NCBI GenBank assembly: GCA_002786715.1
Contig: PCTW01000084.1
Coordinates: 231,663 to 295,662 of the forward strand
DNA from: Bdellovibrio sp. CG22_combo_CG10-13_8_21_14_all_39_27
Lineage (GTDB): Bacteria; Bdellovibrionota; Bacteriovoracia; Bacteriovoracales; Bacteriovoracaceae
DNA length: 64,000 nt
Direction: 5' to 3'
Positions 1 through 64,000 of this stretch are shown here, one piece after another. The notes under the pieces are model-generated. The model searched no databases. It saw only the letters and a list, made by a program, of their open reading frames with translations, and was not told the DNA's origin. Made by a program: the position numbers and the translations under genes. Numbering within the stretch: position 1 is the stretch's first letter; every line of letters begins with the position of its first letter.

Positions 1-682
1 CGAGTGTGGATAAACCCTTTATATATTGGTTTGAAAAATCAGGATTCTGTTTCATAAAATGAAGACAATCAATACCACCTTTCGAAAAAGCAATAAGCCA
101 TAAACGTTTATGGGGATGAGATTCAATATATTTGAACAACGTCTCCTTGATCGAAGTAGCATTGATTTGACTATCAAGTGTTCCGTCAACGGTGGCGACG
201 ATATAATCTGCTTTATGATTTTCCTTAAGAAATTGGGCAGATCTTTCAAATGCCGCAGTAGAAAAAAGCTCGTTGAAAACGCCGGGTACGAGAACAATAA
301 CATCTTGAAGTTCTGGACAAGGTAAGTCGAGCAAAGGCTTTTTATTTTCATGCTCCAAAAACTTATATTTATAAATGGCCCGAAAAATATCTTGAAAAGT
401 CGAAACTGTGGAATGAATTTTTTTACCTGATCTGATCGAACTCAGCAAATCAAGGTCTCTATCATCTAGAGCAATTTTGTATTTTTCAGAAAGACCTTTT
501 GAGCGAATAATTGTACTTCCTGCTGCTCGAGATGCCCAAACGAGGGCCAGAATGAGATTGCGCAATTTAACAGCTAGAGACTTATCTATATTTTGATCTT
601 TAAAAATAGAGTCCAACTCCTCTTTGATAGAGGATAATGACTTTCTTAATTGATCAGCGTAGAATTTACTCACAAATAACAT
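1..682 (-). CDS. Partial alpha/beta-hydrolase-like protein (5' part only)
   Basis: Open leftward frame that runs off the left edge, 227 codons seen from an ATG at 680-682. The first ~115 residues are helical and unremarkable; from about residue 130 the translation shows a beta strand (DVIVLVPGVFNEL), then IVATVDG, and then AFSKGG around residue 207. This is the layout of an alpha/beta hydrolase: first core strand, and a nucleophile elbow of the form small-x-Ser-x-Gly. The rest of the catalytic triad would lie beyond the window. Substrate cannot be told. It diverges from mtnP with about 40 bases between the starts. The ribosome-binding site is weak. Coding potential is clear; the family call is moderate. 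Confidence 0.7.
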   Translation of the reverse strand, partial: MLFVSKFYADQLRKSLSSIKEELDSIFKDQNIDKSLAVKLRNLILALVWASRAAGSTIIRSKGLSEKYKIALDDRDLDLLSSIRSGKKIHSTVSTFQDIFRAIYKYKFLEHENKKPLLDLPCPELQDVIVLVPGVFNELFSTAAFERSAQFLKENHKADYIVATVDGTLDSQINATSIKETLFKYIESHPHKRLWLIAFSKGGIDCLHFMKQNPDFSNQYIKGLSTL

Positions 683-722
683 TTTACGTTCTTTTGAATT
701 GATATAGCAATTGGGAGATATT

Positions 723-1565
723 ATGGCCGGACAAATAGGTATCATTGGTGGAAGTGGAATTTATTCGCTCGAAACTATCAAGATTATCAAAGAACATATA
801 GTCGAAACCCCTTTTGGTAAACCGAGTGATGCAGTAATTGAAGCAAAAATAGAAGACACAACTTGTTTCTTCCTTGCTCGCCATGCCCGAGGTCATAAAA
901 TACTTCCTCATGAAGTTAATTATCGTGCAAATATCTATGCACTTAAATCCCTTGGGGTTGAGTATTTAGTATCCGTTTCCGCTGTAGGTTCTCTAAAAGA
1001 AGAACATGCACCTACAAAATTTGTGCTACCCGATCAATTTATTGATTGGACTAAGGGTTTTAGAGAGAGAACTTTTTTTGGAAATGGAATAGTTGCTCAC
1101 GTCTCCGTGGCCAATCCAATTAATAAACAACTTCAAGAAATGATTGCTTATTGTTGCGAGGGATTAAATTTAAACTATTCTAAAGATGGTAGTTATATTT
1201 GTATCGAAGGACCTCAATTTTCAAGTAGAGCAGAGAGTAATATCTATCGCTCGTTTGGAGCTGACGTCATTGGTATGACAAACGTACCAGAATCTTATTT
1301 GGCAAAAGAAGCTGGTATGGCCTACTCAACCATTGCCATGGTTACTGATTATGATTGCTGGAAAGAAGAGCACTGTACGGTGGAAGAAATCATGAAAGTA
1401 ATGGTTAAAAATAATCAAAATGCTCAATTACTCATTAAAAATCTCATTCCCTACCTAGATAAGAACAAGTTTAAGTTTGAAAAAGAAAATATTTTTGCTG
1501 TCATGACACCTGAAGATCGATTGACTAGCGATCATAAAGAGATTTTGAAAATACTACAATCATGA
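723..1565 (+). CDS. mtnP: S-methyl-5'-thioadenosine phosphorylase
   Basis: Cleaves methylthioadenosine with phosphate to adenine and methylthioribose-1-phosphate in polyamine/methionine salvage. The start is the ATG at 723, preceded by GGGAGA at good spacing; an in-frame TTG at 711 lies upstream of or within that site and is less likely. The 280-residue product has the nucleoside phosphorylase phosphate loop GIIGGSGIY at its N terminus, FLARHARGHKILP and NYRANIYALK in the middle, and EGPQFSSRAE and TDYDCW toward the end. The Asp-Tyr-Asp is the residue pair that selects 6-amino purines in MTAP over PNP. It sits where mraZ often stands, and its stop overlaps the rsmH start (ATGA). Confidence 0.9.
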   Translation: MAGQIGIIGGSGIYSLETIKIIKEHIVETPFGKPSDAVIEAKIEDTTCFFLARHARGHKILPHEVNYRANIYALKSLGVEYLVSVSAVGSLKEEHAPTKFVLPDQFIDWTKGFRERTFFGNGIVAHVSVANPINKQLQEMIAYCCEGLNLNYSKDGSYICIEGPQFSSRAESNIYRSFGADVIGMTNVPESYLAKEAGMAYSTIAMVTDYDCWKEEHCTVEEIMKVMVKNNQNAQLLIKNLIPYLDKNKFKFEKENIFAVMTPEDRLTSDHKEILKILQS

Positions 1566-2524
1566 TCAACAACTACACTGCCCATCAGCCAGTTCTTTTT
1601 GATGAAGTTATTTCTTCAATCAAAGACAATCTTAGTGACGATTACAAAATGGCTTTTGACTTTACCTTTGGTGGTGGTGGACACAGCTTTGGCCTTTTGG
1701 AGAACTTTCCAACTCTCAATCTGATTTCTTTCGATCAAGATCCCGAGGCACTTGAGAATGGCTGGAGAAATATAGCGGCAAAAAACTTGGGAGAGCGAAT
1801 AAAATTACTGAGTGGGAATTTTTCGCAATTTGATAATGTCTTAAGAGAAAATCAAATAACTAGCAATCCAGATGTTATTTTAATGGATCTCGGAGTTTCA
1901 AGCCATCACTTTGACTCACCAGGAAGAGGCTTTTCATTTAGGTTTGATGCTCCCCTTGATATGAGAATGGATTTTTTGAAAGGCCAAACAGCTGCTGATA
2001 TCATTAACTCTTTTTCAGCGGAAGAATTAAAAAGAATTTTTATCGATTTTGGCGAGATCTATAACTCAGAGGCTTTAATTGAAAGAATCATGATCAAGCG
2101 TCAAGCTTCGCCGATTTTAACAACCTTTGATTTGAAAGAATTAGTTTATCAGACTTGGGCGCCAAAAAAAGGCGTGAAAATTGATCCTTGTACTCAGGTA
2201 TTTCAAGCCTTGAGAATGGAAGTTAATCAAGAGTTGAAAGTCATAGAAGAGGTGATAAAAAAGGCTGCGCGGGTTATTCGCCCCAATGGCATTATCATGG
2301 CAATCACATTTCACTCCATTGAAGATCGAACGGTGAAGAATCTCTTTAAGGAGCTCGAAGAGGGTGAAACACCCTTTCAAATCGTGACAAAAAAACCAAT
2401 TATTCCATCAGAACAAGAAATTTCTAACAACAAGCGTTCAAGAAGTGCTAAACTTAGAGTAATTAAAAGAGTTTCTGAAAAGAAAAAGAAAAACAAGTAT
2501 CACCAATTTTCTAGGAAGGAATAA
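1562..2524 (+). CDS. rsmH: 16S rRNA (cytosine-1402-N4)-methyltransferase
   Basis: SAM-dependent methylation of C1402 in the ribosomal P site; usual first or second gene of dcw clusters. The 320-residue protein has motif I FTFGGGGHS (about residues 34-42), DLGVSSHHFD, the family signature GRGFSFRFDAPLDMRMD, FQALRMEVNQEL and ITFHSIEDR near the C terminus, followed by a basic tail. Length and motif order are typical. The start codon overlaps the mtnP stop, and its own stop overlaps the ftsL start by one base (TAATG), so the cluster is translationally chained from here on. Confidence 0.96.
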   Translation: MINNYTAHQPVLFDEVISSIKDNLSDDYKMAFDFTFGGGGHSFGLLENFPTLNLISFDQDPEALENGWRNIAAKNLGERIKLLSGNFSQFDNVLRENQITSNPDVILMDLGVSSHHFDSPGRGFSFRFDAPLDMRMDFLKGQTAADIINSFSAEELKRIFIDFGEIYNSEALIERIMIKRQASPILTTFDLKELVYQTWAPKKGVKIDPCTQVFQALRMEVNQELKVIEEVIKKAARVIRPNGIIMAITFHSIEDRTVKNLFKELEEGETPFQIVTKKPIIPSEQEISNNKRSRSAKLRVIKRVSEKKKKNKYHQFSRKE

Positions 2525-2820
2525 TGAAGATACAAAATTTGACAGAAAAATTTGGAGAAGTCATTTCTAGTGCCAACATTTTACCGCTAGTTCTTCTTTA
2601 TCTCATATTAGCAATTTCCTTTGTCCTATTTAGAATGAAAAATGTTGAGATGGATTATCGAATTCACGATATTTCAAAAGATATTCAAAAAACTATCAAT
2701 GATGGAAAAGACGTTAAAGCGAGAAAAGCTAATCTACTCTCAATTGAACGCTTAAGAAAACTTGCAAAAGAATTTGACTTGAAAGAGCCAAAACAATCAC
2801 AGGTAATATTAATTCAATAG
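2524..2820 (+). CDS. ftsL: Cell division protein FtsL
   Basis: Small bitopic division protein, 98 residues. There is a short cytoplasmic tail, one membrane segment at about residues 19-37 (LPLVLLYLILAISFVLF) and a periplasmic helical part that ends in the conserved-looking LRKLAKEFDLKEPKQSQVI, typical of FtsL coiled-coil ends. FtsL bridges FtsQ/FtsB to the FtsW-FtsI synthase. Sequence identity across this family is low, so the call rests on size, topology and its place between rsmH and ftsI. It is followed by ftsI after one base. Confidence 0.85.
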   Translation: MKIQNLTEKFGEVISSANILPLVLLYLILAISFVLFRMKNVEMDYRIHDISKDIQKTINDGKDVKARKANLLSIERLRKLAKEFDLKEPKQSQVILIQ

Positions 2821-2821
2821 C

Positions 2822-4735
2822 ATGGTTCACTTTAAAAAAAGAAGACTATTATTTGTTCTATCTGTCTTTGCTTTGGGCTATTGTTTCGTCATTGTAAAAG
2901 CCTTCAAAATACAAGTCGTCGATAGAACAACTTTAATCGATAGACTCAAGAGTCAAATTTTCAGAGAAGTTAAAGTCTTTCCAAGACGCGGAAACATTAT
3001 CGACAGAAATGGTAATCCCCTGGCCATCAATATTCAAACCTTTAGTATTTTTACGCTACCTAAGGAATTAGAAAATCCAACCGCGAGCTATAAAGAGCTC
3101 GTTAAAATTGTTCCAGAGCTCTCTTCATCTGACTTGCTTTCAAGTTTAAAAAAGAGAAAAAGATATACTTGGATTGCTAGAAAGATTTCTCTTCAAGAAG
3201 ATCAGGTAAAAAAGCTGAAAGATCTTAAAGGTATTTATTTAGAACCAGTCCCGAAAAGAGTTTATCCAAACAAAGAACTGAATGCACAACTTCTAGGATT
3301 TGTAGGTCTCGATAATACCGGGCTCTCCGGAGTTGAGTATCAATTTGATCAACTCCTAAGAGGAAAGCCCAAAATTTACAAATATGTCATTGATGCCAAA
3401 GGGCGCGCCATTAAGTTTGAATCGAGTGAAGTTGGAGATGATGCGCAAGACGTGCAACTTACGATAGACAAAGATATTCAATTTGTTGCTGAAAAGTTTC
3501 TAAAAGAAGCTGTAGATTCTAGTCAGGCCCAAAGAGGCGGAGTTGGAATCATGGATGCACGATCGGGAGAAGTTCTGGCGATGGCCAACTACCCTACTTT
3601 TGATCCAAATAATCCATCCGATAGCTCCTCCGAAAATCATCGTCTTGCTTATATTAGCGATCCGATTGAACCAGGTTCAGTTATGAAAGCACTTACAACT
3701 GCTTCAGCCCTTGAGCATAAAGTTGTTACCCCAGATACAAATTACTTTTGTGAGCGCGGAAAATTCAAAGTTGAAGATCATATTATTAATGAAGCCGATT
3801 CGAAAGAAAAGTTTGAGTGGCTTTCAGTCTCTGAAATCCTTGAGCATAGCTCTAATATTGGAACGACAAAAATTGCTTTTGATCTAACCTTTCCTCGTCT
3901 GAAAGAAACACTTCTCAAGTTTAATGTTGGGAATAAAACAGAGATTGAAATTCCCGGCGAATCAAAAGGTATTTTTTACGACTCTGATAATATTAGCCCT
4001 CTGGTTTTAAGTAATTTGAGCTTTGGTCAAGGTCTGGCCATGACTGGCATTCAGGTTTTAACCTCTTATGCGATCATTGCGAATGGTGGTTATAAAATTC
4101 AGCCAACAATTATTAAAGATAAAAATGTTGATTATAAGCCTGAGAAAGTGCTTAGTGATCAAACAGTAACTCAATTAACCGAAATGTTGGTTAAGGCTGT
4201 TGAGCAAGGCACTGGTTCAAATGCAAAAATTAAATATTTTAAAATAGCTGGTAAAACAAGTACGGCCCAAAAAATCAGTAAAACGGGTGGCTACAAAGGT
4301 TACATTCCTGGGTTTGCGGGATTTCCTGTGAACGTAGAGAATCCCTTTGTGATTTTTGTTTATGTTGATGATCCGAGAGGACATTATTATGGAAACCTCG
4401 TGGCGACACCAGTCTTTAGAAAAATTGCCGAATACATGCTTTTTAGAAACAATAATACAGATAAAGACTTTCATTACTTAACAAAGCCGGCCAACGACAA
4501 CTCTCTTGATATGGTTCAAGTCAAAAATGCTGCTACCCGATCAATGGGTGCAGGGACAGTTCCAGACTTCAGAGGACTTGATAAATCATCAGCCTATGAT
4601 CTTTCAGAAAAGTATGATGTTGGTTTGATGATTACTGGCGTTGGCATAGTTAAGGAACAATTTCCCAAGCCTGGCTCTCCCCTAAAGCCTGATACAAAAA
4701 TTGAACTTAAGTTTTCTCCACCAAAATATGAATGA
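2822..4735 (+). CDS. ftsI: Septal peptidoglycan transpeptidase FtsI (PBP3) with C-terminal PASTA domain
   Basis: Class B penicillin-binding protein that cross-links septal peptidoglycan with FtsW. The 637-residue protein has an N-terminal membrane helix (residues ~8-25), a pedestal/dimerisation domain with RRGNIIDRNGNPLA, and a transpeptidase domain with SVMK (Ser about 286), SSN (about 343-345) and KTS (Lys about 478). It ends with a single PASTA-like repeat beginning TVPDFRGLDKSSAYDL. A C-terminal PASTA domain is uncommon in gammaproteobacterial FtsI but frequent in deltaproteobacterial-type and Gram-positive homologues. The stop lies inside the murE start region (8-base overlap). Confidence 0.95.
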   Translation: MVHFKKRRLLFVLSVFALGYCFVIVKAFKIQVVDRTTLIDRLKSQIFREVKVFPRRGNIIDRNGNPLAINIQTFSIFTLPKELENPTASYKELVKIVPELSSSDLLSSLKKRKRYTWIARKISLQEDQVKKLKDLKGIYLEPVPKRVYPNKELNAQLLGFVGLDNTGLSGVEYQFDQLLRGKPKIYKYVIDAKGRAIKFESSEVGDDAQDVQLTIDKDIQFVAEKFLKEAVDSSQAQRGGVGIMDARSGEVLAMANYPTFDPNNPSDSSSENHRLAYISDPIEPGSVMKALTTASALEHKVVTPDTNYFCERGKFKVEDHIINEADSKEKFEWLSVSEILEHSSNIGTTKIAFDLTFPRLKETLLKFNVGNKTEIEIPGESKGIFYDSDNISPLVLSNLSFGQGLAMTGIQVLTSYAIIANGGYKIQPTIIKDKNVDYKPEKVLSDQTVTQLTEMLVKAVEQGTGSNAKIKYFKIAGKTSTAQKISKTGGYKGYIPGFAGFPVNVENPFVIFVYVDDPRGHYYGNLVATPVFRKIAEYMLFRNNNTDKDFHYLTKPANDNSLDMVQVKNAATRSMGAGTVPDFRGLDKSSAYDLSEKYDVGLMITGVGIVKEQFPKPGSPLKPDTKIELKFSPPKYE

Positions 4736-6131
4736 TAAAAAGAAACTACTAAAATGGTTCACGTCTGAACAAATTGATGAGATTCTCGTATCTGTTCACC
4801 AGCTTACAACGATTGCAGAAAATGCTTCCGTTGATGCCATTGTCTTTTACAAGCTGACATCGCCGACATCCGTGGAGCTTTTTAAGAATCGAATTACCAA
4901 TAGCAAAGCCCACTTTTATATTATTTCGTGTGATTTTGAAGTGGCCCTTGTTGAGAATTCAATTGTTGTTAATCAAAAAGAATTTGAAGAAATTCAAAAG
5001 ATATTTGTCAGGCTCATCTATCCGCTACATGAAGAAGTCAAACTTATTGGAGTAACTGGAACTAACGGCAAAACTTCCGTTGTTAATTATTGCGCTCATT
5101 TATTATCATTGATAAATATTCCTGCTCTTTGTATCGGCACAATGGGTATCAGTAATGGAAAAGAAGTTATCGTCGAAGATGCGATAAACACAACACCATC
5201 TTATGTCGATCTCATGGGGCTCGTTTTTAAATTCCAAGATCAATATAAGTATTTCTTTTTTGAGTTTAGCTCGCATGCTCTGTTTCAAAAAAGACTTTTA
5301 GATATTCCCCTGGACATGGCAGCTTGGACTAGCTTTTCTCAAGATCATTTAGATTTCCATAAAACGATGGAAGCCTATTTTGAAGCAAAGCTAATTATTT
5401 TTGATCATCTCAAAAATACAAAAGCAAAAGTAGTACTTCCAAAAAACGATGATTTCTCATACAAAATAATTGAGAATTCAAAATACAAAGAAAAAGTGAT
5501 CTTCACAAAATCTCTGGATATTGAAAAATCGAAAGTTCATTTTGTATTTCACCAGGGTTTTAATAAATCGAATCTCGAAATTTCACTTATGGTTTTAGCG
5601 CAATTAGGTTTAGATAAAATTTATGACTTAGATTTATCAGGCCTTATGCCTCCTTCGGGACGCTTTGAGATTGTAAAAAACGCAAACCGATATGCCGTAA
5701 TCGACTACGCCCATACACCAGATGCACTAGAAAAACTTCTTGGCTCTGTGCAGAAAACATTTCCAGACTCGAAGATTACCTTGGTCTTCGGATGCGGAGG
5801 AAACAGGGATGCTAAAAAAAGACCCATCATGGGCCATATTGCACAAAGGTTTGCGCACAAGGTTATAATTACAAATGATAATCCAAGAAATGAAGCACCT
5901 GAACAAATCTCCCAGGATATTCTCTCTGGAATCACAGACTTGAATCACGTCGAAGTTGTTCTAGATCGCAAGCTTGCAATCGAACAAGCCTTATCTCAAC
6001 AAAGCGAAAAAATAGTGGTTGTTGTGGCCGGCAAAGGACACGAAACTTATCAAGAAATTAACGGCCAAAGATCTGACTTTAGCGACAAGCAAGTCATTGA
6101 AAATTTTTACTTTTGCTCGCCGCAGAAATAG
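4728..6131 (+). CDS. murE: UDP-MurNAc-tripeptide synthetase (meso-DAP type)
   Basis: ATP-dependent addition of the third amino acid to UDP-MurNAc-L-Ala-D-Glu in the cytoplasm. I chose the ATG at 4728 (MNDKKKLLKWF), which overlaps the ftsI stop; a TTG at 4701 in the same frame is deeper inside ftsI. The 467-residue protein has the Mur ligase P-loop GVTGTNGKTS at about residues 108-117, EFSSHAL, SQDHLDFH, DYAHTPDALE, GCGGNRDAKKRP and, decisively, NDNPRNEAP. DNPR is the meso-diaminopimelate recognition motif, so the wall is meso-DAP based. About 70 bases separate it from mraY, where murF would usually be. Confidence 0.95.
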   Translation: MNDKKKLLKWFTSEQIDEILVSVHQLTTIAENASVDAIVFYKLTSPTSVELFKNRITNSKAHFYIISCDFEVALVENSIVVNQKEFEEIQKIFVRLIYPLHEEVKLIGVTGTNGKTSVVNYCAHLLSLINIPALCIGTMGISNGKEVIVEDAINTTPSYVDLMGLVFKFQDQYKYFFFEFSSHALFQKRLLDIPLDMAAWTSFSQDHLDFHKTMEAYFEAKLIIFDHLKNTKAKVVLPKNDDFSYKIIENSKYKEKVIFTKSLDIEKSKVHFVFHQGFNKSNLEISLMVLAQLGLDKIYDLDLSGLMPPSGRFEIVKNANRYAVIDYAHTPDALEKLLGSVQKTFPDSKITLVFGCGGNRDAKKRPIMGHIAQRFAHKVIITNDNPRNEAPEQISQDILSGITDLNHVEVVLDRKLAIEQALSQQSEKIVVVVAGKGHETYQEINGQRSDFSDKQVIENFYFCSPQK

Positions 6132-6143
6132 ATTCCTATTTGC

Positions 6144-6173
6144 TTTACATGAACCCGCTAAATTCGCTATAGT
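6144..6173 (+). promoter_or_regulatory. Candidate sigma-70 promoter for mraY
   Basis: TTTACA at 6144-6149 and TATAGT at 6168-6173 are separated by 18 bases. This lies in the only sizeable gap (70 bases) between murE and mraY, about 28 bases before the mraY start. Plausible internal promoter; not verified. Confidence 0.45.
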
Positions 6174-6201
6174 GGTCAACTATTAGATATACGGAATAAA
6201 T

Positions 6202-7278
6202 ATGCTCTACCATTTTCTTTTTCCTCTCAGCCAGGAATATTCGGTCTTTAATGTCTTCCGGTACATTACTTTTAGATCTATCGTGGCTTTCATCATTGCA
6301 ACCATGATCTCCATTATTTGGGGAAAACATTTCATTAACTTTATGAAGATGAAACAGTTCGGCCAAATTATTAGAGATGATGGACCTCAAACACATAAGA
6401 AGAAAGCAGGAACACCTACAATGGGTGGTATTTTTATTGGTGGAAGCATTCTTGTGGGGCTTTTAGTTTGTGGAAATTTCAATTCCTATCCCGTACTCAT
6501 GTGCCTTTTTGTTTTTATATCCTATTTTTGCTTAGGCTTTCTTGATGATTATCTAAAAGTGTTAAAAAAAGATACCAAAGGTGTATCTGGGAAGGGCAAA
6601 CTTGCTTGGCAATTTGTCACTTCAATCCTCGCCATGTTTTTCATGATTAAATATAACGTTATCGACACTCAGATCTATGTTCCTTTTGTAAAAGATGGAA
6701 TCATTGATATTGGAAATTTTTATATAATTTTTGGTGCGATCGTTATTACTGGATCAAGCAATGCTGTGAATTTAACAGATGGACTTGATGGACTTGCCAT
6801 TGGCCCGATTATCACGAGCTCTGTTGCTCTTGCACTGATCACTTACGTCAGTGGGCATAAAGAAATTTCGTCTTACTTATTTATTCCCTATATTGAAAAT
6901 ATCGGTGAACTAGCAGTTTTTGCAGCAGCTCTTATTGGTGCTGGTGTAGGCTTTCTTTGGTACAATTCGTACCCTGCTCAAATTTTTATGGGCGATGCAG
7001 GTTCGCTTTCGTTGGGCGGACTTTTGGGCACAATGGCCGTCCTTGCCAAGAGTGAATTCCTCTTTGTTATTATTGGAGGAGTTTTTGTTGTAGAAGCCCT
7101 CTCAGTAATTATCCAAGTAATATCTTTTAAAACTACGGGGAAACGTGTGTTCAAGATGGCTCCAATTCATCATCACTTTGAAATAACTGGTTGGCCCGAA
7201 CCTAAAGTTATTGTTCGATTTTGGATTATAAGCATTCTTCTCGCATTGTTATCTGTAGCTACTTTGAAAATGAGGTAA
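6202..7278 (+). CDS. mraY: Phospho-MurNAc-pentapeptide transferase
   Basis: Integral membrane enzyme that moves phospho-MurNAc-pentapeptide to undecaprenyl phosphate, making lipid I. The 358-residue protein has about ten membrane segments. Visible family motifs are DDGPQTHKKKAGTPTMGG, FLDDYLK with the catalytic aspartate pair, NLTDGLDGLA, YPAQIFMGDAGSLSLGG and APIHHHFE near the end. All are canonical. The start is an ATG 70 bases after murE with a possible promoter before it; murD follows after two bases. Confidence 0.97.
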   Translation: MLYHFLFPLSQEYSVFNVFRYITFRSIVAFIIATMISIIWGKHFINFMKMKQFGQIIRDDGPQTHKKKAGTPTMGGIFIGGSILVGLLVCGNFNSYPVLMCLFVFISYFCLGFLDDYLKVLKKDTKGVSGKGKLAWQFVTSILAMFFMIKYNVIDTQIYVPFVKDGIIDIGNFYIIFGAIVITGSSNAVNLTDGLDGLAIGPIITSSVALALITYVSGHKEISSYLFIPYIENIGELAVFAAALIGAGVGFLWYNSYPAQIFMGDAGSLSLGGLLGTMAVLAKSEFLFVIIGGVFVVEALSVIIQVISFKTTGKRVFKMAPIHHHFEITGWPEPKVIVRFWIISILLALLSVATLKMR

Positions 7279-7280
7279 AT

Positions 7281-8663
7281 ATGGACCGGTTTAAAAATAA
7301 GAAAGTTTTAATTGTTGGTATTGGCAGAACTGGATTTACTTTAATCAATTTTTTTAATCGCCTTGAATGCGATATAAAAGTTACTGATATAAAGCCGATC
7401 TTTGATTTGAATAAGGCCGTAAAAAAGCTAAAGAAAATTTCACCAAATCCTCAAATGACTTTCGGGGAACATAGAGACGAAGACTTTTTAGAAGCCGACG
7501 TCATTGTATTCTCATCTTCCGTTAGTCCTGATCTCCCTCAACTTCAATTGGCCCGTCAAAATGGCAAGCAAGTTTATAGTGAATTCTCGCTTGGATACAA
7601 GCTTTGTAAAAAGCCAATTATTGCTGTTTGTGGAACACATGGAAGAACAAGTGTTGCCCACATGGTCGGCTTCACTCTGAAGCTTGATGGTAAGAATGTT
7701 TTTGTTGGTGGAACGAGCGACAATCCGTTTATCGAATACGCCATGCTACCTAATAAAGATGAAACTGATTACGTAGTGGTTGAAGTTTCTGCCGTTCAAA
7801 TGAGAAGCCTAGAAGGCTTTCATCCTAAAGTTGTGGTCTTCACTGACATTGGTGAAAGTTATCCCCACGAGCATTTCAAGTCCGTTGGCGAGTATTTAGA
7901 AACAAAATTATCAATTATTAAGAACCTTTCACCTGATGACACATTGGTTGTAAATTTTGACAAGCTCGCAACAAACACGTTCTTTAGAAATGCCAACTGT
8001 CAGACATATTGGTATTCAAGAAGATCATTTGTAACTCTTGGAGTAATGAACGAAATTCAAGGAACACATTTTCACGAAAGAAGAATCCATTCAAATATAA
8101 ATTATCATTCCGAATTCAAAGTGAATCAAATGCGTATTGTCGGTCAAAGTAATCGTGAGAACATGCTTGCTGCGATCACCGTTTGCAAGTCTTTGGATGT
8201 CGATGATAAGGCCATACAAAAATGCATTGAGAAATTTCCAGGAATACCTCACCGTCTTGAGTTCTTAATGGAGAAAAATGGAGTTTCTTTCTACAACGAT
8301 TCAAAGTCTGAAACGATGGAAGAGTTGGTAGAAAGCATTAGCTCTTTTAAAGATCCAGTTATCTTAATTTCTGGTGGAAAAGATAATGAAGAATTAGAGT
8401 ATGAAAAATATGCGGATGATATCATTAAGCATGCGAGGGTTTTAGTTCTTGTTGGTGAAACAAAAGAGCGAATGAATCGGGCCATGGGTCTTCATTCACA
8501 AACCTTTGTGGTTGGCTCATTTGAAGAATCAGTCCTTTTTGCTTACCAAAAGAGCAGAACTGGTGACTATATAGTTCTTTCACCAGGGAATCCCGCGACA
8601 GATTTCTTTAGAGATTTTGAAGAAAGAGGAACTTATTTTAAAAAGTTGGTCTATCAACTCTAA
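7281..8663 (+). CDS. murD: Divergent UDP-MurNAc-L-alanine--D-glutamate ligase
   Basis: Expected to add D-glutamate to UDP-MurNAc-L-Ala. I use the ATG at 7281, with GAGG just upstream; an in-frame TTG at 7221 would lie inside mraY. The 460-residue product starts with VLIVGIGRTGF, a MurD-type Rossmann N domain, and ends with LSPGNPATDFFRDFEERGTYF, which matches the MurD LSPACASxDxFxxxxxRGxxF block. The central ATPase region is odd: the P-loop reads GTHGRTS (about residues 117-123) with Arg for the invariant Lys, and the usual TNxxxDHLDRH stretch reads TDIGESYPHEHF. NDSK and the TK of the carbamylated lysine segment remain. Position between mraY and ftsW supports MurD. Confidence 0.85.
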   Translation: MDRFKNKKVLIVGIGRTGFTLINFFNRLECDIKVTDIKPIFDLNKAVKKLKKISPNPQMTFGEHRDEDFLEADVIVFSSSVSPDLPQLQLARQNGKQVYSEFSLGYKLCKKPIIAVCGTHGRTSVAHMVGFTLKLDGKNVFVGGTSDNPFIEYAMLPNKDETDYVVVEVSAVQMRSLEGFHPKVVVFTDIGESYPHEHFKSVGEYLETKLSIIKNLSPDDTLVVNFDKLATNTFFRNANCQTYWYSRRSFVTLGVMNEIQGTHFHERRIHSNINYHSEFKVNQMRIVGQSNRENMLAAITVCKSLDVDDKAIQKCIEKFPGIPHRLEFLMEKNGVSFYNDSKSETMEELVESISSFKDPVILISGGKDNEELEYEKYADDIIKHARVLVLVGETKERMNRAMGLHSQTFVVGSFEESVLFAYQKSRTGDYIVLSPGNPATDFFRDFEERGTYFKKLVYQL

Positions 8664-8707
8664 GGTAACTCTTTTAATCGACGCAGGTATGCTGTAAAAT
8701 CATTGTT

Positions 8708-9862
8708 ATGATGCATGAACAGCAGTCTCTTGATAGATTGACTAAATTACTCGCCCTATCCATTACGGCCCTTGTGACCTTGGGCCTTATCATGGTCCTA
8801 TCCTCTTCCTATATTTTCGCAAAGGATACTTACGGAAATAGTTTTTACTTTTTCTTCAAGCAAATTGGTTACCTCTCCATTGCACTCATTGGTGCCTTCG
8901 TCGTGTCAAAGACCAAACACTCATTTTGGTTGAAGTACGCACCCGTTTTTTCAATGTGTATTGGTTTTCTCATTCTTCTGACCTATATTCCTCACTTCGG
9001 ATCAGCAGCAAAAGGTGCGAGCCGTTGGCTCAATTTAGGATTTATTAGAATTCAGCCAGGTGAGTTTTTCAAAGTTGCTTGTATATTAAGTGGCATCGAC
9101 TTATTCGAAAATTATCAAAAATATGATCGACAAAAAATCATTTTCAGAGCTTCCGTTTTAATCATTCCACTTCTCTTGCTTATAAAGCAACCTGACTTTG
9201 GAACTTTTATTATCTGTTTCCTCTCGCTTTCGCTAATTTGTTACCTTAGTTCTTTTCCAAGAAAATGGTTTTATCCTGCACTTTTGACAGGAATACTTGC
9301 AGTTATAATTCTATTGTTTTCTCAGCCTTATCGAGTCAGAAGATTGATGTCTTATCTCGATCCTTGGAAGAATCCTCAGACAACAGGATTTCAAATCATC
9401 CAGTCTTATTTAGCCTTTGCTAATGGCTCTATCGTTGGAACTGGACTTGGAAACTCCAATGAAAAGCTTTTTTATCTTCCAGAGGCCCATAATGATTTTA
9501 TTTTTAGCGTTGTTGGTGAGGAGTTAGGATTTTTAGGCGTCGTTTCAACAGTTTCTCTCTTTGCGTTTTTTATTGTTATTGGATTTAAAATTGGTGCGAG
9601 AGCATCAACAAAATTGTCATATCTCACGACTGTCTCGATTGTCTCGCTAGTTGGAATGCAGGCTTTGCTTAATATGAGCGTTGTTCTTGGAATCATACCG
9701 ACCAAGGGTTTAAACCTTCCTTTCATTAGTTCAGGAGGATCTTCCTTGTTAGCGAATTTCTGGGGACTCGGCATTCTCTTTTCATGCATCAAATACGAAA
9801 ATAAATATAGTAATGAAACTTTCCAAAATCAAAATCCTTCAACCTACTTTTTAAAATCATGA
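8708..9862 (+). CDS. ftsW: SEDS peptidoglycan polymerase FtsW
   Basis: Polytopic septal glycosyltransferase that polymerises lipid II with FtsI. The 384-residue protein has about ten membrane segments. Family motifs: GASRWLNLGFIRIQPGEFFK, KQPDFGTF, GTGLGNSNEKLFYLPEAHNDFIFSV (the aspartate in the AHNDF loop is the catalytic one by homology to FtsW/RodA), GEELGFLG, and LNLPFISSGGSSL near the C terminus. It starts 44 bases after murD. Its stop overlaps the murC start (ATGA), with no murG between them, unlike most dcw clusters. Confidence 0.95.
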   Translation: MMHEQQSLDRLTKLLALSITALVTLGLIMVLSSSYIFAKDTYGNSFYFFFKQIGYLSIALIGAFVVSKTKHSFWLKYAPVFSMCIGFLILLTYIPHFGSAAKGASRWLNLGFIRIQPGEFFKVACILSGIDLFENYQKYDRQKIIFRASVLIIPLLLLIKQPDFGTFIICFLSLSLICYLSSFPRKWFYPALLTGILAVIILLFSQPYRVRRLMSYLDPWKNPQTTGFQIIQSYLAFANGSIVGTGLGNSNEKLFYLPEAHNDFIFSVVGEELGFLGVVSTVSLFAFFIVIGFKIGARASTKLSYLTTVSIVSLVGMQALLNMSVVLGIIPTKGLNLPFISSGGSSLLANFWGLGILFSCIKYENKYSNETFQNQNPSTYFLKS

Positions 9863-11223
9863 TTATAAATACAGATAGACGCGTTCATTTTATTGGTATT
9901 GGTGGCATTGGCATGTCCGGAATTGCAGAAGTACTAATAACTTTAGGTTTTAAAGTTTCAGGCTCTGACGTTCAAGAATCCAATAACACTTTAAAGTTAA
10001 AAAAAATGGGGGCTAATGTTTATATTGGCCATCGTGAAGAGAATCTCGATTCAGATATAGTCGTTTACAGCTCTGCCATCAATGAAAAGAATCCTGAAAT
10101 AATAAAGGCAAGAAGACTTGGTCTTCCTATTTTACGAAGAGCTGAAATTTTGGCCGATATAATGAGGCTCAAAGTTAGTATTGCAGTGGCTGGAGCCCAT
10201 GGAAAAACAACAACGACGAGTATGTTGGCTACAATTTTTTACGAAAATTTAAAAGATCCTTCTTATATTATTGGCGGGATTGTGAAGAATTTGGATGGCC
10301 ATGCATATCTCGGAAAAGGTGAATACCTCATTGCCGAGGCAGATGAATCGGATGGTTCATTTCTTTTGCTCAATCCACAAATTTCTGTCATCACAAATAT
10401 AGATGATGATCACCTCGATCATTATAAAAAATCTGAAAATATCGACATGGCCTTTAAAAGCTTCTGTGAGCGGATTCCTTTCTATGGATGCGCTTGTGGC
10501 AATGCTGATGATCCTCGAATTATGAAGCTTTTTGAAGAGCTTAAGAGACCAATGGTTACTTATGGAATTGAAAGCGAATGTGATTATAGGGCGGTAGATA
10601 TTCACTATGGTGAAATAACATCTTTTTCTGTTGTTCTCAAAAATAATCCTGAAAAATACAAAGTAGAACTCCACATGAAAGGTAAACATAACGTTTATAA
10701 TTCACTTGGAGCTATATCAGCAGCTCATCAGGCCGGTCTAGATATTAACGACATCACAAAGGCTTTAAGCCGTTTTAGTGGCGTGGGAAGAAGAGCGCAA
10801 AAGATTTTTGAGCGTGGCAATTGTCAGGTGTTTGATGATTATGGGCACCACCCGACTGAAATTAAAGCAACAATTGATGCCTTTAAGTTAGCATACCCCA
10901 GTAAAAAGATTTCTCTTATATTCGAGCCTCACCGCTACACTAGAACGCAGAACAGCTGGTCTTCATTTCTCACTTGTTTTGATGGTGTTACTGAATTATT
11001 TCTTTTTCCCATCTACGCTGCAAGTGAAGAACCAATAGAAGGAATTTCTTCAGATAATCTGGCGGAAATGCTAAATAAGAATGGAGTCGTCTCAAAAGTT
11101 ATAACTGATGTTCAATTACCAGAAGTACTTACAAAGATAACGGATTCTTCAGATATTCTGCTCGTTATGGGCGCGGGGAAATTGGGCTATACCGTTTTGG
11201 GTATTTTAAATGAGCTATCCTGA
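9859..11223 (+). CDS. murC: UDP-N-acetylmuramate--L-alanine ligase
   Basis: First amino-acid ligase of the peptidoglycan precursor pathway. The 454-residue protein has the N-domain loop HFIGIGGIGMSGIAEVL at residues ~10-26, the P-loop AGAHGKTTTT near residue 113, EADESDGSF, NIDDDHLDHY, the C-domain DDYGHHPTEI and FEPHRYTRT, all canonical MurC motifs with no missing residue. The intact DDHLDHY here contrasts with the altered motif in the neighbouring murD. The start overlaps the ftsW stop by four bases; murB begins 14 bases before its stop. Confidence 0.97.
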   Translation: MIINTDRRVHFIGIGGIGMSGIAEVLITLGFKVSGSDVQESNNTLKLKKMGANVYIGHREENLDSDIVVYSSAINEKNPEIIKARRLGLPILRRAEILADIMRLKVSIAVAGAHGKTTTTSMLATIFYENLKDPSYIIGGIVKNLDGHAYLGKGEYLIAEADESDGSFLLLNPQISVITNIDDDHLDHYKKSENIDMAFKSFCERIPFYGCACGNADDPRIMKLFEELKRPMVTYGIESECDYRAVDIHYGEITSFSVVLKNNPEKYKVELHMKGKHNVYNSLGAISAAHQAGLDINDITKALSRFSGVGRRAQKIFERGNCQVFDDYGHHPTEIKATIDAFKLAYPSKKISLIFEPHRYTRTQNSWSSFLTCFDGVTELFLFPIYAASEEPIEGISSDNLAEMLNKNGVVSKVITDVQLPEVLTKITDSSDILLVMGAGKLGYTVLGILNELS

Positions 11224-12121
11224 GCTTTTCTTACAATTCACTAAAGATAATTCAGAAGTTGAATATCTTCCGGCACACAACTTAAGTACTTATTCTACTT
11301 TTAAAACGAAAACATTTTGTGATCTTATAATAGTAAAAAGCATTAAAGCTCTCCAAGAGCTCGTCCTCCTGGCCAATAAATTTAATTTGAAATACAAACT
11401 TCTGGGCTGGGGGGCTAATCAAGTTTTAAGAGAAATGAACGGCTTTTACCTAAAGCTCGATTTTCCTTTTGATCGCGAAACTCTGACTGTTTATCAAGAT
11501 AAGTACACAATTCCAGCCTCTGCTAGCCTGGCCAATCTTACTTCTGCAGCATCGAAACTAAAGTTGAAACAATGGGAGGTCTTTACTGGAATTCCCTCTA
11601 GCTTTGGTGGTGCACTATTTATGAATGCTGGAACCTCACTAGGCGAAATTGGCAGCCTCCTAGAATCATTTGAGTATGTGGATAAACAAGGAAAATTAAT
11701 TAAACATACAGTCAATAACCAGACATTTAGTTACCGTAAAAATAATATCGTCAAGGAAGGCGAGGTCATTGTTAGCGGAGTAATTAAAACCTTTGGACAA
11801 GATGAAGGCATACCGCAGCTCATCTCAAATTATCTTAAAATGAGAAATTCCTCTCAACCAATGAGTAAAAATACTTGTGGCTGTGTTTTCAAAAACTATT
11901 CGTACCAAGATGGTACAAAGATTTCAGCAGGCCAACTCCTCGATTTGCTCAATTTGAAAGGTTTTGGTGTAAAAGGAATACGAATAAGCCCGATTCATGC
12001 CAATTTTTTTGAGCATGATGGAACTCTTTCTGACTGGGAAGTAATTTCTTTTTTGGAAAAGGTGAAAAGTATTGTACAATTATATACAGGAATAGAACTT
12101 GAATTTGAGGTTCAAATTTGA
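11210..12121 (+). CDS. murB: UDP-N-acetylenolpyruvoylglucosamine reductase
   Basis: FAD enzyme reducing UDP-GlcNAc-enolpyruvate to UDP-MurNAc. The 303-residue length is of the short (type II) class. Motifs: NLSTYSTFKT at the N terminus, LGWGANQVLRE (FAD contacts), GIPSSFGGALFMNAG, SYRKNN, NTCGCVFKN and a final region with RISPIHANFFEHDGTLSDWEV. The general-acid position that is Ser in the common GSVFKNP motif reads Cys here (GCVFKN); Cys occurs at this site in some MurB families. The start overlaps murC by 14 bases and its TGA overlaps the TTG start of the next gene. Confidence 0.94.
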   Translation: MSYPELFLQFTKDNSEVEYLPAHNLSTYSTFKTKTFCDLIIVKSIKALQELVLLANKFNLKYKLLGWGANQVLREMNGFYLKLDFPFDRETLTVYQDKYTIPASASLANLTSAASKLKLKQWEVFTGIPSSFGGALFMNAGTSLGEIGSLLESFEYVDKQGKLIKHTVNNQTFSYRKNNIVKEGEVIVSGVIKTFGQDEGIPQLISNYLKMRNSSQPMSKNTCGCVFKNYSYQDGTKISAGQLLDLLNLKGFGVKGIRISPIHANFFEHDGTLSDWEVISFLEKVKSIVQLYTGIELEFEVQI

Positions 12122-12855
12122 AATTGGTTTTAACCGTTTTCACAATTATTTTGAGTTTAAATGCGGCAGATGCAGCGTTTTCTTCAAGAAGAGATATTAA
12201 ATACAAAACATTTTTTGGAAAGTGTCCTTCAAGAGTTGCCGGATCGCTTGTTTTAAAACTGACTAAGCTCTTCGAAGAAACTCATTCATTAAAAGAGTTA
12301 AAACTCAAAATTGTTCAAGAAAAGTTAAAGGAAAAGCACTTTTTATCTGATTACCAAATAGAATTTGATCCAGGCTCCTCCACATTAAGTTATAAATTTG
12401 AATGTCCAGACCCACTTATGAAAGTTGTTATCTATAAGGAGAATGGGGTTGATACTTATGAGGCTTTGTTGGCTGAAAATGGTGATCTCCTTGATCCAAC
12501 CCTTGAAGTGATTTTAAGAAGCGAACAAAAACTAAGTGGAACACTCCCCTATTTAGCCTTACCAATTGGAAACTTTGATAAAAAAGATCAACTTAAGATT
12601 GCTAAATTATTTTCCAAGGCTCCGGAAGGAATCAGATCAAAATTGTCAGAAGTTATTCTTGATGATTCTGGAGAAATGACACTTATTATGGCCTTAGGAG
12701 ACTCGCCCACTTCTATTTTTCTTGGTGATAACGACTGGGATTTGAAAATTGAAAAGCTAAAAAAAGTCGTTGATTACATGGAAACTAAGAAGAAATTCCC
12801 GTCGATCATCAATCTGCTCAATGCCCAAAAAGTGGTTGTCAAGTTCAATAATTAA
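12118..12855 (+). CDS. ftsQ: FtsQ-like division protein, divergent
   Basis: Occupies the ftsQ position between murB and ftsA; identity rests mainly on that. TTG start overlapping the murB stop, with GAGG about eight bases upstream. The 245-residue product starts directly with a hydrophobic stretch (LVLTVFTIILSLNAADAAF), which resembles a cleavable signal peptide rather than the long cytoplasmic tail and anchor of standard FtsQ. Residues ~45-110 could be a POTRA-like domain (VQEKLKEKHFLSDYQIEFD...), and the C-terminal part has the FtsQ-like progression FLGDNDWDLKIEKLKKV, a helix, then INLLNAQKVVVKF. FtsQ families are weakly conserved, so this is a moderate call. Confidence 0.65.
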   Translation: MKLVLTVFTIILSLNAADAAFSSRRDIKYKTFFGKCPSRVAGSLVLKLTKLFEETHSLKELKLKIVQEKLKEKHFLSDYQIEFDPGSSTLSYKFECPDPLMKVVIYKENGVDTYEALLAENGDLLDPTLEVILRSEQKLSGTLPYLALPIGNFDKKDQLKIAKLFSKAPEGIRSKLSEVILDDSGEMTLIMALGDSPTSIFLGDNDWDLKIEKLKKVVDYMETKKKFPSIINLLNAQKVVVKFNN

Positions 12856-12879
12856 ATCTAACATTTTAGAGAGAAGTAT

Positions 12880-12916
12880 GCTCAAGTTTTTGAGCGAGAG
12901 CAGAACGAGTCTGCTC
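12880..12916 (+). promoter_or_regulatory. Two back-to-back hairpins in the ftsQ-ftsA gap
   Basis: First hairpin: GCTCAA (12880-12885), loop of four, TTGAGC (12890-12895). Second hairpin: GAGCAGA (12898-12904), five-base loop, TCTGCTC (12910-12916). Both are perfect and end 20 bases before the ftsA start. No T-run follows, so they are not intrinsic terminators. They could be an RNA processing or stability element that adjusts ftsA-ftsZ expression relative to upstream genes. Confidence 0.55.
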
Positions 12917-12936
12917 ACCAAAGAGAAAGGAATCTC

Positions 12937-14169
12937 ATGAATGATAAGAATGTTCTTGTCGGTCTCGATGTAGGAACAACAAAAGTTTGTACGATTGTTG
13001 GCCAGACAGGTAGTGATGGAAACATTGAAATCATTGGTATTGGAACCCATCCTTCACAAGGATTGAAAAAGGGTTCTGTCGTTAATATAGAGAAAACAAT
13101 CAAATCCATTCAATGTTCACTCGAAGAGGCTAAGCTTATGGCCGGTGTGAATATTTCTAGAGTTAGTATTGGAATCGCGGGCTCACACATCTATAGCTTT
13201 AATAGTTCTGGAGTTGTGGCGGTAAAGGGCAGAGAAATTAATCAGGAAGATGTTGATAGAGTGATTGATGCTGCAAAAGCTATTGTCATTCCTTCTGATA
13301 GAGAAATCATTCATTGTATACCTCAAGAATTTACAGTTGATAATACAAAGGGAATTAAGAATCCGGTGGGAATGTTCGGCGTCAGACTCGAAGCGAATGT
13401 CCATGTTGTTACAGGTTCAATTTCTTTAATTCAAAACTTAGTAAAGTGTGTTGAGGCGACTGGTGTTAAGATTGAAAACATTACACTTCAACCGATTGCT
13501 TCTTCTGAAGCCGTTTTAAGTCCTGAAGAAAGAGAGATGGGTGTTGTTCTTGTCGATATTGGTGGCGGAACGACAGATCTTGCTATCTGGAAAGATGGCA
13601 ACCTTATTCACACTCAGATTATTCCTGTCGGTGGAAATCATTTCACTAACGATCTCTCTGTTGCCTTGAAAATTCCTCATGCTGAAGCAGAGCGAGTTAA
13701 AGTCAATCATGGTTCAGTTATCCCTGAAAAGTTTGCAACAAATAATAATGTTCTTATTCAATCAGGTCAGGGACCGAAAGAATTATCTCTTAAGCTTGTC
13801 GCGGAAGTACTTGGTGCTCGCGCTGAAGAGTTATTCAACATCGTTAAAGAAGTTTTGGATGACAAAGGTTTAGAGCACTACTTAACTGGTGGAATTGTTT
13901 TAACTGGTGGTGGAGCCCTTGTTGATGGCATTACTGAGTTGGCCGAATTTGTACTTGAGCGCCCTACTAAATTAGGTTATCCGCATTCATATGGTGGGAT
14001 GACAAACATTATGCAACATCCAAAGTTTTCAACCGTTTTAGGTTTATTATTAGAATCACAAAAGAAAAGTCCAGCGATAGCTGTTGATGAGCATCATACA
14101 AGCTCGTCAGGTGAACTCATTGGAAAATTAAGCAATTCATTAAAACAAGTTTTTAAAGAAATATTTTAA
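12937..14169 (+). CDS. ftsA: Cell division actin-like protein FtsA
   Basis: Membrane tether and regulator of FtsZ; actin-fold ATPase in the cytoplasm. The 410-residue protein begins VGLDVGTTKVCTIVG (phosphate 1), has SGVVAVKGREINQEDVDRV (1C subdomain), VLVDIGGGTTDLAIW (phosphate 2), LTGGGALVDGI (adenosine motif) and a C-terminal amphipathic helix, GKLSNSLKQVFKEIF, that serves as membrane-targeting sequence. Length is standard. AAAGG precedes the ATG. ftsZ follows after nine bases. Confidence 0.97.
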   Translation: MNDKNVLVGLDVGTTKVCTIVGQTGSDGNIEIIGIGTHPSQGLKKGSVVNIEKTIKSIQCSLEEAKLMAGVNISRVSIGIAGSHIYSFNSSGVVAVKGREINQEDVDRVIDAAKAIVIPSDREIIHCIPQEFTVDNTKGIKNPVGMFGVRLEANVHVVTGSISLIQNLVKCVEATGVKIENITLQPIASSEAVLSPEEREMGVVLVDIGGGTTDLAIWKDGNLIHTQIIPVGGNHFTNDLSVALKIPHAEAERVKVNHGSVIPEKFATNNNVLIQSGQGPKELSLKLVAEVLGARAEELFNIVKEVLDDKGLEHYLTGGIVLTGGGALVDGITELAEFVLERPTKLGYPHSYGGMTNIMQHPKFSTVLGLLLESQKKSPAIAVDEHHTSSSGELIGKLSNSLKQVFKEIF

Positions 14170-14178
14170 GGGGGCTCT

Positions 14179-15522
14179 ATGTTTGAAATTAATGATAAAA
14201 ATGAAATCATCTCTGGTGCCAAGATCAAAGTAATTGGTGTTGGTGGTGGTGGTTGTAATGCTGTTAATACAATGATTAAGGCTGGCCTTACTGGTGTAGA
14301 GTACATTGTTGCAAACACTGATTCGCAAGCCCTCAATATTAACCTTGCTCCAACTAAAGTTCAGCTTGGTGCAGGAATTACAAAAGGTCTTGGAGCTGGT
14401 GCCAACCCTGAAGTCGGTAGAAAGTCGGCTCTTGAAGAATATGAAAAACTTAGTGAAGTGATCGAAGGCGCAGATATGGTATTTATTACTGCTGGTATGG
14501 GTGGTGGTACAGGTACTGGTGCAGCGCCAGTTATCGCGAAGCTGTGTAAAGAGCTTGGAGCCTTAACTGTTGGCGTTGTTACGAAGCCATTTCTATTCGA
14601 AGGTAAGAAAAGATTCAAGCAAGCAGATTCAGGAATCAAGGTTTTAGAAGAAAATGTAGATTCACTGATCACAATTCCAAATCAAAGACTTCTCTATATT
14701 GCAGGCGACTCACTTTCACTTGTTGATACCTTTAAAAAAGCTGATGAAGTTTTGCTAAATGCCGTAAGAGGTATTGCTGACCTCATTAATAATACAGGTC
14801 ATATCAATGCTGACTTTGCCGACGTAAAAACGGTTATGGCAAACAAAGGTTTAGCGCTTATGGGAACAGGTGTTGCCGCTGGACCAGATAGAGCAATTAA
14901 GGCTGCAACAGAAGCAATTTCTTCTCCACTTCTCGAAGATGTTTCAATTGATGGAGCAACGGGAATCATTATCAATATTACGGGTAGTTCATCTCTTACA
15001 ATGCATGAGACGAATGAAGCGGTAACTTTGATTATGGAAGCGGCTGACGAAGATGCAGAAATAATCTTTGGAACAGTGATTGATGATAATGCTGAAGACG
15101 ACATTAAGGTTACTGTCGTTGCAACTGGACTTGGTGGACGTTTGTTCGCGAGAAAAGAAGAGACTCATCCAAGAGAAATGGTTCGTGAGGAAAGTGAAGA
15201 AGTTCGCATCGAAGCGGCACCGATTGTTCAAAAAGAAGATGCTAGACCAACTCGTGAGCAAGAACCTGCTGTTTCTATAAATGCTAATGAATATAGATTT
15301 GATGGTGATGTCGTAGCTGAACCAAAAAATTTAGTGACCGCCACTACAAATCAATCAAGAGAAACGGCTGAAAATTCAGTTAAAAACAGCTCCGCTAGAA
15401 TGAAGACAATTGCTGAAAAGTTAGGATTTATTAATTTTGATGAAGAAGAGCTTGATACTCCAACTTTCCTAAGAAAGGATGAGAGAAAAGAGGGCGATCG
15501 CAAAATCAATATTGAAATCTAA
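14179..15522 (+). CDS. ftsZ: Cell division tubulin homologue FtsZ
   Basis: GTPase that polymerises into the division ring. The 447-residue protein has VGGGGCNAVNTM near residue 20, the tubulin signature GGGTGTGAAP at about residues 108-117, and the T7 catalytic loop NADFADVKTVM. A variable linker of about 100 residues rich in Glu, Arg and Ala follows, then the C-terminal conserved peptide LDTPTFLRK, which binds FtsA and partners. A GGGGG-rich ribosome site precedes the ATG. A strong terminator after the stop ends the dcw cluster. Confidence 0.98.
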   Translation: MFEINDKNEIISGAKIKVIGVGGGGCNAVNTMIKAGLTGVEYIVANTDSQALNINLAPTKVQLGAGITKGLGAGANPEVGRKSALEEYEKLSEVIEGADMVFITAGMGGGTGTGAAPVIAKLCKELGALTVGVVTKPFLFEGKKRFKQADSGIKVLEENVDSLITIPNQRLLYIAGDSLSLVDTFKKADEVLLNAVRGIADLINNTGHINADFADVKTVMANKGLALMGTGVAAGPDRAIKAATEAISSPLLEDVSIDGATGIIINITGSSSLTMHETNEAVTLIMEAADEDAEIIFGTVIDDNAEDDIKVTVVATGLGGRLFARKEETHPREMVREESEEVRIEAAPIVQKEDARPTREQEPAVSINANEYRFDGDVVAEPKNLVTATTNQSRETAENSVKNSSARMKTIAEKLGFINFDEEELDTPTFLRKDERKEGDRKINIEI

Positions 15523-15538
15523 TTGAAGAAAAAATTTG

Positions 15539-16129
15539 CTAATGAGAAGGGAGCTTTTGAGCTCCCTTTTTTTGTAAGATCATTGATGATAGCGCAACTT
15601 TATCTTCAAGTTTTACAAAAAGCTGTACATAGGATTCAACAATGTCCGACTCAATTTCAATCCTGTAATGAGTTACGATAAAGCTGGGAACACCTTGTGA
15701 CCAAATATTCTTTTTGAATTCATAAATATATGAGCTTGCTTCAGGGGAGTTGGCAGTAGTACGCTCATTTGTAATGGGTTCCCATTTGTGAGCGGCGTAA
15801 AGCTTTATATGATCAGAACAAAAGTTAAGGTGCTCCCACTCTCGAAGACAAGATTCGCAACAAGCAGCCTCACAGATTGCACATACTCCAACAGGATCAC
15901 GATCTGGATGAAAGGCACAAACATACTTAAGGGGCTCTCTGTCAAGAACCTCAGCGACTGGAGACTTTGGTGCTTCTGGTTCCGGTAAAGACTCCTTCGA
16001 AGAAGAAGAACTATTTTTTTTAAATAGTTGGTAGACCAGGAATAAGGCAATCCCAATGAAGAGAACATTGAAAAAAAGTAAACAAATAATAAGAAGATTC
16101 ATGGGTTCCATTGAATTCAATAATATCAT
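15539..16129 (-). CDS. Membrane-anchored B-box-type zinc-finger protein
   Basis: 196 residues. One N-terminal membrane segment (LIICLLFFNVLFIGIALFLVYQLF), a Ser/Glu/Pro-rich linker, then a cysteine/histidine cluster at about residues 70-110: CAFHPDR, GVCAICEAACCESCL, FCSDH. The spacing C-x2-H ... C-x2-C ... C-x2-C ... C-x2-H is that of B-box zinc fingers, which in bacteria are found on small membrane proteins of unknown role. The C-terminal ~70 residues look like a beta-rich domain. It begins with an ATGA overlap on the stop of the RNase J gene, so both are probably co-expressed. The last codons run over the ftsZ terminator. Confidence 0.75.
   Translation of the reverse strand: MILLNSMEPMNLLIICLLFFNVLFIGIALFLVYQLFKKNSSSSSKESLPEPEAPKSPVAEVLDREPLKYVCAFHPDRDPVGVCAICEAACCESCLREWEHLNFCSDHIKLYAAHKWEPITNERTTANSPEASSYIYEFKKNIWSQGVPSFIVTHYRIEIESDIVESYVQLFVKLEDKVALSSMILQKKGAQKLPSH
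15549..15573 (+). terminator. Intrinsic terminator of the dcw cluster
   Basis: GGGAGCT (15549-15555), four-base loop, AGCTCCC (15560-15566), then seven T residues. A textbook rho-independent terminator 27 bases after the ftsZ stop. It lies inside the last codons of the convergent leftward gene at 15539-16129. Confidence 0.92.
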
Positions 16130-17631
16130 GAGTGGATTATCATAGGTACATAACCAATCTTTTCCTCAAGGCGCCTTTTAATTAAGGTCAAAACCATAGT
16201 GTCGCTTTTGCTAAAATGAGAAAGTTCGTGATTAAGCTGGTCGGTTATTTTAGAAGCGGAGGGAACTCCGATGAGTTTTATTTTTTTATATTCGAGAGAA
16301 ATAATCACAAGACCTTTGTTACCCAACTTCGTTCGATTTTTAATATCTTCACTTTCAATTTTGTGTCCACCATTTTGATCAATAAAGATTTCCGGCTCTG
16401 TATTGGGATTAGGATTAGCAAAAAGGGCCAAGGAATCAAAATCAAAGAGAGAGTGAGGATAGGCTTTAGTAACTGGCAGAGAAAAAATGTCCGTGATAAA
16501 ACGACAGGCCTTTGAGAGATGAAAATTCTCACCATGAATAGGTAAAACATGAGTTGGCCTTAGTTCTTTTACAGCGATTTCAAGGTCGCCTTTATAGGCA
16601 TGGCCAGAACAATGAATGGGTTCCTCGCCGTCCAAGTATATATGGTTGGTTTTAGAACTTAAGAGATTGAGCATATGATAAAAGGATTGGTCATTACCAG
16701 GAATAGATCGGCTTGAAAATATAACAGCATCCTCCGAATTGAGAAGGACATCCCCCTGATCTCTTGCCATTCGCCAAAGCTGAGAAAATTTTTCTCCTTG
16801 AGAGCCTGTGACAAAATAAAGACTTGGCTCGCGATTATCCATGTGCTCAGGTGGTTTTGTCATATAGTGAGAAATTTTATTATAGAAATTAAGAGAGTTT
16901 CCTAGGAAGTGGCATTTCATTCCAAGATCGAAAGCTATACGCTGAATATTGTGTATTCTTTCAATATTTGAGCCAAATAATGTTATAAAATAACGACGAT
17001 GATTTCTATCAAAAATTCTTTTTATTCCCTGGGCGACTTCCTCTTCACTATGATCGTATCTCTTTTGAGAGCTCATATTTGTTGAGTCAGAAAGAAATAA
17101 ATGTTTTTTAAAATGTTGATTTGCAAAATCAAACTGACTATTGGCATGCTTGAATATCGTTTTCCTATTACTTTTAAAATCGGACAAATGAGTAATGAGC
17201 TGTTGCTTAAAATGTATCATTATCCCATATGTTTCTGGTGTTGAATGAAAGGTCTCAAAGGGATAAAGATCAAATTCTTGAGCAATAGAAATTTTTGAAT
17301 TGTGATCATAGATTGTGAATTTGGATAGTATGAGTTCTTTCTTTGCTTTTTCCTGCAGAAATTCAAATGCTAGCTTTGGTAAATATATATGGTCTACCTG
17401 ATGATAAATTTCAAAAAAAGCACCAATATGATCTTCGTGGATATGGGTTATCAGAAGAATTTTTTTATTTTGAGGAAGGATTTTTGAGTTGGTATAGATC
17501 TTATCAATACCTATCGTTTTGACTCTAGGGAATTTAATTCCAAAATCAATAATGAGCGAAACGTTATCAGTTTGATAAACCGTGCAATTCGCCCCAATTT
17601 CGCCAAGGCCACCTAAAAAATGAATTTTCAT
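16126..17631 (-). CDS. rnj: Ribonuclease J family protein (metallo-beta-lactamase/beta-CASP)
   Basis: Predicted 5'-3' exo- and endoribonuclease for mRNA decay and rRNA maturation. The 501-residue protein opens with FLGGLGEIGANCTVYQ, has the metal motif THIHEDHIGA (residues ~61-70), further ligands in LSDF and LFLSDSTN, the beta-CASP motifs TGSQGE and FSSRSIPGND, HCSGHAYKGDL and PIHGE, in RNase J order. It is shorter than typical RNase J (about 550) and the second position of the first metal motif has Ile where Gly is usual. Divergent from prmA with 27 bases between starts. Confidence 0.88.
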   Translation of the reverse strand: MKIHFLGGLGEIGANCTVYQTDNVSLIIDFGIKFPRVKTIGIDKIYTNSKILPQNKKILLITHIHEDHIGAFFEIYHQVDHIYLPKLAFEFLQEKAKKELILSKFTIYDHNSKISIAQEFDLYPFETFHSTPETYGIMIHFKQQLITHLSDFKSNRKTIFKHANSQFDFANQHFKKHLFLSDSTNMSSQKRYDHSEEEVAQGIKRIFDRNHRRYFITLFGSNIERIHNIQRIAFDLGMKCHFLGNSLNFYNKISHYMTKPPEHMDNREPSLYFVTGSQGEKFSQLWRMARDQGDVLLNSEDAVIFSSRSIPGNDQSFYHMLNLLSSKTNHIYLDGEEPIHCSGHAYKGDLEIAVKELRPTHVLPIHGENFHLSKACRFITDIFSLPVTKAYPHSLFDFDSLALFANPNPNTEPEIFIDQNGGHKIESEDIKNRTKLGNKGLVIISLEYKKIKLIGVPSASKITDQLNHELSHFSKSDTMVLTLIKRRLEEKIGYVPMIIHS

Positions 17632-17658
17632 AGTAAGGACCTAGTGTAGAATAGTGTC

Positions 17659-18588
17659 ATGAAAAAATACTACATTGTTAATATAGATTTAACAAAAATA
17701 GACCCTGAAGATGTCGAAGCCTTATCTTATGAAGCAATAAGTCAGTATTATGCTATTGGCACAAGTTTTTACAGCATAAATGAAGAAGAATTGGATGATC
17801 AATTTGGTTCGGAAGTTCTCTGTGGGGGAAATCCCGATGATACATTTATAAATGCCATGGAAGAGTTTGCGCAGACCAGAGAAGGTCTCCTTGGCATTAC
17901 TTTTGAAAAAAAAGATTTGCTAGACCGCTTTATTGAGTTTTTGGATGAAATAGAGGTTCCTTACACGATAAAAGTGGATGAAACAGAAGATTGGAATGTT
18001 GAATGGAGAAAATCATTTAGCACTATTGAGATCGATGAGTCCTTTTTGATTGTACCTTCGTGGGAGGATATACCTGAAGGGCAAACGGGAATTAAAATAT
18101 ACCCAGGAATGGGATTTGGGACTGGAACCCATGAAACAACCTTTCTGTGTTTAAAAGCATATAAAGATCTCATAAATCAAAAGAAGCAGTTTCCATCAAT
18201 TTTGGATTTTGGAGCAGGTTCTGGAATCCTTGGAATAGCTGCTCAAAAAATGGGTGCTACCAAAGTTGATTATGTGGATGTAGATGCTGATGCAAAAACG
18301 AATGCCATTCAAAATTATGAGCTTAATTTTGAGACTGGCAAAATTAATTATCTACTAAGAAATGAATTTAAAGTTAATGGTCAATATGATCTCGTATTTG
18401 CGAACATATTAGAATCGGTGCTCACCTTTGAGAAAGATGCCATTATTAATTCACTTAAGAACGGCGGTATTCTGATCTTGTCCGGACTCCTGAATAATCA
18501 AGTTGAAAACATAAAAAATCTATATCAATTAGAAGTGGTCGACCATTTAGTTAAAAATGATTGGTCATGCTTGGTGCTTAAAAAATGA
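17659..18588 (+). CDS. prmA: Ribosomal protein L11 methyltransferase
   Basis: SAM-dependent methylation of ribosomal protein L11 lysines. The 309-residue protein has an N-terminal L11-recognition domain with the family block DWNVEWRKSF, then GMGFGTGTHETT (about residues 151-162), the SAM motif ILDFGAGSGILGIAA, VDVDADA and FANILESVL. Length and motifs fit PrmA. The stop overlaps the start of rsmE (ATGA), so two ribosome-modifying enzymes are coupled. Confidence 0.93.
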   Translation: MKKYYIVNIDLTKIDPEDVEALSYEAISQYYAIGTSFYSINEEELDDQFGSEVLCGGNPDDTFINAMEEFAQTREGLLGITFEKKDLLDRFIEFLDEIEVPYTIKVDETEDWNVEWRKSFSTIEIDESFLIVPSWEDIPEGQTGIKIYPGMGFGTGTHETTFLCLKAYKDLINQKKQFPSILDFGAGSGILGIAAQKMGATKVDYVDVDADAKTNAIQNYELNFETGKINYLLRNEFKVNGQYDLVFANILESVLTFEKDAIINSLKNGGILILSGLLNNQVENIKNLYQLEVVDHLVKNDWSCLVLKK

Positions 18589-19292
18589 AAGCAATTGTTG
18601 AAGAGAGCTGTGCTCAATATGAAATAAACAATACGATTGAGATTTCAGATGAAAACCATCATCACTTATCTGTTGTTATGCGCTCTCAGGTCGAAGATGA
18701 AATCTTGGTTTTAAATGGCAATGGCTTGAAAGTTTTGGCAGTTATTGAAAACATATCAAAAAAGAAAACAAGCTTGAAGATAACCCAGAAAGAAACATTT
18801 GAAGATAACCGAAAATATACCTTGGCGCTTGGACTTGTAAAAAGAGAATACTTTGAAGATATTTTGCGTTTTGCAACTGAACTTAATATAAAGACTATCA
18901 TTCCAATTAAGTCAGAATTTGCTCAACGTTATGAACCCAATATTGATCGTCTTCAGAAAATAATCCATAACAGCGCTATCCAATCAAATGCGCTCTACTT
19001 TCCCAAAGTTTTAGCTCCTGTAAGTTGGAGTGAGTTTCGTCTTCTCAATAATGGCAAACTTTTCTATTTTCATAATGAAGGCAATAGTGAAGATCTAGGG
19101 CCAAAAATTAAATGCACTGAAGATGTGACATGCGCAATTGGTCCGGAGGGCGGTTGGTCCAGAGATGATTTAAGCGAATTGGCAGCCATTGATAAATCAG
19201 CAAGCATAAACCTGAAGTCATTTAATATATTGAGGGCCGTTACTGCCGTGCCTGTGGCGATTGGATATATCGATAGAATGCGAGAAAATTAG
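18585..19292 (+). CDS. rsmE: 16S rRNA (uracil-1498-N3)-methyltransferase
   Basis: SPOUT-class methyltransferase modifying U1498 of 16S rRNA. 235 residues: N-terminal PUA-like domain (HHHLSVVMRSQVEDEILVLNG), then LALGLVKREYFEDILRFATELNI, the QRYEPNIDRLQKI helix and the cofactor knot motifs IGPEGGWSRDDL and LKSFNILRAVTAVPVAIGYI near the C terminus. The ILRxxTA block is the diagnostic RsmE end. Overlaps the prmA stop. Confidence 0.94.
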   Translation: MKAIVEESCAQYEINNTIEISDENHHHLSVVMRSQVEDEILVLNGNGLKVLAVIENISKKKTSLKITQKETFEDNRKYTLALGLVKREYFEDILRFATELNIKTIIPIKSEFAQRYEPNIDRLQKIIHNSAIQSNALYFPKVLAPVSWSEFRLLNNGKLFYFHNEGNSEDLGPKIKCTEDVTCAIGPEGGWSRDDLSELAAIDKSASINLKSFNILRAVTAVPVAIGYIDRMREN

Positions 19293-19329
19293 ATTTGACG
19301 CACGACAATCGTTATGAAAACATATATTT

Positions 19330-20004
19330 ATGGAAAATAACCAAATTCATTCTGATCTCAAAAAGCATAACTTAGAATTTTCAGTGACTGATTTTTTAAA
19401 TTCAGATTCTCCTCAATTTGATTTTAAACCAATCAATGATGGATTGGGCTTTCATAAAGATTTGGAAGTAAAACCTTCCTTAAACTCAGCCAAGGCTTTT
19501 GATTTTAATTCGCAGAGTAAAGTACAGGATAATAATCTCGTTTCTCAGTACAGAATTTCTCCTCATCAGAATGCGAAGGTTGCAAAAAGTAATGATCGCC
19601 AAGTAAAAGTTACAAGAGGAAAGTCTGTCAGTTTATTAACTCAGGCCTTTTCCGGAATTATTGATCTTTTGATAGTTGCCTTCTCTACTATCGCTTTAAT
19701 TAGAATTTTGTCGCTGAGTTCATCATTACAAGGATTGAAGTTGGGAGCTATTGATCTAAAAACTCATTGGGGTTTTACCTTGAGCTTCTTTTCTATTATT
19801 TGGGTTTCTTATTCAACATTTCTATCTCCTTCCCAGACTGTGGGACAGTCATTGGCCCATACCAAATTGAAATTTGTTAAAGATCCCTATATGAGCTCTT
19901 TTATTCGTTCTCTTGTCATCCTTTCCTCATTTGTCTGTTTTCTGATTCCACTTCTTTTTGATTTTCAAGGAAAATTGTCTGATACGGAACTGATCAATGA
20001 GTGA
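19330..20004 (+). CDS. RDD-family-like membrane protein
   Basis: 224 residues. The first ~95 residues are polar and low in pattern; after [25 protein letters not shown] come about four membrane segments and the block [24 protein letters not shown], which resembles the GQTxGKxLLGLRVV...R motif of RDD proteins. The first helix has a single Asp (GIIDLL), as in RDD families. Function of RDD proteins is mostly unknown. It overlaps the following heptose adenylyltransferase by eight bases. Confidence 0.6.
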
Positions 20005-20455
20005 GCTTTCTCTTGAAGCAAAAGCCTTTTTAGAAAAACATAAAAATTCAAAAATAGTTTTTACTAATGGATGCTTTGACATTCTTCACTCTGGACATGT
20101 TCATTATTTAAATGAGGCAAAAGCATTGGGAGATGTTCTCTTTGTAGGACTGAACTCTGATGCAAGCGTTAAAAGACTCAAAGGTGAAGACAGACCTGTG
20201 AACGATGAGAAAGAAAGACAGTATGTTCTTTCAAATTTAAAAGCTGTCGATTTCGTAGAAATATTTTCAGAAGATACACCGTACGATCTCATTAAAGAAG
20301 TTCATCCCAATATTTTGGTTAAAGGTGGAGATTGGAAGCCTGAAAATATCGTTGGATCAGATATTGTGCTTAAAAATGGTGGCCAAGTTATCAGTTTAAA
20401 GTTCATTGAAGGCCGATCGACCACTGGAATTATAAAAAAAATTCAAACCCTATAG
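19997..20455 (+). CDS. rfaE2: D-glycero-beta-D-manno-heptose-1-phosphate adenylyltransferase
   Basis: Makes ADP-heptose for the LPS inner core. The 152-residue protein is a stand-alone nucleotidyltransferase domain (the C-terminal half of HldE): [16 protein letters not shown] with the HxGH motif, [47 protein letters not shown] and the ATP-binding GRSTTGII. All are characteristic of RfaE2/HldC. The heptosyltransferase-like genes at 28498-31919 in the same window use the same donor class, though the link is only inferred. Confidence 0.93.
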
Positions 20456-20565
20456 TACTTGATCAAAATATTTTTTAACTTTTAAATTCATCGCCTTAAC
20501 AATTCTCGACTATTTTAATCAGTTATAAGTTGTTGAATTAATTCACCTTTTCCCGAAGAAAACTC

Positions 20566-20592
20566 TCAAGTCTGGTATTTATCTGACGATAA
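20566..20592 (+). promoter_or_regulatory. Sigma-28 (FliA)-type promoter of the first flagellin gene
   Basis: TCAAGTCT (20566-20573), 11-base spacer, GACGATAA (20585-20592). Compared with the enteric consensus TAAAGTTT-N11-GCCGATAA it matches 6 of 8 and 7 of 8 with exact spacing. The transcript would start near 20599, giving a ~100-base leader. The 242-base gap before it otherwise holds nothing I recognise. Confidence 0.8.
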
Positions 20593-20602
20593 AGATTTTA
20601 CT

Positions 20603-20618
20603 GCAACTGGGGAGTTGC
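20603..20618 (+). promoter_or_regulatory. Hairpin at the 5' end of the flagellin leader
   Basis: GCAACT (20603-20608), GGGG loop, AGTTGC (20613-20618), only a few bases from the predicted transcript start. A 5'-terminal stem is a common stabiliser of abundant flagellin mRNAs. Function inferred. Confidence 0.5.
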
Positions 20619-20677
20619 ACAACGGTTCAGAGACATGGTTGTCATTGAACTTTTATAAACACTAAGGAGGGAAAAGT

Positions 20678-20695
20678 ATGATTCAAGGGGATTAG
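20678..20695 (+). other. Five-codon mini-ORF with strong ribosome-binding site before fliC
   Basis: AAGGAGG at 20664-20670 is the best Shine-Dalgarno sequence in the region. Seven bases later it meets an ATG that opens MIQGD and a stop at 20693-20695, three bases before the flagellin ATG at 20698. The flagellin has its own weaker site, AAGGGG at 20685-20690, inside the mini-ORF. It may be a leader peptide that couples or tunes flagellin translation, or a ribosome standby site. Confidence 0.45.
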
Positions 20696-20697
20696 TT

Positions 20698-21531
20698 ATG
20701 GGTTTAAGAATTTCAACAAACACGCAGTCGCTAGCAGCACAAAGAAGTCTTAACGAAGTTAAGAGACAACAGTCAGAATCTTTAGAGCGTTTAGCTTCAG
20801 GTTCTAGAATCAACAAGGCCGGTGATGATGCCGCCGGACTCGCCATCAGTGAAAAATTAAAAGCACAAATTCGTGGATCTCAACAAGCGTCTCGAAACGC
20901 AGGTGATGGTATCTCTCTTATTCAAACTGCTGAAGGTGGTATGAATGAAGTGAATAACATCTTGGTGAGATTGAGAGAACTCTCTATCCAAGCCGCTTCA
21001 GATACAATCGGCGATAAAGAAAGAACATATTCAAATATGGAATTTCAACAATTGGTAACTGAAATGGATCGAATCTCTGCTTCAACGACATTTAATGAGA
21101 AAAATCTCTTGAATGGCGAAGGGCAAAAGATGGAATTTCAAATTGGTATCTATAATAATGAAAAACAAGATAGACTTCACTATGACCCAGCGGAAACCAA
21201 TGTTCGAATTTCTGAACTAGGTGTTGAGGGAATGGGGGTTGCTACTAAGGCAGACGCTCAAGGCAACTTAGAAAACATTGATGAAGCTATTAATAAAGTA
21301 AACACAAACCGTGCGCGATTGGGTGCTCTTCAAAATAGACTCCAATCAACCATTAGAAACTTAGATATTAAGACTGAAAATTTGGCAGCAGCTAACTCAA
21401 GAATTCGCGATACCGACGTCGCTTTTGAGAGTGCGGAACTTGCTAAGCAAAACATTCTTACGGCTTCTAGTACTTCAGTATTGGCCCAGGCGAACGCTAC
21501 ACCATCAGGTGCATTGAAGCTTATTGGCTAA
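20698..21531 (+). CDS. fliC: Flagellin (first copy)
   Basis: Filament subunit, 277 residues. N-terminal D0/D1 helices start MGLRISTNTQSLAAQRSLNEV and contain LASGSRINKAGDDAAGLAISEKLKAQIRG, NDG-type segment (NAGDGISLIQTAEGGMNEV) and LVRLRELSIQAASDT; the C-terminal helices hold LQSTIRNLDIKTENLAAANSRIRDTDVAFESAEL and the terminal ANATPSGALKLIG. The central domain is short, so this is a compact flagellin of the polar-flagellum type. Own sigma-28-type promoter and terminator, so it is monocistronic. A second flagellin follows. Confidence 0.97.
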   Translation: MGLRISTNTQSLAAQRSLNEVKRQQSESLERLASGSRINKAGDDAAGLAISEKLKAQIRGSQQASRNAGDGISLIQTAEGGMNEVNNILVRLRELSIQAASDTIGDKERTYSNMEFQQLVTEMDRISASTTFNEKNLLNGEGQKMEFQIGIYNNEKQDRLHYDPAETNVRISELGVEGMGVATKADAQGNLENIDEAINKVNTNRARLGALQNRLQSTIRNLDIKTENLAAANSRIRDTDVAFESAELAKQNILTASSTSVLAQANATPSGALKLIG

Positions 21532-21564
21532 TTTTTTTAATACCCACACGCCCCTAACTAATCC

Positions 21565-21590
21565 AGGCCCTCTTCGGAGGGCCTTTTTTT
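21565..21590 (+). terminator. Intrinsic terminator of the first flagellin gene
   Basis: AGGCCCTC (21565-21572), TTCG tetraloop, GAGGGCCT (21577-21584), followed by a T-run to 21590. Very strong stem with a stable UUCG loop, 34 bases after the stop. Confidence 0.95.
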
Positions 21591-21655
21591 ATGTCTTAAC
21601 TGTACGATTTTAATCAAGTTTTAAATATTTCTCCTTTAATAGTTGACACGAATAC

Positions 21656-21682
21656 TAAAGTTTTTTGAGGTATTTACGATAA
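21656..21682 (+). promoter_or_regulatory. Sigma-28 (FliA)-type promoter of the second flagellin gene
   Basis: TAAAGTTT (21656-21663, perfect match to the enteric -35 box), 11-base spacer, TACGATAA (21675-21682, 6 of 8). Transcript would start near 21689. A TTGACA at 21643 has no matching -10 box and is probably chance. Confidence 0.82.
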
Positions 21683-21713
21683 GCCTAATGCTTGAACGAA
21701 TCAGTCAACAACG

Positions 21714-21732
21714 AAGATCCCGGTTGGATCTT
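21714..21732 (+). promoter_or_regulatory. Hairpin immediately before the second flagellin ribosome-binding site
   Basis: AAGATCC (21714-21720), five-base loop, GGATCTT (21726-21732); the ribosome site AAAGGAG begins four bases later. Perfect 7-bp stem in the leader; likely to affect mRNA stability or translation. Confidence 0.55.
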
Positions 21733-21748
21733 TAGAAAGGAGAAAAAA

Positions 21749-22582
21749 ATGGGCTTACGAATTGCAACAAACATCGCCTCCCAAACGGTACAGAAGAACT
21801 TGAAGGAAGTATCTAGTAAAGCAGACGCTTCACTAGAAAAACTCTCTTCTGGTAAACGAATCACAAAGGCTGCAGATGATGCTGCCGGCTTGGCCATCGC
21901 TACAAACCTCGAAGCACAAACTCGCGGTTTGAGACAAGCAACACGAAACGCAAATGATGGTATCTCTCTTGTGCAAACTGCAGAAGGTGGATTGAACGAA
22001 GTCTCAAACATTCTCGTAAGAATGAGAGAGCTAACAATCCAAGCTTCATCTGATACAGTTGGTGACACTGAAAGAGGGTTTCTCGATAAAGAGTATCAAC
22101 AGTTACAAACAGAAGTTGATCGTATCTCTGACTCTACAACATTTAACGGCTCACAGCTTTTAAATGGTGAAGGATCTGGCAGCATGGATTTCCAAGTTGG
22201 CGCCTTCGGTGGAGAACAGAATAGAATCACATTTGACTCAAGTGAATCAAATGCTTCTGCTTCTAATATAGGAATTTCAGGAACTGGAATTTCAGAAAAA
22301 GGTGATGCGCTCGATTCAATTGCCTCAATTGATGAAGCCATCAACGCTGTATCTGGACAAAGAGCTAACCTTGGTTCAATCCAAAGTCGCTTGCAGTCAA
22401 CAGTATCTAACTTGGAAGTTCAAACAATTAACCAAGATAGTGCAAGATCAGTTATCCAAGACGTGGATGTCGCTGCAGAATCTGCAAAAATGGCAGCCTC
22501 AAGTGTAGTTAAGTCTGCAGGTATCTCAACTTTGGCCCAAGCCAATGCACTTCCTAACAACGCTTTAAGACTCATTAGCTAA
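21749..22582 (+). CDS. fliC: Flagellin (second copy)
   Basis: Second filament subunit, also 277 residues from the ATG at 21749, which has AAAGGAG upstream; an upstream in-frame start at 21692 would include the leader hairpin and is rejected. N-terminal MGLRIATNIASQTVQKNLKEV and LSSGKRITKAADDAAGLAIATNLEAQTRG, C-terminal LQSTVSNLEVQTINQDSARSVIQDVDVAAESAKM and ANALPNNALRLIS. Like the first copy but with distinct helices, so the two arose by an old duplication rather than a recent one. The last residue is Ser in place of Gly. Confidence 0.97.
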   Translation: MGLRIATNIASQTVQKNLKEVSSKADASLEKLSSGKRITKAADDAAGLAIATNLEAQTRGLRQATRNANDGISLVQTAEGGLNEVSNILVRMRELTIQASSDTVGDTERGFLDKEYQQLQTEVDRISDSTTFNGSQLLNGEGSGSMDFQVGAFGGEQNRITFDSSESNASASNIGISGTGISEKGDALDSIASIDEAINAVSGQRANLGSIQSRLQSTVSNLEVQTINQDSARSVIQDVDVAAESAKMAASSVVKSAGISTLAQANALPNNALRLIS

Positions 22583-22595
22583 ATCAAATGAATGA

Positions 22596-22623
22596 GGGGA
22601 GCTTCAAAACTCCCCCCATCTTT
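22596..22623 (+). terminator. Terminator of the second flagellin gene
   Basis: GGGGAG (22596-22601), eight-base loop, CTCCCC (22610-22615), followed by a short, interrupted T-run. Weaker than the terminator of the first copy. Confidence 0.65.
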
Positions 22624-22706
22624 AAAAATGTCCAAACAAAATCTTTGAGAACATAAGATGGGACCGCACAAATTAGGCAATGGTTTGTGTATTCCCTTAA
22701 GCCCAT

Positions 22707-22731
22707 CCTCTCCGATATGATATCGGAGAGG
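22707..22731. repeat. 25-bp near-perfect palindrome
   Basis: Two 12-base arms (22707-22718 and 22720-22731) around a single central G; the left arm begins CCTCTCCGATAT. It stands 37 bases before the phosphoesterase start in the 185-base gap after the flagellin terminator. There is no T-run, so an operator or a DNA-binding site is more likely than a terminator. Confidence 0.6.
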
Positions 22732-22767
22732 TTCTCAAGAGATTTTATCTGTAGTAAAATAAATCAA

Positions 22768-23505
22768 ATGAAAATCTCCATCATCTCTGACATTCACGCT
22801 GCGGATTACAATCAATCCGGAAATCTAATTCTCGAAAAATTTTTAAATCATAAAGAAGTTCTAGAAGCTGATGTCGTTGTCTTTCTTGGTGATATTTTTG
22901 ACATCATGATTGGAAATTATGATGAATATGCTCAAGAGGAGAAAGCCTTTTTTGATTGGATAAAAATTCATCATAAGAAAAAAACCATTCACTTTCACGA
23001 AGGAAATCATGATTTCCATCTAGAGAAACTCTTTAGGAGAATGAAGCTTAATGTCTGCTATCATCAATCGGGATTTGTGATAGAAGATGAAGAGTTAAAG
23101 TACTATTTAGAACATGGTGACGATATAGAATTGGATAATAAGAGTTACAAATTTTACAAATCCTTAATCCGCTCTAGGGCCGTCCAGCTCTTGGCAGAAT
23201 TAAAATGGGTACCTTATCAACTCGTTCGAGCAATAGGCACGAGAGCATCGCTGAGATCGAGAACGATTGATGCCAAGTACAGAAAAAATGCTGAAAGCCA
23301 GGACATAAAAGAAAAATTTAGAGTCTCATATCTGAGCTATAAAATGAAAAATCTCTATGACATCGTCGTATGTGGACATGGCCATATTAAAGATAAATTT
23401 ATTTCTAATTCGAGAATATACATAAACAATGGATACGCTCCCCACTCTCATTCTTTTATCATGATTGAAAATGGGGAAGCGACTTTTATAGATCTTGACC
23501 AATAG
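22768..23505 (+). CDS. lpxH: UDP-2,3-diacylglucosamine diphosphatase-like metallophosphoesterase
   Basis: Calcineurin-type hydrolase, 245 residues from the ATG at 22768 (MKISIISDIHAADYN); an in-frame upstream start at 22687 would include the palindrome. Metal-binding motifs in order: SDIH, FLGDIFD, EGNHDFH, EHGDD, and CGHGHIKDK. The set D-x-H, GDxxD, GNHDF, HGD, GHxH is that of the LpxH/LpxH2 group, which cleaves UDP-2,3-diacylglucosamine in lipid A synthesis. The YxGNRDF Arg of classical LpxH is His here, so a related phosphoesterase role is possible. The last 20 bases overlap the end of recN. Confidence 0.75.
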   Translation: MKISIISDIHAADYNQSGNLILEKFLNHKEVLEADVVVFLGDIFDIMIGNYDEYAQEEKAFFDWIKIHHKKKTIHFHEGNHDFHLEKLFRRMKLNVCYHQSGFVIEDEELKYYLEHGDDIELDNKSYKFYKSLIRSRAVQLLAELKWVPYQLVRAIGTRASLRSRTIDAKYRKNAESQDIKEKFRVSYLSYKMKNLYDIVVCGHGHIKDKFISNSRIYINNGYAPHSHSFIMIENGEATFIDLDQ

Positions 23506-25111
23506 CAATCATAGACTCAATAACTTGTTTTCTCGCTGGACCTTCATAGAACTTTGCAGTTGAGAGTGTTCTTGTATCGCCATTTATTTTCATTGTGTCT
23601 TTTGAAACGAGAACAATGTGATCTGCATTGTGAGCGATTTGAGGTAAATGAGTTATAGATATAACTTGAGATGATCTTGAAATCTCTGAAAGCAATTTGC
23701 CAATTTTAAGTGCTGTTTCGCCGCCAATTCCAGTATCGATTTCATCGAAGAAGAAGATGGAAATAGAGTCTTTATTGGCAACGACCTGACGCAAGCATAA
23801 TAAAATTCTAGAAAGCTCTCCTCCTGAGGCAATTTGCTTTATGGGGTAGAAGCCCTCACCTTTATTCGTTTCAGTCCAGAACTCAACTTTAGTAATACCT
23901 GTATCAAGGAAAGTTTCAGATCTCTCAAGACGAATGTCGAGAGTTGCACCTTCCATGTTAAGGGATTGGATGAGTTGAGTAATGAGCTTGGCCAATTTTT
24001 TAGCGGACAACTCTCTCTTGTCATGAAGCATTTGTGCAAGATCGGAGCACTTCTTAAATGAATTTTTTAACTCCTTCTCAATTTTTAAAATTAAAGGAGA
24101 GATATTATCTAGCTCATTAAGTTCCGTGCGATAGTTTTCAAGCTTTAAAATGACCTCTTCAATGTCAGGACCATGCTTTCGCTTAATCTTCTGATAAGTA
24201 TCGATACGATTCATAATTTCATCAATATTTGAATCAACTTCCAAGAGTTGAGAGTTTTCGAGCAAGAGGTCGCTAAATTCTTCAAAATGAATCTTAAAAT
24301 CACTGAATGATTGATGAAGCTTAGGATCTACTCCTTTTAGAGAGTTAAGAACTTTCAAACAATGGGGTAAATAAGAGCTAATTGAATTCTCCGAGTGTAT
24401 TGCAATTTGTGCCAATTCACCAAAAAGAGAACGGTTCTTTTCGAGGTTAAAAGCAAAGTCTTTCTTGGCCTGCAACTCTCTCTCTTCATCGACTGAGAGA
24501 TTGGCTGAATCAAATTCTTCCAGTTGATAGCGTAAAAACTCCTCGCGCTCTTTTTGAGTCGATTGTCTGTTTTTCAAGTCCGATAATTTTAAATTTAATT
24601 CTTTATAAAGAGAGAGTTCTGATTTGTATTTTCGAAGCTCCTCTTCTGTTCCGGCGTAGATATCAAGAAGTTGTAATTGATACTCTGGAGATAGCAGTTT
24701 TTGATTTTCAAATTGTCCGACAAGATCTACATACTCTCTAATAAAATTATTAAGATATGTCGATGAGCATATAAGACCATTAACATAAGTTTTACTGGTA
24801 CCCGTTTGCTGAATGACTCGTTTTATGATGATATTGTCATCTTCACACGGATAGCCATCTTCATTTAATCGTTGAATAGACTTACTATCACCCTTAAAAA
24901 TTCCTTGAATAACAGCTGAATCTGCATCTCTTCGAACACTTTTTTTATCAAGCTTGTTACCAAGAAGGCCCATAAAGGCTGTTAGGATTAAACTTTTGCC
25001 CGATCCTGTTTCACCGACGATACAATTGAAATGATCACCAAAAATAATTTCTTGATTTTCAAAAGTTGCAAAATTGAGAAGATGTAATGATTGAAGTGCT
25101 ATTTTACTCAT
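23486..25111 (-). CDS. recN: DNA repair protein RecN
   Basis: SMC-like ATPase in double-strand break repair. 541 residues: Walker A IVGETGSGKSLILTAFMGLLG (~residues 32-50), long coiled-coil arms through residues ~150-380, ABC signature ASGGELSRILLCLR, Walker B ISIFFFDEIDTGIGGETALKIG, then SQVISITHLPQIAHNAD. Length and motif order fit RecN. Three bases after nadK, so co-transcribed, an arrangement seen in many bacteria. Confidence 0.95.
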   Translation of the reverse strand: MSKIALQSLHLLNFATFENQEIIFGDHFNCIVGETGSGKSLILTAFMGLLGNKLDKKSVRRDADSAVIQGIFKGDSKSIQRLNEDGYPCEDDNIIIKRVIQQTGTSKTYVNGLICSSTYLNNFIREYVDLVGQFENQKLLSPEYQLQLLDIYAGTEEELRKYKSELSLYKELNLKLSDLKNRQSTQKEREEFLRYQLEEFDSANLSVDEERELQAKKDFAFNLEKNRSLFGELAQIAIHSENSISSYLPHCLKVLNSLKGVDPKLHQSFSDFKIHFEEFSDLLLENSQLLEVDSNIDEIMNRIDTYQKIKRKHGPDIEEVILKLENYRTELNELDNISPLILKIEKELKNSFKKCSDLAQMLHDKRELSAKKLAKLITQLIQSLNMEGATLDIRLERSETFLDTGITKVEFWTETNKGEGFYPIKQIASGGELSRILLCLRQVVANKDSISIFFFDEIDTGIGGETALKIGKLLSEISRSSQVISITHLPQIAHNADHIVLVSKDTMKINGDTRTLSTAKFYEGPARKQVIESMIAIGQDL

Positions 25112-25114
25112 AAT

Positions 25115-25999
25115 CTACCGCCTTCCGTGTGTGAATTTAATCTTAAGTGTGTGGTAATAAGTTCTATTTGGATTGAGGACCATTTTTGCACTGAATTTGC
25201 TGCGTTTAATATAAACTTTTTCTTTACCTAATAGCTTTATTGCCTCTTGACCATCCATCGTGATGAGCAGGGATTCACTATTTTGAGCAGCTGCAACTTC
25301 AAGCTCAGTTGTATCGGATATAACTAAAGGTCTATTGGTCAAGGAATGTGGGCAAATGGGTGTCAGTAGCATCGATTTCACACTCGGATGAAGAATTGGC
25401 CCACCTGCGGCAAGTGAATAGGCCGTAGAGCCAATTGGAGAACTGACAATTAGTCCATCACCAGAGAGATTGAAGATGTGTTCAGATGAAGTACTCGCTG
25501 TGAGTGTAATCATCCTTGAAATTTCACTTTTAGAAATGACGACATCGTTCATAAATTGATATTTAAGCTTTCGATTTGGAATGCTTACTTCGTACAATGG
25601 AATTTTAGAGACTTCATATTTATTTGAGAATATTAAATCAAGTCCATCATAAAGTTCTGACTTAGAAAATTCAGTTATGAAACCTAAATTCCCCATGTTT
25701 ACACCCAGTATGGGAGGTGATGAAGTCTTTGAATTACGAGAGATACCAAGAAGTGTCCCGTCGCCACCAAGGCTAATTATAAGATCTGATTTTTTATGAA
25801 TTTCAACATCGTCCTTTAAAAAAATTGAAGTATAATTTCGATTTTTAAGAATGTTCTCTATTCTTTCTTTGTCTGCGAGTCTGTAACAAACTCTAACTTT
25901 TCTCTTTTCGAGATAAGTAACGAGGTTTGGAAGGATGCTCACAAATTCGGTTACGGATTTTGGCTTGAGTATGATTGAAATAGTCTTAATAGATTTCAC
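25115..25999 (-). CDS. nadK: NAD kinase
   Basis: Phosphorylates NAD to NADP. 294 residues starting with GTG that overlaps the receiver-gene stop (GTGA). Motifs: LIISLGGDGTLLGISRN with the catalytic GGDGT, NMGNLGFITEF, NDVVISKSEISRM, and SGDGLIVSSPIGSTAYSLAAGGPI. All diagnostic for bacterial NadK. Between recN and a two-component pair. Confidence 0.96.
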   Translation of the reverse strand: MKSIKTISIILKPKSVTEFVSILPNLVTYLEKRKVRVCYRLADKERIENILKNRNYTSIFLKDDVEIHKKSDLIISLGGDGTLLGISRNSKTSSPPILGVNMGNLGFITEFSKSELYDGLDLIFSNKYEVSKIPLYEVSIPNRKLKYQFMNDVVISKSEISRMITLTASTSSEHIFNLSGDGLIVSSPIGSTAYSLAAGGPILHPSVKSMLLTPICPHSLTNRPLVISDTTELEVAAAQNSESLLITMDGQEAIKLLGKEKVYIKRSKFSAKMVLNPNRTYYHTLKIKFTHGRR

Positions 26000-26367
26000 G
26001 CTTCATCCTGTTCAATACAAATAGAGTTAATAGTTTGTACAATATCCTCAAATGGCTTTGAGATAACTCGGCAACCATATTTTTGAGCATTTTCAAGCAC
26101 TTGTTGCGAAGAGTATGCAGTCATAATAACAAACTTATTCTTAATCTGTCCTTGAGTGTATTTCGTTTTGGACTCTTCAATAACATCAAAGCCGGTAGTG
26201 TCTTGAAGCATGAGATCGCAAAGTATCCTGTCAAAATCATTATTGTGGATGAGTTGAATTGCTTCTTGGCCAGACAGAGCTGTTGACACGGTGTGGCCTA
26301 GTCTTTCAAAAAATCTTTTCAAAGACCTTAGTATAAGAATTTCGTCTTCAACGATCAGTACGTTCAA
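25996..26367 (-). CDS. Single-domain response regulator (CheY-like receiver)
   Basis: 123 residues, receiver domain only. Acidic pair VEDE at residues 7-9, phospho-acceptor Asp51 (LCDLML), Thr83 (MTAYSS) and Lys104 (ISKPF). No output domain, so it acts by protein interaction or in a phosphorelay. TTG start overlapping the stop of the histidine kinase just upstream, so the two are almost certainly partners. Confidence 0.92.
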   Translation of the reverse strand: MNVLIVEDEILILRSLKRFFERLGHTVSTALSGQEAIQLIHNNDFDRILCDLMLQDTTGFDVIEESKTKYTQGQIKNKFVIMTAYSSQQVLENAQKYGCRVISKPFEDIVQTINSICIEQDEA

Positions 26368-27926
26368 CTGCGGACCTTATTAAACTTAAGTTTTACAACT
26401 GTACCTGTATCTAAACCAGATTCTAGTTCAAATTGGGCCGAAAGTCGTTCACATAAGCTTAAACAAATGGCCAAACCGAGTCCTGTTCCATTTTCTTTAG
26501 TCGTAAAAAAAGGATCAAAGATCTTAGATTGAATTTCTTTAGGTATACCAGGCCCATTATCTGCAATTTTGAGGATTATATGGTTATCACTTGTTGAAAT
26601 ATGAAAACTGAGTTTTGGAGAAGGACTACTTGCATTGATCATCGCTTGAGCACTGTTTATGATGATATTGAAAAGGACCTGACTCACCCAAGTTGGAACA
26701 GTATTGATGGGATAATCATCATTTTCATCTTCAATAAATATTTCCCTCTTGATTCCCTTAAGTTCAGACTTACATAGGGTTAAAGTCTCCCTCAGGATAT
26801 TGGTGAGAGATATATTAACGGACTCCTCGTCTCTATTGTATAAATTTGTAAAGCTCTTAATAATTTGATTTGCTCTTTCAACCGAATATTTAATATCGTT
26901 TAAAGTTTCAATCTCCGCAGTCATATCAGCTTCTAGGGCTTGAGTTGTTAGTTGAATACCAAAAAGTGGATTATTTAATTCGTGTCGAAGAGTGTTGAGT
27001 AGCTCTCCCAAAAATGAAATGCGTTGATAGTGAGAAATGTCACTTATGGTTTCATTCTTGTCAGGTTTTTCAACACACAAAGAAAGAGTTGAACTTATTT
27101 TTATATTTAACGAATTTTTTTTAAAATCATCAACTACAACGTCGTTAAAAAAATTTTTAAAAACAATAAGGTCACTTCTGTTCGTAATAATAAATTTATA
27201 AGGCACATGAAGTAAAGTATCCAAAATGAGACTATGAAATACATTTTTATGGTATCTTCCAATCATCTCTTCAATGATTGGGGTAGAAAAATTTTTGATT
27301 GTATTAAAAAAATCAAGCTCCTTGGGGTCAAATGGAAGAAACTCTTCTTTTGTCATGACAATGAGAAGATCAAATGTTTTTAAGTTGATAACACCTTTAA
27401 GTGCCTGACCTGCAATGTTGAAAAAGTTTTCATTTACAAGAGTAGCCTGCTTACTTCCCTTTTTATTTTTAAGCCCGATTATAAGTCTATTAAAAACTTC
27501 AAAATCAACAGTCGTTGGAAAGCTCTCAACTTGCCTTGAGGCAGAAAATAGTCGAATAGTTTTTGTACCTTTTTCATGAACAAAGAGAAAGGCCCTATTG
27601 GCGCTGGATAATTCATTTAGATTGAGAAGAAAGAGAGGAAATGTCTCGAGGGATACGAGAGAAGAAAGCCTGTCTTTGTAAAAAGACATATTGAAGGGGA
27701 TTTCTTCTCCGGACAGAGTTTGAAAATTCTCAATAAGTTGAGATGAATCATTCTGAAATTGGTGGAGATTTTTCTCAAAAAGACCAAATTGAACTTTGGT
27801 CTTTTGATCTAAATCTTCAATTTTATTGTTAAGATACGAGTTTAGGCGTTGGACGCTTCTGGGCGCCTCTTTGAGGTTGCTGAGTTGAACTCCCGACGAA
27901 GTTCTGGGACGATTTTTATTTTCCAT
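26364..27926 (-). CDS. GAF-like sensor histidine kinase
   Basis: 520 residues, no clear membrane segment, so cytoplasmic. Residues ~80-240 look like a GAF domain. The dimerisation helix has RHELNNPLFGIQLTTQ with His315, and the ATPase domain has NIIINSAQAMINA (N box), IADNGPGIP (G1), FDPFFTTKENGTGLGLAI (F/G2). Phosphate would pass to the adjoining receiver. The ATG overlaps the preceding gene by 85 bases with no good ribosome site and no alternative start before residue 79, so the start is less certain. Beside flagellar modification and nadK-recN genes; input signal unknown. Confidence 0.9.
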   Translation of the reverse strand: MENKNRPRTSSGVQLSNLKEAPRSVQRLNSYLNNKIEDLDQKTKVQFGLFEKNLHQFQNDSSQLIENFQTLSGEEIPFNMSFYKDRLSSLVSLETFPLFLLNLNELSSANRAFLFVHEKGTKTIRLFSASRQVESFPTTVDFEVFNRLIIGLKNKKGSKQATLVNENFFNIAGQALKGVINLKTFDLLIVMTKEEFLPFDPKELDFFNTIKNFSTPIIEEMIGRYHKNVFHSLILDTLLHVPYKFIITNRSDLIVFKNFFNDVVVDDFKKNSLNIKISSTLSLCVEKPDKNETISDISHYQRISFLGELLNTLRHELNNPLFGIQLTTQALEADMTAEIETLNDIKYSVERANQIIKSFTNLYNRDEESVNISLTNILRETLTLCKSELKGIKREIFIEDENDDYPINTVPTWVSQVLFNIIINSAQAMINASSPSPKLSFHISTSDNHIILKIADNGPGIPKEIQSKIFDPFFTTKENGTGLGLAICLSLCERLSAQFELESGLDTGTVVKLKFNKVRS

Positions 27927-28501
27927 TGCGTTAAATTATCTATCAGTTCATATTCAAGGAGATCAGTTAACATAATGATGTCTTCTTTTTCCTTAGCAGG
28001 CAACATTGCTTTGAGCACTGACAGAAGATGTATTTCCAGCTTTTGAATCTCATCACCCTTTTTGAAATTATCGCCTCTATTGGACTTCAATATTTGAAAA
28101 ATTTGTGACATGAGTTGAATATAGAGGTCCAAAGTATCTACAATGTCTCCAAAGAGCTCATTGGTGCCTGTTCCTTGTGTTTGGTAAGCACTAATAAGAT
28201 GCTGTATTTTTTCACACATGTTATCGATATAAGCTGGACATGATTCTAGGGCTTCTATTCCGAGCTCCAAATTTGTCTTTGTTACAAATTCTATTTTTTT
28301 AAATTCAGAAGATTTATAATCAAAAATTTTATGGGGGTGACCGACTTCATAGGTTTCACCATCAAGAAGGCAATCAGTGATAACTTCATTTTCAGCCACA
28401 GTTTCCGTATAAAGATGATCTATGATGTCAGCGACAGTTCTTGTCGAAAATGAGTCATCATTAATCTTTCTACTATTCATTGTTATAGTTGTCATAATCA
28501 T
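27842..28501 (-). CDS. Uncharacterised helical protein in the flagellar region
   Basis: 219 residues; no family recognised. The ATG at 28501 overlaps the upstream stop (ATGA), though the ATG at 28495 has better spacing from AAGGAAG. Residues ~1-60 include CLLDGETYEVGHPHKIFDYKS; from ~75 onward it is mostly helices with many Leu/Ile, for example LFGDIVDTLDLYIQLMSQIFQILKSNRG and KEDIIMLTDLLEYELIDNLTQWK. Encoded between a glycosyltransferase and the histidine kinase, with a long overlap into the kinase. Real by composition and operon place; a role in the same operon is only inferred. Confidence 0.75.
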   Translation of the reverse strand: MIMTTITMNSRKINDDSFSTRTVADIIDHLYTETVAENEVITDCLLDGETYEVGHPHKIFDYKSSEFKKIEFVTKTNLELGIEALESCPAYIDNMCEKIQHLISAYQTQGTGTNELFGDIVDTLDLYIQLMSQIFQILKSNRGDNFKKGDEIQKLEIHLLSVLKAMLPAKEKEDIIMLTDLLEYELIDNLTQWKIKIVPELRREFNSATSKRRPEASNA

Positions 28502-30153
28502 CTTCCTTGATGAATGTTTTTATTCTTATTACTTGTATTAATAATCTTATCGAGAAGTTCGTCTAAAACTGAGCAGCTCACAGAAATATCATGGTAAACA
28601 AGATATGTGTTTTCCGTTATTTCAACAATTGTCGTTCCTGAAGTATTTGCTTTTTGTATTTCATAAAAAGAAACAAGAGGGCCTAACTCTGGGCTAGCCT
28701 TTTTAATCATATTGCTTAACCTATCAATCTCATCAATTTTGGCTGAAAGATCATTGATATTTGTTATATTTGGAGATTCTGAATTAATCTCTTGTAGAAT
28801 ATATGTGCAATATTTTTTTGCAAACTCAGACAATTCGAAGAGGTTGTGCAAATTAGACTTTATCGTGCTGAGTTCATTTAATGCAGATTGGGAAACAATT
28901 GGATTTGAAACTCTTGGGCTCGATTCAAAAAATTTATAGGTCCATAAAATTTGATAAAGATCACGCATTATCGTTTTAGTTGAAATAGTCTCTTGTGTTG
29001 GCACAAGTTGATAGAGACCATCGGGATTTTGCTTACCAATGTAAATATTAGCGGAAGCAGCATGATAATGACCGTGCTTAGTAATAATTTCATTCATATC
29101 AACTTTTTTATTACGAAGTTGAATAGTGATTAATTCAGAAGCGAGTTGATGTGAAATATCTTTATGACAATCAAAATCCTGACAGGAATCACTGACGTAA
29201 CATGGGAAACAACTTGTCTTTGGTGTTGCCACAATAGTATTTACACCAAGTGGGGCTGTTTCATGAGGACGAACAGATCCAACTGGGAATGTAACTGTTG
29301 GAATATTTTTCAATGAGGCGAGGTGAGAAACCATTGAGTCGTGGCCTACAAAGATATTATATCGATCCATCTTTTCATGAAGTTCACTGATCGTTAAAAT
29401 CCCTGCAACTGATGATAAGCGATTCTTAAATAACTTAAGGATAGGATCATTTATTATCTGATGGACTTGAGGTTGGTCCTCTTTTGAGCCACAGATTGTG
29501 ATTCGAGTATCTTGATTGTTCTTTAAGGTTAAATAAATGACTTCAACCCATTTTCCAGTTTTCCAATGTTTTCTCTCTTGGGATGCAAAAGGATGAAGAA
29601 GGATTTCTTTAAAATTGCCTTCTTTGGTTTCCACCTTCCGTTCAGGAAGTTGAGCTCGCCTACCACCCATGAGTGCTAGCCAAATATCATTAATATTAAA
29701 CGAATTGATAGAGCTATTAACGACAAAGCTTGAGAGATACTGAGTAAAGAGGTCCTTTGTAACAAGCTCATGCTTTGATGAATAATAATTACCCAATTTG
29801 TGAGGGGTGTTTATCAAGGTTGTTATATAAAATGAAGTTTTGCAAAAAGACAGATTTAAAGCAACGTCAAAAGACTGACAATTGAGAACTGTGAGAAAGT
29901 CATCAACCTTATTAACAATCTCTTCAGTGGTTGAAGAATTAAAAATAGATTTCTTAGAAAGTGTAAAAACTCTTGAAAATGTTTTCTCGAGAATGCTTTT
30001 TATAGGAGCAGCATATCGCTCTCTCGCTACTAGGCTGAGATTTATATCAGGATGATTTGCTTTAAAAGCATTCGCTGCAGACAAGGTCTGTATGAGATCA
30101 CCTGTTCGTGCCATTTGAATAATGACAAAGTTCTTATTCATGTTTGTCTTCAT
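28498..30153 (-). CDS. GT9 (heptosyltransferase-like) glycosyltransferase with C-terminal extension
   Basis: 551 residues from the ATG at 30153, which has AGGGA upstream; an upstream start at 30180 is less well placed. N-terminal domain starts FVIIQMARTGDLIQTLSA (acceptor domain). Donor domain has ILLHPFASQERKHW, ITICGSKEDQ, the GT9 loop FVGHDSMVSHLAS, and a Cys cluster CFPCYVSDSCQDFDC typical of some GT9 enzymes. About 180 further residues form a helical extension that seems to share a pattern (A-x3-YI...GLY) with the next gene. Neighbours (flagellins, fliDS, a Maf-like gene) suggest filament glycosylation. Confidence 0.82.
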   Translation of the reverse strand: MKTNMNKNFVIIQMARTGDLIQTLSAANAFKANHPDINLSLVARERYAAPIKSILEKTFSRVFTLSKKSIFNSSTTEEIVNKVDDFLTVLNCQSFDVALNLSFCKTSFYITTLINTPHKLGNYYSSKHELVTKDLFTQYLSSFVVNSSINSFNINDIWLALMGGRRAQLPERKVETKEGNFKEILLHPFASQERKHWKTGKWVEVIYLTLKNNQDTRITICGSKEDQPQVHQIINDPILKLFKNRLSSVAGILTISELHEKMDRYNIFVGHDSMVSHLASLKNIPTVTFPVGSVRPHETAPLGVNTIVATPKTSCFPCYVSDSCQDFDCHKDISHQLASELITIQLRNKKVDMNEIITKHGHYHAASANIYIGKQNPDGLYQLVPTQETISTKTIMRDLYQILWTYKFFESSPRVSNPIVSQSALNELSTIKSNLHNLFELSEFAKKYCTYILQEINSESPNITNINDLSAKIDEIDRLSNMIKKASPELGPLVSFYEIQKANTSGTTIVEITENTYLVYHDISVSCSVLDELLDKIINTSNKNKNIHQGR

Positions 30154-30295
30154 TCGACTTCCCTGTCTTAAGATCTGCATCGACTTCTTCTATCAAGGTA
30201 GCTGTCAAGGCCATGACGAAATCTTTGTGTTCAAGCTCCTGCCCGAGTTTGATCTTCTCTTTCAAAACATTTATACCCTTTTCAATTGAGTTCAT
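30134..30295 (-). CDS. Small protein (53 residues) between two glycosyltransferase genes
   Basis: ATG at 30295 overlaps the stop of the upstream glycosyltransferase, and its stop lies 20 bases inside the next gene, closing an otherwise unexplained ~130-base gap. AAGGA lies seven bases before the ATG. The peptide begins MNSIEKGINVLKEKIKLG, is charged and probably one or two helices, with a lysine-rich tail. No family recognised. Support is from tight fit in the operon and from the ribosome site. Confidence 0.6.
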   Translation of the reverse strand: MNSIEKGINVLKEKIKLGQELEHKDFVMALTATLIEEVDADLKTGKSNEDKHE

Positions 30296-31919
30296 TTGTT
30301 GATCCTTGCTTTGCTAAATAGCTTGGTGACTTCGTAAGGAAATACTCATCGCAATGAGCAATACTATCAAACAGAAGTTGAAAGTCTTTCTTGGCACTGA
30401 ATAGTGCCTCTTCAAGTTGTGCCATCGGAGAAGCCTGGTTGAGATTTTCAAATCTTGACTTGAATATCACTGCAGGAATTGAAGCTAGGTTGTTCCACGT
30501 TGCCACTGCCATAAAAACATCTATTGATTCAACCAATGCCTTGTAGGCTTTGGGATTTTCGCGGGAAGAAGCCAAGTTTCTAATACATGACAAAAGAGTT
30601 CTCATCGCTGCTGTCATTTTTTCTTTTTCAGAATGGGCCCACTTGTTAAAAATTGGACGTCCCACATTATCGAAAATTTCTTTTAACAGCCGAGTGTCAC
30701 TTTCTTGAGCATTTCTTAGTAAGAAAAAGTATCTTGAAAATGTACGCGAACAATCTTCAACTTCATTTTTAATTCCAGAGCAATTTTTATAATGTAATCC
30801 AGAGCGATCTTTGATTGGTATATAAGTCGAAAAGGCATTACTGATAACGAGGTCTTTCGCCATGATATCGCCAGTTATATAGGCAAGCGAGTTAAGAAGT
30901 GCAGAGGTGAGATCGCTGTTTGAATAATTTCCACTCTCTCTGGTTGTTCTCACGACAAGACTACTTGTGTTGGTTGTCCACATTTTAAAAGCAGGACTTT
31001 CTGCGCTGGCAAATTCTACTATGGGAAGGTCGAGAAGGTCACAGAGATGCTTAATGCTGGTATCAGGTGTAATTACAGCATCGAGGTTTACGAGAACCGA
31101 TGGAGCAGCAATAAAATCTGATTCAACAATAGTGAGAGAGCCACCAAAGCTTCGATTGATAGCTTCAGCCAGCTCTTGTTCTTCTTTTAAGGGAGCAATC
31201 AAGAGCACTGGGAAATAGCAAGTGTCATTTACCATTTCTTGAATCAGGCTATTAATCGTTTCAATAGGTATGTTCTTCTCTACGCTTGAACTCATGAGCT
31301 GGATACCAACGAGGGCTTTGTAATCTGGCCCAATACTGCTTCGTAGAGCTTGAAAATTTTTAAATGCGATTTGATTATTCTCTGGCACTGTTGCAACAGA
31401 ATCTAGCGCAGAGGAGCTCTTTATGTTTAGAGCATTGTAAAAGCAGTCAAGGTAATTGATAGGAGTTGTCATCGGCATAGTGGTCACATCGTTTAGGACT
31501 CTGACCCATTCATCGCTGTAAACAACCTGTCCTGTTACAGAAAGAGATAATCCCGTAATTTTACAGCTAGGATTAAGTGTTTTAATGATGGATGTTAGAA
31601 GAGTTCCTGTTTGATCATTAGAAAAGTTAATGACTTCATCCCATTTTGTGGAAAGAACCGGGTTTATATCTTCCATGAATTGATTTATGGCTAGGGCATC
31701 AGAGTAGATTCTATTTTTAAAATAGGTTTCAATTTTCTTTCTATTAATAAAGTAATTCGTACCTCTCGTTTTTAGTACTCTGAAAGCACTTCTAAACTCC
31801 TCGTATCCTAACGTTGAAACTGCTCTGTTCGTGTCGTTGATTTCAACGGAGTTAATCAGCTTGAGAGAATTAAAAATATCACCATTTTTTCTAAAATTTA
31901 TAACAAGAATATTTCTCAT
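30282..31919 (-). CDS. Second GT9-like glycosyltransferase with C-terminal extension
   Basis: 545 residues, divergent from but parallel to the neighbour. Begins NILVINFRKNGDIFNSLKLI, the GT9 acceptor-domain start. ALVGIQLMSSSVEKNIP and PVLLIAPLKEEQELAEAI mark the donor domain; VITPDTSIKHLCDLLDLPIVEFASAESPAFKMW is the GT9 loop. Residues ~350-545 are a helical extension with a mid segment FSTYIPIKDRSGLHY comparable to the neighbour. It lacks the Cys cluster. Start ATG overlaps the upstream stop (ATGA) with GAGGAAC ahead. Proposed role: sugar transfer to flagellin or another surface structure. Confidence 0.72.
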   Translation of the reverse strand: MRNILVINFRKNGDIFNSLKLINSVEINDTNRAVSTLGYEEFRSAFRVLKTRGTNYFINRKKIETYFKNRIYSDALAINQFMEDINPVLSTKWDEVINFSNDQTGTLLTSIIKTLNPSCKITGLSLSVTGQVVYSDEWVRVLNDVTTMPMTTPINYLDCFYNALNIKSSSALDSVATVPENNQIAFKNFQALRSSIGPDYKALVGIQLMSSSVEKNIPIETINSLIQEMVNDTCYFPVLLIAPLKEEQELAEAINRSFGGSLTIVESDFIAAPSVLVNLDAVITPDTSIKHLCDLLDLPIVEFASAESPAFKMWTTNTSSLVVRTTRESGNYSNSDLTSALLNSLAYITGDIMAKDLVISNAFSTYIPIKDRSGLHYKNCSGIKNEVEDCSRTFSRYFFLLRNAQESDTRLLKEIFDNVGRPIFNKWAHSEKEKMTAAMRTLLSCIRNLASSRENPKAYKALVESIDVFMAVATWNNLASIPAVIFKSRFENLNQASPMAQLEEALFSAKKDFQLLFDSIAHCDEYFLTKSPSYLAKQGSTNELN

Positions 31920-32551
31920 AACTGTTCCTCTCTCGATCCCGCAATGCTAGCAAAGGTTTGAATGAGCAAGCCTTGGTAGCTAAAATCATTTTTTTGTTTT
32001 GTCTCAACGGCCAATTCGTCAACTGTCATGTGTTCATATTGTGAAAGTGCAGTTTTAAAGTCATCATTTTGAATAGTTCCCATGAGGTCTCTAATGTTTC
32101 TTGAACTTTTATAAGTTAGAAAGCTTTCAAAAAATGATTTGTTCAAATTAAACGAGGGCTGATGAGTAAGAAGTACTGGCTTTTGAATGAGAAACTTTAC
32201 AAAAGTTTCATTGGTAAATGCATCTGTCGGATTGGTGTTTTGCAAGTAATGTACATTTTTTGAATAGGGATTATGATCAATGCAGTATTGTCGTAATTCA
32301 TTATTTGGCTCAATGACAAAGATAGAATAATTCCCTTCGTGTTGAGTTGCTAAATGCTCGGCCAAGGCATTGATGTGATATGCATAGCCACCACCGAAGA
32401 TGAGAAACTTGTTATGTCCTTCAATCTTGTTCATGTGGTTTTCCACAAACTGAGCTGCCTCTTTAATGGGATTATAGACTGAATGAATTTGATAGCCTTC
32501 CACTTTGGGTACGAGATGACCTGAACGAGACGTAACGACATCAATTTCCAT
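31916..32551 (-). CDS. Maf N-terminal-like protein (motility accessory / flagellin modification)
   Basis: 211 residues. The segment GYQIHSVYNPIKEAAQFV followed by FLIFGGGYAYHINALAEHL and FVIEPNNELRQYC matches the pattern of the N-terminal region of Maf (DUF115-associated) proteins: a xHSxYxPxxEA start, a Rossmann glycine loop, and an IEP strand end. The central DUF115 domain is absent, so this is a short form. Maf proteins transfer nonulosonic acids to flagellin in several bacteria; this one may act with the GT9 genes. First gene of its operon, AAGGA before the ATG, 155 bases from fliT. Confidence 0.7.
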   Translation of the reverse strand: MEIDVVTSRSGHLVPKVEGYQIHSVYNPIKEAAQFVENHMNKIEGHNKFLIFGGGYAYHINALAEHLATQHEGNYSIFVIEPNNELRQYCIDHNPYSKNVHYLQNTNPTDAFTNETFVKFLIQKPVLLTHQPSFNLNKSFFESFLTYKSSRNIRDLMGTIQNDDFKTALSQYEHMTVDELAVETKQKNDFSYQGLLIQTFASIAGSREEQL

Positions 32552-32630
32552 AATGAATCCTTAGATAAATAAATTTTGATAAACTTTTGATGCCTATTTC
32601 TCCTCGTCCTTAAGGTCCATAAGCTTGGAT

Positions 32631-32649
32631 GTCATCATTAATTGATGAC
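32631..32649. repeat. Inverted repeat between fliT-like and Maf-like genes
   Basis: GTCATCA (32631-32637), five-base spacer, TGATGAC (32643-32649), in the 155-base gap upstream of the leftward glycosylation operon. No T-run on either strand, so a regulator site is more likely than a terminator. No sigma-28 or sigma-54 match found in this gap. Confidence 0.45.
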
Positions 32650-32706
32650 CCTACTATTTCCTCATTTTTTTGGATTACTGTCAAATGGAGGAAAAAACTG
32701 ACTGAA

Positions 32707-33108
32707 TTATTTTCGTACTGTTTGTAAGTTGTAACCCTTGAATTTTTCAGAGTTCGTAAAGGTTGTCTGTATTTCCGACTGAACTTGTTTTTTATGATTT
32801 TCCAATTTCGCCGTAATCAGAGCGTCGATTTCAATAATAGATGACACCATTTCATGGACATCCTTTTGCCAAGCTTTAAAAATTTGAACGCTTTCTGGGT
32901 TCAGTTGGGCTCCGTTCAAACCATCAATGAGACTCTCAATTTCTAGTTGAACTTTAGAAACAATAGAAACTAAGCGGTCACGGTTATCAAGATTGGAATT
33001 GATAGCCTCAACATTGTCTGCATCCGACTGTTCAATGCTCTTTGATAGCTTAATACAAGCATCAAGGTAGTCTAGGTGGGTCTGAATTTTTGAAAAAATG
33101 TTTTCCAT
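32707..33108 (-). CDS. FliT/FlgN-type flagellar chaperone-like protein
   Basis: 133 residues, all predicted helix with heptad-like leucine/isoleucine spacing (HLDYLDACIKLSKSIEQ, NRDRLVSIVSKVQLEIESLI, MVSSIIEIDALITAKLENHKKQ). Size, helicity and position directly after fliS, overlapping its stop by one base (TAATG), fit FliT, the FliD chaperone. Sequence identity in this family is low, so FlgN-like is an alternative. Confidence 0.6.
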   Translation of the reverse strand: MENIFSKIQTHLDYLDACIKLSKSIEQSDADNVEAINSNLDNRDRLVSIVSKVQLEIESLIDGLNGAQLNPESVQIFKAWQKDVHEMVSSIIEIDALITAKLENHKKQVQSEIQTTFTNSEKFKGYNLQTVRK

Positions 33109-33494
33109 TATGCAGATTCCTTTTTCTTTAAAGATTTAATAGCTTCACTCCACCCATCATAAAGGATGTTGAGAACTCTTAAACATCCTTCCAGTGGTTC
33201 TTTATCTATTTTGATATTGGCTTGAGTGCTGGCAAACAAAATATAATCGTAGAGGGCAGAGAGCTCTTGAGAAATTTCACCACCAATTTCATGGTCTAAG
33301 CTATTGTTAAGTTCAATAACAATATCCTGTAGTTTTCCAATGTGTTCACCCTTGGCTGCGATCTGCTTTGTTTCAATGGCTTCCATGGCCTTTTTGCAAT
33401 TTTTAATTGCTGATTGATAAAGCATAAGAAGGATCTGTTCCTTACTCGCAGTATGGATTGATGTCTTTTTGTAAGCGTTAAATCCGTAACTCAT
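33108..33494 (-). CDS. fliS: Flagellin chaperone FliS
   Basis: 128 residues. N-terminal YGFNAYKKTSIHTASKEQILLMLYQSAIKNCKKAMEAI and the helix SQELSALYDYILFASTQANIK followed by LEGCLRVLNILYDGWSEAI are the FliS four-helix signature (YxxxxxxTAS, LMLYxxAI, LYxY). Binds flagellin C-terminal helices before export. It follows fliD by 13 bases with AAGGAGG before its ATG, as in most flagellar operons. Confidence 0.93.
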   Translation of the reverse strand: MSYGFNAYKKTSIHTASKEQILLMLYQSAIKNCKKAMEAIETKQIAAKGEHIGKLQDIVIELNNSLDHEIGGEISQELSALYDYILFASTQANIKIDKEPLEGCLRVLNILYDGWSEAIKSLKKKESA

Positions 33495-33507
33495 TTAACT
33501 TTCCTCC

Positions 33508-34899
33508 TTAACCCAGCTGTTGGACCGGGTCGGCCGATTGCGCTCCGAGAGCAGCAAGTCCTGCTCCTTGAGTTTTAATCCTTGAAATGGTTTCTTCAAG
33601 CCTGGCAAATTTTTCTTTTAAGTTTTTCTCTTTTTGATCTATAAGTCTTTGTTTTTGCTCTATCCGACGATCGATATCGGCCATTTTACTCTGCAGAGAA
33701 TTCTTTCTGGTGGTTAAAACACCATTGGGATATTGAAGTACTGTATCAATCATCCCTTGAAATTTTTGAATAAACCCTACGCTGCGAGTTCCATTGGGGC
33801 CATAGTATCCAGTTAGCGTTTGAGAAACGGCATTAAAGTCACTTGCTAGAGCAGCATCAAATTTTTTCTGATCCATGCCAAGGAGACCATCTTTTTGAAA
33901 TGATATTCCAATATCTCCTAAGCGACGATAACCGCTTTCGGTTAAAACATCAGAAAAAACTGCAGAGCGAACTCTGCCTTCAATTGTTTGAAGAATGAGA
34001 TCGCCACCGAGAGTTCTCGAAGTATCTGTCTTCTCATCAATCGTATTCTGTTCCTTAATGAACTTTAAAACACCATTTATAGTCTCAACGAGATCATTAA
34101 TTTTTCCGGTCACTGCCTCCGTATCTTCTCCGACTTTCAAGGTAAATTCCTCTCCGGGTTTAGCCTTTTTTAGATCGAGAGTCATTCCTGGAATAAGGTC
34201 TTTAACTTTATTCTCTGGGACTTCAACTTCGAATCCATCAATCTTAATTTTTGCATCCCGTGCTTCTCTTTCGAATTCGAAATAAAGATCTTCATCACCA
34301 TCAACAAAGTAGAGATAAGGAAATTCTAGAAGATTATTATCACCAGTCTCGGCATAGCTTAAAAGTAGACGCCAAGGAGTATCGCTTCCACTCCCATCGT
34401 TGATAACAGTTGCGCGCAATCCTGTTTCAGGATTGTTATTAATAAGATTAGCAACACCATCAAGAGACGAGTTGTCACTGTCTACATAAAGATCTTTTGA
34501 TTCCCCATTGGGAAGAAAATATTGAATATAACCAACACCCAAATAGCTATCTTTTCGGTCTGAAAATCCAGAACTCATGGCCGAAGATTTTTGAGCAAGC
34601 TCCATAACTTCAATTTGATATGTTCCAGTAGTTGCTACATTTTTATCTATAGAAACACCGAGAATGTCATCGTTAGTATCAACCTTAAGTTCTCTTAAGT
34701 TTCGAGCACTACTGTTATTTGCTAAATTCTGCTTCACTTTTTGCATGAGATCGATCAGATCAGTGACGAGTTTTTGCTTATCTTGGACTTTTTCTTTACG
34801 TTTTTCCATTTGTTGCACAGGAATTTGCTCAGCAGCGATAATCTGCTTAACGATGTCCTTCGGGAGTCCCGTATTGATAGATCCAAATGAAATGGCCAA
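33508..34899 (-). CDS. fliD: Flagellar filament cap protein FliD
   Basis: 463 residues. TTG start with AGAGAGG upstream. N-terminal FGSINTGLPKDIVKQIIAAEQIPVQQMEKRKEKVQDKQKLVTDL is the FliD N-terminal coil, and the C-terminal helices LSKM-type segment KNSLQSKMADIDRRIEQKQRLIDQKEKNLKEKFARLEETISRI with QGAGLAALG near the end close the cap. The middle has beta-rich D2/D3 domains. The filament cap is needed for flagellin folding at the tip. First gene of the fliD-fliS-fliT set. Confidence 0.94.
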   Translation of the reverse strand: MAISFGSINTGLPKDIVKQIIAAEQIPVQQMEKRKEKVQDKQKLVTDLIDLMQKVKQNLANNSSARNLRELKVDTNDDILGVSIDKNVATTGTYQIEVMELAQKSSAMSSGFSDRKDSYLGVGYIQYFLPNGESKDLYVDSDNSSLDGVANLINNNPETGLRATVINDGSGSDTPWRLLLSYAETGDNNLLEFPYLYFVDGDEDLYFEFEREARDAKIKIDGFEVEVPENKVKDLIPGMTLDLKKAKPGEEFTLKVGEDTEAVTGKINDLVETINGVLKFIKEQNTIDEKTDTSRTLGGDLILQTIEGRVRSAVFSDVLTESGYRRLGDIGISFQKDGLLGMDQKKFDAALASDFNAVSQTLTGYYGPNGTRSVGFIQKFQGMIDTVLQYPNGVLTTRKNSLQSKMADIDRRIEQKQRLIDQKEKNLKEKFARLEETISRIKTQGAGLAALGAQSADPVQQLG

Positions 34900-34967
34900 A
34901 GCATCCTCTCTTTGCCAAAGGCATTGTGCGCCGTTTACATATTAGCACTTGCAGAAAAAAATAACGA

Positions 34968-35003
34968 GAATGGGAAAATAGGAACCCATTTCCCTATCCA
35001 TTC
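34968..35003. repeat. Imperfect nested inverted repeat between fliD and the membrane-protein gene
   Basis: GAATGG (34968-34973) pairs with CCATTC (34998-35003), and ATAGG (34978-34982) with CCTAT (34993-34997), with GAAA as an unpaired insert. It sits between two divergent starts (fliD leftward, membrane protein rightward). The 159-base gap has no clear sigma-28 box. Possible shared operator. Confidence 0.4.
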
Positions 35004-35058
35004 GATTCTCTTTAGGACAAATGTGTGAAAAAATACGGAATATAAAATGGGAAAATGA

Positions 35059-36546
35059 ATGATATCTGACAAAAACATTTTGGTCTTAAAATCAAGATTC
35101 TTTCTTTATAGAATAGTGACCTATTTTTCTTTTCTATTGCTACCTGTTTGGCTGCAGAAAACAGTTACTTTACCAATTTACACAATTTTAATATTGATGG
35201 CTTGTTATGCCATGTTCATCGCTGGTCAATGGTACCTTCTGGCAAAAGAAGTTGATTATCGTTTTAAAATTTTCTTCAAAACAAACTCATCGATGGATCG
35301 CCTCATTTATCGACTTATGATGGGGCAAATCCTTTTCATTCTCTATTTCAACGCACTTAACTTTCTCCCATCCAAATGGATTTACAACTCTTTTTGGATT
35401 ACCTGGGTTTGCTTGGGCCTATTTTATTCTTGGCCGACCAGGGGAAAAATTATTAAAGAATCTGTCGCATCAAACTTTGGAGAATTTAAATATTTAGATT
35501 CATTTGAAAGAACTTTGGTTGTTTTAATCCTGGCCCTTTTTGTCGTCTCAATACCAGAAATTCCTAGGCTAAATAGCTTTGAGTCACTTGCCCTCTTTAT
35601 GGATCCAAAAGAGAAGCTCTCCGGACAATATTGGAATTTTATCGCTATCAATTACTACCCTTTCTTTAAGTATCCTCAACTCATGCGCTATGCAATTGGA
35701 ATGCATTTTTATGTGAATGGTGTTGGTATTTTTCTTCTGTCTTCATATGCCCTGATGAGATATTTCTATTCGAGAAGATTGTCGCTTTTAGGTGTCTTTG
35801 CCATTTTGTCTACATGGAGTTATTCAAAAATATTAGTTTCTGATCCAAGCTCAGCTATCGTCGCTACATTTGCTATTTCTTGGCTTTGGATGTTGGTTTG
35901 GCTTCCATTAAGCGGTACCTACAGAGCTGGATTATTTTGGGGGCTGATGGCCTACTTAGGCTCACTTTGCTCAAGGGCCTTTATCGGATTAACAGCAATT
36001 CAATCTTATATTGTCTTTCTCTTCTCACTTTCAGGCAAAACGACTTGGTACAAAAGGCAATTGGTTAAATACGGTGCTTTGGGAATAATTTTAAGTCTAT
36101 TAACTTTTTTGTTTGAGGGATACGAGCCTTACTATGGTCTATCCTACTTCAGAGATTATGCTGATCATGTGGCGGATATTATAAATCGAAAAGCTTTTTT
36201 CACGCTCTCATTTTTGGGGATTTTAATTATTTTGTTCCAATCTTGGATTGAGAAGAAAATGAGTATTGGAAAGTTTAACAAAGAGGCCCTAAATAACTTA
36301 ATAAAATCAATTCTTGTTTATATGTTGTTCTGTGTTTTCTTTGAAAAAAATCTTATTGAAAGTTTTTTTGTTATGTGGGTTGCAACATTTCTGGCGCTAT
36401 TACCTCTTGAATATCTCTTTCAGACACTCTCGAGGATGAGATCAAATAGAAATATGATATACTTGATCTATATACTCATATGTCTCCTTGATAGTCACGT
36501 TGAAGGTCGAATTAAAATTTTAGCTCGTATTCTTTTCAATTCCTGA
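35059..36546 (+). CDS. Polytopic membrane protein, function unknown
   Basis: 495 residues with about eleven to thirteen predicted membrane helices spread along the chain; soluble loops include PRLNSFESLALFMDPKEKLSGQYW and GYEPYYGLSYFRDYADH. The overall look (multi-helix, acidic residues in an early external loop, no sugar-nucleotide motif) resembles GT-C type glycosyltransferases such as the ArnT/PMT group, but no motif decides. It opposes fliD across a 159-base gap. Its nearness to the glycosylation genes could matter, but that is speculation. Confidence 0.8.
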   Translation: MISDKNILVLKSRFFLYRIVTYFSFLLLPVWLQKTVTLPIYTILILMACYAMFIAGQWYLLAKEVDYRFKIFFKTNSSMDRLIYRLMMGQILFILYFNALNFLPSKWIYNSFWITWVCLGLFYSWPTRGKIIKESVASNFGEFKYLDSFERTLVVLILALFVVSIPEIPRLNSFESLALFMDPKEKLSGQYWNFIAINYYPFFKYPQLMRYAIGMHFYVNGVGIFLLSSYALMRYFYSRRLSLLGVFAILSTWSYSKILVSDPSSAIVATFAISWLWMLVWLPLSGTYRAGLFWGLMAYLGSLCSRAFIGLTAIQSYIVFLFSLSGKTTWYKRQLVKYGALGIILSLLTFLFEGYEPYYGLSYFRDYADHVADIINRKAFFTLSFLGILIILFQSWIEKKMSIGKFNKEALNNLIKSILVYMLFCVFFEKNLIESFFVMWVATFLALLPLEYLFQTLSRMRSNRNMIYLIYILICLLDSHVEGRIKILARILFNS

Positions 36547-36572
36547 TATCATTAAATTGTCCCTAACCAGGA

Positions 36573-36803
36573 GTGAGTCTGTTTAGATCTGGTTACACGC
36601 GTTCAATGTTCAATAGCTTTTTGAGTGATTTACAACTCAATAGATCTTCAATCCTAGAATCTTCAGTAATTTACGTAGACCAAGAGAGCGAAACTCTTAA
36701 ATTTGTTACGTCTGTTATGAGATCTGCCGGAACTGACAAGGAAATATTCGCCTTCTCAGTTGCTAGCGAAGGAAATGTTGAAATATTGAGTTCAGAAAGC
36801 TAA
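36573..36803 (+). CDS. Small protein, function unknown
   Basis: 76 residues from a GTG at 36573 with CAGGA touching it, or 65 residues from the ATG at 36606. The translation (SSVIYVDQESETLKFVTSVM, KEIFAFSVASEGNVEIL) looks like a small alpha/beta protein rather than noise. No family recognised. Flanked by the membrane protein and rlmE in the same direction. Confidence 0.5.
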   Translation: MSLFRSGYTRSMFNSFLSDLQLNRSSILESSVIYVDQESETLKFVTSVMRSAGTDKEIFAFSVASEGNVEILSSES

Positions 36804-36871
36804 AAAGACATTGGCGCAGATAAATTCATCTCCCTTTACTTAATTCCATTAAGTGGTCAAACTATAAGACT

Positions 36872-37462
36872 ATGAACTTTAAAGTAAAAGATTACTATTT
36901 TAACAAAGCAAAGAAAGAAAACTTTCTGGCACGAAGTATTTATAAATTAGAAGAAATAAATAATAAATTCAAGGTGCTTAAGGAAGGTAATAGGGTTGTC
37001 GATTTGGGATATTATCCAGGTTCTTGGATACAATATACTTCTTCGGTAATTGGGCCAAACGGGAAGGTTGTCGGGATTGATATCAAACCGGTTAATAAGA
37101 AGTTACTTGCTGGAAAGAATATACAGTTGTTTGAGAAATCAATTTTTGATATCGAAAGTGTTCAAGATTTGGGCGAAGACGATCTCTTTGATGTCGTCCT
37201 GTCAGATATGGCCCCCAACACCACGGGGATAAAGTCTGTTGATCAGGCAAGAAGTCTTGATCTCATTGAAACGATTTATAAAGTCTTGCCCGTTTTTCTT
37301 AAGAAAAACGGGAATATGGTAATTAAAGTCTTTGACAGTAATGATGCTCAAGTTTTTTTAAAGAAAAATAAGAATCTATTTAAGGAGTTTCACTTTTTAA
37401 AACCTAAATCGACTAGAACTGTGAGTAAAGAATTTTTTGCAATCGGAAAGGGGTATTTATAA
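36872..37462 (+). CDS. rlmE: 23S rRNA (uridine-2552-2'-O)-methyltransferase
   Basis: FtsJ-family methyltransferase acting on the 50S A-loop. 196 residues with the catalytic tetrad Lys25 (RSIYKLEE), Asp112 (LSDMAPN), Lys152 (VIKVF) and Glu187 (SKEFF). The SAM motif reads LGYYPGSW where LGAAPGGW is usual; the two Ala to Tyr changes are unusual but the PG core is kept. The stop TAA overlaps the most likely start of the next gene. Confidence 0.92.
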   Translation: MNFKVKDYYFNKAKKENFLARSIYKLEEINNKFKVLKEGNRVVDLGYYPGSWIQYTSSVIGPNGKVVGIDIKPVNKKLLAGKNIQLFEKSIFDIESVQDLGEDDLFDVVLSDMAPNTTGIKSVDQARSLDLIETIYKVLPVFLKKNGNMVIKVFDSNDAQVFLKKNKNLFKEFHFLKPKSTRTVSKEFFAIGKGYL

Positions 37463-38706
37463 AAACAGTAAAACGAATAACATGGTTTTTATGTATAGCT
37501 GCAGCTCTCGGATTATGGAATGAGATTAAAACAAAGAGAGAAGTGGCAGCTGCCCACAAGCTCGAATTATTAAAGACCTCAATTTCTGAAGCCATAACAA
37601 CTTCTAATAATTATCCTATAAAATTTGAAATCAATAATCATCAGGTTGAAATTAAGTACACCATAAATGAAAAGTTACAATCTTATGTCTTAAATCTACT
37701 TGAAAGCTATAAACCTGATTATGGTGTAGTTGTTGTCATCGATAATGAATCGGGCCAGATTCTTACAGCTACTGGATATTCTGGAAAGCAAAGAATGGTG
37801 GATAACTCACTTGTTTTTAACTCCGAAAATCCTGCAGCCAGCTTGTTTAAAATTGTTACTGCAGCCTCTCTTTTGCAAACTCAAAAAGTAACAGCCGACA
37901 CAGAAGTAAAAGTAAAAGGGAGAGGGACAACTCTCTATAAGTATCAACTCAAAGAAGAATTAGGCTCAAGGGCGAGAAAAATCACGCTGAATAAAGCATT
38001 TGCAATGTCTAATAACGTAGCCTTTGCGAGGCTGGCCCTACAAAATCTTCAAGGTGGGGAATTAAGCCGTTCTGCTGAAAATTTTTATTTTAATAAAGAA
38101 ATCATGACTGATATTAATTTACCGACTTCAAATTATCGAATTCCATCAAGCCAATATAATCTAGCTGAGATCGCTTCAGGTTTTAATAAAACAACGAACC
38201 TGACTCCAATTCATGCTGCGTTCATGGCTTCAGTTGTTGCAAACAATGGGCAAGCGGTTTTTCCAAGGCTAATAAAAGAGATGAAAGTGGATGATGCTCT
38301 ATGGAATATTGAAACAGTTAAAAATCAACAATGCATTGATCCTAAGGTTGCGAATTCTATAAAAGATATGATGATATCAACCACTGAAAGTGGCACGGCG
38401 AGAAAGAGCTTTAGAAAGTTATATCGCAAAATTCATGACGATATTATTATTGGTGGAAAAACGGGGTCAATTACGGGCGGTGAGCCAGAAGGTAAAAGGG
38501 ATTGGTTTGTATCATTTGCGATGGAGAATAATTCGCTCGACAGCGGAATATCGATGAGTATTATGCTAGTTAATCAGAAGAAGTGGCGAGTGAAGTCAAC
38601 ATATCTGGCAACTCGAATTATTGATTACTACTATAGAGAAATTAAAAAGATTCCCAAAATGTTGACGAGAAACTCACCAAAAAAATCAGTTGAAGGAATA
38701 TTGTAA
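37459..38706 (+). CDS. Penicillin-binding transpeptidase-like protein, probable ATA start
   Basis: Transpeptidase domain with SLFK (Ser128), SNN, and KTG (Lys334 from this start). The first conventional start in frame is GTG at 37543, which would give 387 residues beginning inside a polar stretch. The frame stays open upstream to an ATA at 37459 that overlaps the rlmE stop, with AAAGGGG five bases ahead. From there the N terminus reads (M)KTVKRITWFLCIAAALGLW, a good membrane anchor. No ATG, GTG, TTG or CTG lies between. I therefore give 415 residues from 37459, accepting that ATA may also reflect a sequence error. Probable class B-like or divergent PBP; role unknown. Stop overlaps lepB. Confidence 0.8.
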   Translation: MKTVKRITWFLCIAAALGLWNEIKTKREVAAAHKLELLKTSISEAITTSNNYPIKFEINNHQVEIKYTINEKLQSYVLNLLESYKPDYGVVVVIDNESGQILTATGYSGKQRMVDNSLVFNSENPAASLFKIVTAASLLQTQKVTADTEVKVKGRGTTLYKYQLKEELGSRARKITLNKAFAMSNNVAFARLALQNLQGGELSRSAENFYFNKEIMTDINLPTSNYRIPSSQYNLAEIASGFNKTTNLTPIHAAFMASVVANNGQAVFPRLIKEMKVDDALWNIETVKNQQCIDPKVANSIKDMMISTTESGTARKSFRKLYRKIHDDIIIGGKTGSITGGEPEGKRDWFVSFAMENNSLDSGISMSIMLVNQKKWRVKSTYLATRIIDYYYREIKKIPKMLTRNSPKKSVEGIL

Positions 38707-39482
38707 TGGAAACGACAGAAATTAAACCTGAAGATGCTCAGCCTGTATCTATAACTCGCAAGCAAAAAATAATAAAAGAAACAAAGTCGATACTGTTGAT
38801 TCTAGTATTGGTCTTTACGTTTAGATCAGTTTTTTTTGAGCCATTTAGAATCCCATCGGGCTCTATGATTCCAACACTAATGATTGGAGACTTTATTCTT
38901 GTTAATAAATTCACATACGGCTTTAAAGTTCCCTTCTCGGACTTTAGCTTGGGATCAATCAATCTCAATCCAATCTATTTGTTTGGCAGAGAAAAGGTCA
39001 AAAGGGGAGATGTCATTGTTTTCAAATATCCAAAAGATCCAACCATCAATTATATTAAGCGGGTTGTTGGCTTGCCTGGCGATTCTATCGCTATCATCGA
39101 CAAGGTTGTCTATATCAATGGTGAGCCCATTAAAACAGAGCCATTTGAGTCGAAAGAATTAATGAATGAGCTTTCAGAGAAATATAAGAGATATAAAATT
39201 AAGCTTTTTAAGACCAAAACTGGAGATGCCGAGCACCTTATTCAACTCAATGAGGATGATGCATTTCAATCAGGATATGATACTCGAGTAATCCCTGAAG
39301 GTAAGTATTTTGCGATGGGAGATAATCGTGACTTTTCTTATGATTCTAGATTTTGGGGATTTGTTCCGGAAGAAAACATCAAAGGCAAGGCCCTATTCGT
39401 TTGGCTCTCGCTGACATCACCATTTGATGAAGATAGCCAGTTTAAGTTTCGGCCGTGGCGAATAGGAACATTAATTAAATAA
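38706..39482 (+). CDS. lepB: Signal peptidase I
   Basis: Membrane protease that removes signal peptides. 258 residues: one membrane segment (residues ~27-42), then FEPFRIPSGSMIPTL with catalytic Ser53, NYIKRVVGLPGD with Lys118, and the boxes KRGDVIVFKYP and MGDNRDFSYDSRFWGFVP. Canonical Ser/Lys dyad. Overlaps the preceding transpeptidase stop by one base (TAATG). Confidence 0.96.
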   Translation: METTEIKPEDAQPVSITRKQKIIKETKSILLILVLVFTFRSVFFEPFRIPSGSMIPTLMIGDFILVNKFTYGFKVPFSDFSLGSINLNPIYLFGREKVKRGDVIVFKYPKDPTINYIKRVVGLPGDSIAIIDKVVYINGEPIKTEPFESKELMNELSEKYKRYKIKLFKTKTGDAEHLIQLNEDDAFQSGYDTRVIPEGKYFAMGDNRDFSYDSRFWGFVPEENIKGKALFVWLSLTSPFDEDSQFKFRPWRIGTLIK

Positions 39483-39486
39483 GTTA

Positions 39487-41691
39487 TTATTTGATTGTTA
39501 CAGCTCCACCATCATCAGAGTAATCAAAGTGTAAGTCTTTATAGCTGGCTTCAAGCTCTCTCGTTGCTAAGGAAAGTGCACCATCTCCCTTGCCAAAAAT
39601 GATTTTTGCAAATGGAATTTTTCCTAGAATGACATAGCCTATAACTCTTTCTGCTGCCGAGATAAACTCTTCACGCCGCTTGCCACGAAGATCGTGAGTT
39701 AGCTCACCATCCTCTTGAGCTGTCTGAATATTGATCTTAACAGTGCTTTTTGATGAAGATTTATCGACTAAGTCTTCAAGTGGAAGAACGATCCTCTTCC
39801 CCTTTGCCAAGCACTCATAACCTTTCTTGACTGCAGCAACGACCTTCACGGGAACACCAAGTGAGCGAGATCTGTAATTCGCCCCAATTTCGATATTTAT
39901 CTCTGGCAATGTAGGTATCTCGAGAGCAGCTTGGTTTGTGTTTTGGGCAGGAGGCTTTTCAATAAATTCAGCTTTGATTTTGTCGAGTTGAATTAAAGCT
40001 TTTTGTCTCTCAGTGAAACTTAACTCAGATTCCTGAATAAACTTTTCAAGTGAAATGATGCTTTTTTTAATGTTGAGATATAGGTTCTTTCTTTCAATTT
40101 CAGCCTTAAGGATATCACCATAAAATTCTTCAAGCGTATCCTTGTTCATAGAAGAAATTTCAAAAGCCCGGCCCTTGATGGTTGCCAAAAGTGGATCATT
40201 GGGTCGTTTATTTCTCAATGCTTCAAAGGGATTAGATTCTGAAGTAAAATTTTTGATGACCTTAAATTTAAAAGAAGGATCAGTTGAGCAGTGACTAAAG
40301 TTAGACATTGTTTTGGTGAGAATTTTTAAATGATCATGATGTGTACTAATAATAAAAAAGGAGTCTGCTGTAGTGTTGAAATGCTCAACAATTGAAATTA
40401 TTAGTCCTGTGGCATCACGACTTGATGTGTTCCCAAAGGCTTCGTCCCAGATGATAAACCGAGGCCCTGGTTCATTGAAAATATTAGAAAGTGAATCAAA
40501 TTCTGCCACGAAGGAGCTGGTTCCTTCTCCAATATTTTGAATTGAAGAAGAAGGGTAGGCTAAAGTCCCGAGCAGGGGAATGCATGCCGAACTACATGAA
40601 AGCGGAATTCCATACCTTGCCATCAGTAAGGTAAGACAGATGGATTTTAGATAAATGGTTTTGCCGCTAGAGTTTGGACCTGTAACAATAAGAGATTGAA
40701 TTGACTGATCCTGAACAAAATCATTTGATACAGGTTTGTCGACAAGTGGATGAGATAAAGATATGAGCTCTATTTTTTCAGAGCCAAATGTTGGAATGAC
40801 CAATTCCTTATCTGAGTAGAGAAACTTTGCTCTTGAAACGTCTAGATCCAAAATAAAATTAAAAATGGAAAGAAAAGAGTCTTTAGACAAATTGAGAAGT
40901 CGATTTGTTTCAACTTTAAATTGCAAAATAATATGTTCATACTTCAAGAGGAGCTCTTGATAAGAATCATTAAGCTTAGAAAAGCTATGGGGTTCGACAT
41001 AAAAGGTCTTTCCTGAATTACTATGAGAAATTATTCGACCAATTTTTTTATCAAAAGAGCTAGCATAAATAGCAACACAATATCGATGGTCACGAAAAAT
41101 AAGCTCATCATTTTGAAGTTCGGAATGGGCAGACTTGCTTAAGTTGTCTTTATGGAGCTTTAAAATATCAAAATAAATTCTCTCAAGTTCGGAGGTGGCA
41201 TTGCGAAGTCCCGGAATCATATGAAAGAGAAATTGACCATGATCAATTGATTGCCCAAAATAGTTGAGAAAATCATCAGTGAATTCAGTGAGAAAAGAAA
41301 AAGAATTATCATTGTTAAACTTGCTCAATACTGAGCTTTTTCTAATAGTGTCAAAAAAATTATAAAATAAGGCAACATGATCAAGATCGGGGAGATCGAA
41401 GGTGTTGATAGTTGAAAATAATTTTGAAATAACGAGAGAATCATAAGGGGACAATTGCGTTAAAAGTTGATCAATAATGGGAGCATTTTGAGAAGCGCGC
41501 TTGACCTTACTATACAAGAACATTGAATCTTGCCAGTTTTTAACAATTTCTTGTGATAAGATATCCTTCGATTTCTCGATTCGCATTTTGCTTGAAATAA
41601 CGTTGAGTAAAATAGGCCAATCGAGTTCTTCTAGCAATGGACTAGTTAATGAAACTTTTAAGAGATTGTGAATATTTTGAGTATTGGTCAT
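39487..41691 (-). CDS. mutS2: MutS2 (RqcU-like) ATPase with Smr domain
   Basis: 734 residues. MutS core domain, Walker A VTGPNSSGKTIYLKS, signature STIQ-like segment, Walker B RFIIWDEAFGNTSSRDATG and STHHDHLKIL, then a coiled region and a C-terminal Smr domain (THDLRGKRREEFISAAERV, IIFGKGDGAL). Smr motif HGxG reads FGKG here. In Bacillus, MutS2 (RqcU) splits collided ribosomes and feeds RqcH; it does not do mismatch repair. The ATG (complement of 41689-41691) shares two bases with the ATG of the divergent NFACT gene. Converges on lepB with four bases between ends. Confidence 0.92.
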   Translation of the reverse strand: MTNTQNIHNLLKVSLTSPLLEELDWPILLNVISSKMRIEKSKDILSQEIVKNWQDSMFLYSKVKRASQNAPIIDQLLTQLSPYDSLVISKLFSTINTFDLPDLDHVALFYNFFDTIRKSSVLSKFNNDNSFSFLTEFTDDFLNYFGQSIDHGQFLFHMIPGLRNATSELERIYFDILKLHKDNLSKSAHSELQNDELIFRDHRYCVAIYASSFDKKIGRIISHSNSGKTFYVEPHSFSKLNDSYQELLLKYEHIILQFKVETNRLLNLSKDSFLSIFNFILDLDVSRAKFLYSDKELVIPTFGSEKIELISLSHPLVDKPVSNDFVQDQSIQSLIVTGPNSSGKTIYLKSICLTLLMARYGIPLSCSSACIPLLGTLAYPSSSIQNIGEGTSSFVAEFDSLSNIFNEPGPRFIIWDEAFGNTSSRDATGLIISIVEHFNTTADSFFIISTHHDHLKILTKTMSNFSHCSTDPSFKFKVIKNFTSESNPFEALRNKRPNDPLLATIKGRAFEISSMNKDTLEEFYGDILKAEIERKNLYLNIKKSIISLEKFIQESELSFTERQKALIQLDKIKAEFIEKPPAQNTNQAALEIPTLPEINIEIGANYRSRSLGVPVKVVAAVKKGYECLAKGKRIVLPLEDLVDKSSSKSTVKINIQTAQEDGELTHDLRGKRREEFISAAERVIGYVILGKIPFAKIIFGKGDGALSLATRELEASYKDLHFDYSDDGGAVTIK

Positions 41692-42868
41692 GAAAAACTT
41701 TAGCCATTATATTGTTAATAAAATATACAGTACCCCACATTTATTAGTTCTTGAACTCTATTGCAATAAAATCAAGCAAGAGATTTGTATTGGGAGAGGT
41801 AAGAGGTACTGCGTTGCAGGGGAGCTACATTCTAAATATGCCCGCAAACTCAAAATCAAAGACAGCCTTGTTGATTATTTAAAAAAATACGTTGAAAGAG
41901 CTAGGGTTGAAAAAATTGAAATCATACAGGACAAGGTTCTCATTTTTGAGTTAAGAAAAACGAATTTGCTAGCCTTTTTTTATGAAGGCCATGAGTTGAA
42001 GTTTAAGGTTTTTGATAGCGAGGAGTTACTAAAGAGTTTTATCAATAATTACAACTTCGATTCTGTTCAAAAAATAGAATGGGAAGACTATAAGAACTAT
42101 GATCAAGAATTGGAATCTGCTTTTCAAAAAAAAATTAAAAATGAGACGAAATCAAAAAGTAAAAAAGAACAAAAAATTAAACAAGATATCCTGGCAATTG
42201 AAGATACGCTTAACTTCTCCCAGCTGCTAAAAAATGATTCAATCCAATTTGAAGATTCAATCCAATTACCATTAAAAAAAATAAAATTTGAAAAGAATAT
42301 GAGCCATTGGCAAAAGCGAGACAGAGTGTTCGCATTTATTAAAAAACTAAAACAAGTGAAAGAAATTCAAGAAAATCGACTTTTAGAAATTCAAAAGAGC
42401 GTCTCAACGAATCATGAACACGCGTTTTTAGCTTCTCAAGAATTTAAGACCAAAGAAAAAATTAGAGTTCATTGGAAATTGGAATCTAAGGCAAATTCCC
42501 ATTGGGATAAGTGGAAATATAAAGAATATATTTTTTATGTAGGTAAAAGTGCAAAGGGAAATAATGAATTAATTGATAGGTTTTTTACGAGTGAAGATTG
42601 TTGGGGGCACCCAGATGAAGTCGCTGGGCCACATCTTATCATTAAGGAATTAATGCCAGACGATCTTTCTCAGGAATTCTTAGATGTTTTAGGTTCATTA
42701 ATAGAAGAGAGGTATAAATGTTCGTTTAAAGACTTCATTTTCTGTAGAAAGAGTGACTTAAGAAGAGTATCGGGCAAATTAGGTCAGGTACAGTTACGAG
42801 AAAGCGTCAAAAGAACTTATAAATTTAAGCCTGAATGGGGGAACAAATTGTCACTAGTTGAAGCATAA
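41690..42868 (+). CDS. Compact NFACT (RqcH/Rqc2-like) protein
   Basis: 392 residues from the ATG at 41690. N-terminal part (LLVLELYCNKIKQEICIG ... RVEKIEIIQDKVLIFEL) matches NFACT-N, with the tRNA-binding Asp-Arg of RqcH replaced by Asp-Lys. A Lys/Glu-rich helical middle follows (residues ~145-270), then the NFACT-R domain: YVGKSAKGNNELIDRFF, SEDCWGHPDEVAGPHLIIKE. It is well short of the ~570 residues of Bacillus RqcH, with no room for full HhH and long coiled-coil. NFACT proteins bind 50S-peptidyl-tRNA after ribosome splitting. The pairing with mutS2 supports ribosome quality control. Confidence 0.78.
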   Translation: MKNFSHYIVNKIYSTPHLLVLELYCNKIKQEICIGRGKRYCVAGELHSKYARKLKIKDSLVDYLKKYVERARVEKIEIIQDKVLIFELRKTNLLAFFYEGHELKFKVFDSEELLKSFINNYNFDSVQKIEWEDYKNYDQELESAFQKKIKNETKSKSKKEQKIKQDILAIEDTLNFSQLLKNDSIQFEDSIQLPLKKIKFEKNMSHWQKRDRVFAFIKKLKQVKEIQENRLLEIQKSVSTNHEHAFLASQEFKTKEKIRVHWKLESKANSHWDKWKYKEYIFYVGKSAKGNNELIDRFFTSEDCWGHPDEVAGPHLIIKELMPDDLSQEFLDVLGSLIEERYKCSFKDFIFCRKSDLRRVSGKLGQVQLRESVKRTYKFKPEWGNKLSLVEA

Positions 42869-42902
42869 GTTATTTAGAAATAACCTATAGTTAGGGTGGT
42901 TT

Positions 42903-43676
42903 ATGAAACGAATTTTCACATTATTCTTAATTAATCTTTTAATGTCATCAGTCGGTTACGGCGCAATTGAAAAAGTTTCAGATTTTGATACGCCCTTATA
43001 CTATCCGCAAGATGGCTCGCTCAAAGATTTATATGTTGAAGCAAAAATAGAAGGATTGGAAGAGCTATTAAAAAGTAGATTAAGTAACCCCAACATAAGA
43101 AATGTCTATTTCAAAATATATTGGATGTTTCCTGGAAAAAGCTCTATTGAAATTGAGGGATTAAAGGGCTTTGAAGAAATGAAGTCAGAGCTAAAAATGG
43201 TCATCGCAGAAAAGTTAGATTATCTCATTCCAGAAAAATTTGGCCAAAAATTTAGAAGCTACCAAATGACTAAGAGGGGAGAATCCATAAGCCTTGAAGA
43301 TCAATCTGGGGAGAAGCTTATTCAATCCGTATTAATAAATATGAAAAACGATAATGTTATTAAGTCTATTTCTGTGAAGGGCGCAGGAATTGCCAATGAA
43401 ATTGAATATGAATCATCAATGAAGAGATGGGCGAGTAATAAGTATTCATTCGATAAGGTTTCAATTAAATCAACACAAATGGGAGTTACGAACATTAGAA
43501 CAGATGAAATAAAATATACTCCTGTTCAGGGCTATGGATTTCCAATTGAAATCGCAACGACGGCCAAAATAATTCCTGAGAAAGGTTCAGAAAGAGAGTC
43601 TTCAGCGCGAATTACTTTTTCATCTCACAAGGTGAATGAGGGTGTAGCTCTAAAATACTTTAGCGAAAAGAAATGA
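42903..43676 (+). CDS. Exported protein, function unknown
   Basis: 257 residues with a signal peptide (MKRIFTLFLINLLMSSVGYGA, likely cut after GYGA). The mature part is mixed alpha/beta with a repeating beta pattern toward the C terminus (YSFDKVSIKSTQMGVTNIRTDEIKYTPVQGYGFPIEI), somewhat like the LolA/LolB-type lipoprotein carrier fold, but no motif decides. Its last codon overlaps the start of the following lipoprotein gene (ATGA), so they are co-expressed. Confidence 0.75.
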   Translation: MKRIFTLFLINLLMSSVGYGAIEKVSDFDTPLYYPQDGSLKDLYVEAKIEGLEELLKSRLSNPNIRNVYFKIYWMFPGKSSIEIEGLKGFEEMKSELKMVIAEKLDYLIPEKFGQKFRSYQMTKRGESISLEDQSGEKLIQSVLINMKNDNVIKSISVKGAGIANEIEYESSMKRWASNKYSFDKVSIKSTQMGVTNIRTDEIKYTPVQGYGFPIEIATTAKIIPEKGSERESSARITFSSHKVNEGVALKYFSEKK

Positions 43677-46600
43677 TTAAAAAGAATCTATACTTATTCA
43701 GCATTCTCCTTATTGCGTTAAGTTCATGCTTTAATCAAAAATCACAAGACCTCGAAGGCATTGCTTATAATAAAGAAGAGTATCGAGTACGTTTAGAATC
43801 TTGCAAGAAATTCCAAATTAAAAATGCACTTTTGCATGATCAAGCCCTTGCTTTTTTTGAATGTAGTGATTGGAACAAAATACATCCAGCTCTCTATGGC
43901 TCATTGTTAAATATAGGAAGTCAGCCATGGGACTTTTTTATAAAACCTATAAATCAATCCTTCATCAACGAAAGAATTGAGCGGGACAGGACGCTCTTTT
44001 TGTTTAATAAGCTAGAAAAAACAGGTGGATTTGATTATTTCACTCAAATTGTAAAATCACTGAATAAACAGAATTTTTATAATGGACTTTTTGAAATTAC
44101 AAATTGCTTTCAAGGTAAAAACTGTAGAAGCAATGATGAATTTTTAAATAGAGACACTGCTTTGTGGGTCAGAGAAACCGCGATGGGGGCGAAAGATGTA
44201 GTCAAAATTTTTACAGATTTCCTAACCCAGGTTAGCCAGCAATCAATTTCAACTAAAAATACAGTTATCAAAATTTTAAATGAGTTGAATAAAATAGAAG
44301 ACATAGAAGAAGATTTTCTTTCGATTGTTGATTCAGTATTTAATCAAACCCAAAAAGATTCATCAGTTATAAACCTATTAAAAAAATTCAGCAAAGAGCA
44401 CATTCTAAGTTCCTATTTGAAAGACCTAGATAAGCAAACGTTTGAAGATTTACTTGACTACATGACAAAACCACCAGGGTTATCCTTTAAGCTTGATATC
44501 GTAGAGGGTCTCTTAGATTCAAAAATAGAGTGCAATGAGGACATTATTGTTTCCACATCTAAGAGGATTTCAGACCTTATTGAAAATATGAAAAGCGCAT
44601 CATTTCAAGAGTTGTTTGACTCTATGACCCAGTCGCTTGCTGAAGTAAAAATAGCGCAGCAAATTTGTCCGAATCTCAATGGGCCATTTCGAAACACAGT
44701 TGGCAACGATGGTGAGATTTTAATGACCGATATGCTTGTTGAAACACTGGCCCTTATAAATAATGAAAAAAACTTAAAGCTGACTAAGATCTTGATGAGT
44801 TCATTTCGTGATGAAAACGCAATTCAAACAGTTAGATCTTTGAACAACAAAGCACTAAAAGTTGGGTATGAAGTTCTATCAAAAAATAGAAAAGTTTTTA
44901 CAGAAATTATTCCACTCTTAACGACGTTGTTTGATAATGAGAGCTGGAAATTTATCAGGACAATTGAGGAACTGCTGTCGCTATCACTTGATCGCATGGC
45001 CAGTGATGAAACATTTCTAAAGTTTAAGAGTATTTGGAATTTTTTCAACATTGAGGAAAAGAAATTTTTTATTGAATTTGTTTTTGCCCATTTGAAGTCT
45101 CCCGATCAGCTTTATTCAGTGCTCGACTTCTATTCAGAAATTGGAAAGAGTGTTGTGGGGAAGTGGGAAGCACTAGAAAGACAATACACATCTGAGCCCA
45201 TAGAAAGTGTCATTAGCTATCTCAATATCATCGCAAGTAATTTTAAAGGTGAGCTTGTTCTTGAGGATTTTAGAAGTTTTTTTTCTAAGAAGAACGTCTT
45301 TAAGATCATTCAAGTGCTTACCAATGGAATGCAGTTTGACCCGATCTCTAGTCGACCTTTAGCATGGGAGTTGGCAAATCTAGATACAACTCTTTTCATG
45401 ACTGAATCAAGTGATTATAAAGTATCAAACAAGATGCTTTATTGCTTAGGGCAAATATCGAGAGATGCCAGGGGGCTTACCGGATGGGAATGGCTCTTCA
45501 ATTCTGAATGTCGATCTGAGTTAAACGTAGTCAAAAATTTCAAACAAATTAAATCAGTGCTAGAGCTGACAACAGAATTTGATGGCCACTTTGATTACAA
45601 TAATAATCCTGAAATGAAATTGGGTTTGCTTGATCAATACGGATTATTCTCTTCAAATTCGATTGGACATTTTCTAGCCTTTTTAGCGGATGAGTCTGGA
45701 GTTATCTCAAAAGATAAGTTTAAAAATATTGATCAAATTCTCAAGTCGCTTTGGTCAGACAAAAAACTAGCTCAAAGTATTTCAAAAATTAAAAAAACGA
45801 CTGTCGACTCTGAAAGTATTTCAACGGCATTAGGGCCTGTTTTGAGTAAACTGTTAAGGGAAGCTAGCTTTGTTGCTCGAGACCTCGAGCCAGGTCAAGT
45901 TCGCTCTTTGATTAAAATGTACAGGAATTGGCTAAGCGCTGAGAAGAGAAACGAGGTTAGAAATTGGAAACCAAGTATTAATGGAAAGTTTAATTGCTCA
46001 AACTATCATCATACTCGTTACACTGGGTTAAACTGTCCTGATAGCACAACAGTTGCAGAGACGATATCAACTATGGCCGGTGAACTGACCAGAAAAACTG
46101 GTGCAGATCATACTGCAGTTGAGTTGTTACTTAATATATTTAGTAGTGGCCAGCCTAATTATCCCGAAACACAAGCGCTGTTTGGGGATAATAAGTTCAC
46201 CCTTTCTCAAATTATTGACATGATGGTGGACCTCGATAAGACAAGTAATTCAGAAGACTACAATTTCATGTCGGACTTACTGTTTGAAAAACATGATCTC
46301 GATCTTCTCAATTACAAGACAAGTGAGATTAAAAGTAATTTTGAACCAAAAACTGAAGCATTTACCATATTGCAAAAAGTAGAATCTGTAACAAGGAATG
46401 TTCGTTTCGATAGTAATTATCTAGGTGCGCATTTTCTGAATTCGATTGTCTTTAGTCCTGAGTATGATGATTTGGTGAAGAAGAAATGGAGCCTTATGCG
46501 AAAGTGTGTTGGTGTGAAATTTTGTGGCAAATGGATGTCGAAAAATGATGTCAAGCTGGCCCAAAACTCTGTAGCTTTCTTTAAGGGCTTAACAGAAATT

Positions 46601-47740
46601 AACTCCGATAGCTTTAGACATTCTGATGGCTTCAGGATGTTTTTCTCACCTTTTGTTCTTAGTTCGCAACCAGAAGCTCAGCGAGCTACAATGTTTTCCA
46701 AAAAGGTCTTGGGTATTAAGCTAGATCTTCCAGTCCTACTAAGTAGGTCTCAATTGGCCAACCACAACGGAAGAATTTTAACAAAGCTAACGATGGTCTC
46801 TTTTTTTACAAACCTCGCTAGGTTGATCAATAGAAATTTGGATACGCACAAAATTGATAAGGAAGAGCTGCTTAGCTTATCAAGCTTTATAAATTTGAAT
46901 AACGGTATGCTGAAAAAGGCAGATTTCACAAAATTACTTCAGACAACTAATAGTATATTGTCTTATTTAAAGACCAATGAAGGTGAACAGAAGTTAGTAG
47001 AGTGGATAGATTTTTTAAATAATCTAAATGATGAATCATATGTTTATTTAGAGAATGCCTTGATAAAAATTGGCTCTATGGTGAGTCAGTCCGCATCAAT
47101 AAATATTACCCTTGATACATTGGAAATTCTCATAAGAGAATTGACCCCAAAACCATTCTTAGCAATATTAAATAATGACTTTGGAAAATACATTTCAAAA
47201 AACTTATATGAGCTATCAAGTTTTCTCTTTTACTATTTTGAAAATGATAATGATGCTAGAAATCTCATCGAGCATATTTCCTCAAAATTCCTCTATTACT
47301 TCTATCATGATCTTGTAGCTGTTGATGGCGATATTGATTACGTTACAGACATCAATAATTTAATAAGTAAGCTAGAGAAAAGTCCAAGTGCTCAAGTTGA
47401 ATTTAAACAACTTCTTGTGAATATGGATGAATTTAAAGTCACTAATGAAAAAAGAATAGATGTTCTTTTGAGTGATGTAGAACAATGGCTAAAATACAAA
47501 AGCAAAGAAGTAGACTATTTGAAACTCATTACAAGTGAGAAGGTTTGCGACGGGACTAAGTGCTATAATAACCCTCATTACGACGAACTCTACAAGTTGG
47601 TCGATTTCGTATTCTTGAATGACAAGCTGGATGGATACAATAAGCTTAAAAACCTTTATGAGAGTTTTGATGAAGATGAAATTGATGAAATGCTAGATCA
47701 TTTGCATCAAAGTATTACAGTAGACAATCATTTAAAATAA
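43673..47740 (+). CDS. Very large lipoprotein (1355 residues), function unknown
   Basis: Starts MIKKNLYLFSILLIALSSC, a lipoprotein signal with lipobox LSSC and Cys19, so it should be lipidated. The remaining ~1330 residues are largely helical with few membrane-like segments, many Lys/Glu/Asp/Asn, and several two- or three-Cys loops (CFQGKNCR; CNYHHTRYTGLNC-like region around residue 778; KCVGVKFCGKW). I recognise no domain; the repeated helix-turn layout suggests an ARM/HEAT- or TPR-like superhelix. It lies directly before moxR, 46 bases away, and its start overlaps an exported protein gene. Confidence 0.85.
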   Translation: MIKKNLYLFSILLIALSSCFNQKSQDLEGIAYNKEEYRVRLESCKKFQIKNALLHDQALAFFECSDWNKIHPALYGSLLNIGSQPWDFFIKPINQSFINERIERDRTLFLFNKLEKTGGFDYFTQIVKSLNKQNFYNGLFEITNCFQGKNCRSNDEFLNRDTALWVRETAMGAKDVVKIFTDFLTQVSQQSISTKNTVIKILNELNKIEDIEEDFLSIVDSVFNQTQKDSSVINLLKKFSKEHILSSYLKDLDKQTFEDLLDYMTKPPGLSFKLDIVEGLLDSKIECNEDIIVSTSKRISDLIENMKSASFQELFDSMTQSLAEVKIAQQICPNLNGPFRNTVGNDGEILMTDMLVETLALINNEKNLKLTKILMSSFRDENAIQTVRSLNNKALKVGYEVLSKNRKVFTEIIPLLTTLFDNESWKFIRTIEELLSLSLDRMASDETFLKFKSIWNFFNIEEKKFFIEFVFAHLKSPDQLYSVLDFYSEIGKSVVGKWEALERQYTSEPIESVISYLNIIASNFKGELVLEDFRSFFSKKNVFKIIQVLTNGMQFDPISSRPLAWELANLDTTLFMTESSDYKVSNKMLYCLGQISRDARGLTGWEWLFNSECRSELNVVKNFKQIKSVLELTTEFDGHFDYNNNPEMKLGLLDQYGLFSSNSIGHFLAFLADESGVISKDKFKNIDQILKSLWSDKKLAQSISKIKKTTVDSESISTALGPVLSKLLREASFVARDLEPGQVRSLIKMYRNWLSAEKRNEVRNWKPSINGKFNCSNYHHTRYTGLNCPDSTTVAETISTMAGELTRKTGADHTAVELLLNIFSSGQPNYPETQALFGDNKFTLSQIIDMMVDLDKTSNSEDYNFMSDLLFEKHDLDLLNYKTSEIKSNFEPKTEAFTILQKVESVTRNVRFDSNYLGAHFLNSIVFSPEYDDLVKKKWSLMRKCVGVKFCGKWMSKNDVKLAQNSVAFFKGLTEINSDSFRHSDGFRMFFSPFVLSSQPEAQRATMFSKKVLGIKLDLPVLLSRSQLANHNGRILTKLTMVSFFTNLARLINRNLDTHKIDKEELLSLSSFINLNNGMLKKADFTKLLQTTNSILSYLKTNEGEQKLVEWIDFLNNLNDESYVYLENALIKIGSMVSQSASINITLDTLEILIRELTPKPFLAILNNDFGKYISKNLYELSSFLFYYFENDNDARNLIEHISSKFLYYFYHDLVAVDGDIDYVTDINNLISKLEKSPSAQVEFKQLLVNMDEFKVTNEKRIDVLLSDVEQWLKYKSKEVDYLKLITSEKVCDGTKCYNNPHYDELYKLVDFVFLNDKLDGYNKLKNLYESFDEDEIDEMLDHLHQSITVDNHLK

Positions 47741-47786
47741 TTACGAAATACAGCTAATTTAGTATAATTCCTAAAAGGAGTTTCAA

Positions 47787-48737
47787 ATGACAATATCAGT
47801 AGTTGATAAATTTAATACCGCATTAACCTCTGCGAAGTCCATAATCTTTGGGCAGGACTCAATGCTTGAATCGATTATGTGTGCACTTGTATCCGAAGGG
47901 CATCTTTTGATTGAGGGTATGCCTGGCTTGGGAAAAACCTTGAGTGTAAATGTGATGAGTAAACTCTGTGATTTAAGTTTTCAAAGAGTTCAATTTACAC
48001 CCGATCTGTTGCCTTCAGATTTGATTGGAACAATGATTTTCAGTCAACAAAAAGAATCCTTTTTTACAAAGTTCGGTCCTATCTTCACTCAAATATTACT
48101 AGCAGATGAGATCAATCGTTCACCAGCGAAGGTTCAATCAGCTCTATTAGAAGCAATGGCTGAAAAACAAGTCACGATTGGAGAGGAGACCCATAAACTC
48201 TCAAATCCATTTGTAGTTCTTGCAACTCAAAATCCAATTGATCAAGAAGGTACGTATCCATTGCCAGAGGCTCAGCTGGATAGATTTATGATGAAAATCT
48301 CAATTGATTACCCTGATTTTGAATCAGAAAGAAGTATACTAAATCAAAAGAAAAATCCATTAGGCCAAATGAGTCCCGTTTTAACGACTGATGACATACT
48401 TTCATTTCAAGAAATAGCCGAAAGTGTATACGTAGATGAGAAAATTAAACAATCTATCGTGCGCATCGTTCATGCAACTCGGCCAGGAAACATCGAAATG
48501 GTTAAGCGATATGAAGGATCAGTCCTAGCGGGAGCTTCTCCTCGAGCATGCATCTGGTTATATAAAGTTGCAAAGTTTAACGCCGTGATGGCCCAAAGGG
48601 ATTACGTAACTCCTGATGATGTTATGAAAAATGTTAAAGATATTTTGGGTCATCGTGTTTTGTTAACTTATGAAGCTCAGGTAGATCAAATTAAAAGTAG
48701 AGATCTCGTTTACGAAATTGCAATGAATAAAATATGA
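47787..48737 (+). CDS. moxR: MoxR-family AAA+ ATPase
   Basis: Chaperone-like ATPase of the Bat (aerotolerance) operon. 316 residues: Walker A EGMPGLGKTLSV, the MoxR block FQRVQFTPDLLPSDLIGT, Walker B ILLADEINRSPAKVQSALLEAMAE, sensor VLATQNPIDQEGTYPLPEAQLDRFM, and the C-terminal ASPRA (GASPRACIW). All are hallmarks. AAAAGGAG precedes the ATG. Stop overlaps the DUF58 gene (ATGA). Confidence 0.96.
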   Translation: MTISVVDKFNTALTSAKSIIFGQDSMLESIMCALVSEGHLLIEGMPGLGKTLSVNVMSKLCDLSFQRVQFTPDLLPSDLIGTMIFSQQKESFFTKFGPIFTQILLADEINRSPAKVQSALLEAMAEKQVTIGEETHKLSNPFVVLATQNPIDQEGTYPLPEAQLDRFMMKISIDYPDFESERSILNQKKNPLGQMSPVLTTDDILSFQEIAESVYVDEKIKQSIVRIVHATRPGNIEMVKRYEGSVLAGASPRACIWLYKVAKFNAVMAQRDYVTPDDVMKNVKDILGHRVLLTYEAQVDQIKSRDLVYEIAMNKI

Positions 48738-49567
48738 ATCTAGCTGAAATTAAAAGAATGGCAGCCTCCTTGCAAAAAGCGATGTTTAATCGTGGGAGAT
48801 CCTATTCAATCGGAATGTGGAAGTCTCATTTTAAGGGAAATGGACTGCAGTTTAAGGAGCATCAGGTTTATAGCTATGGGGATGAGGTACGTTTCATTGA
48901 TTGGAAACTAACAGCAAGAACCAATCATCCTTATATAAAAACTTTCGAAGAAGAAAGAAATCTAAAAATACAAATTGTTATTGATGCTAGTCCTTCTATG
49001 TTTGATGGCTACTATGAGAAATCGAAAGTTCAATGTGCGCTTGAAATTGCATGCTTAATCATTGTAATGGCTGGAAAGACAAGAGACCTTGTCAATATTA
49101 TTATCGTCCATGAAGAAGTGACTGAGTTAAGAGAGCTCTCTGGGGATATTGGTTTAATAAAACTTATTAAAACAATGCAAGCCCAAGGACTTCTCAATTC
49201 GGATGGAACTTGTGTTCGATTAAAGAAATTTAAAAAGATCCCAAAAGAAATGGATGTTAGAAAAATTGTTCATAAGAAAACAGGGAAAATAAAGGAAGTT
49301 GTCATTTTGTCCGATTTCGAAAATTATTTTCGCGATGAAAACTTTTTTAAAGAGTTTTTAAATGTTCACTTTCATCTTTTTCGACTTTGGTCTGGATTTG
49401 AAAACGGCGAATTGAAAAGCGTTGCTTTTGAAGCTGAAAATGTTGAAAAAGGGAAAAGCAATATTCATCTTTTTGAATCATTAGATGAGATTCCTTTCGT
49501 AAAGGGCATGAAAGATATAGATATTCGAAAAAATCACCTCGAGCTATTTATAGGTAAAATGAATTGA
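48734..49567 (+). CDS. DUF58 protein of the Bat operon
   Basis: 277 residues. Signature SYGDEVRFIDWKLTARTNHPYIKTFEEERNLKIQIVIDASPSM matches the DUF58 (vWA-like) family, which is always coupled to MoxR. The DxSxS metal site (DASPS) is intact. No membrane segment visible, so cytoplasmic. Function in the complex is likely to link MoxR to membrane vWA proteins. Overlaps its neighbours at both ends. Confidence 0.93.
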   Translation: MNLAEIKRMAASLQKAMFNRGRSYSIGMWKSHFKGNGLQFKEHQVYSYGDEVRFIDWKLTARTNHPYIKTFEEERNLKIQIVIDASPSMFDGYYEKSKVQCALEIACLIIVMAGKTRDLVNIIIVHEEVTELRELSGDIGLIKLIKTMQAQGLLNSDGTCVRLKKFKKIPKEMDVRKIVHKKTGKIKEVVILSDFENYFRDENFFKEFLNVHFHLFRLWSGFENGELKSVAFEAENVEKGKSNIHLFESLDEIPFVKGMKDIDIRKNHLELFIGKMN

Positions 49568-50283
49568 GACGAGTATTGATATTAATAAGCATCTTTTTAA
49601 GTTGCGTTTCTTTTGCAGAGACGCAGGGAGAGCTTAAGACTAGTGCTCGTGATATAAAAGCAGGCGATGTCGTCAATGTTCAACTGGAAGTCTGGCCCGC
49701 GAGCGTAGAAAGCGTAGAAAGAATAAGAGAGTATAGCGGAAATCGATTCCTAGATCATTTTTACCTTTCAAAGATTTTGAAAATAAGCCCATCTGAAAAT
49801 AATACTGAATATATTATAGCAGATCTCGTGCTTGTTCCTTTGTCTAAACCAGAAGCCTTTTCAATCTTGAGACTTGGCGATGAAAATGTGAACGTCAAAA
49901 TTAATTTCAGCTTAGAAGAGATTGTTGTTCCCAAAGATAAACCTTTGAATGTCTGGGAAGCCAGAATTACACCTAATTATTTCCTTTATGGGGTTGGATT
50001 CTTTTCTTTTTTGCTAATCCTAGCGGGTCTGTATCTTAAGTTTAAACCTAAGCAAAAAGTAATAATGCAAAGAGAAATCATAGATTGGAAAGATTTAAAA
50101 TCGCGTACTGATTTTGAAAGAAAGTTTTTTGAGCTGAAAGAGGTCACTGATCAGTTAGATAATCAAGATGTGAAACTCTTTAAGAACATTGTTGAGCAAA
50201 GACTTTATATCAGAGATTGGGATGAAAATGTTATTGAAGATTTGAAAAAGATAAGTGAGAGAATGGCCAATGGAATTCACTAA
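49564..50283 (+). CDS. Membrane protein of the Bat operon, unknown function
   Basis: 239 residues, TTG start overlapping the DUF58 stop (TTGA). Signal-like N terminus (RVLILISIFLSCVSFAE), a beta-rich external domain, a membrane helix at about 139-157 (FLYGVGFFSFLLILAGLYL), then a short cytoplasmic helical part (EFERKFFELKEVTDQLD-type region). This position in bat operons is usually filled by a small, poorly conserved membrane protein. No further assignment. Confidence 0.75.
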   Translation: MRRVLILISIFLSCVSFAETQGELKTSARDIKAGDVVNVQLEVWPASVESVERIREYSGNRFLDHFYLSKILKISPSENNTEYIIADLVLVPLSKPEAFSILRLGDENVNVKINFSLEEIVVPKDKPLNVWEARITPNYFLYGVGFFSFLLILAGLYLKFKPKQKVIMQREIIDWKDLKSRTDFERKFFELKEVTDQLDNQDVKLFKNIVEQRLYIRDWDENVIEDLKKISERMANGIH

Positions 50284-51244
50284 TCCCTATTGGGCACTCT
50301 TTGGTGCCTTGGGATACATTTTATGGATAGTAAATAATAAAGGGCTCTTTAGAGCTCATCAAATTTCATTTTTCCAAAGTGAGTCAAAAGCGAATTTTAA
50401 AGGTAAGTTCCTCACATTACTCTGGAATGTTTCATCTCTATTGGCATGGTGTTTAATCGCAATCGCTCTTGCTCGACCACGTTATCCAAAGGGCCTTTCT
50501 GATCAAACCATATTTGCTAAAGATATATTTGTAGTCGTGGATGTTTCGAGAAGTATGGCGGCTGAAGATTTTAAGCCAAATCGATTAGAAGTTGCGAGAC
50601 GAGAAATTAAAAGATTCATTGCAAGCCGACCAGATGATCGAATTGGAATCATCATGTTTTCTGAAAAAGTCTTTACGCTTCTGCCTCTTACGACAGATTT
50701 AGAATTGGTTTTAAATATGGCCGATAGTATTCAAATGAACATTTTGGGAATGGGTACTAATATCGGAGATGCTTTAGGATTGGCTGTCGCAAGGCTTAAA
50801 GAGTCAGAAGCTAAAAGTAAGATTATTATTTTGTTAACTGACGGTGTCAGTAATGTGGGCAATATGACCCCTGAGCAAGCATCAGAGGAAGCGAAAAATG
50901 GAAGTATCAAAATTTACTCCATTGGAATTGGTGCCGTTGAAAATGGAAAGGTATTGAGACAAGGATTTGGATACGGAAGCTACCAGAATATTCCAGGAGG
51001 TTCGGTAGACTTCAAGTCTTTAAACGAAATTTCAGAAAAGACAGGAGGTAAGAGCTATCTTGCTAGTGATCCTAATAGTCTTTCAAAAGTAATAGATGAA
51101 ATCCAATCATTAGAGAAGACCGAGATTAAAAAGTCTGGCTTTATTATTTATGATGAAAAATATCTCACCTACTATATTTATGGTGTGGGTTTATTAGTTA
51201 TGCTGACTCTTGTTGATATATTTGGCAGAAAGAGGATTGTGTGA
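50270..51244 (+). CDS. batA: BatA-like vWA membrane protein
   Basis: 324 residues from the ATG at 50270 (MEFTNPYWALF); a GTG at 50255 is also possible. Two N-terminal membrane segments, then a vWA domain with an intact MIDAS: DVSRS, TNIGDAL (Thr), LTDG. The MxxxDxxPNRL motif (AEDFKPNRLEVAR) is typical of BatA/BatB. A C-terminal membrane segment ends the chain. BatA and BatB form periplasmic complexes tied to envelope stress and oxidative tolerance. Overlaps the preceding gene by 14 bases and batB by four (GTGA). Confidence 0.92.
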   Translation: MEFTNPYWALFGALGYILWIVNNKGLFRAHQISFFQSESKANFKGKFLTLLWNVSSLLAWCLIAIALARPRYPKGLSDQTIFAKDIFVVVDVSRSMAAEDFKPNRLEVARREIKRFIASRPDDRIGIIMFSEKVFTLLPLTTDLELVLNMADSIQMNILGMGTNIGDALGLAVARLKESEAKSKIIILLTDGVSNVGNMTPEQASEEAKNGSIKIYSIGIGAVENGKVLRQGFGYGSYQNIPGGSVDFKSLNEISEKTGGKSYLASDPNSLSKVIDEIQSLEKTEIKKSGFIIYDEKYLTYYIYGVGLLVMLTLVDIFGRKRIV

Positions 51245-52944
51245 CTTTAATCTATTCAAAACATATTCTATTTCTAGCGATTCTTTTTGTTGTTTTCACT
51301 TTTATTTTGCTCATAAATAACAAGAGGAAAATTGAAACAATACGCAGAAGATGGAATTTAAGACCGACAGGCAAGTACAGAATCTCGATTGTTCTCTATT
51401 TTCTCTTTTGGTCATTGATATTTGTGTCATTGCTCGATTTTAGAGGAAGTGAAGTTTCCATTAAGGCCAATAAACCAATAAGCAAGACGCTTATTTTGAT
51501 TGATGTATCGACTTCAATGTTCGCGGAAGATGTAAAACCAAACAGATTAAAGAAGGCCGTCATGCTGGCCAGGCACTTTGTCAAAAATCATGGGATAGGT
51601 GACATTGGAGTCCTTATCTTTTCCGACACAACTAAGAAATTGGTTCCTTTCACTGACGATAGAGATCTTCTGGATTCAAGACTTGGTGCTCTTGAAGATT
51701 TAAAGTATGAAGACGCAGGTTCCAATTTACCAATGGCCATAAGTGAATCATTATCTTATCTCGCATCTGAGTCAGATAAAAATGGAGCTGTTGGCAATAT
51801 AATGGTCATTTCAGATGCTGAAACTCACGAGGATTTTAATATCGTAGGAAGCTCGGAGAGGGTGAAGATGGCATTTGTGGCCGTTGGAACTTCAAAGGGG
51901 GCAAACATTCCAATCAGAGATAGAAACAACGTTTTTAGAGGATATAAAGAATATGAGGGAAAGGCTGTTATAACAAAAATTAACGAAAATTTTTTAAAAA
52001 CTCTAAGTAACAAGTTTAGTATGTATAAATATTGGGTAATCTACTCTTACTCACTTCCTACAGATGAAATCTTAAACTTCATGTCGACGGATTCATCTCA
52101 AGATGAAGACGGTTTGATTAAGCAAAGGCCAGTGTTAGGGCATCTGTTTATTGCGAGCTCGATCTTTCTTTATTTCTTGTACACTCTGTTACGCAGTGGG
52201 AAGTCGTTCTACTTAGCTTCTATTTTAAGTTTAATTCTATTAGGTTCTGAAAATTTGAAAGCCAATGAGATACAAACAGATTTGTCCAAATTAGGTTCTG
52301 GAAATTCAACTGCTGATGAAAAAGGTAACTTGATAGCAAGCTTGCTAAAGGAAAAGAAAAATAAGGAAGCAGGTATATTGGCAGGAGAAATTGGTTCAAA
52401 AAAAATTCAACTAGAAACAAAACTAAATATTGCAACAGCACAATTGGCAAATAACAAAACAGCTGATGCTATTGAAAAATTTGAAGATGCTCTAAACTCA
52501 AATATTGATGAGAAATATAAGAATGAGATTAGAGAGAATTTACTAATTTCACTTAATAAGCAATTGGATCAAAAGGGAAAAAGCCAAAAGCAGGACCAAA
52601 AAAAGTCAGAAGAAAAGAATCAGTCCGAAGATCAGGGGCAAGGAAAAGGCTCTCAGGGAAATCAGGAACAGCAACAAAAGGATAAAAAAAATCAGAACGA
52701 TCAAAAAGATAAGAATAAAGAAGAAGATAAAGATAAAAGCGACAAAAGCAAAGATCAAGAAAAAGAAGATTCTAGTAAAAAGCAGCAGCCGTTAACAAAT
52801 AAAGACCAAACGAACAAGTCTAAAAAAAGTAAGTCACAGCTTGCAGGTCTTTTGGAGCAGCTTAAAAGTGATGATAAACAGTTACAGAAACAATTTATTG
52901 ATACATCGGCAAAAGAAAGAGGAACAAAGGGGAAAGACTGGTGA
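51241..52944 (+). CDS. batB: BatB/BatC fusion: vWA domain, TPR and low-complexity tail
   Basis: 567 residues, GTG start overlapping the batA stop. Two N-terminal membrane helices, vWA domain (DVSTS, AEDVKPNRLKKA, ISDAET) to residue ~290, a membrane helix at ~300-330, a second hydrophobic stretch (FYLASILSLILLGSENLKA) that looks like a signal, then TPR-like repeats (LNIATAQLANNKTADAIEKFEDAL) as in BatC. The last ~130 residues are dominated by Lys, Gln, Asp, Glu, Ser and Asn. In many genomes BatB and BatC are separate; here they are one chain. Confidence 0.9.
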   Translation: MTLIYSKHILFLAILFVVFTFILLINNKRKIETIRRRWNLRPTGKYRISIVLYFLFWSLIFVSLLDFRGSEVSIKANKPISKTLILIDVSTSMFAEDVKPNRLKKAVMLARHFVKNHGIGDIGVLIFSDTTKKLVPFTDDRDLLDSRLGALEDLKYEDAGSNLPMAISESLSYLASESDKNGAVGNIMVISDAETHEDFNIVGSSERVKMAFVAVGTSKGANIPIRDRNNVFRGYKEYEGKAVITKINENFLKTLSNKFSMYKYWVIYSYSLPTDEILNFMSTDSSQDEDGLIKQRPVLGHLFIASSIFLYFLYTLLRSGKSFYLASILSLILLGSENLKANEIQTDLSKLGSGNSTADEKGNLIASLLKEKKNKEAGILAGEIGSKKIQLETKLNIATAQLANNKTADAIEKFEDALNSNIDEKYKNEIRENLLISLNKQLDQKGKSQKQDQKKSEEKNQSEDQGQGKGSQGNQEQQQKDKKNQNDQKDKNKEEDKDKSDKSKDQEKEDSSKKQQPLTNKDQTNKSKKSKSQLAGLLEQLKSDDKQLQKQFIDTSAKERGTKGKDW

Positions 52945-54602
52945 GAGCAATCGTACTATTTCTTATCTTGTCGTTAATAAATAATCTCTATGCATTTGAA
53001 GCTGAGGTTTCAACTGATCCTTTGCAGCCGGTAAAGGGAACAGAGTATGACATTTTATTTAAAATCAAGGGGCAAATCAATGAGACTCCTTATATCTCGT
53101 TCACGCCAAGGGGGACTGAGATTATTGAAAAATCAAATGAAAGTGTTTCAATAAAGAGTGTACTTATCAACGGTCAAGTTAAGACTGAGCGCGAGTTAAC
53201 TGTTGTCTATAAAGCGATGAGCGATCGCTCTGGATCAGTTAAGCTTTCTGATATAAAGGTGGAGGCTGATGGAGAAATTGTTCGCCTTAGAGATTACTCG
53301 TTTAAAGTAGGGGATCAAGAAGTTAGGGCACAGGATATTTTTGTTCAAGCCGAACTTTCAAAAGAGAATCTTTTTCTTGGAGAAGGAGTAGAGGTAAATT
53401 TCTTTCTCTATTCGAGAAAACCCATTTTATCACAAGAATTAAAAAAGTTTCCTCAACTAAACAAGTTTTTAAAGCGCTTTCGTAATATTCAGCCAAATAA
53501 AGAAATGTATAGAATAGGAAATGATACCTATGTGCGATACAACGTCTATTCAGCGAGACTTTTTCCTCAAGCTATAGATAATGTGATTATTGATCCTATT
53601 TCTTTGAGTATTCAATATGAAGGGAGCAGCTATTCTCCATTTGGCGGACTTGGTTTCCAAATTCGACAACCAAAGTCAAAAGATATCTCAAGTAAAATAG
53701 TAAAAATCTCAGTGAGCCCTTTGCCTTCGCAAGGAGTTCCGCCTGATTTCACGGGACTGGTTGGTAAACACGAAATTAGCTTTAAAGGCGGGCGTGAAAA
53801 ATATATCGCAAATGATGTTATCGAATTTACCTTAGAAATTACAGGTGACGGTGCTTTGGAAAACATGTCGACACCGAAATTGCTTGATTCTGAATTGGTT
53901 GAGGAATTTGAGGTGAAGAGTGACATAACAGAGTTGCCAAATGGGCGGGCCAAAAAAGTATTTTATTACACCTATATTGCAAGAAAAAATGGAGATATTC
54001 CACAGTCAGATATTAGTATTTCTTTCTTTGATCCTGAGAAGCAGCAGTATTACTCAAAGTCTTTAACAATTCCTAAGATTATGATCGTTGGAGCCTCGGC
54101 TGCGGGTAGTGTAGAGCAAACTCCTGATATAAAAAAAGAAAACAGTTCTCAGAGTAAAAAAGTGGAGTCTCCTGTTAAAGTTGGTCTTCTTGCTCCCTTC
54201 TTTCGAATTGACTATTTTGACCATTGGAACTTGTTTCAAAAGCAACTTGCAATTCTTCTGGCATTCCTCGTCTTTGCAATGAGTTTTTTTCATTATGTAA
54301 AAGTGGAAAGGAGTCAAATTTCTTCATTCTCAAGTGAACTTAAAGAGAGTTTGGATGAACTAAAAAAGCAGAAATATAAGCATGAAACATTGTTTAAATT
54401 GGCCAAACATATTTCAGGTAATAATTCAGGAGAAACAGTAGAGGTTATGATAAAAAATTCTGCACTTGATCAAAAGTCGAAGGAAGAATTCTTAAAAATG
54501 CTGAGCTCGGTCGACATGATCTTTGCATCAGAGCAAAATAATGTTACTAAGCCATATAAGCCTTCAAAAAAACTACTAACGGATATAGCAAAACAAGTAT
54601 GA
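52941..54602 (+). CDS. batD: BatD-like membrane protein
   Basis: 553 residues, GTG start overlapping batB stop. Signal peptide (IVLFLILSLINNLYAFEA), then several beta-rich repeats of BatD: VKGTEYDILFKIKGQI, QDIFVQAELSKENLFLGEGVEVNFFLYSRKPI, FTGLVGKHEISFKGGREKYIANDVIEFTLEITGDGALENM. A membrane segment lies near 435-452 (LAILLAFLVFAMSFFHYVK), with a cytoplasmic helical tail. BatD proteins fold as Ig-like domains in the periplasm. Last of the bat genes; overlaps ribF by four bases. Confidence 0.9.
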   Translation: MRAIVLFLILSLINNLYAFEAEVSTDPLQPVKGTEYDILFKIKGQINETPYISFTPRGTEIIEKSNESVSIKSVLINGQVKTERELTVVYKAMSDRSGSVKLSDIKVEADGEIVRLRDYSFKVGDQEVRAQDIFVQAELSKENLFLGEGVEVNFFLYSRKPILSQELKKFPQLNKFLKRFRNIQPNKEMYRIGNDTYVRYNVYSARLFPQAIDNVIIDPISLSIQYEGSSYSPFGGLGFQIRQPKSKDISSKIVKISVSPLPSQGVPPDFTGLVGKHEISFKGGREKYIANDVIEFTLEITGDGALENMSTPKLLDSELVEEFEVKSDITELPNGRAKKVFYYTYIARKNGDIPQSDISISFFDPEKQQYYSKSLTIPKIMIVGASAAGSVEQTPDIKKENSSQSKKVESPVKVGLLAPFFRIDYFDHWNLFQKQLAILLAFLVFAMSFFHYVKVERSQISSFSSELKESLDELKKQKYKHETLFKLAKHISGNNSGETVEVMIKNSALDQKSKEEFLKMLSSVDMIFASEQNNVTKPYKPSKKLLTDIAKQV

Positions 54603-55516
54603 ATAAATCTATTTCAGACATACAGGAAATTGAATGTGAGTTTGTTCTTACTATTGGTAATTTTGACGGTGTTCACAAAGGACATGTGTCTCTCATTGAC
54701 CAAATTAAAACTTTAAAAAGCTCTAATCTCATCAAGCTTGCCGCTATGACCTTTCATCCACATCCTCATGTCGTCTTGTTTTCAAAAGAAGATTTTTTGC
54801 TTGAACGGCCAGACAACAAATCAAAACTTCTTTTTGATGCAGGTGTAGATTTTATAATTACGTTACCGTTTACTCGCGACTTTAGCACTTTGTCTCCGAC
54901 AGAATTTTTAACTAAATATGTCTTTAAAAATAAATTGTTAAAAATGGTCTGTCTTGGTCATGACTTTAATTTTGGGTCAAATAAGCAAGGAACGTTCGAG
55001 GACTTTGCAAAACTCGGTGAATCTCAAAATATCCAAATATTAAAGATGCAACCTTTTGGCAGTTCAAACAATCAAAACATATCATCTTCATTAATAAGAA
55101 GAATGTTAAAAGAAGGTAATGTGAAAACCGCAAATGAATATCTCGGACGAAATTATAGTCTGGATGGCGGTGTTGTTAAGGGAGCTGGTCGAGGGAAATT
55201 AATAGGTTTTCCCACGGCCAATATGAATATAGATAAAACTAGATTAACTCCCAAAATAGGGGTTTATGCTACGATTACCCAATATAAAGGCATTCGTTTT
55301 CAATCTATTACAAATATAGGAAGAAATCCTACGTTTGGAGAAGGATCTGTTTCAATTGAGACATATATTTTCGATTTCAATCATGATATTTATGGCGAGA
55401 ATATTGAGTTAGAATTTTGTGACTTCATTCGTGACGAAATAAAATTTGCAAATGTTAATGACCTCATTTCTCAAATCTCAAAAGATGTTGAGCTTCGAAA
55501 GAGTCTAAATGTATAA
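54599..55516 (+). CDS. ribF: Bifunctional riboflavin kinase/FAD synthetase
   Basis: 305 residues. N-terminal FAD synthetase: VLTIGNFDGVHKGHVSLI with HxGH-like GVHKGH, MTFHPHPHVVLF, FTRDFSTLSPTEFL, LGHDFNFGSNKQGT; SSSLIRRMLKEG. C-terminal kinase domain: GAGRGKLIGFPTANMNI, GVYA, TNIGRNPTFGEGSVSIETYIFDF, IYGENIELEFCDFIRDE. All present in order. Start overlaps the batD stop, although it has no known link to Bat; eight bases into aroE. Confidence 0.96.
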   Translation: MNKSISDIQEIECEFVLTIGNFDGVHKGHVSLIDQIKTLKSSNLIKLAAMTFHPHPHVVLFSKEDFLLERPDNKSKLLFDAGVDFIITLPFTRDFSTLSPTEFLTKYVFKNKLLKMVCLGHDFNFGSNKQGTFEDFAKLGESQNIQILKMQPFGSSNNQNISSSLIRRMLKEGNVKTANEYLGRNYSLDGGVVKGAGRGKLIGFPTANMNIDKTRLTPKIGVYATITQYKGIRFQSITNIGRNPTFGEGSVSIETYIFDFNHDIYGENIELEFCDFIRDEIKFANVNDLISQISKDVELRKSLNV

Positions 55517-56198
55517 ACTTGCACTTCTTGGACGGAACATATCACATTCTCAATCGCCAGCTATATATAGAAAATTATTGGGTGAAAATCTAGATTATAA
55601 ATTGTTTGATTTTTCACATGACAAGGAAATCCCTTCTTTGGAAGAATTATTTTCAGATGATCTCATGGGTCTAAGTATTACGGCTCCCTATAAGAAACAC
55701 TTTGTAGATCAAGTGCATTTTCTTAATCCTGATCTAACATTTTCCGCCATCAATTGTATTAGAAGGAATAAGAACAACTTCGAAGCAACTAACACTGATT
55801 ATCTGGCACTAGAAGAAATTTTAAATGATTTGCTCACTGCTAATGTTTACTCCAATATTGTTTTGTTGGGATCAGGAAGTATGGCCGAAATTACGCAGAA
55901 AGTTCTTAATAAACTTAATCGATCATATACTCATTTAACTAGAAAAAGTTACGGAGATCTTTCAAAGATTGATCTAAGTTCTCAGATAAAAGACGAAGCG
56001 GTAGTTCTCAATGCATGCTCACGGGATATGTATTTTTCAGGAAACCTCAGTCGTGGCAGTACTTTTTTTGATTTTAATTACGACATGAAACATGCATCGG
56101 TAATTCCCGATCAAAAACGTTCTATTGACTATATTGATGGGTTAAATCTCCTTTATCTTCAGGCCAAATATGCCCTTGATTTTTGGGCTTTATCCTAA
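55509..56198 (+). CDS. aroE: Shikimate dehydrogenase (short)
   Basis: 229 residues, some 40 shorter than usual. Motifs: LLGRNISHSQSPAIY, LSITAPYKKHF (catalytic Lys), SAINCI, ATNTDYLALEE (catalytic Asp), VLLGSGSMAEI (NADP loop), and the C-terminal DGLNLLYLQAKYALDFW. Substrate and catalytic residues are kept. The loss is mainly in the NADP-binding half. Overlaps ribF by eight bases. Could also be a shikimate-dehydrogenase-like enzyme of other substrate. Confidence 0.82.
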   Translation: MYKLALLGRNISHSQSPAIYRKLLGENLDYKLFDFSHDKEIPSLEELFSDDLMGLSITAPYKKHFVDQVHFLNPDLTFSAINCIRRNKNNFEATNTDYLALEEILNDLLTANVYSNIVLLGSGSMAEITQKVLNKLNRSYTHLTRKSYGDLSKIDLSSQIKDEAVVLNACSRDMYFSGNLSRGSTFFDFNYDMKHASVIPDQKRSIDYIDGLNLLYLQAKYALDFWALS

Positions 56199-56209
56199 TT
56201 CTCTATATT

Positions 56210-56236
56210 TAAGATTTTAATTAATAAATCCGATAA
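56210..56236 (+). promoter_or_regulatory. Sigma-28 (FliA)-like promoter before pilB
   Basis: TAAGATTT (56210-56217), 11-base spacer, TCCGATAA (56229-56236). Matches the enteric consensus 6 of 8 and 7 of 8, with exact spacing, and shares CGATAA with both flagellin promoters in this window. It lies 26 bases before the pilB start in the 64-base gap after aroE; the transcript would begin near 56243. Confidence 0.6.
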
Positions 56237-56262
56237 CATATGAAACCTAAAATGGGGATTTA

Positions 56263-57933
56263 ATGTTTCGTAAAGAGTTTGCTGAAGTTATCAGTCAGAC
56301 AGGGATGGTGCCAGTCAAAGACTTGCGTCCATTATTATTAGAAAAGGATCCATTAAAGATCTCAGAACTTGATCTTTTAAATCTTAGCTTTTTTGATGAC
56401 GTAAAATTTGCAAAACAACTAGCTGAAAAATACAAACTTACATTTATTGAACTCACTAAGGCTAAGATTAAGGAAAGAACGATTAAGCTGATTAAAAAAG
56501 GCGATGCGATAAAGTTTCGTGCTATGCCAATTCAGAAATCAGCAAAATCAGTAACTCTTGCTATTTATGACCCTACGATAATTGAACAAAAGACGGAGCT
56601 ACAGGCGCTTTTTCAGCATCCCGTAGAGTTTATTCTAACAAATATCTCTGCTTGGAAGAAAATATATGAGCGCGCTACTGAATCGATTGAAGAACTTCTT
56701 GGAACGATTAGAGAAGTTCGAGGTGATGAGAAAAAAGAAGATAACATTAAAGAAGAGGATATTGGAGATGAAGTAATCCTCTTGGTGAACAAAATCCTTG
56801 CTGAAGCTTTTATCCGCAAGGCTTCAGATATACATGTTGAACCTTATGAAAAAGATTTTCGAATTCGTTTTAGAATTGATGGTTCTCTTGATGTTGTTCA
56901 AACTCCAGATAAAAAGCTTATGCTGCCCATTGTTTCTCGTTTGAAAATTATGGCACAAATGGATATTTCTGAAAAACGTAAGCCGCAAGACGGAAGAATT
57001 AAACTCATGGTTGGGAATAAGCCGATTGACTACAGAGTCTCGTCGCTGCCAACTCTCTTCGGTGAGAAAATTGTTCTGCGACTTCTTGATTCTTCAAACC
57101 TGCAGCTCGATATGACCAAGCTTGGGATGGAAGCTAGACAGCTTAAAGTTTTTCAAGATGCTATCAATCAGCCCTATGGAATGTGTCTTGTTACAGGTCC
57201 AACGGGTTCTGGGAAGACCACAACGTTATATTCTGCAATTGCCGAACTCAATAAAGTGGACACAAATATTTCTACAGCAGAAGATCCTGTAGAATTTAAC
57301 CTTATGGGAATTAATCAGGTTAACGTAAAAAAAGACATTGGATTAACCTTTGCAGCAGCCTTGAAATCTTTCTTGAGACAGGATCCCGATATTATCATGG
57401 TTGGGGAGATTCGAGATTTTGAGGTTGGTGAAATTGCAGTTGAAGCTGCATTAACTGGTCACTTAGTTTTAAGTACCTTGCACACTAACGACGCCGCATC
57501 TACTGTAACTCGTCTTATCAACATGGGAATCGAACCATTCCTTGTTGTTGCAGCGCTTAACGTTGTCGTCGCCCAGAGACTTTGTCGAAGAATTTGTCCC
57601 GAATGCAAAGATGAGCACAAAGTTTCAATAGAGGAATTAGTTGCGTGTGGTATTGCTCCAAGTTCTGCTGAAAAAATAAAAGTATATAAAGGCAGGGGGT
57701 GTGATTATTGCGGGGGCTCTGGTTATAAAGGACGAGTTGCAATTTATGAAGTTCTTGACATGACTCCATTGGTAAAGGAACTCGTACTCAAGCATGCTTC
57801 TGCAGATGAAATTAAAAAACAAGCAATTAAAGATGGTATGAAAACATTGAGAATGACAGCTTTAACGAAAGTTGCTCAGGGGATGACGACACTTGATGAA
57901 GCGATTATAAATTCTGCCGCAGATAAATTCTAG
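56263..57933 (+). CDS. pilB: Type IV pilus assembly ATPase PilB
   Basis: Hexameric motor for pilus extension. 556 residues: N-terminal MshEN-like domain (residues ~1-150), then ASDIHVEPYEKDFRIRFRIDG, Walker A TGPTGSGKTTTLYS near residue 312, Asp box STAEDPVEF, Walker B QDPDIIMVGEIRDFEV, His box TGHLVLSTLHTNDA and a C-terminal zinc site made of CRRICPEC and CDYCGGSG. Length and domains fit PilB/GspE; the pilT, pilC and pilA neighbours decide for pili. Confidence 0.96.
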   Translation: MFRKEFAEVISQTGMVPVKDLRPLLLEKDPLKISELDLLNLSFFDDVKFAKQLAEKYKLTFIELTKAKIKERTIKLIKKGDAIKFRAMPIQKSAKSVTLAIYDPTIIEQKTELQALFQHPVEFILTNISAWKKIYERATESIEELLGTIREVRGDEKKEDNIKEEDIGDEVILLVNKILAEAFIRKASDIHVEPYEKDFRIRFRIDGSLDVVQTPDKKLMLPIVSRLKIMAQMDISEKRKPQDGRIKLMVGNKPIDYRVSSLPTLFGEKIVLRLLDSSNLQLDMTKLGMEARQLKVFQDAINQPYGMCLVTGPTGSGKTTTLYSAIAELNKVDTNISTAEDPVEFNLMGINQVNVKKDIGLTFAAALKSFLRQDPDIIMVGEIRDFEVGEIAVEAALTGHLVLSTLHTNDAASTVTRLINMGIEPFLVVAALNVVVAQRLCRRICPECKDEHKVSIEELVACGIAPSSAEKIKVYKGRGCDYCGGSGYKGRVAIYEVLDMTPLVKELVLKHASADEIKKQAIKDGMKTLRMTALTKVAQGMTTLDEAIINSAADKF

Positions 57934-57941
57934 GAGCTCTT

Positions 57942-59072
57942 ATGGCCGATGATAAAACAGCAACCAAAACCCATCAGGCTGGAATTGGTGACAGTATAAA
58001 AATCCAACAGCTCTTTAAGCTGATGGTTGATAGCAATGGATCTGACTTGCATCTCACGTCACTTTCTCCTCCTGGTATGAGAGTGAACGGCGAAATTGTT
58101 AGAGTGAAAATTCCTCCACTGACCCCTGCGGATACGAAGCGCCTTATTTATCAAATTTTAACTGAAGAGCAAAAAAATGAGTTTGAAAAAAATTTGGAGC
58201 TCGATTTTTCGTTTGGGATTAAGGGGCTCGCTCGTTTTCGAGCGAACGTTTTCTACTCAAAGGGATCAGTGGCAGCTGTTTTTAGACAGATTCCTAGTAT
58301 TATTCCTGATTTTAAAACACTAAATTTACCAAACGTTCTATTAGAGATGACTGATGTGAGTAATGGTTTGGTACTTGTTACAGGACCTACTGGCTCAGGT
58401 AAGTCGACAACGCTTGCTGCATTGATTGATAGACTTAATGAAAACGAAGCGGGTCATATTATAACGCTCGAAGATCCAGTTGAATTTGTGCATCCTCATA
58501 AAAACTGCTTGGTCAATCAACGTGAGATTGGCTCAGATACTTTGACCTTTTCCCACGCTCTTCGAAGTCTTTTAAGACAAGATCCAGATATTGTGCTTGT
58601 GGGAGAACTAAGAGATGTTGAAACGATTGAGGCAGCACTAACCGTTGCTGAAACGGGGCACTTAGTTTTTGGAACACTTCACACTAACTCTGCAGTCCAA
58701 ACTATCAATCGTGTAATTAACGTTTTTCCAGCACATCAGCAGGATCAAGTTCGAACACTTCTTTCATTTGTTCTTCAGGGAGTTATCGCACAGCAGTTGA
58801 TACCTAAATCATATGAACCTGGTCGAGTATGCGCTATGGAAATTATGGTTCCCACTCCTGGTATACGAAATTTAATTCGTGAAGATAAAATTCATCAAAT
58901 TTATTCACAAATGCAGATCGGACAAGAAAAAACGGGTATGATTACAATGAACCAAAGTTTAAAAAAATATGTCGATGCCGGACTTATCGACAATGATACG
59001 GCCATGAGTTATTCACCAAACCCAGAAGAGCTGGCAAAACAGATTGGTGCTAAAACACGTGGCATGACATAG
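57942..59072 (+). CDS. pilT: Type IV pilus retraction ATPase PilT
   Basis: Motor for pilus retraction and twitching. 376 residues: SDLHLTSLSPPGMRVNGE, Walker A TGPTGSGKSTTLAAL near 148, LEDPVEFVHPHKNCLVNQREIG, RQDPDIVLVGELRDVE, TGHLVFGTLHTNSA, and the PilT-specific AIRNLIREDK-type block GIRNLIREDKIHQIYSQMQIG. Eight bases after pilB with AGGAG before the ATG. A slightly longer N terminus (about 20 residues) than usual. Confidence 0.96.
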   Translation: MADDKTATKTHQAGIGDSIKIQQLFKLMVDSNGSDLHLTSLSPPGMRVNGEIVRVKIPPLTPADTKRLIYQILTEEQKNEFEKNLELDFSFGIKGLARFRANVFYSKGSVAAVFRQIPSIIPDFKTLNLPNVLLEMTDVSNGLVLVTGPTGSGKSTTLAALIDRLNENEAGHIITLEDPVEFVHPHKNCLVNQREIGSDTLTFSHALRSLLRQDPDIVLVGELRDVETIEAALTVAETGHLVFGTLHTNSAVQTINRVINVFPAHQQDQVRTLLSFVLQGVIAQQLIPKSYEPGRVCAMEIMVPTPGIRNLIREDKIHQIYSQMQIGQEKTGMITMNQSLKKYVDAGLIDNDTAMSYSPNPEELAKQIGAKTRGMT

Positions 59073-59089
59073 GTAATAGGAAATAGGAA

Positions 59090-60310
59090 ATGGGTAATTG
59101 GACTTATGTAGGCATGACCAAAGAGGGCAGGAGAGAATCTGGCTCTGTGCAAGCGACGTCTGCCAAAGAGGTTAGAAGAGTTCTTAGAGGAAAGGGAATT
59201 AGACCTCTTAAGGTTTCACCACCTTCTCTTCTCGAGTTTGATATTGGCGAATGGATGGTTTCAAAAGGTTTATCAAAACCTTTCGGGGCAAAAGACCTTA
59301 TGATGTTCACTAAGCAATTATCTATTATGATCAATGCTGGTGTTCCCATTATTCAGGCTTTGGAAATTCTCTATAAAGCTCAAAAGCAACCCATGTTGAA
59401 ATTATCGATCAAGAGAATTGCAAGTGATGTTGGTGAAGGTAAAACAATTGCACAAGCAATGTCTTTTCATCAAGGTTTTGATAAACTTTATTGCAACCTC
59501 GTTAAAGCCGGTGAAGCTGGTGGTATTTTGGATACGATTCTAGGTAAACTTGCCATTCATTTGGAAAAACAGGAAAAAACGAAAGCACAGATTAAGTCAG
59601 CCATGAGCTATCCATTCATTGTAACCATTGTTGGTATTGGTGTTATTTATGCATTGATGATTTTTGTTGTTCCTCAATTTGTAGGGATGTTGCAAGAAAC
59701 CGGTCAAGAGATGCCAGGTATTACTCAATTGGTCATTGATATTTCAGCTTTCCTGCAAGAGTATACAGGTGTTGGTATTCCCATTTTATTTGTGACAGGT
59801 TTCTCTTTGAATTCCTGGAAGAAAACTCCAAGTGGAAAAATCATTACTGATAAAGCCTTTATGAATATGCCAATTTTTGGAGAAATCATCATTAAGGGAA
59901 ATCTCAGTGCTTTTACAAGAACGTTGTCAACTATGTTGGGTTCTGGAATTCCACTGGTTGATGCTTTAGAAATCTGTATTGATACCATTGATAACGGTGT
60001 TATTCGCAAAGATTTGGTTGAAGTTAGAAAAAAGGTTGTTGAAGGTAAATCTTTAACTGAGCCCCTCATTAAAATTACTTATTTCCCAGACATGGTTTCT
60101 CAGATGATTCGAGTTGGCGAGCAAACGGGACAAATGGATCAAATGCTTGAAAAGGTTGCTGACGTCTTTGAGGAAGAAGTTAACACCTTAGTAGAAGGCA
60201 TGACCAAGTTGATCGAGCCAATCATTATCGTTGTTCTGGGTGGTATTATCGCAGGAGTTCTTGTGGCCATGTACTTGCCAATGTTTATGAGTGCTGGTGG
60301 TGGAGAATAG
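59090..60310 (+). CDS. pilC: Type IV pilus inner-membrane platform protein PilC
   Basis: 406 residues with two GspF domains: LMMFTKQLSIMINAGVPIIQALEI and AFTRTLSTMLGSGIPLVDALEI, each followed by a membrane segment, and a last one in LIEPIIIVVLGGIIAGVLVAMYLPMF. The N-terminal TYVGMTKEGRRESGSVQA is the cytoplasmic start. Between pilT and this gene is a short AATAGGA tandem that provides the ribosome site. Couples motor ATPases to pilin. Confidence 0.95.
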   Translation: MGNWTYVGMTKEGRRESGSVQATSAKEVRRVLRGKGIRPLKVSPPSLLEFDIGEWMVSKGLSKPFGAKDLMMFTKQLSIMINAGVPIIQALEILYKAQKQPMLKLSIKRIASDVGEGKTIAQAMSFHQGFDKLYCNLVKAGEAGGILDTILGKLAIHLEKQEKTKAQIKSAMSYPFIVTIVGIGVIYALMIFVVPQFVGMLQETGQEMPGITQLVIDISAFLQEYTGVGIPILFVTGFSLNSWKKTPSGKIITDKAFMNMPIFGEIIIKGNLSAFTRTLSTMLGSGIPLVDALEICIDTIDNGVIRKDLVEVRKKVVEGKSLTEPLIKITYFPDMVSQMIRVGEQTGQMDQMLEKVADVFEEEVNTLVEGMTKLIEPIIIVVLGGIIAGVLVAMYLPMFMSAGGGE

Positions 60311-60397
60311 GTGAATGTGGCCGAAAATCGAGGCAATTTAATATAAAATGATTGTGACAAATAACTAAATACTTGAAAATTCGCACATCACTTTAAG

Positions 60398-60427
60398 CCT
60401 AAAAAGAAGGACTTATGACTTTTTAGG
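60398..60427. repeat. Inverted repeat over the pilA promoter -35 region
   Basis: CCTAAAAAG (60398-60406), 12-base spacer, CTTTTTAGG (60419-60427): perfect 9-base arms ending 18 bases before a TATAAT. AT-rich and with no T-run after it, so a regulator site fits better than a terminator. Confidence 0.5.
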
Positions 60428-60445
60428 AAAAAACCGAATAGGAAG

Positions 60446-60451
60446 TATAAT
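60446..60451 (+). promoter_or_regulatory. Candidate -10 box of pilA
   Basis: Perfect TATAAT at 60446-60451; the -35 region 17 bases upstream (TTAGGA) is poor and overlaps the inverted repeat, as in activator-dependent promoters. The transcript would start near 60458, giving a ~135-base leader. I found no GG-N10-GC sigma-54 pattern in the 281-base gap. Confidence 0.4.
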
Positions 60452-60456
60452 TAAAT

Positions 60457-60481
60457 ATGTTTACTGATTCATGTTTACTGA
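60457..60481 (+). repeat. Direct repeat in the pilA upstream region
   Basis: ATGTTTACTGA at 60457-60467 and again at 60471-60481, period 14, just at the predicted transcript start. Could be tandem binding sites or part of the leader. Confidence 0.55.
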
Positions 60482-60521
60482 ACCTCTTAATGGTTTATTA
60501 AATTTGGAGATGTAAAAGTTT

Positions 60522-60546
60522 AGAGACTTCAATTATGAAGATCTCT
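60522..60546 (+). promoter_or_regulatory. Hairpin in the pilA leader
   Basis: AGAGACTTCA (60522-60531) pairs with TGAAG-A-TCTCT (60536-60546) around an ATTA loop with one bulged A. Ten base pairs, 45 bases before the pilA start. Likely an mRNA stability or translational element. Confidence 0.5.
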
Positions 60547-60591
60547 TATTAGAAAAACCCATCTTAACTGGGATTATTCTTTGGAGGATTT

Positions 60592-61140
60592 ATGAGAACT
60601 TGGAAAACTGAAGAAGGCTTCACGCTGGTGGAGTTGATGGTTGTTGTGGCCATCGTTGGTATTTTGTCAGCCGTCGCTATTCCTAACTTCAAGAAGTATC
60701 AAGCAAAAGCAAAAACATCAGAAGCAAGACTTCAATTAGCTTCAATCTACTCAGCAGAAACATCGCTTCAATCAGACTTTGATGCCTTTGGTACATGTCT
60801 TCAAGATGCCGGATATATTTTTCCAGCAGCAAACAACTACTATGCTGTAGGTTTCACATCAACGAATGCTACTGCCAATGCTATTATTACAAACAACGGT
60901 GGCGTCTGTGCAGCTACAGGCTTTAATGGCGCCGCTGTTAAACGTGCTTATGGTTCTGCGGCAGCTACAACTGCTAATCTAACAGCACAAATTGCGACTG
61001 CTGTTGTGTCTAACACTGGTGATACATTTCAAGCAGGAGCTATTGGTAACATCTCTCCAGATAAAACAACTGCTGCAACTTGGGATCAGTGGACTATCGA
61101 CGAAAACAAGACGTTGCTTCACAAAGTAACTGGCTACTAA
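60592..61140 (+). CDS. pilA: Type IV major pilin PilA
   Basis: 182 residues. Type III signal: nine-residue leader ending EEG, cut before Phe, then FTLVELMVVVAIVGILSAVAIPNFKKYQAKAK with Glu at mature position 5. Two Cys residues in the first mature half (FGTCLQDAG and GGVCAATGF) could form a disulfide. Rich in Ala, Thr and Asn. GGAGGA precedes the ATG. Its own leader and terminator mark it as a separate, strongly expressed unit. Motility and adhesion subunit; in predatory relatives pili act in prey entry (family knowledge, not shown here). Confidence 0.95.
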   Translation: MRTWKTEEGFTLVELMVVVAIVGILSAVAIPNFKKYQAKAKTSEARLQLASIYSAETSLQSDFDAFGTCLQDAGYIFPAANNYYAVGFTSTNATANAIITNNGGVCAATGFNGAAVKRAYGSAAATTANLTAQIATAVVSNTGDTFQAGAIGNISPDKTTAATWDQWTIDENKTLLHKVTGY

Positions 61141-61176
61141 AAGAAAGATTTAATTATTTGGAAAATTATTCAAGAA

Positions 61177-61204
61177 GGGGGAGCTAAGGCTCCTCCTTTT
61201 TTTT
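61177..61204 (+). terminator. Intrinsic terminator of pilA
   Basis: GGGGGAGC (61177-61184), TAAG loop, GCTCCTCC (61189-61196) with one G-T pair, then eight T residues. It overlaps the last codons of the convergent TPR gene. Confidence 0.9.
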
Positions 61205-62023
61205 CTTTCGTTTATAAACGTTGAATTTCTTCCACTTAACACTTGAAATCCATTGCCCATCTTTATACAAATATCGGTTCCCTGAAAGATCTGCTTTTCT
61301 GCAAGATTGGGGATAAGTTTGTGAGTTTAGACAATTTAAATCAATTTCAATTCGAAGTGAATTAAGCATGTTGTAATAACGAAGTTTTAAATTCTCCTTC
61401 TCTTCTCTAAGATAGAGGGCCTCAATGAGTTTGTAGGACTCTTCAATAGAGCCCTGTTGTGACTTCATTCGAGCTGTGAGTGATGAAATATAAGAAAAAT
61501 TTCTCCTTGTGATTGGATGAAAAATAATTTTTTCAAATCTTTTTATCGCCTCATCAGGTTTATTGAGCTCGTAGTATTTATTAAAACCATCATAGAAGTT
61601 TAGCCAAAAGTCATGTGGATAAATTTCTAAACCTTTATTATAAATTTTCTCTGCACCAAGGACATCATCTTTGATGACTGATAAATATAATCCACCATCT
61701 AGATAGTTTTTATAAAAATAAGGGTCGAGCTTGGAAATATTATCAAACTTGTAGTACATCCAAGATAGCACTGAAGGGTCATTGTGATGTTCTATATCTC
61801 CCGCTAGCAATGTGAATGTCCAAATAACTGCAGCGAGAGCCCTTTGTTGTCCGACGGAAGAAATTAAAGCCAAGTTAGAATCAATATTAAAGGAATTATC
61901 GATTTTTTCTTGTTTTAGTCTAGAAGTTGAAATTATGTTGCTTTGAATTTGTGGGATAACAAACATCAGCAAGAAAGCTGAAAAAATAGCTAAAATAAAA
62001 TTAATAATCTTTGAACTCGTCAC
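61184..62023 (-). CDS. Membrane-anchored TPR-like protein in the pil cluster
   Basis: 279 residues from a GTG. N-terminal membrane anchor (IINFILAIFSAFLLMFVIPQI) and a mostly helical chain with TPR-like spacing (LGAEKIYNKGLEIYPHDFWLNFYDGF, DEAIKRFEKIIF, SIEESYKLIEALYL). It ends in a lysine-rich tail over the pilA terminator. Placed where pilG lies in the Myxococcus pil locus but on the opposite strand; similarity to PilG is not shown. Divergent from the ABC gene with 23 bases between starts. Confidence 0.75.
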   Translation of the reverse strand: MTSSKIINFILAIFSAFLLMFVIPQIQSNIISTSRLKQEKIDNSFNIDSNLALISSVGQQRALAAVIWTFTLLAGDIEHHNDPSVLSWMYYKFDNISKLDPYFYKNYLDGGLYLSVIKDDVLGAEKIYNKGLEIYPHDFWLNFYDGFNKYYELNKPDEAIKRFEKIIFHPITRRNFSYISSLTARMKSQQGSIEESYKLIEALYLREEKENLKLRYYNMLNSLRIEIDLNCLNSQTYPQSCRKADLSGNRYLYKDGQWISSVKWKKFNVYKRKKKKEEP

Positions 62024-62046
62024 AACTCATAATATCATAGATCAAT

Positions 62047-62919
62047 ATGTTTGAATTTAAAGATATTAAAAAGACTTTTAAAGTAGATTTTTGGGATCCC
62101 ACCTTTACCGTTCTTAATTCACTCTCATTTAAAGTTGAAGAGGGAACCATGTGCGGATTTTTGGGAGTAAATGGAGCTGGAAAAACGACTAGTTTAAAAA
62201 TCTTACTTGGCTTCATTAAACCAGACGCTGGAATAGTTGAGTTTTCAAGTAAGTTAGGATTGAGTAAGAGTGAAATCTTTTCACGAATTGGTTTTATGCC
62301 AGAGCGCCCCTATTTCTATCCAGATTTAACTGGCAGAGAATTCCTGAAGTATATGGGAAGCTTGTCTAAACTAAATTCAAGATTGTGCAATGAAAATATT
62401 TCGAGATGGACCAAAGAACTTAGTATTGATTTTGCACTCAATCGAAAAATAAAAACCTACTCAAAAGGAATGCTTCAGCGACTCGGATTTGCTGTAACAT
62501 TACTCCATGATCCACAATTAATAATTCTTGATGAACCCATGTCTGGTCTTGATCCCGTAGGACGGAAGGAATTTAAAGATATTTTTAAAAAACTGAATCA
62601 GCAAGGAAAGACTGTTTTTTTCAGTAGTCATATTGTTAACGACATTGAAGAAATTTGTGATCATGCCGTTGTTATAGACAAGGGCGATCTTTTTTATTCT
62701 GGAAAGCTAAATGATTTACTTGAAAAAAACGCAACTGATCAATATGAAATTTGCTACTTTGATAAAAAAACGGAAAAAAATAATATGGAGATATTAACAG
62801 GTTATAATCAAGCTGTAAGTTTCGTTGAAGCTTTTCTAAAAAATGACAATAGTTTAACAAGCTTTGTTCGTAAAACAATGAGCTTAGAAGAAATCATTTA
62901 TAAGGTTCGCAATGATTAG
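62047..62919 (+). CDS. ABC transporter ATP-binding protein of the pil cluster (PilH-like)
   Basis: 290 residues. Walker A GVNGAGKTTSLKI, Q-loop region FMPERPYFYPDLTG, signature YSKGMLQRLGFA, Walker B LIILDEPMSGLDPVG, and SSHIVNDIEEICDHAVV with the switch His. It belongs to the ABC-2 export class. In Myxococcus xanthus a PilH/PilI ABC pair encoded between pilA/pilG and pilD is needed for pilus assembly; the position here is the same. The stop overlaps the permease start by eight bases. Confidence 0.88.
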   Translation: MFEFKDIKKTFKVDFWDPTFTVLNSLSFKVEEGTMCGFLGVNGAGKTTSLKILLGFIKPDAGIVEFSSKLGLSKSEIFSRIGFMPERPYFYPDLTGREFLKYMGSLSKLNSRLCNENISRWTKELSIDFALNRKIKTYSKGMLQRLGFAVTLLHDPQLIILDEPMSGLDPVGRKEFKDIFKKLNQQGKTVFFSSHIVNDIEEICDHAVVIDKGDLFYSGKLNDLLEKNATDQYEICYFDKKTEKNNMEILTGYNQAVSFVEAFLKNDNSLTSFVRKTMSLEEIIYKVRND

Positions 62920-63682
62920 AGATACTTTAACTATCGCTAAGTTTACTCTCATTCAAATCAACAAGAGTAAAATTCTAGTAAATGTCATTTTCTTGTCTGT
63001 GGCAATTGCACTCGTTTCTTACGTTCTTTCTGAATTTACTCATGGGGTACCCAGTAAAATATCGCTAGATATTGGCTTTGGCCTTGCTTCTTTGTCTTCG
63101 GTTGGAATTGCGATTTTTTTAGGTGTTCAATTATTGAGCCAGGAAATGGATAGCCGAACTATTTATATGATTATAAGTCGACCGGTGAGTAGAGTTTCTT
63201 TCTATTTAGGAAAAATGCTTGGGATGTCGACGTTTCTGCTTTTAAATACAATTTTGGTCTCGATGGTAGCTTTAAGCGTTTATTTGAAATTAAACGGACC
63301 TTGGACTAATCTTTTCATCGTAACGATTCTCTCAATTGCTCTTGAGGCAATTTTGACTTTATTTGTCGTCGTTTCTTTGGCCCTGATCGTTAATAACGTT
63401 ATCTCAGTTGTAACAACAATCGCTCTCTATGTAGTGGGTCATGGCATTGAAGATGCTAAAAATATTACTTATGTTGTCAGTCGGCCTTGGCTTGAAAATT
63501 TGCTGCGTATTTATTCGAAAGTAATGCCGAATTTTTCTCAGATAAATTTAAAACGCTACCTACTTTATAGTTTAGATTTGTATCCAAACTCTTGGGGTTG
63601 GTCTCTAGTGTACGCTCTTTTCTATATATTGTTCTTAGCGACAATTTCGATTCTCGTTTTAAGAAATAAGAATTTGGATTAG
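62912..63682 (+). CDS. ABC-2 type transporter permease of the pil cluster (PilI-like)
   Basis: 256 residues with six membrane helices. Typical ABC-2 pattern LLSQEMDSRTIYMIISRPVSRVSFYLGKMLG after the second helix. It overlaps the ATP-binding gene and ends directly before the pilD start, so the three are co-transcribed. The transported substrate is unknown; PilI in Myxococcus is the positional counterpart. Confidence 0.87.
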   Translation: MIRDTLTIAKFTLIQINKSKILVNVIFLSVAIALVSYVLSEFTHGVPSKISLDIGFGLASLSSVGIAIFLGVQLLSQEMDSRTIYMIISRPVSRVSFYLGKMLGMSTFLLLNTILVSMVALSVYLKLNGPWTNLFIVTILSIALEAILTLFVVVSLALIVNNVISVVTTIALYVVGHGIEDAKNITYVVSRPWLENLLRIYSKVMPNFSQINLKRYLLYSLDLYPNSWGWSLVYALFYILFLATISILVLRNKNLD

Positions 63683-64000
63683 ATGGAAATTTATTTGTAT
63701 TCCTTCATTTTCTTTCTAGGAACTCTCTTTGGGAGTTTCTTCAATGTGGTTATTTACAGGTTGCCTTTGGGAATGAGCGTTGTAAAACCTCGTTCAAGCT
63801 GTACAGTTTGTGGACGGACTATTCCCTGGTACGAAAACATTCCACTCATTTCTTATCTCATCCTGAGAGGAAAATGCTCTCATTGTGGAGCTAAATTTTC
63901 AATTCGTTATTTTTTGATTGAATTCATGGTGGGGATTGTATTTGTCCTTATTAGCTTGAACGTTCATCCTTTCTTAGAACCATTGAAGTGGATAATGTTA
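63683..64000 (+). CDS. pilD: Prepilin peptidase/N-methyltransferase, partial (5' part)
   Basis: 106 codons seen before the right edge, from an ATG that directly follows the stop of the permease gene. N-terminal FLGTLFGSFFNVVIYRLP is the PilD start. The zinc-binding region has both CxxC pairs, Cys40/Cys43 (CTVC) and Cys65/Cys68 (CSHC), with WYENIPLISYL between them. The catalytic Asp residues lie further on, outside the window. It would cut and methylate the PilA leader. Confidence 0.95.
   Translation, partial: MEIYLYSFIFFLGTLFGSFFNVVIYRLPLGMSVVKPRSSCTVCGRTIPWYENIPLISYLILRGKCSHCGAKFSIRYFLIEFMVGIVFVLISLNVHPFLEPLKWIML

Follow-up and report, generated by a model that had tools for sequence, protein, structure and literature searches.

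The 64,000-nucleotide stretch of DNA analysed here (the window) raises the question of why a promoter of the flagellar sigma-28 (FliA) type should appear directly ahead of genes for the motors of a type IV pilus. With a probability of roughly 87%, positions 56209-56236 act as a FliA promoter, which would place pilB, pilT and probably pilC in an attack-phase regulon together with the flagellins and motA. The best reading is that type IVa pilus motor genes were added as lineage-specific new targets to a sigma-28 regulon already known to be expanded, a change within one Bdellovibrio-like family. If so, motility and prey-attachment machinery would be governed by one sigma switch.

The sequence ahead of pilB, from position 56208 onward, is TTTAAGATTTTAATTAATAAATCCGATAACATATG. 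In the E. coli form, this region contains TAAGATTT (56210-56217) and TCCGATAA (56229-56236) separated by N11, with the pilB ATG at 56263, 26 bases downstream. The original prediction described the site in this form and compared it to two flagellin boxes. Its description holds at every coordinate: the sigma-28-type box lies 26 bases ahead of pilB, and the same spacing is found in TCAAGTCT-N11-GACGATAA at the first flagellin gene (20566-20592) and in TAAAGTTT-N11-TACGATAA at the second (21656-21682). The same nucleotides can also be read as TTAAG (56209-56213), N16 and CCGATA (56230-56235), which is an exact match to the sigma-28 consensus mapped at attack-phase starts of B. bacteriovorus (Karunker et al. 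2013, PMC3627812). This Bdellovibrio register suits the phylum better than the N11 form.

Table 1. Promoter elements and genes of the pilB locus, with the flagellin boxes of the window.
Feature	Positions	Strand	Basis
-35 element TTAAG, candidate FliA-type promoter of pilB	56209-56213	+	Sequence, consensus, matrix, spacer counts
-10 element CCGATAA	56230-56236	+	CCGATA invariant or nearly so in 29 anchored family upstreams
Predicted transcription start	56243-56244	+	Inferred; 7-8 bases past -10; A in 76% at column 56244
Shine-Dalgarno-like GGGGA	56254-56258	+	By eye
FliA-type box, flagellin gene 1 (fliC1), 10.5 bits	20566-20592	+	Sequence, matrix
FliA-type box, flagellin gene 2 (fliC2), 12.6 bits	21656-21682	+	Sequence, matrix
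Shikimate dehydrogenase-like gene, upstream of pilB	55509-56198	+	Profile match
pilB-like extension ATPase, MshEN domain at residues 57-139	56263-57933	+	Profile matches
pilT retraction ATPase, 8 bases past pilB	57942-59072	+	Profile matches
pilC-like platform protein, 17 bases past pilT	59090-60310	+	Profile matches
PilA-like pilin, after a 281-bp gap	60592-61140	+	Profile match

The genes downstream of the box are encoded in the order pilB, pilT, pilC, which is the arrangement of a type IVa pilus motor operon. PilB best matches model TIGR02538 (655 bits, just below the cut-off of 675.65), and judged by PilB the closest named relatives of the genome are Bacteriovoracaceae and Halobacteriovoraceae. 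PilT scores 488 bits against TIGR01420, above the cut-off, and PilC has a match of the GspF family or T2SSF type. The PilA-like gene is probably a separate unit, because the gap ahead of it (60311-60591) has no FliA-type box, the best score there being -0.6 bits. This long boxless gap precedes the pilin gene even though the motor genes just upstream carry a box.

The pilB box could be real but of minor importance, with the operon transcribed mainly by read-through or from another promoter and FliA boosting its expression in one phase. No terminator was found in the 64 bases between the shikimate dehydrogenase-like gene and pilB, so read-through into pilB could occur. Furthermore, Bdellovibrio-like genomes lack the box before pilB, yet a higher level of bd1509-1512 is reported for HD100 in attack phase than for strains growing independently of a host (PMC3818213). 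However, a search of the same 64 bases found no sigma-70-like promoter, and the box is retained in relatives where the neighbouring gene is a different one. A minor role for the box is thus unlikely, but it is a serious candidate.

The weight matrix used to score these sites was trained on 26 motA upstreams from family members and contained no pilB data. motA, a textbook FliA target, was chosen because sites with strict N16 spacing were too scarce ahead of the relatives' flagellin genes for training. The pilB box scores 15.2 bits, a value that is reached at two positions in 128 kb (both strands), the other of which lies inside an ORF. Shuffled versions of the pilB upstream attain this score in 11 of 20,000 cases. 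When the 150-bp upstreams of 55 ORFs in the window are ranked, the three sites that had been predicted to be alike are exactly the top three: pilB (15.2 bits), fliC2 (12.6) and fliC1 (10.5), with the fourth at 7.2 bits. The box before pilB shares its form with the motA promoters of the lineage and outscores both flagellin boxes of the window.

Pattern searches with reversed-pattern controls were used for statements on a genomic scale. TNAAG-N16-CCGATA occurs at 28 sites in the 4.08-Mb genome that contains the window, compared to two for the reversed-pattern controls, and 24 of the 28 fall outside ORFs of at least 100 amino acids. Genes located 3' of these sites include motA, another MotA/ExbB protein, a flagellin and two FecR proteins, as well as a Ser/Thr kinase, a DksA-like protein, a cytochrome and secreted or lipoprotein-like proteins. 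The set of FliA boxes in this genome, enriched as it is over controls, therefore reaches beyond flagellar genes. A looser pattern, TAARRTTT-N10-12-NVCGATAA, performed at the level of chance (three matches and two controls), unlike the Bdellovibrio register. Enrichment was also not clear for CCGATAANATA as an extension specific to pilB (13 matches versus 8 controls), and for this reason no separate pilB motif is claimed.

A search of related genomes for the same box, which the original prediction had proposed, found that it is retained. The matrix score is at least 8 bits in 42 of 61 distinct pilB upstreams from the family and at least 10 bits in 32, although these counts do not represent independent events because the sequences are phylogenetically related. 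Scores of at least 10 bits are found in 1.2% of dinucleotide shuffles and in none of the reverse strands. Information is concentrated at -35 (the T and AA columns) and at -10 (CCGATAA), with little in between. Spacing is also preserved in a matrix-free count: of the 38 upstreams that contain CCGATA, 9, 14 and 4 have TNAAR at spacers of 15, 16 and 17, respectively, and none has it at spacers of 18-22. The gene upstream of pilB is shikimate dehydrogenase-like in 40 of the 54 genomes checked, but strong boxes also occur where it is a different gene (G022, 16.9 bits; G120, 17.2; G017, 14.1; G041, 12.7; G058, 12.1). About a third of the family upstreams score below 8 bits, which indicates that the box has become weak, moved or been lost in many genera.

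These data bear on two further readings of the site. One holds that the box arose by coincidence in AT-rich DNA, or that it is a functionless remnant. The intergenic region is indeed AT-rich, and the intra-ORF site of equal score indicates that the chance of finding a single box per window is not negligible. However, conservation that extends across the family, is confined to the two promoter elements, is absent from reverse strands and survives a change of the upstream gene largely refutes this reading, which is scarcely credible. The other holds that the conserved TCCGATAACATAG is the binding site of a transcription factor rather than part of a promoter. It could account for the fact that conservation at pilB extends a few bases beyond -10, where the ATA right after CCGATAA (56237-56240) is preserved family-wide (T in 93%, A in 83%). 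A binding site is nonetheless very improbable, since the coupling of TNAAR at spacers 15-17 and a form in common with motA and flagellin promoters fit a sigma-28 promoter. The ATA may belong to the start region. It is not evident in the motA promoters.

The distribution of the box changes outside the family. In 36 genomes sampled from the phylum's other families, the 150 bp ahead of pilB always score below 10 bits, and scanning about 800 bp in the same genomes yields one match above this level, of 10.5 bits, located far upstream. Genomes that lack the box include G106 (3,782,950 bp) and G061 (2,657,893 bp), which, to judge by their sizes, are probably B. bacteriovorus HD100 and, in the second case, B. 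exovorus JSS. Gain of the pilB box in the window's family is a simpler explanation than loss elsewhere, because every outside family sampled is without it.

A cognate sigma factor for the box is encoded in the same genome as the window. As with the box, its position and its conservation, the presence of FliA is directly observed: the gene (C72:16354-17028) scores 274 bits against a cut-off of 189.6 and adjoins, by eye, a MinD/FlhG-like gene. FliA is found above the cut-off in 52 of the 55 family genomes checked. Two genomes, G026 and G036, have flagellins and a pilB box yet no FliA match above the cut-off, for which assembly gaps or divergence may be responsible. The window's genome also encodes a divergent FliA/WhiG-type paralog of 240 amino acids (C33:43647-44264), which scores 149-154 bits against TIGR02479, below the cut-off.

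The pili could have a sigma factor of their own, with this paralog rather than FliA serving the pilB box. The paralog retains R-RGA-LDE-R--DW, a region like that of FliA, and its region 4.2 is similar as well. However, a second FliA-like match comparable to it occurs in only about 11 of the 55 family genomes, and a protein that about a fifth of genomes possess can be rejected as the general user of the box. FliA is favoured because strong pilB boxes occur in genomes without a second match; G005, G048, G050, G120, G110 and G002 carry only FliA and a match of the RpoD level. In addition, one matrix fits both motA and pilB. Recognition by the paralog is accordingly quite improbable.

FliA control of genes outside the flagellum has precedent. 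In Bdellovibrio, FliA is a global attack-phase regulator that acts through the same consensus on non-flagellar surface genes (PMC3627812). The difference is that such a box is missing from the roughly 800 bp ahead of pilB in G106 and its relatives; pilB as a putative target is peculiar to the window's family. In Bdellovibrio, FliA also drives the operon of the TAD/flp (type IVb) pilus, as shown with an E. coli reporter (Avidan et al. 2017, PMC5430801), and promoter analysis suggests that TAD pili of other BALOs are controlled in the same manner (PMC5430801). That system likewise joins a pilus to a FliA-type promoter. However, FliA activity has been demonstrated there and is deduced from sequence here, and the genes in the window form a type IVa motor operon rather than a TAD operon. 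The fliA gene is essential in Bdellovibrio (PMC5430801). FliA is described as not regulating bd0108-0109 or the type IVa pilin gene pilA of Bdellovibrio (PMC5430801), and the exemption of pilA counts against FliA control of the type IVa motors.

Two other systems offer partial parallels. Classical class-3 flagellar sigma-28 promoters (fliC, motA) resemble the pilB box in -35/-10 form, spacing and cognate sigma factor, but they drive flagellar genes, whereas this box stands ahead of a non-flagellar one. In cyanobacteria, the group 3 sigma factor SigF regulates type IV pili via pilA (reviewed in PMC7690835). Of the pilus components, SigF controls only the major pilin; in the window, by contrast, the box stands ahead of the motor genes and is missing from the nearby pilin gene. 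No report of FliA acting on pilB-pilT-pilC in the window's family was found in the main texts of the openly readable literature.

Presumably, RNA polymerase carrying FliA binds 56209-56236 and starts a transcript with a short leader at about 56243. With GGGGA as the entry site for ribosomes, PilB and PilT, and probably PilC too, would be made together, as the gaps of 8 and 17 bases between their genes suggest. In this way, pilus extension and retraction motors would join the flagellins and motA in one FliA regulon. By analogy with Bdellovibrio, and provided that this organism is also a predator, the motors would be made in the free-swimming hunter and would drop as FliA drops after prey entry. 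MshEN is a known c-di-GMP binding fold, and its presence in PilB suggests that c-di-GMP control could be layered post-translationally on top. A c-di-GMP binding screen, cited in PMC5013675, picked up the Bdellovibrio protein Bd1509. The supply of pilin would be under a control separate from that of the motors, as is described for Bdellovibrio pilA (PMC5430801).

The original prediction went on to suggest that the shared promoter links swimming to pilus-based attachment. Retention of the pilB box in relatives and the presence of the cognate FliA support the prediction, but membership in an attack-phase programme is the better interpretation of the link, because a relative without flagella, G120, keeps both FliA and the pilB box. 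The link is also particular to this family. FliA, nominally a flagellar switch, probably governs a broader programme of hunting.

Relatives that have lost flagellar genes while keeping FliA and its sites constitute a natural test of the purpose of FliA. Searches for flagellin and FliG gave no match in G120 (98% complete) and G032, both of genus g33, and a search for flagellin gave none in G028. FliA is retained in all three, with scores of 272-276 bits. In G120, there are 16 TNAAG-N16-CCGATA sites compared to one control, most of them ahead of genes, and a perfect pilB box of 17.2 bits is among them. The pilB product is the only protein downstream of these sites with a match among the proteins downstream of such sites in the genome that contains the window. 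G032 shows no enrichment (seven sites, five controls) and has a weak pilB box of 7.8 bits; G028 has eight sites and one control, with the pilB upstream off the contig. The case for retention without flagella consequently depends mainly on G120. In this family FliA may have turned into a sigma factor for pili and the attack phase that persists after the flagellum is lost, with lineages that lost flagellin and FliG keeping FliA, enriched boxes and the pilB box, a tentative proposal whose odds fall a little short of even.

Besides full-length FliG, the window's genome encodes short proteins of about 140-160 amino acids that match FliG_C alone (C76:89685-90002 and C45:368036-368335), and similar proteins are found in G002.
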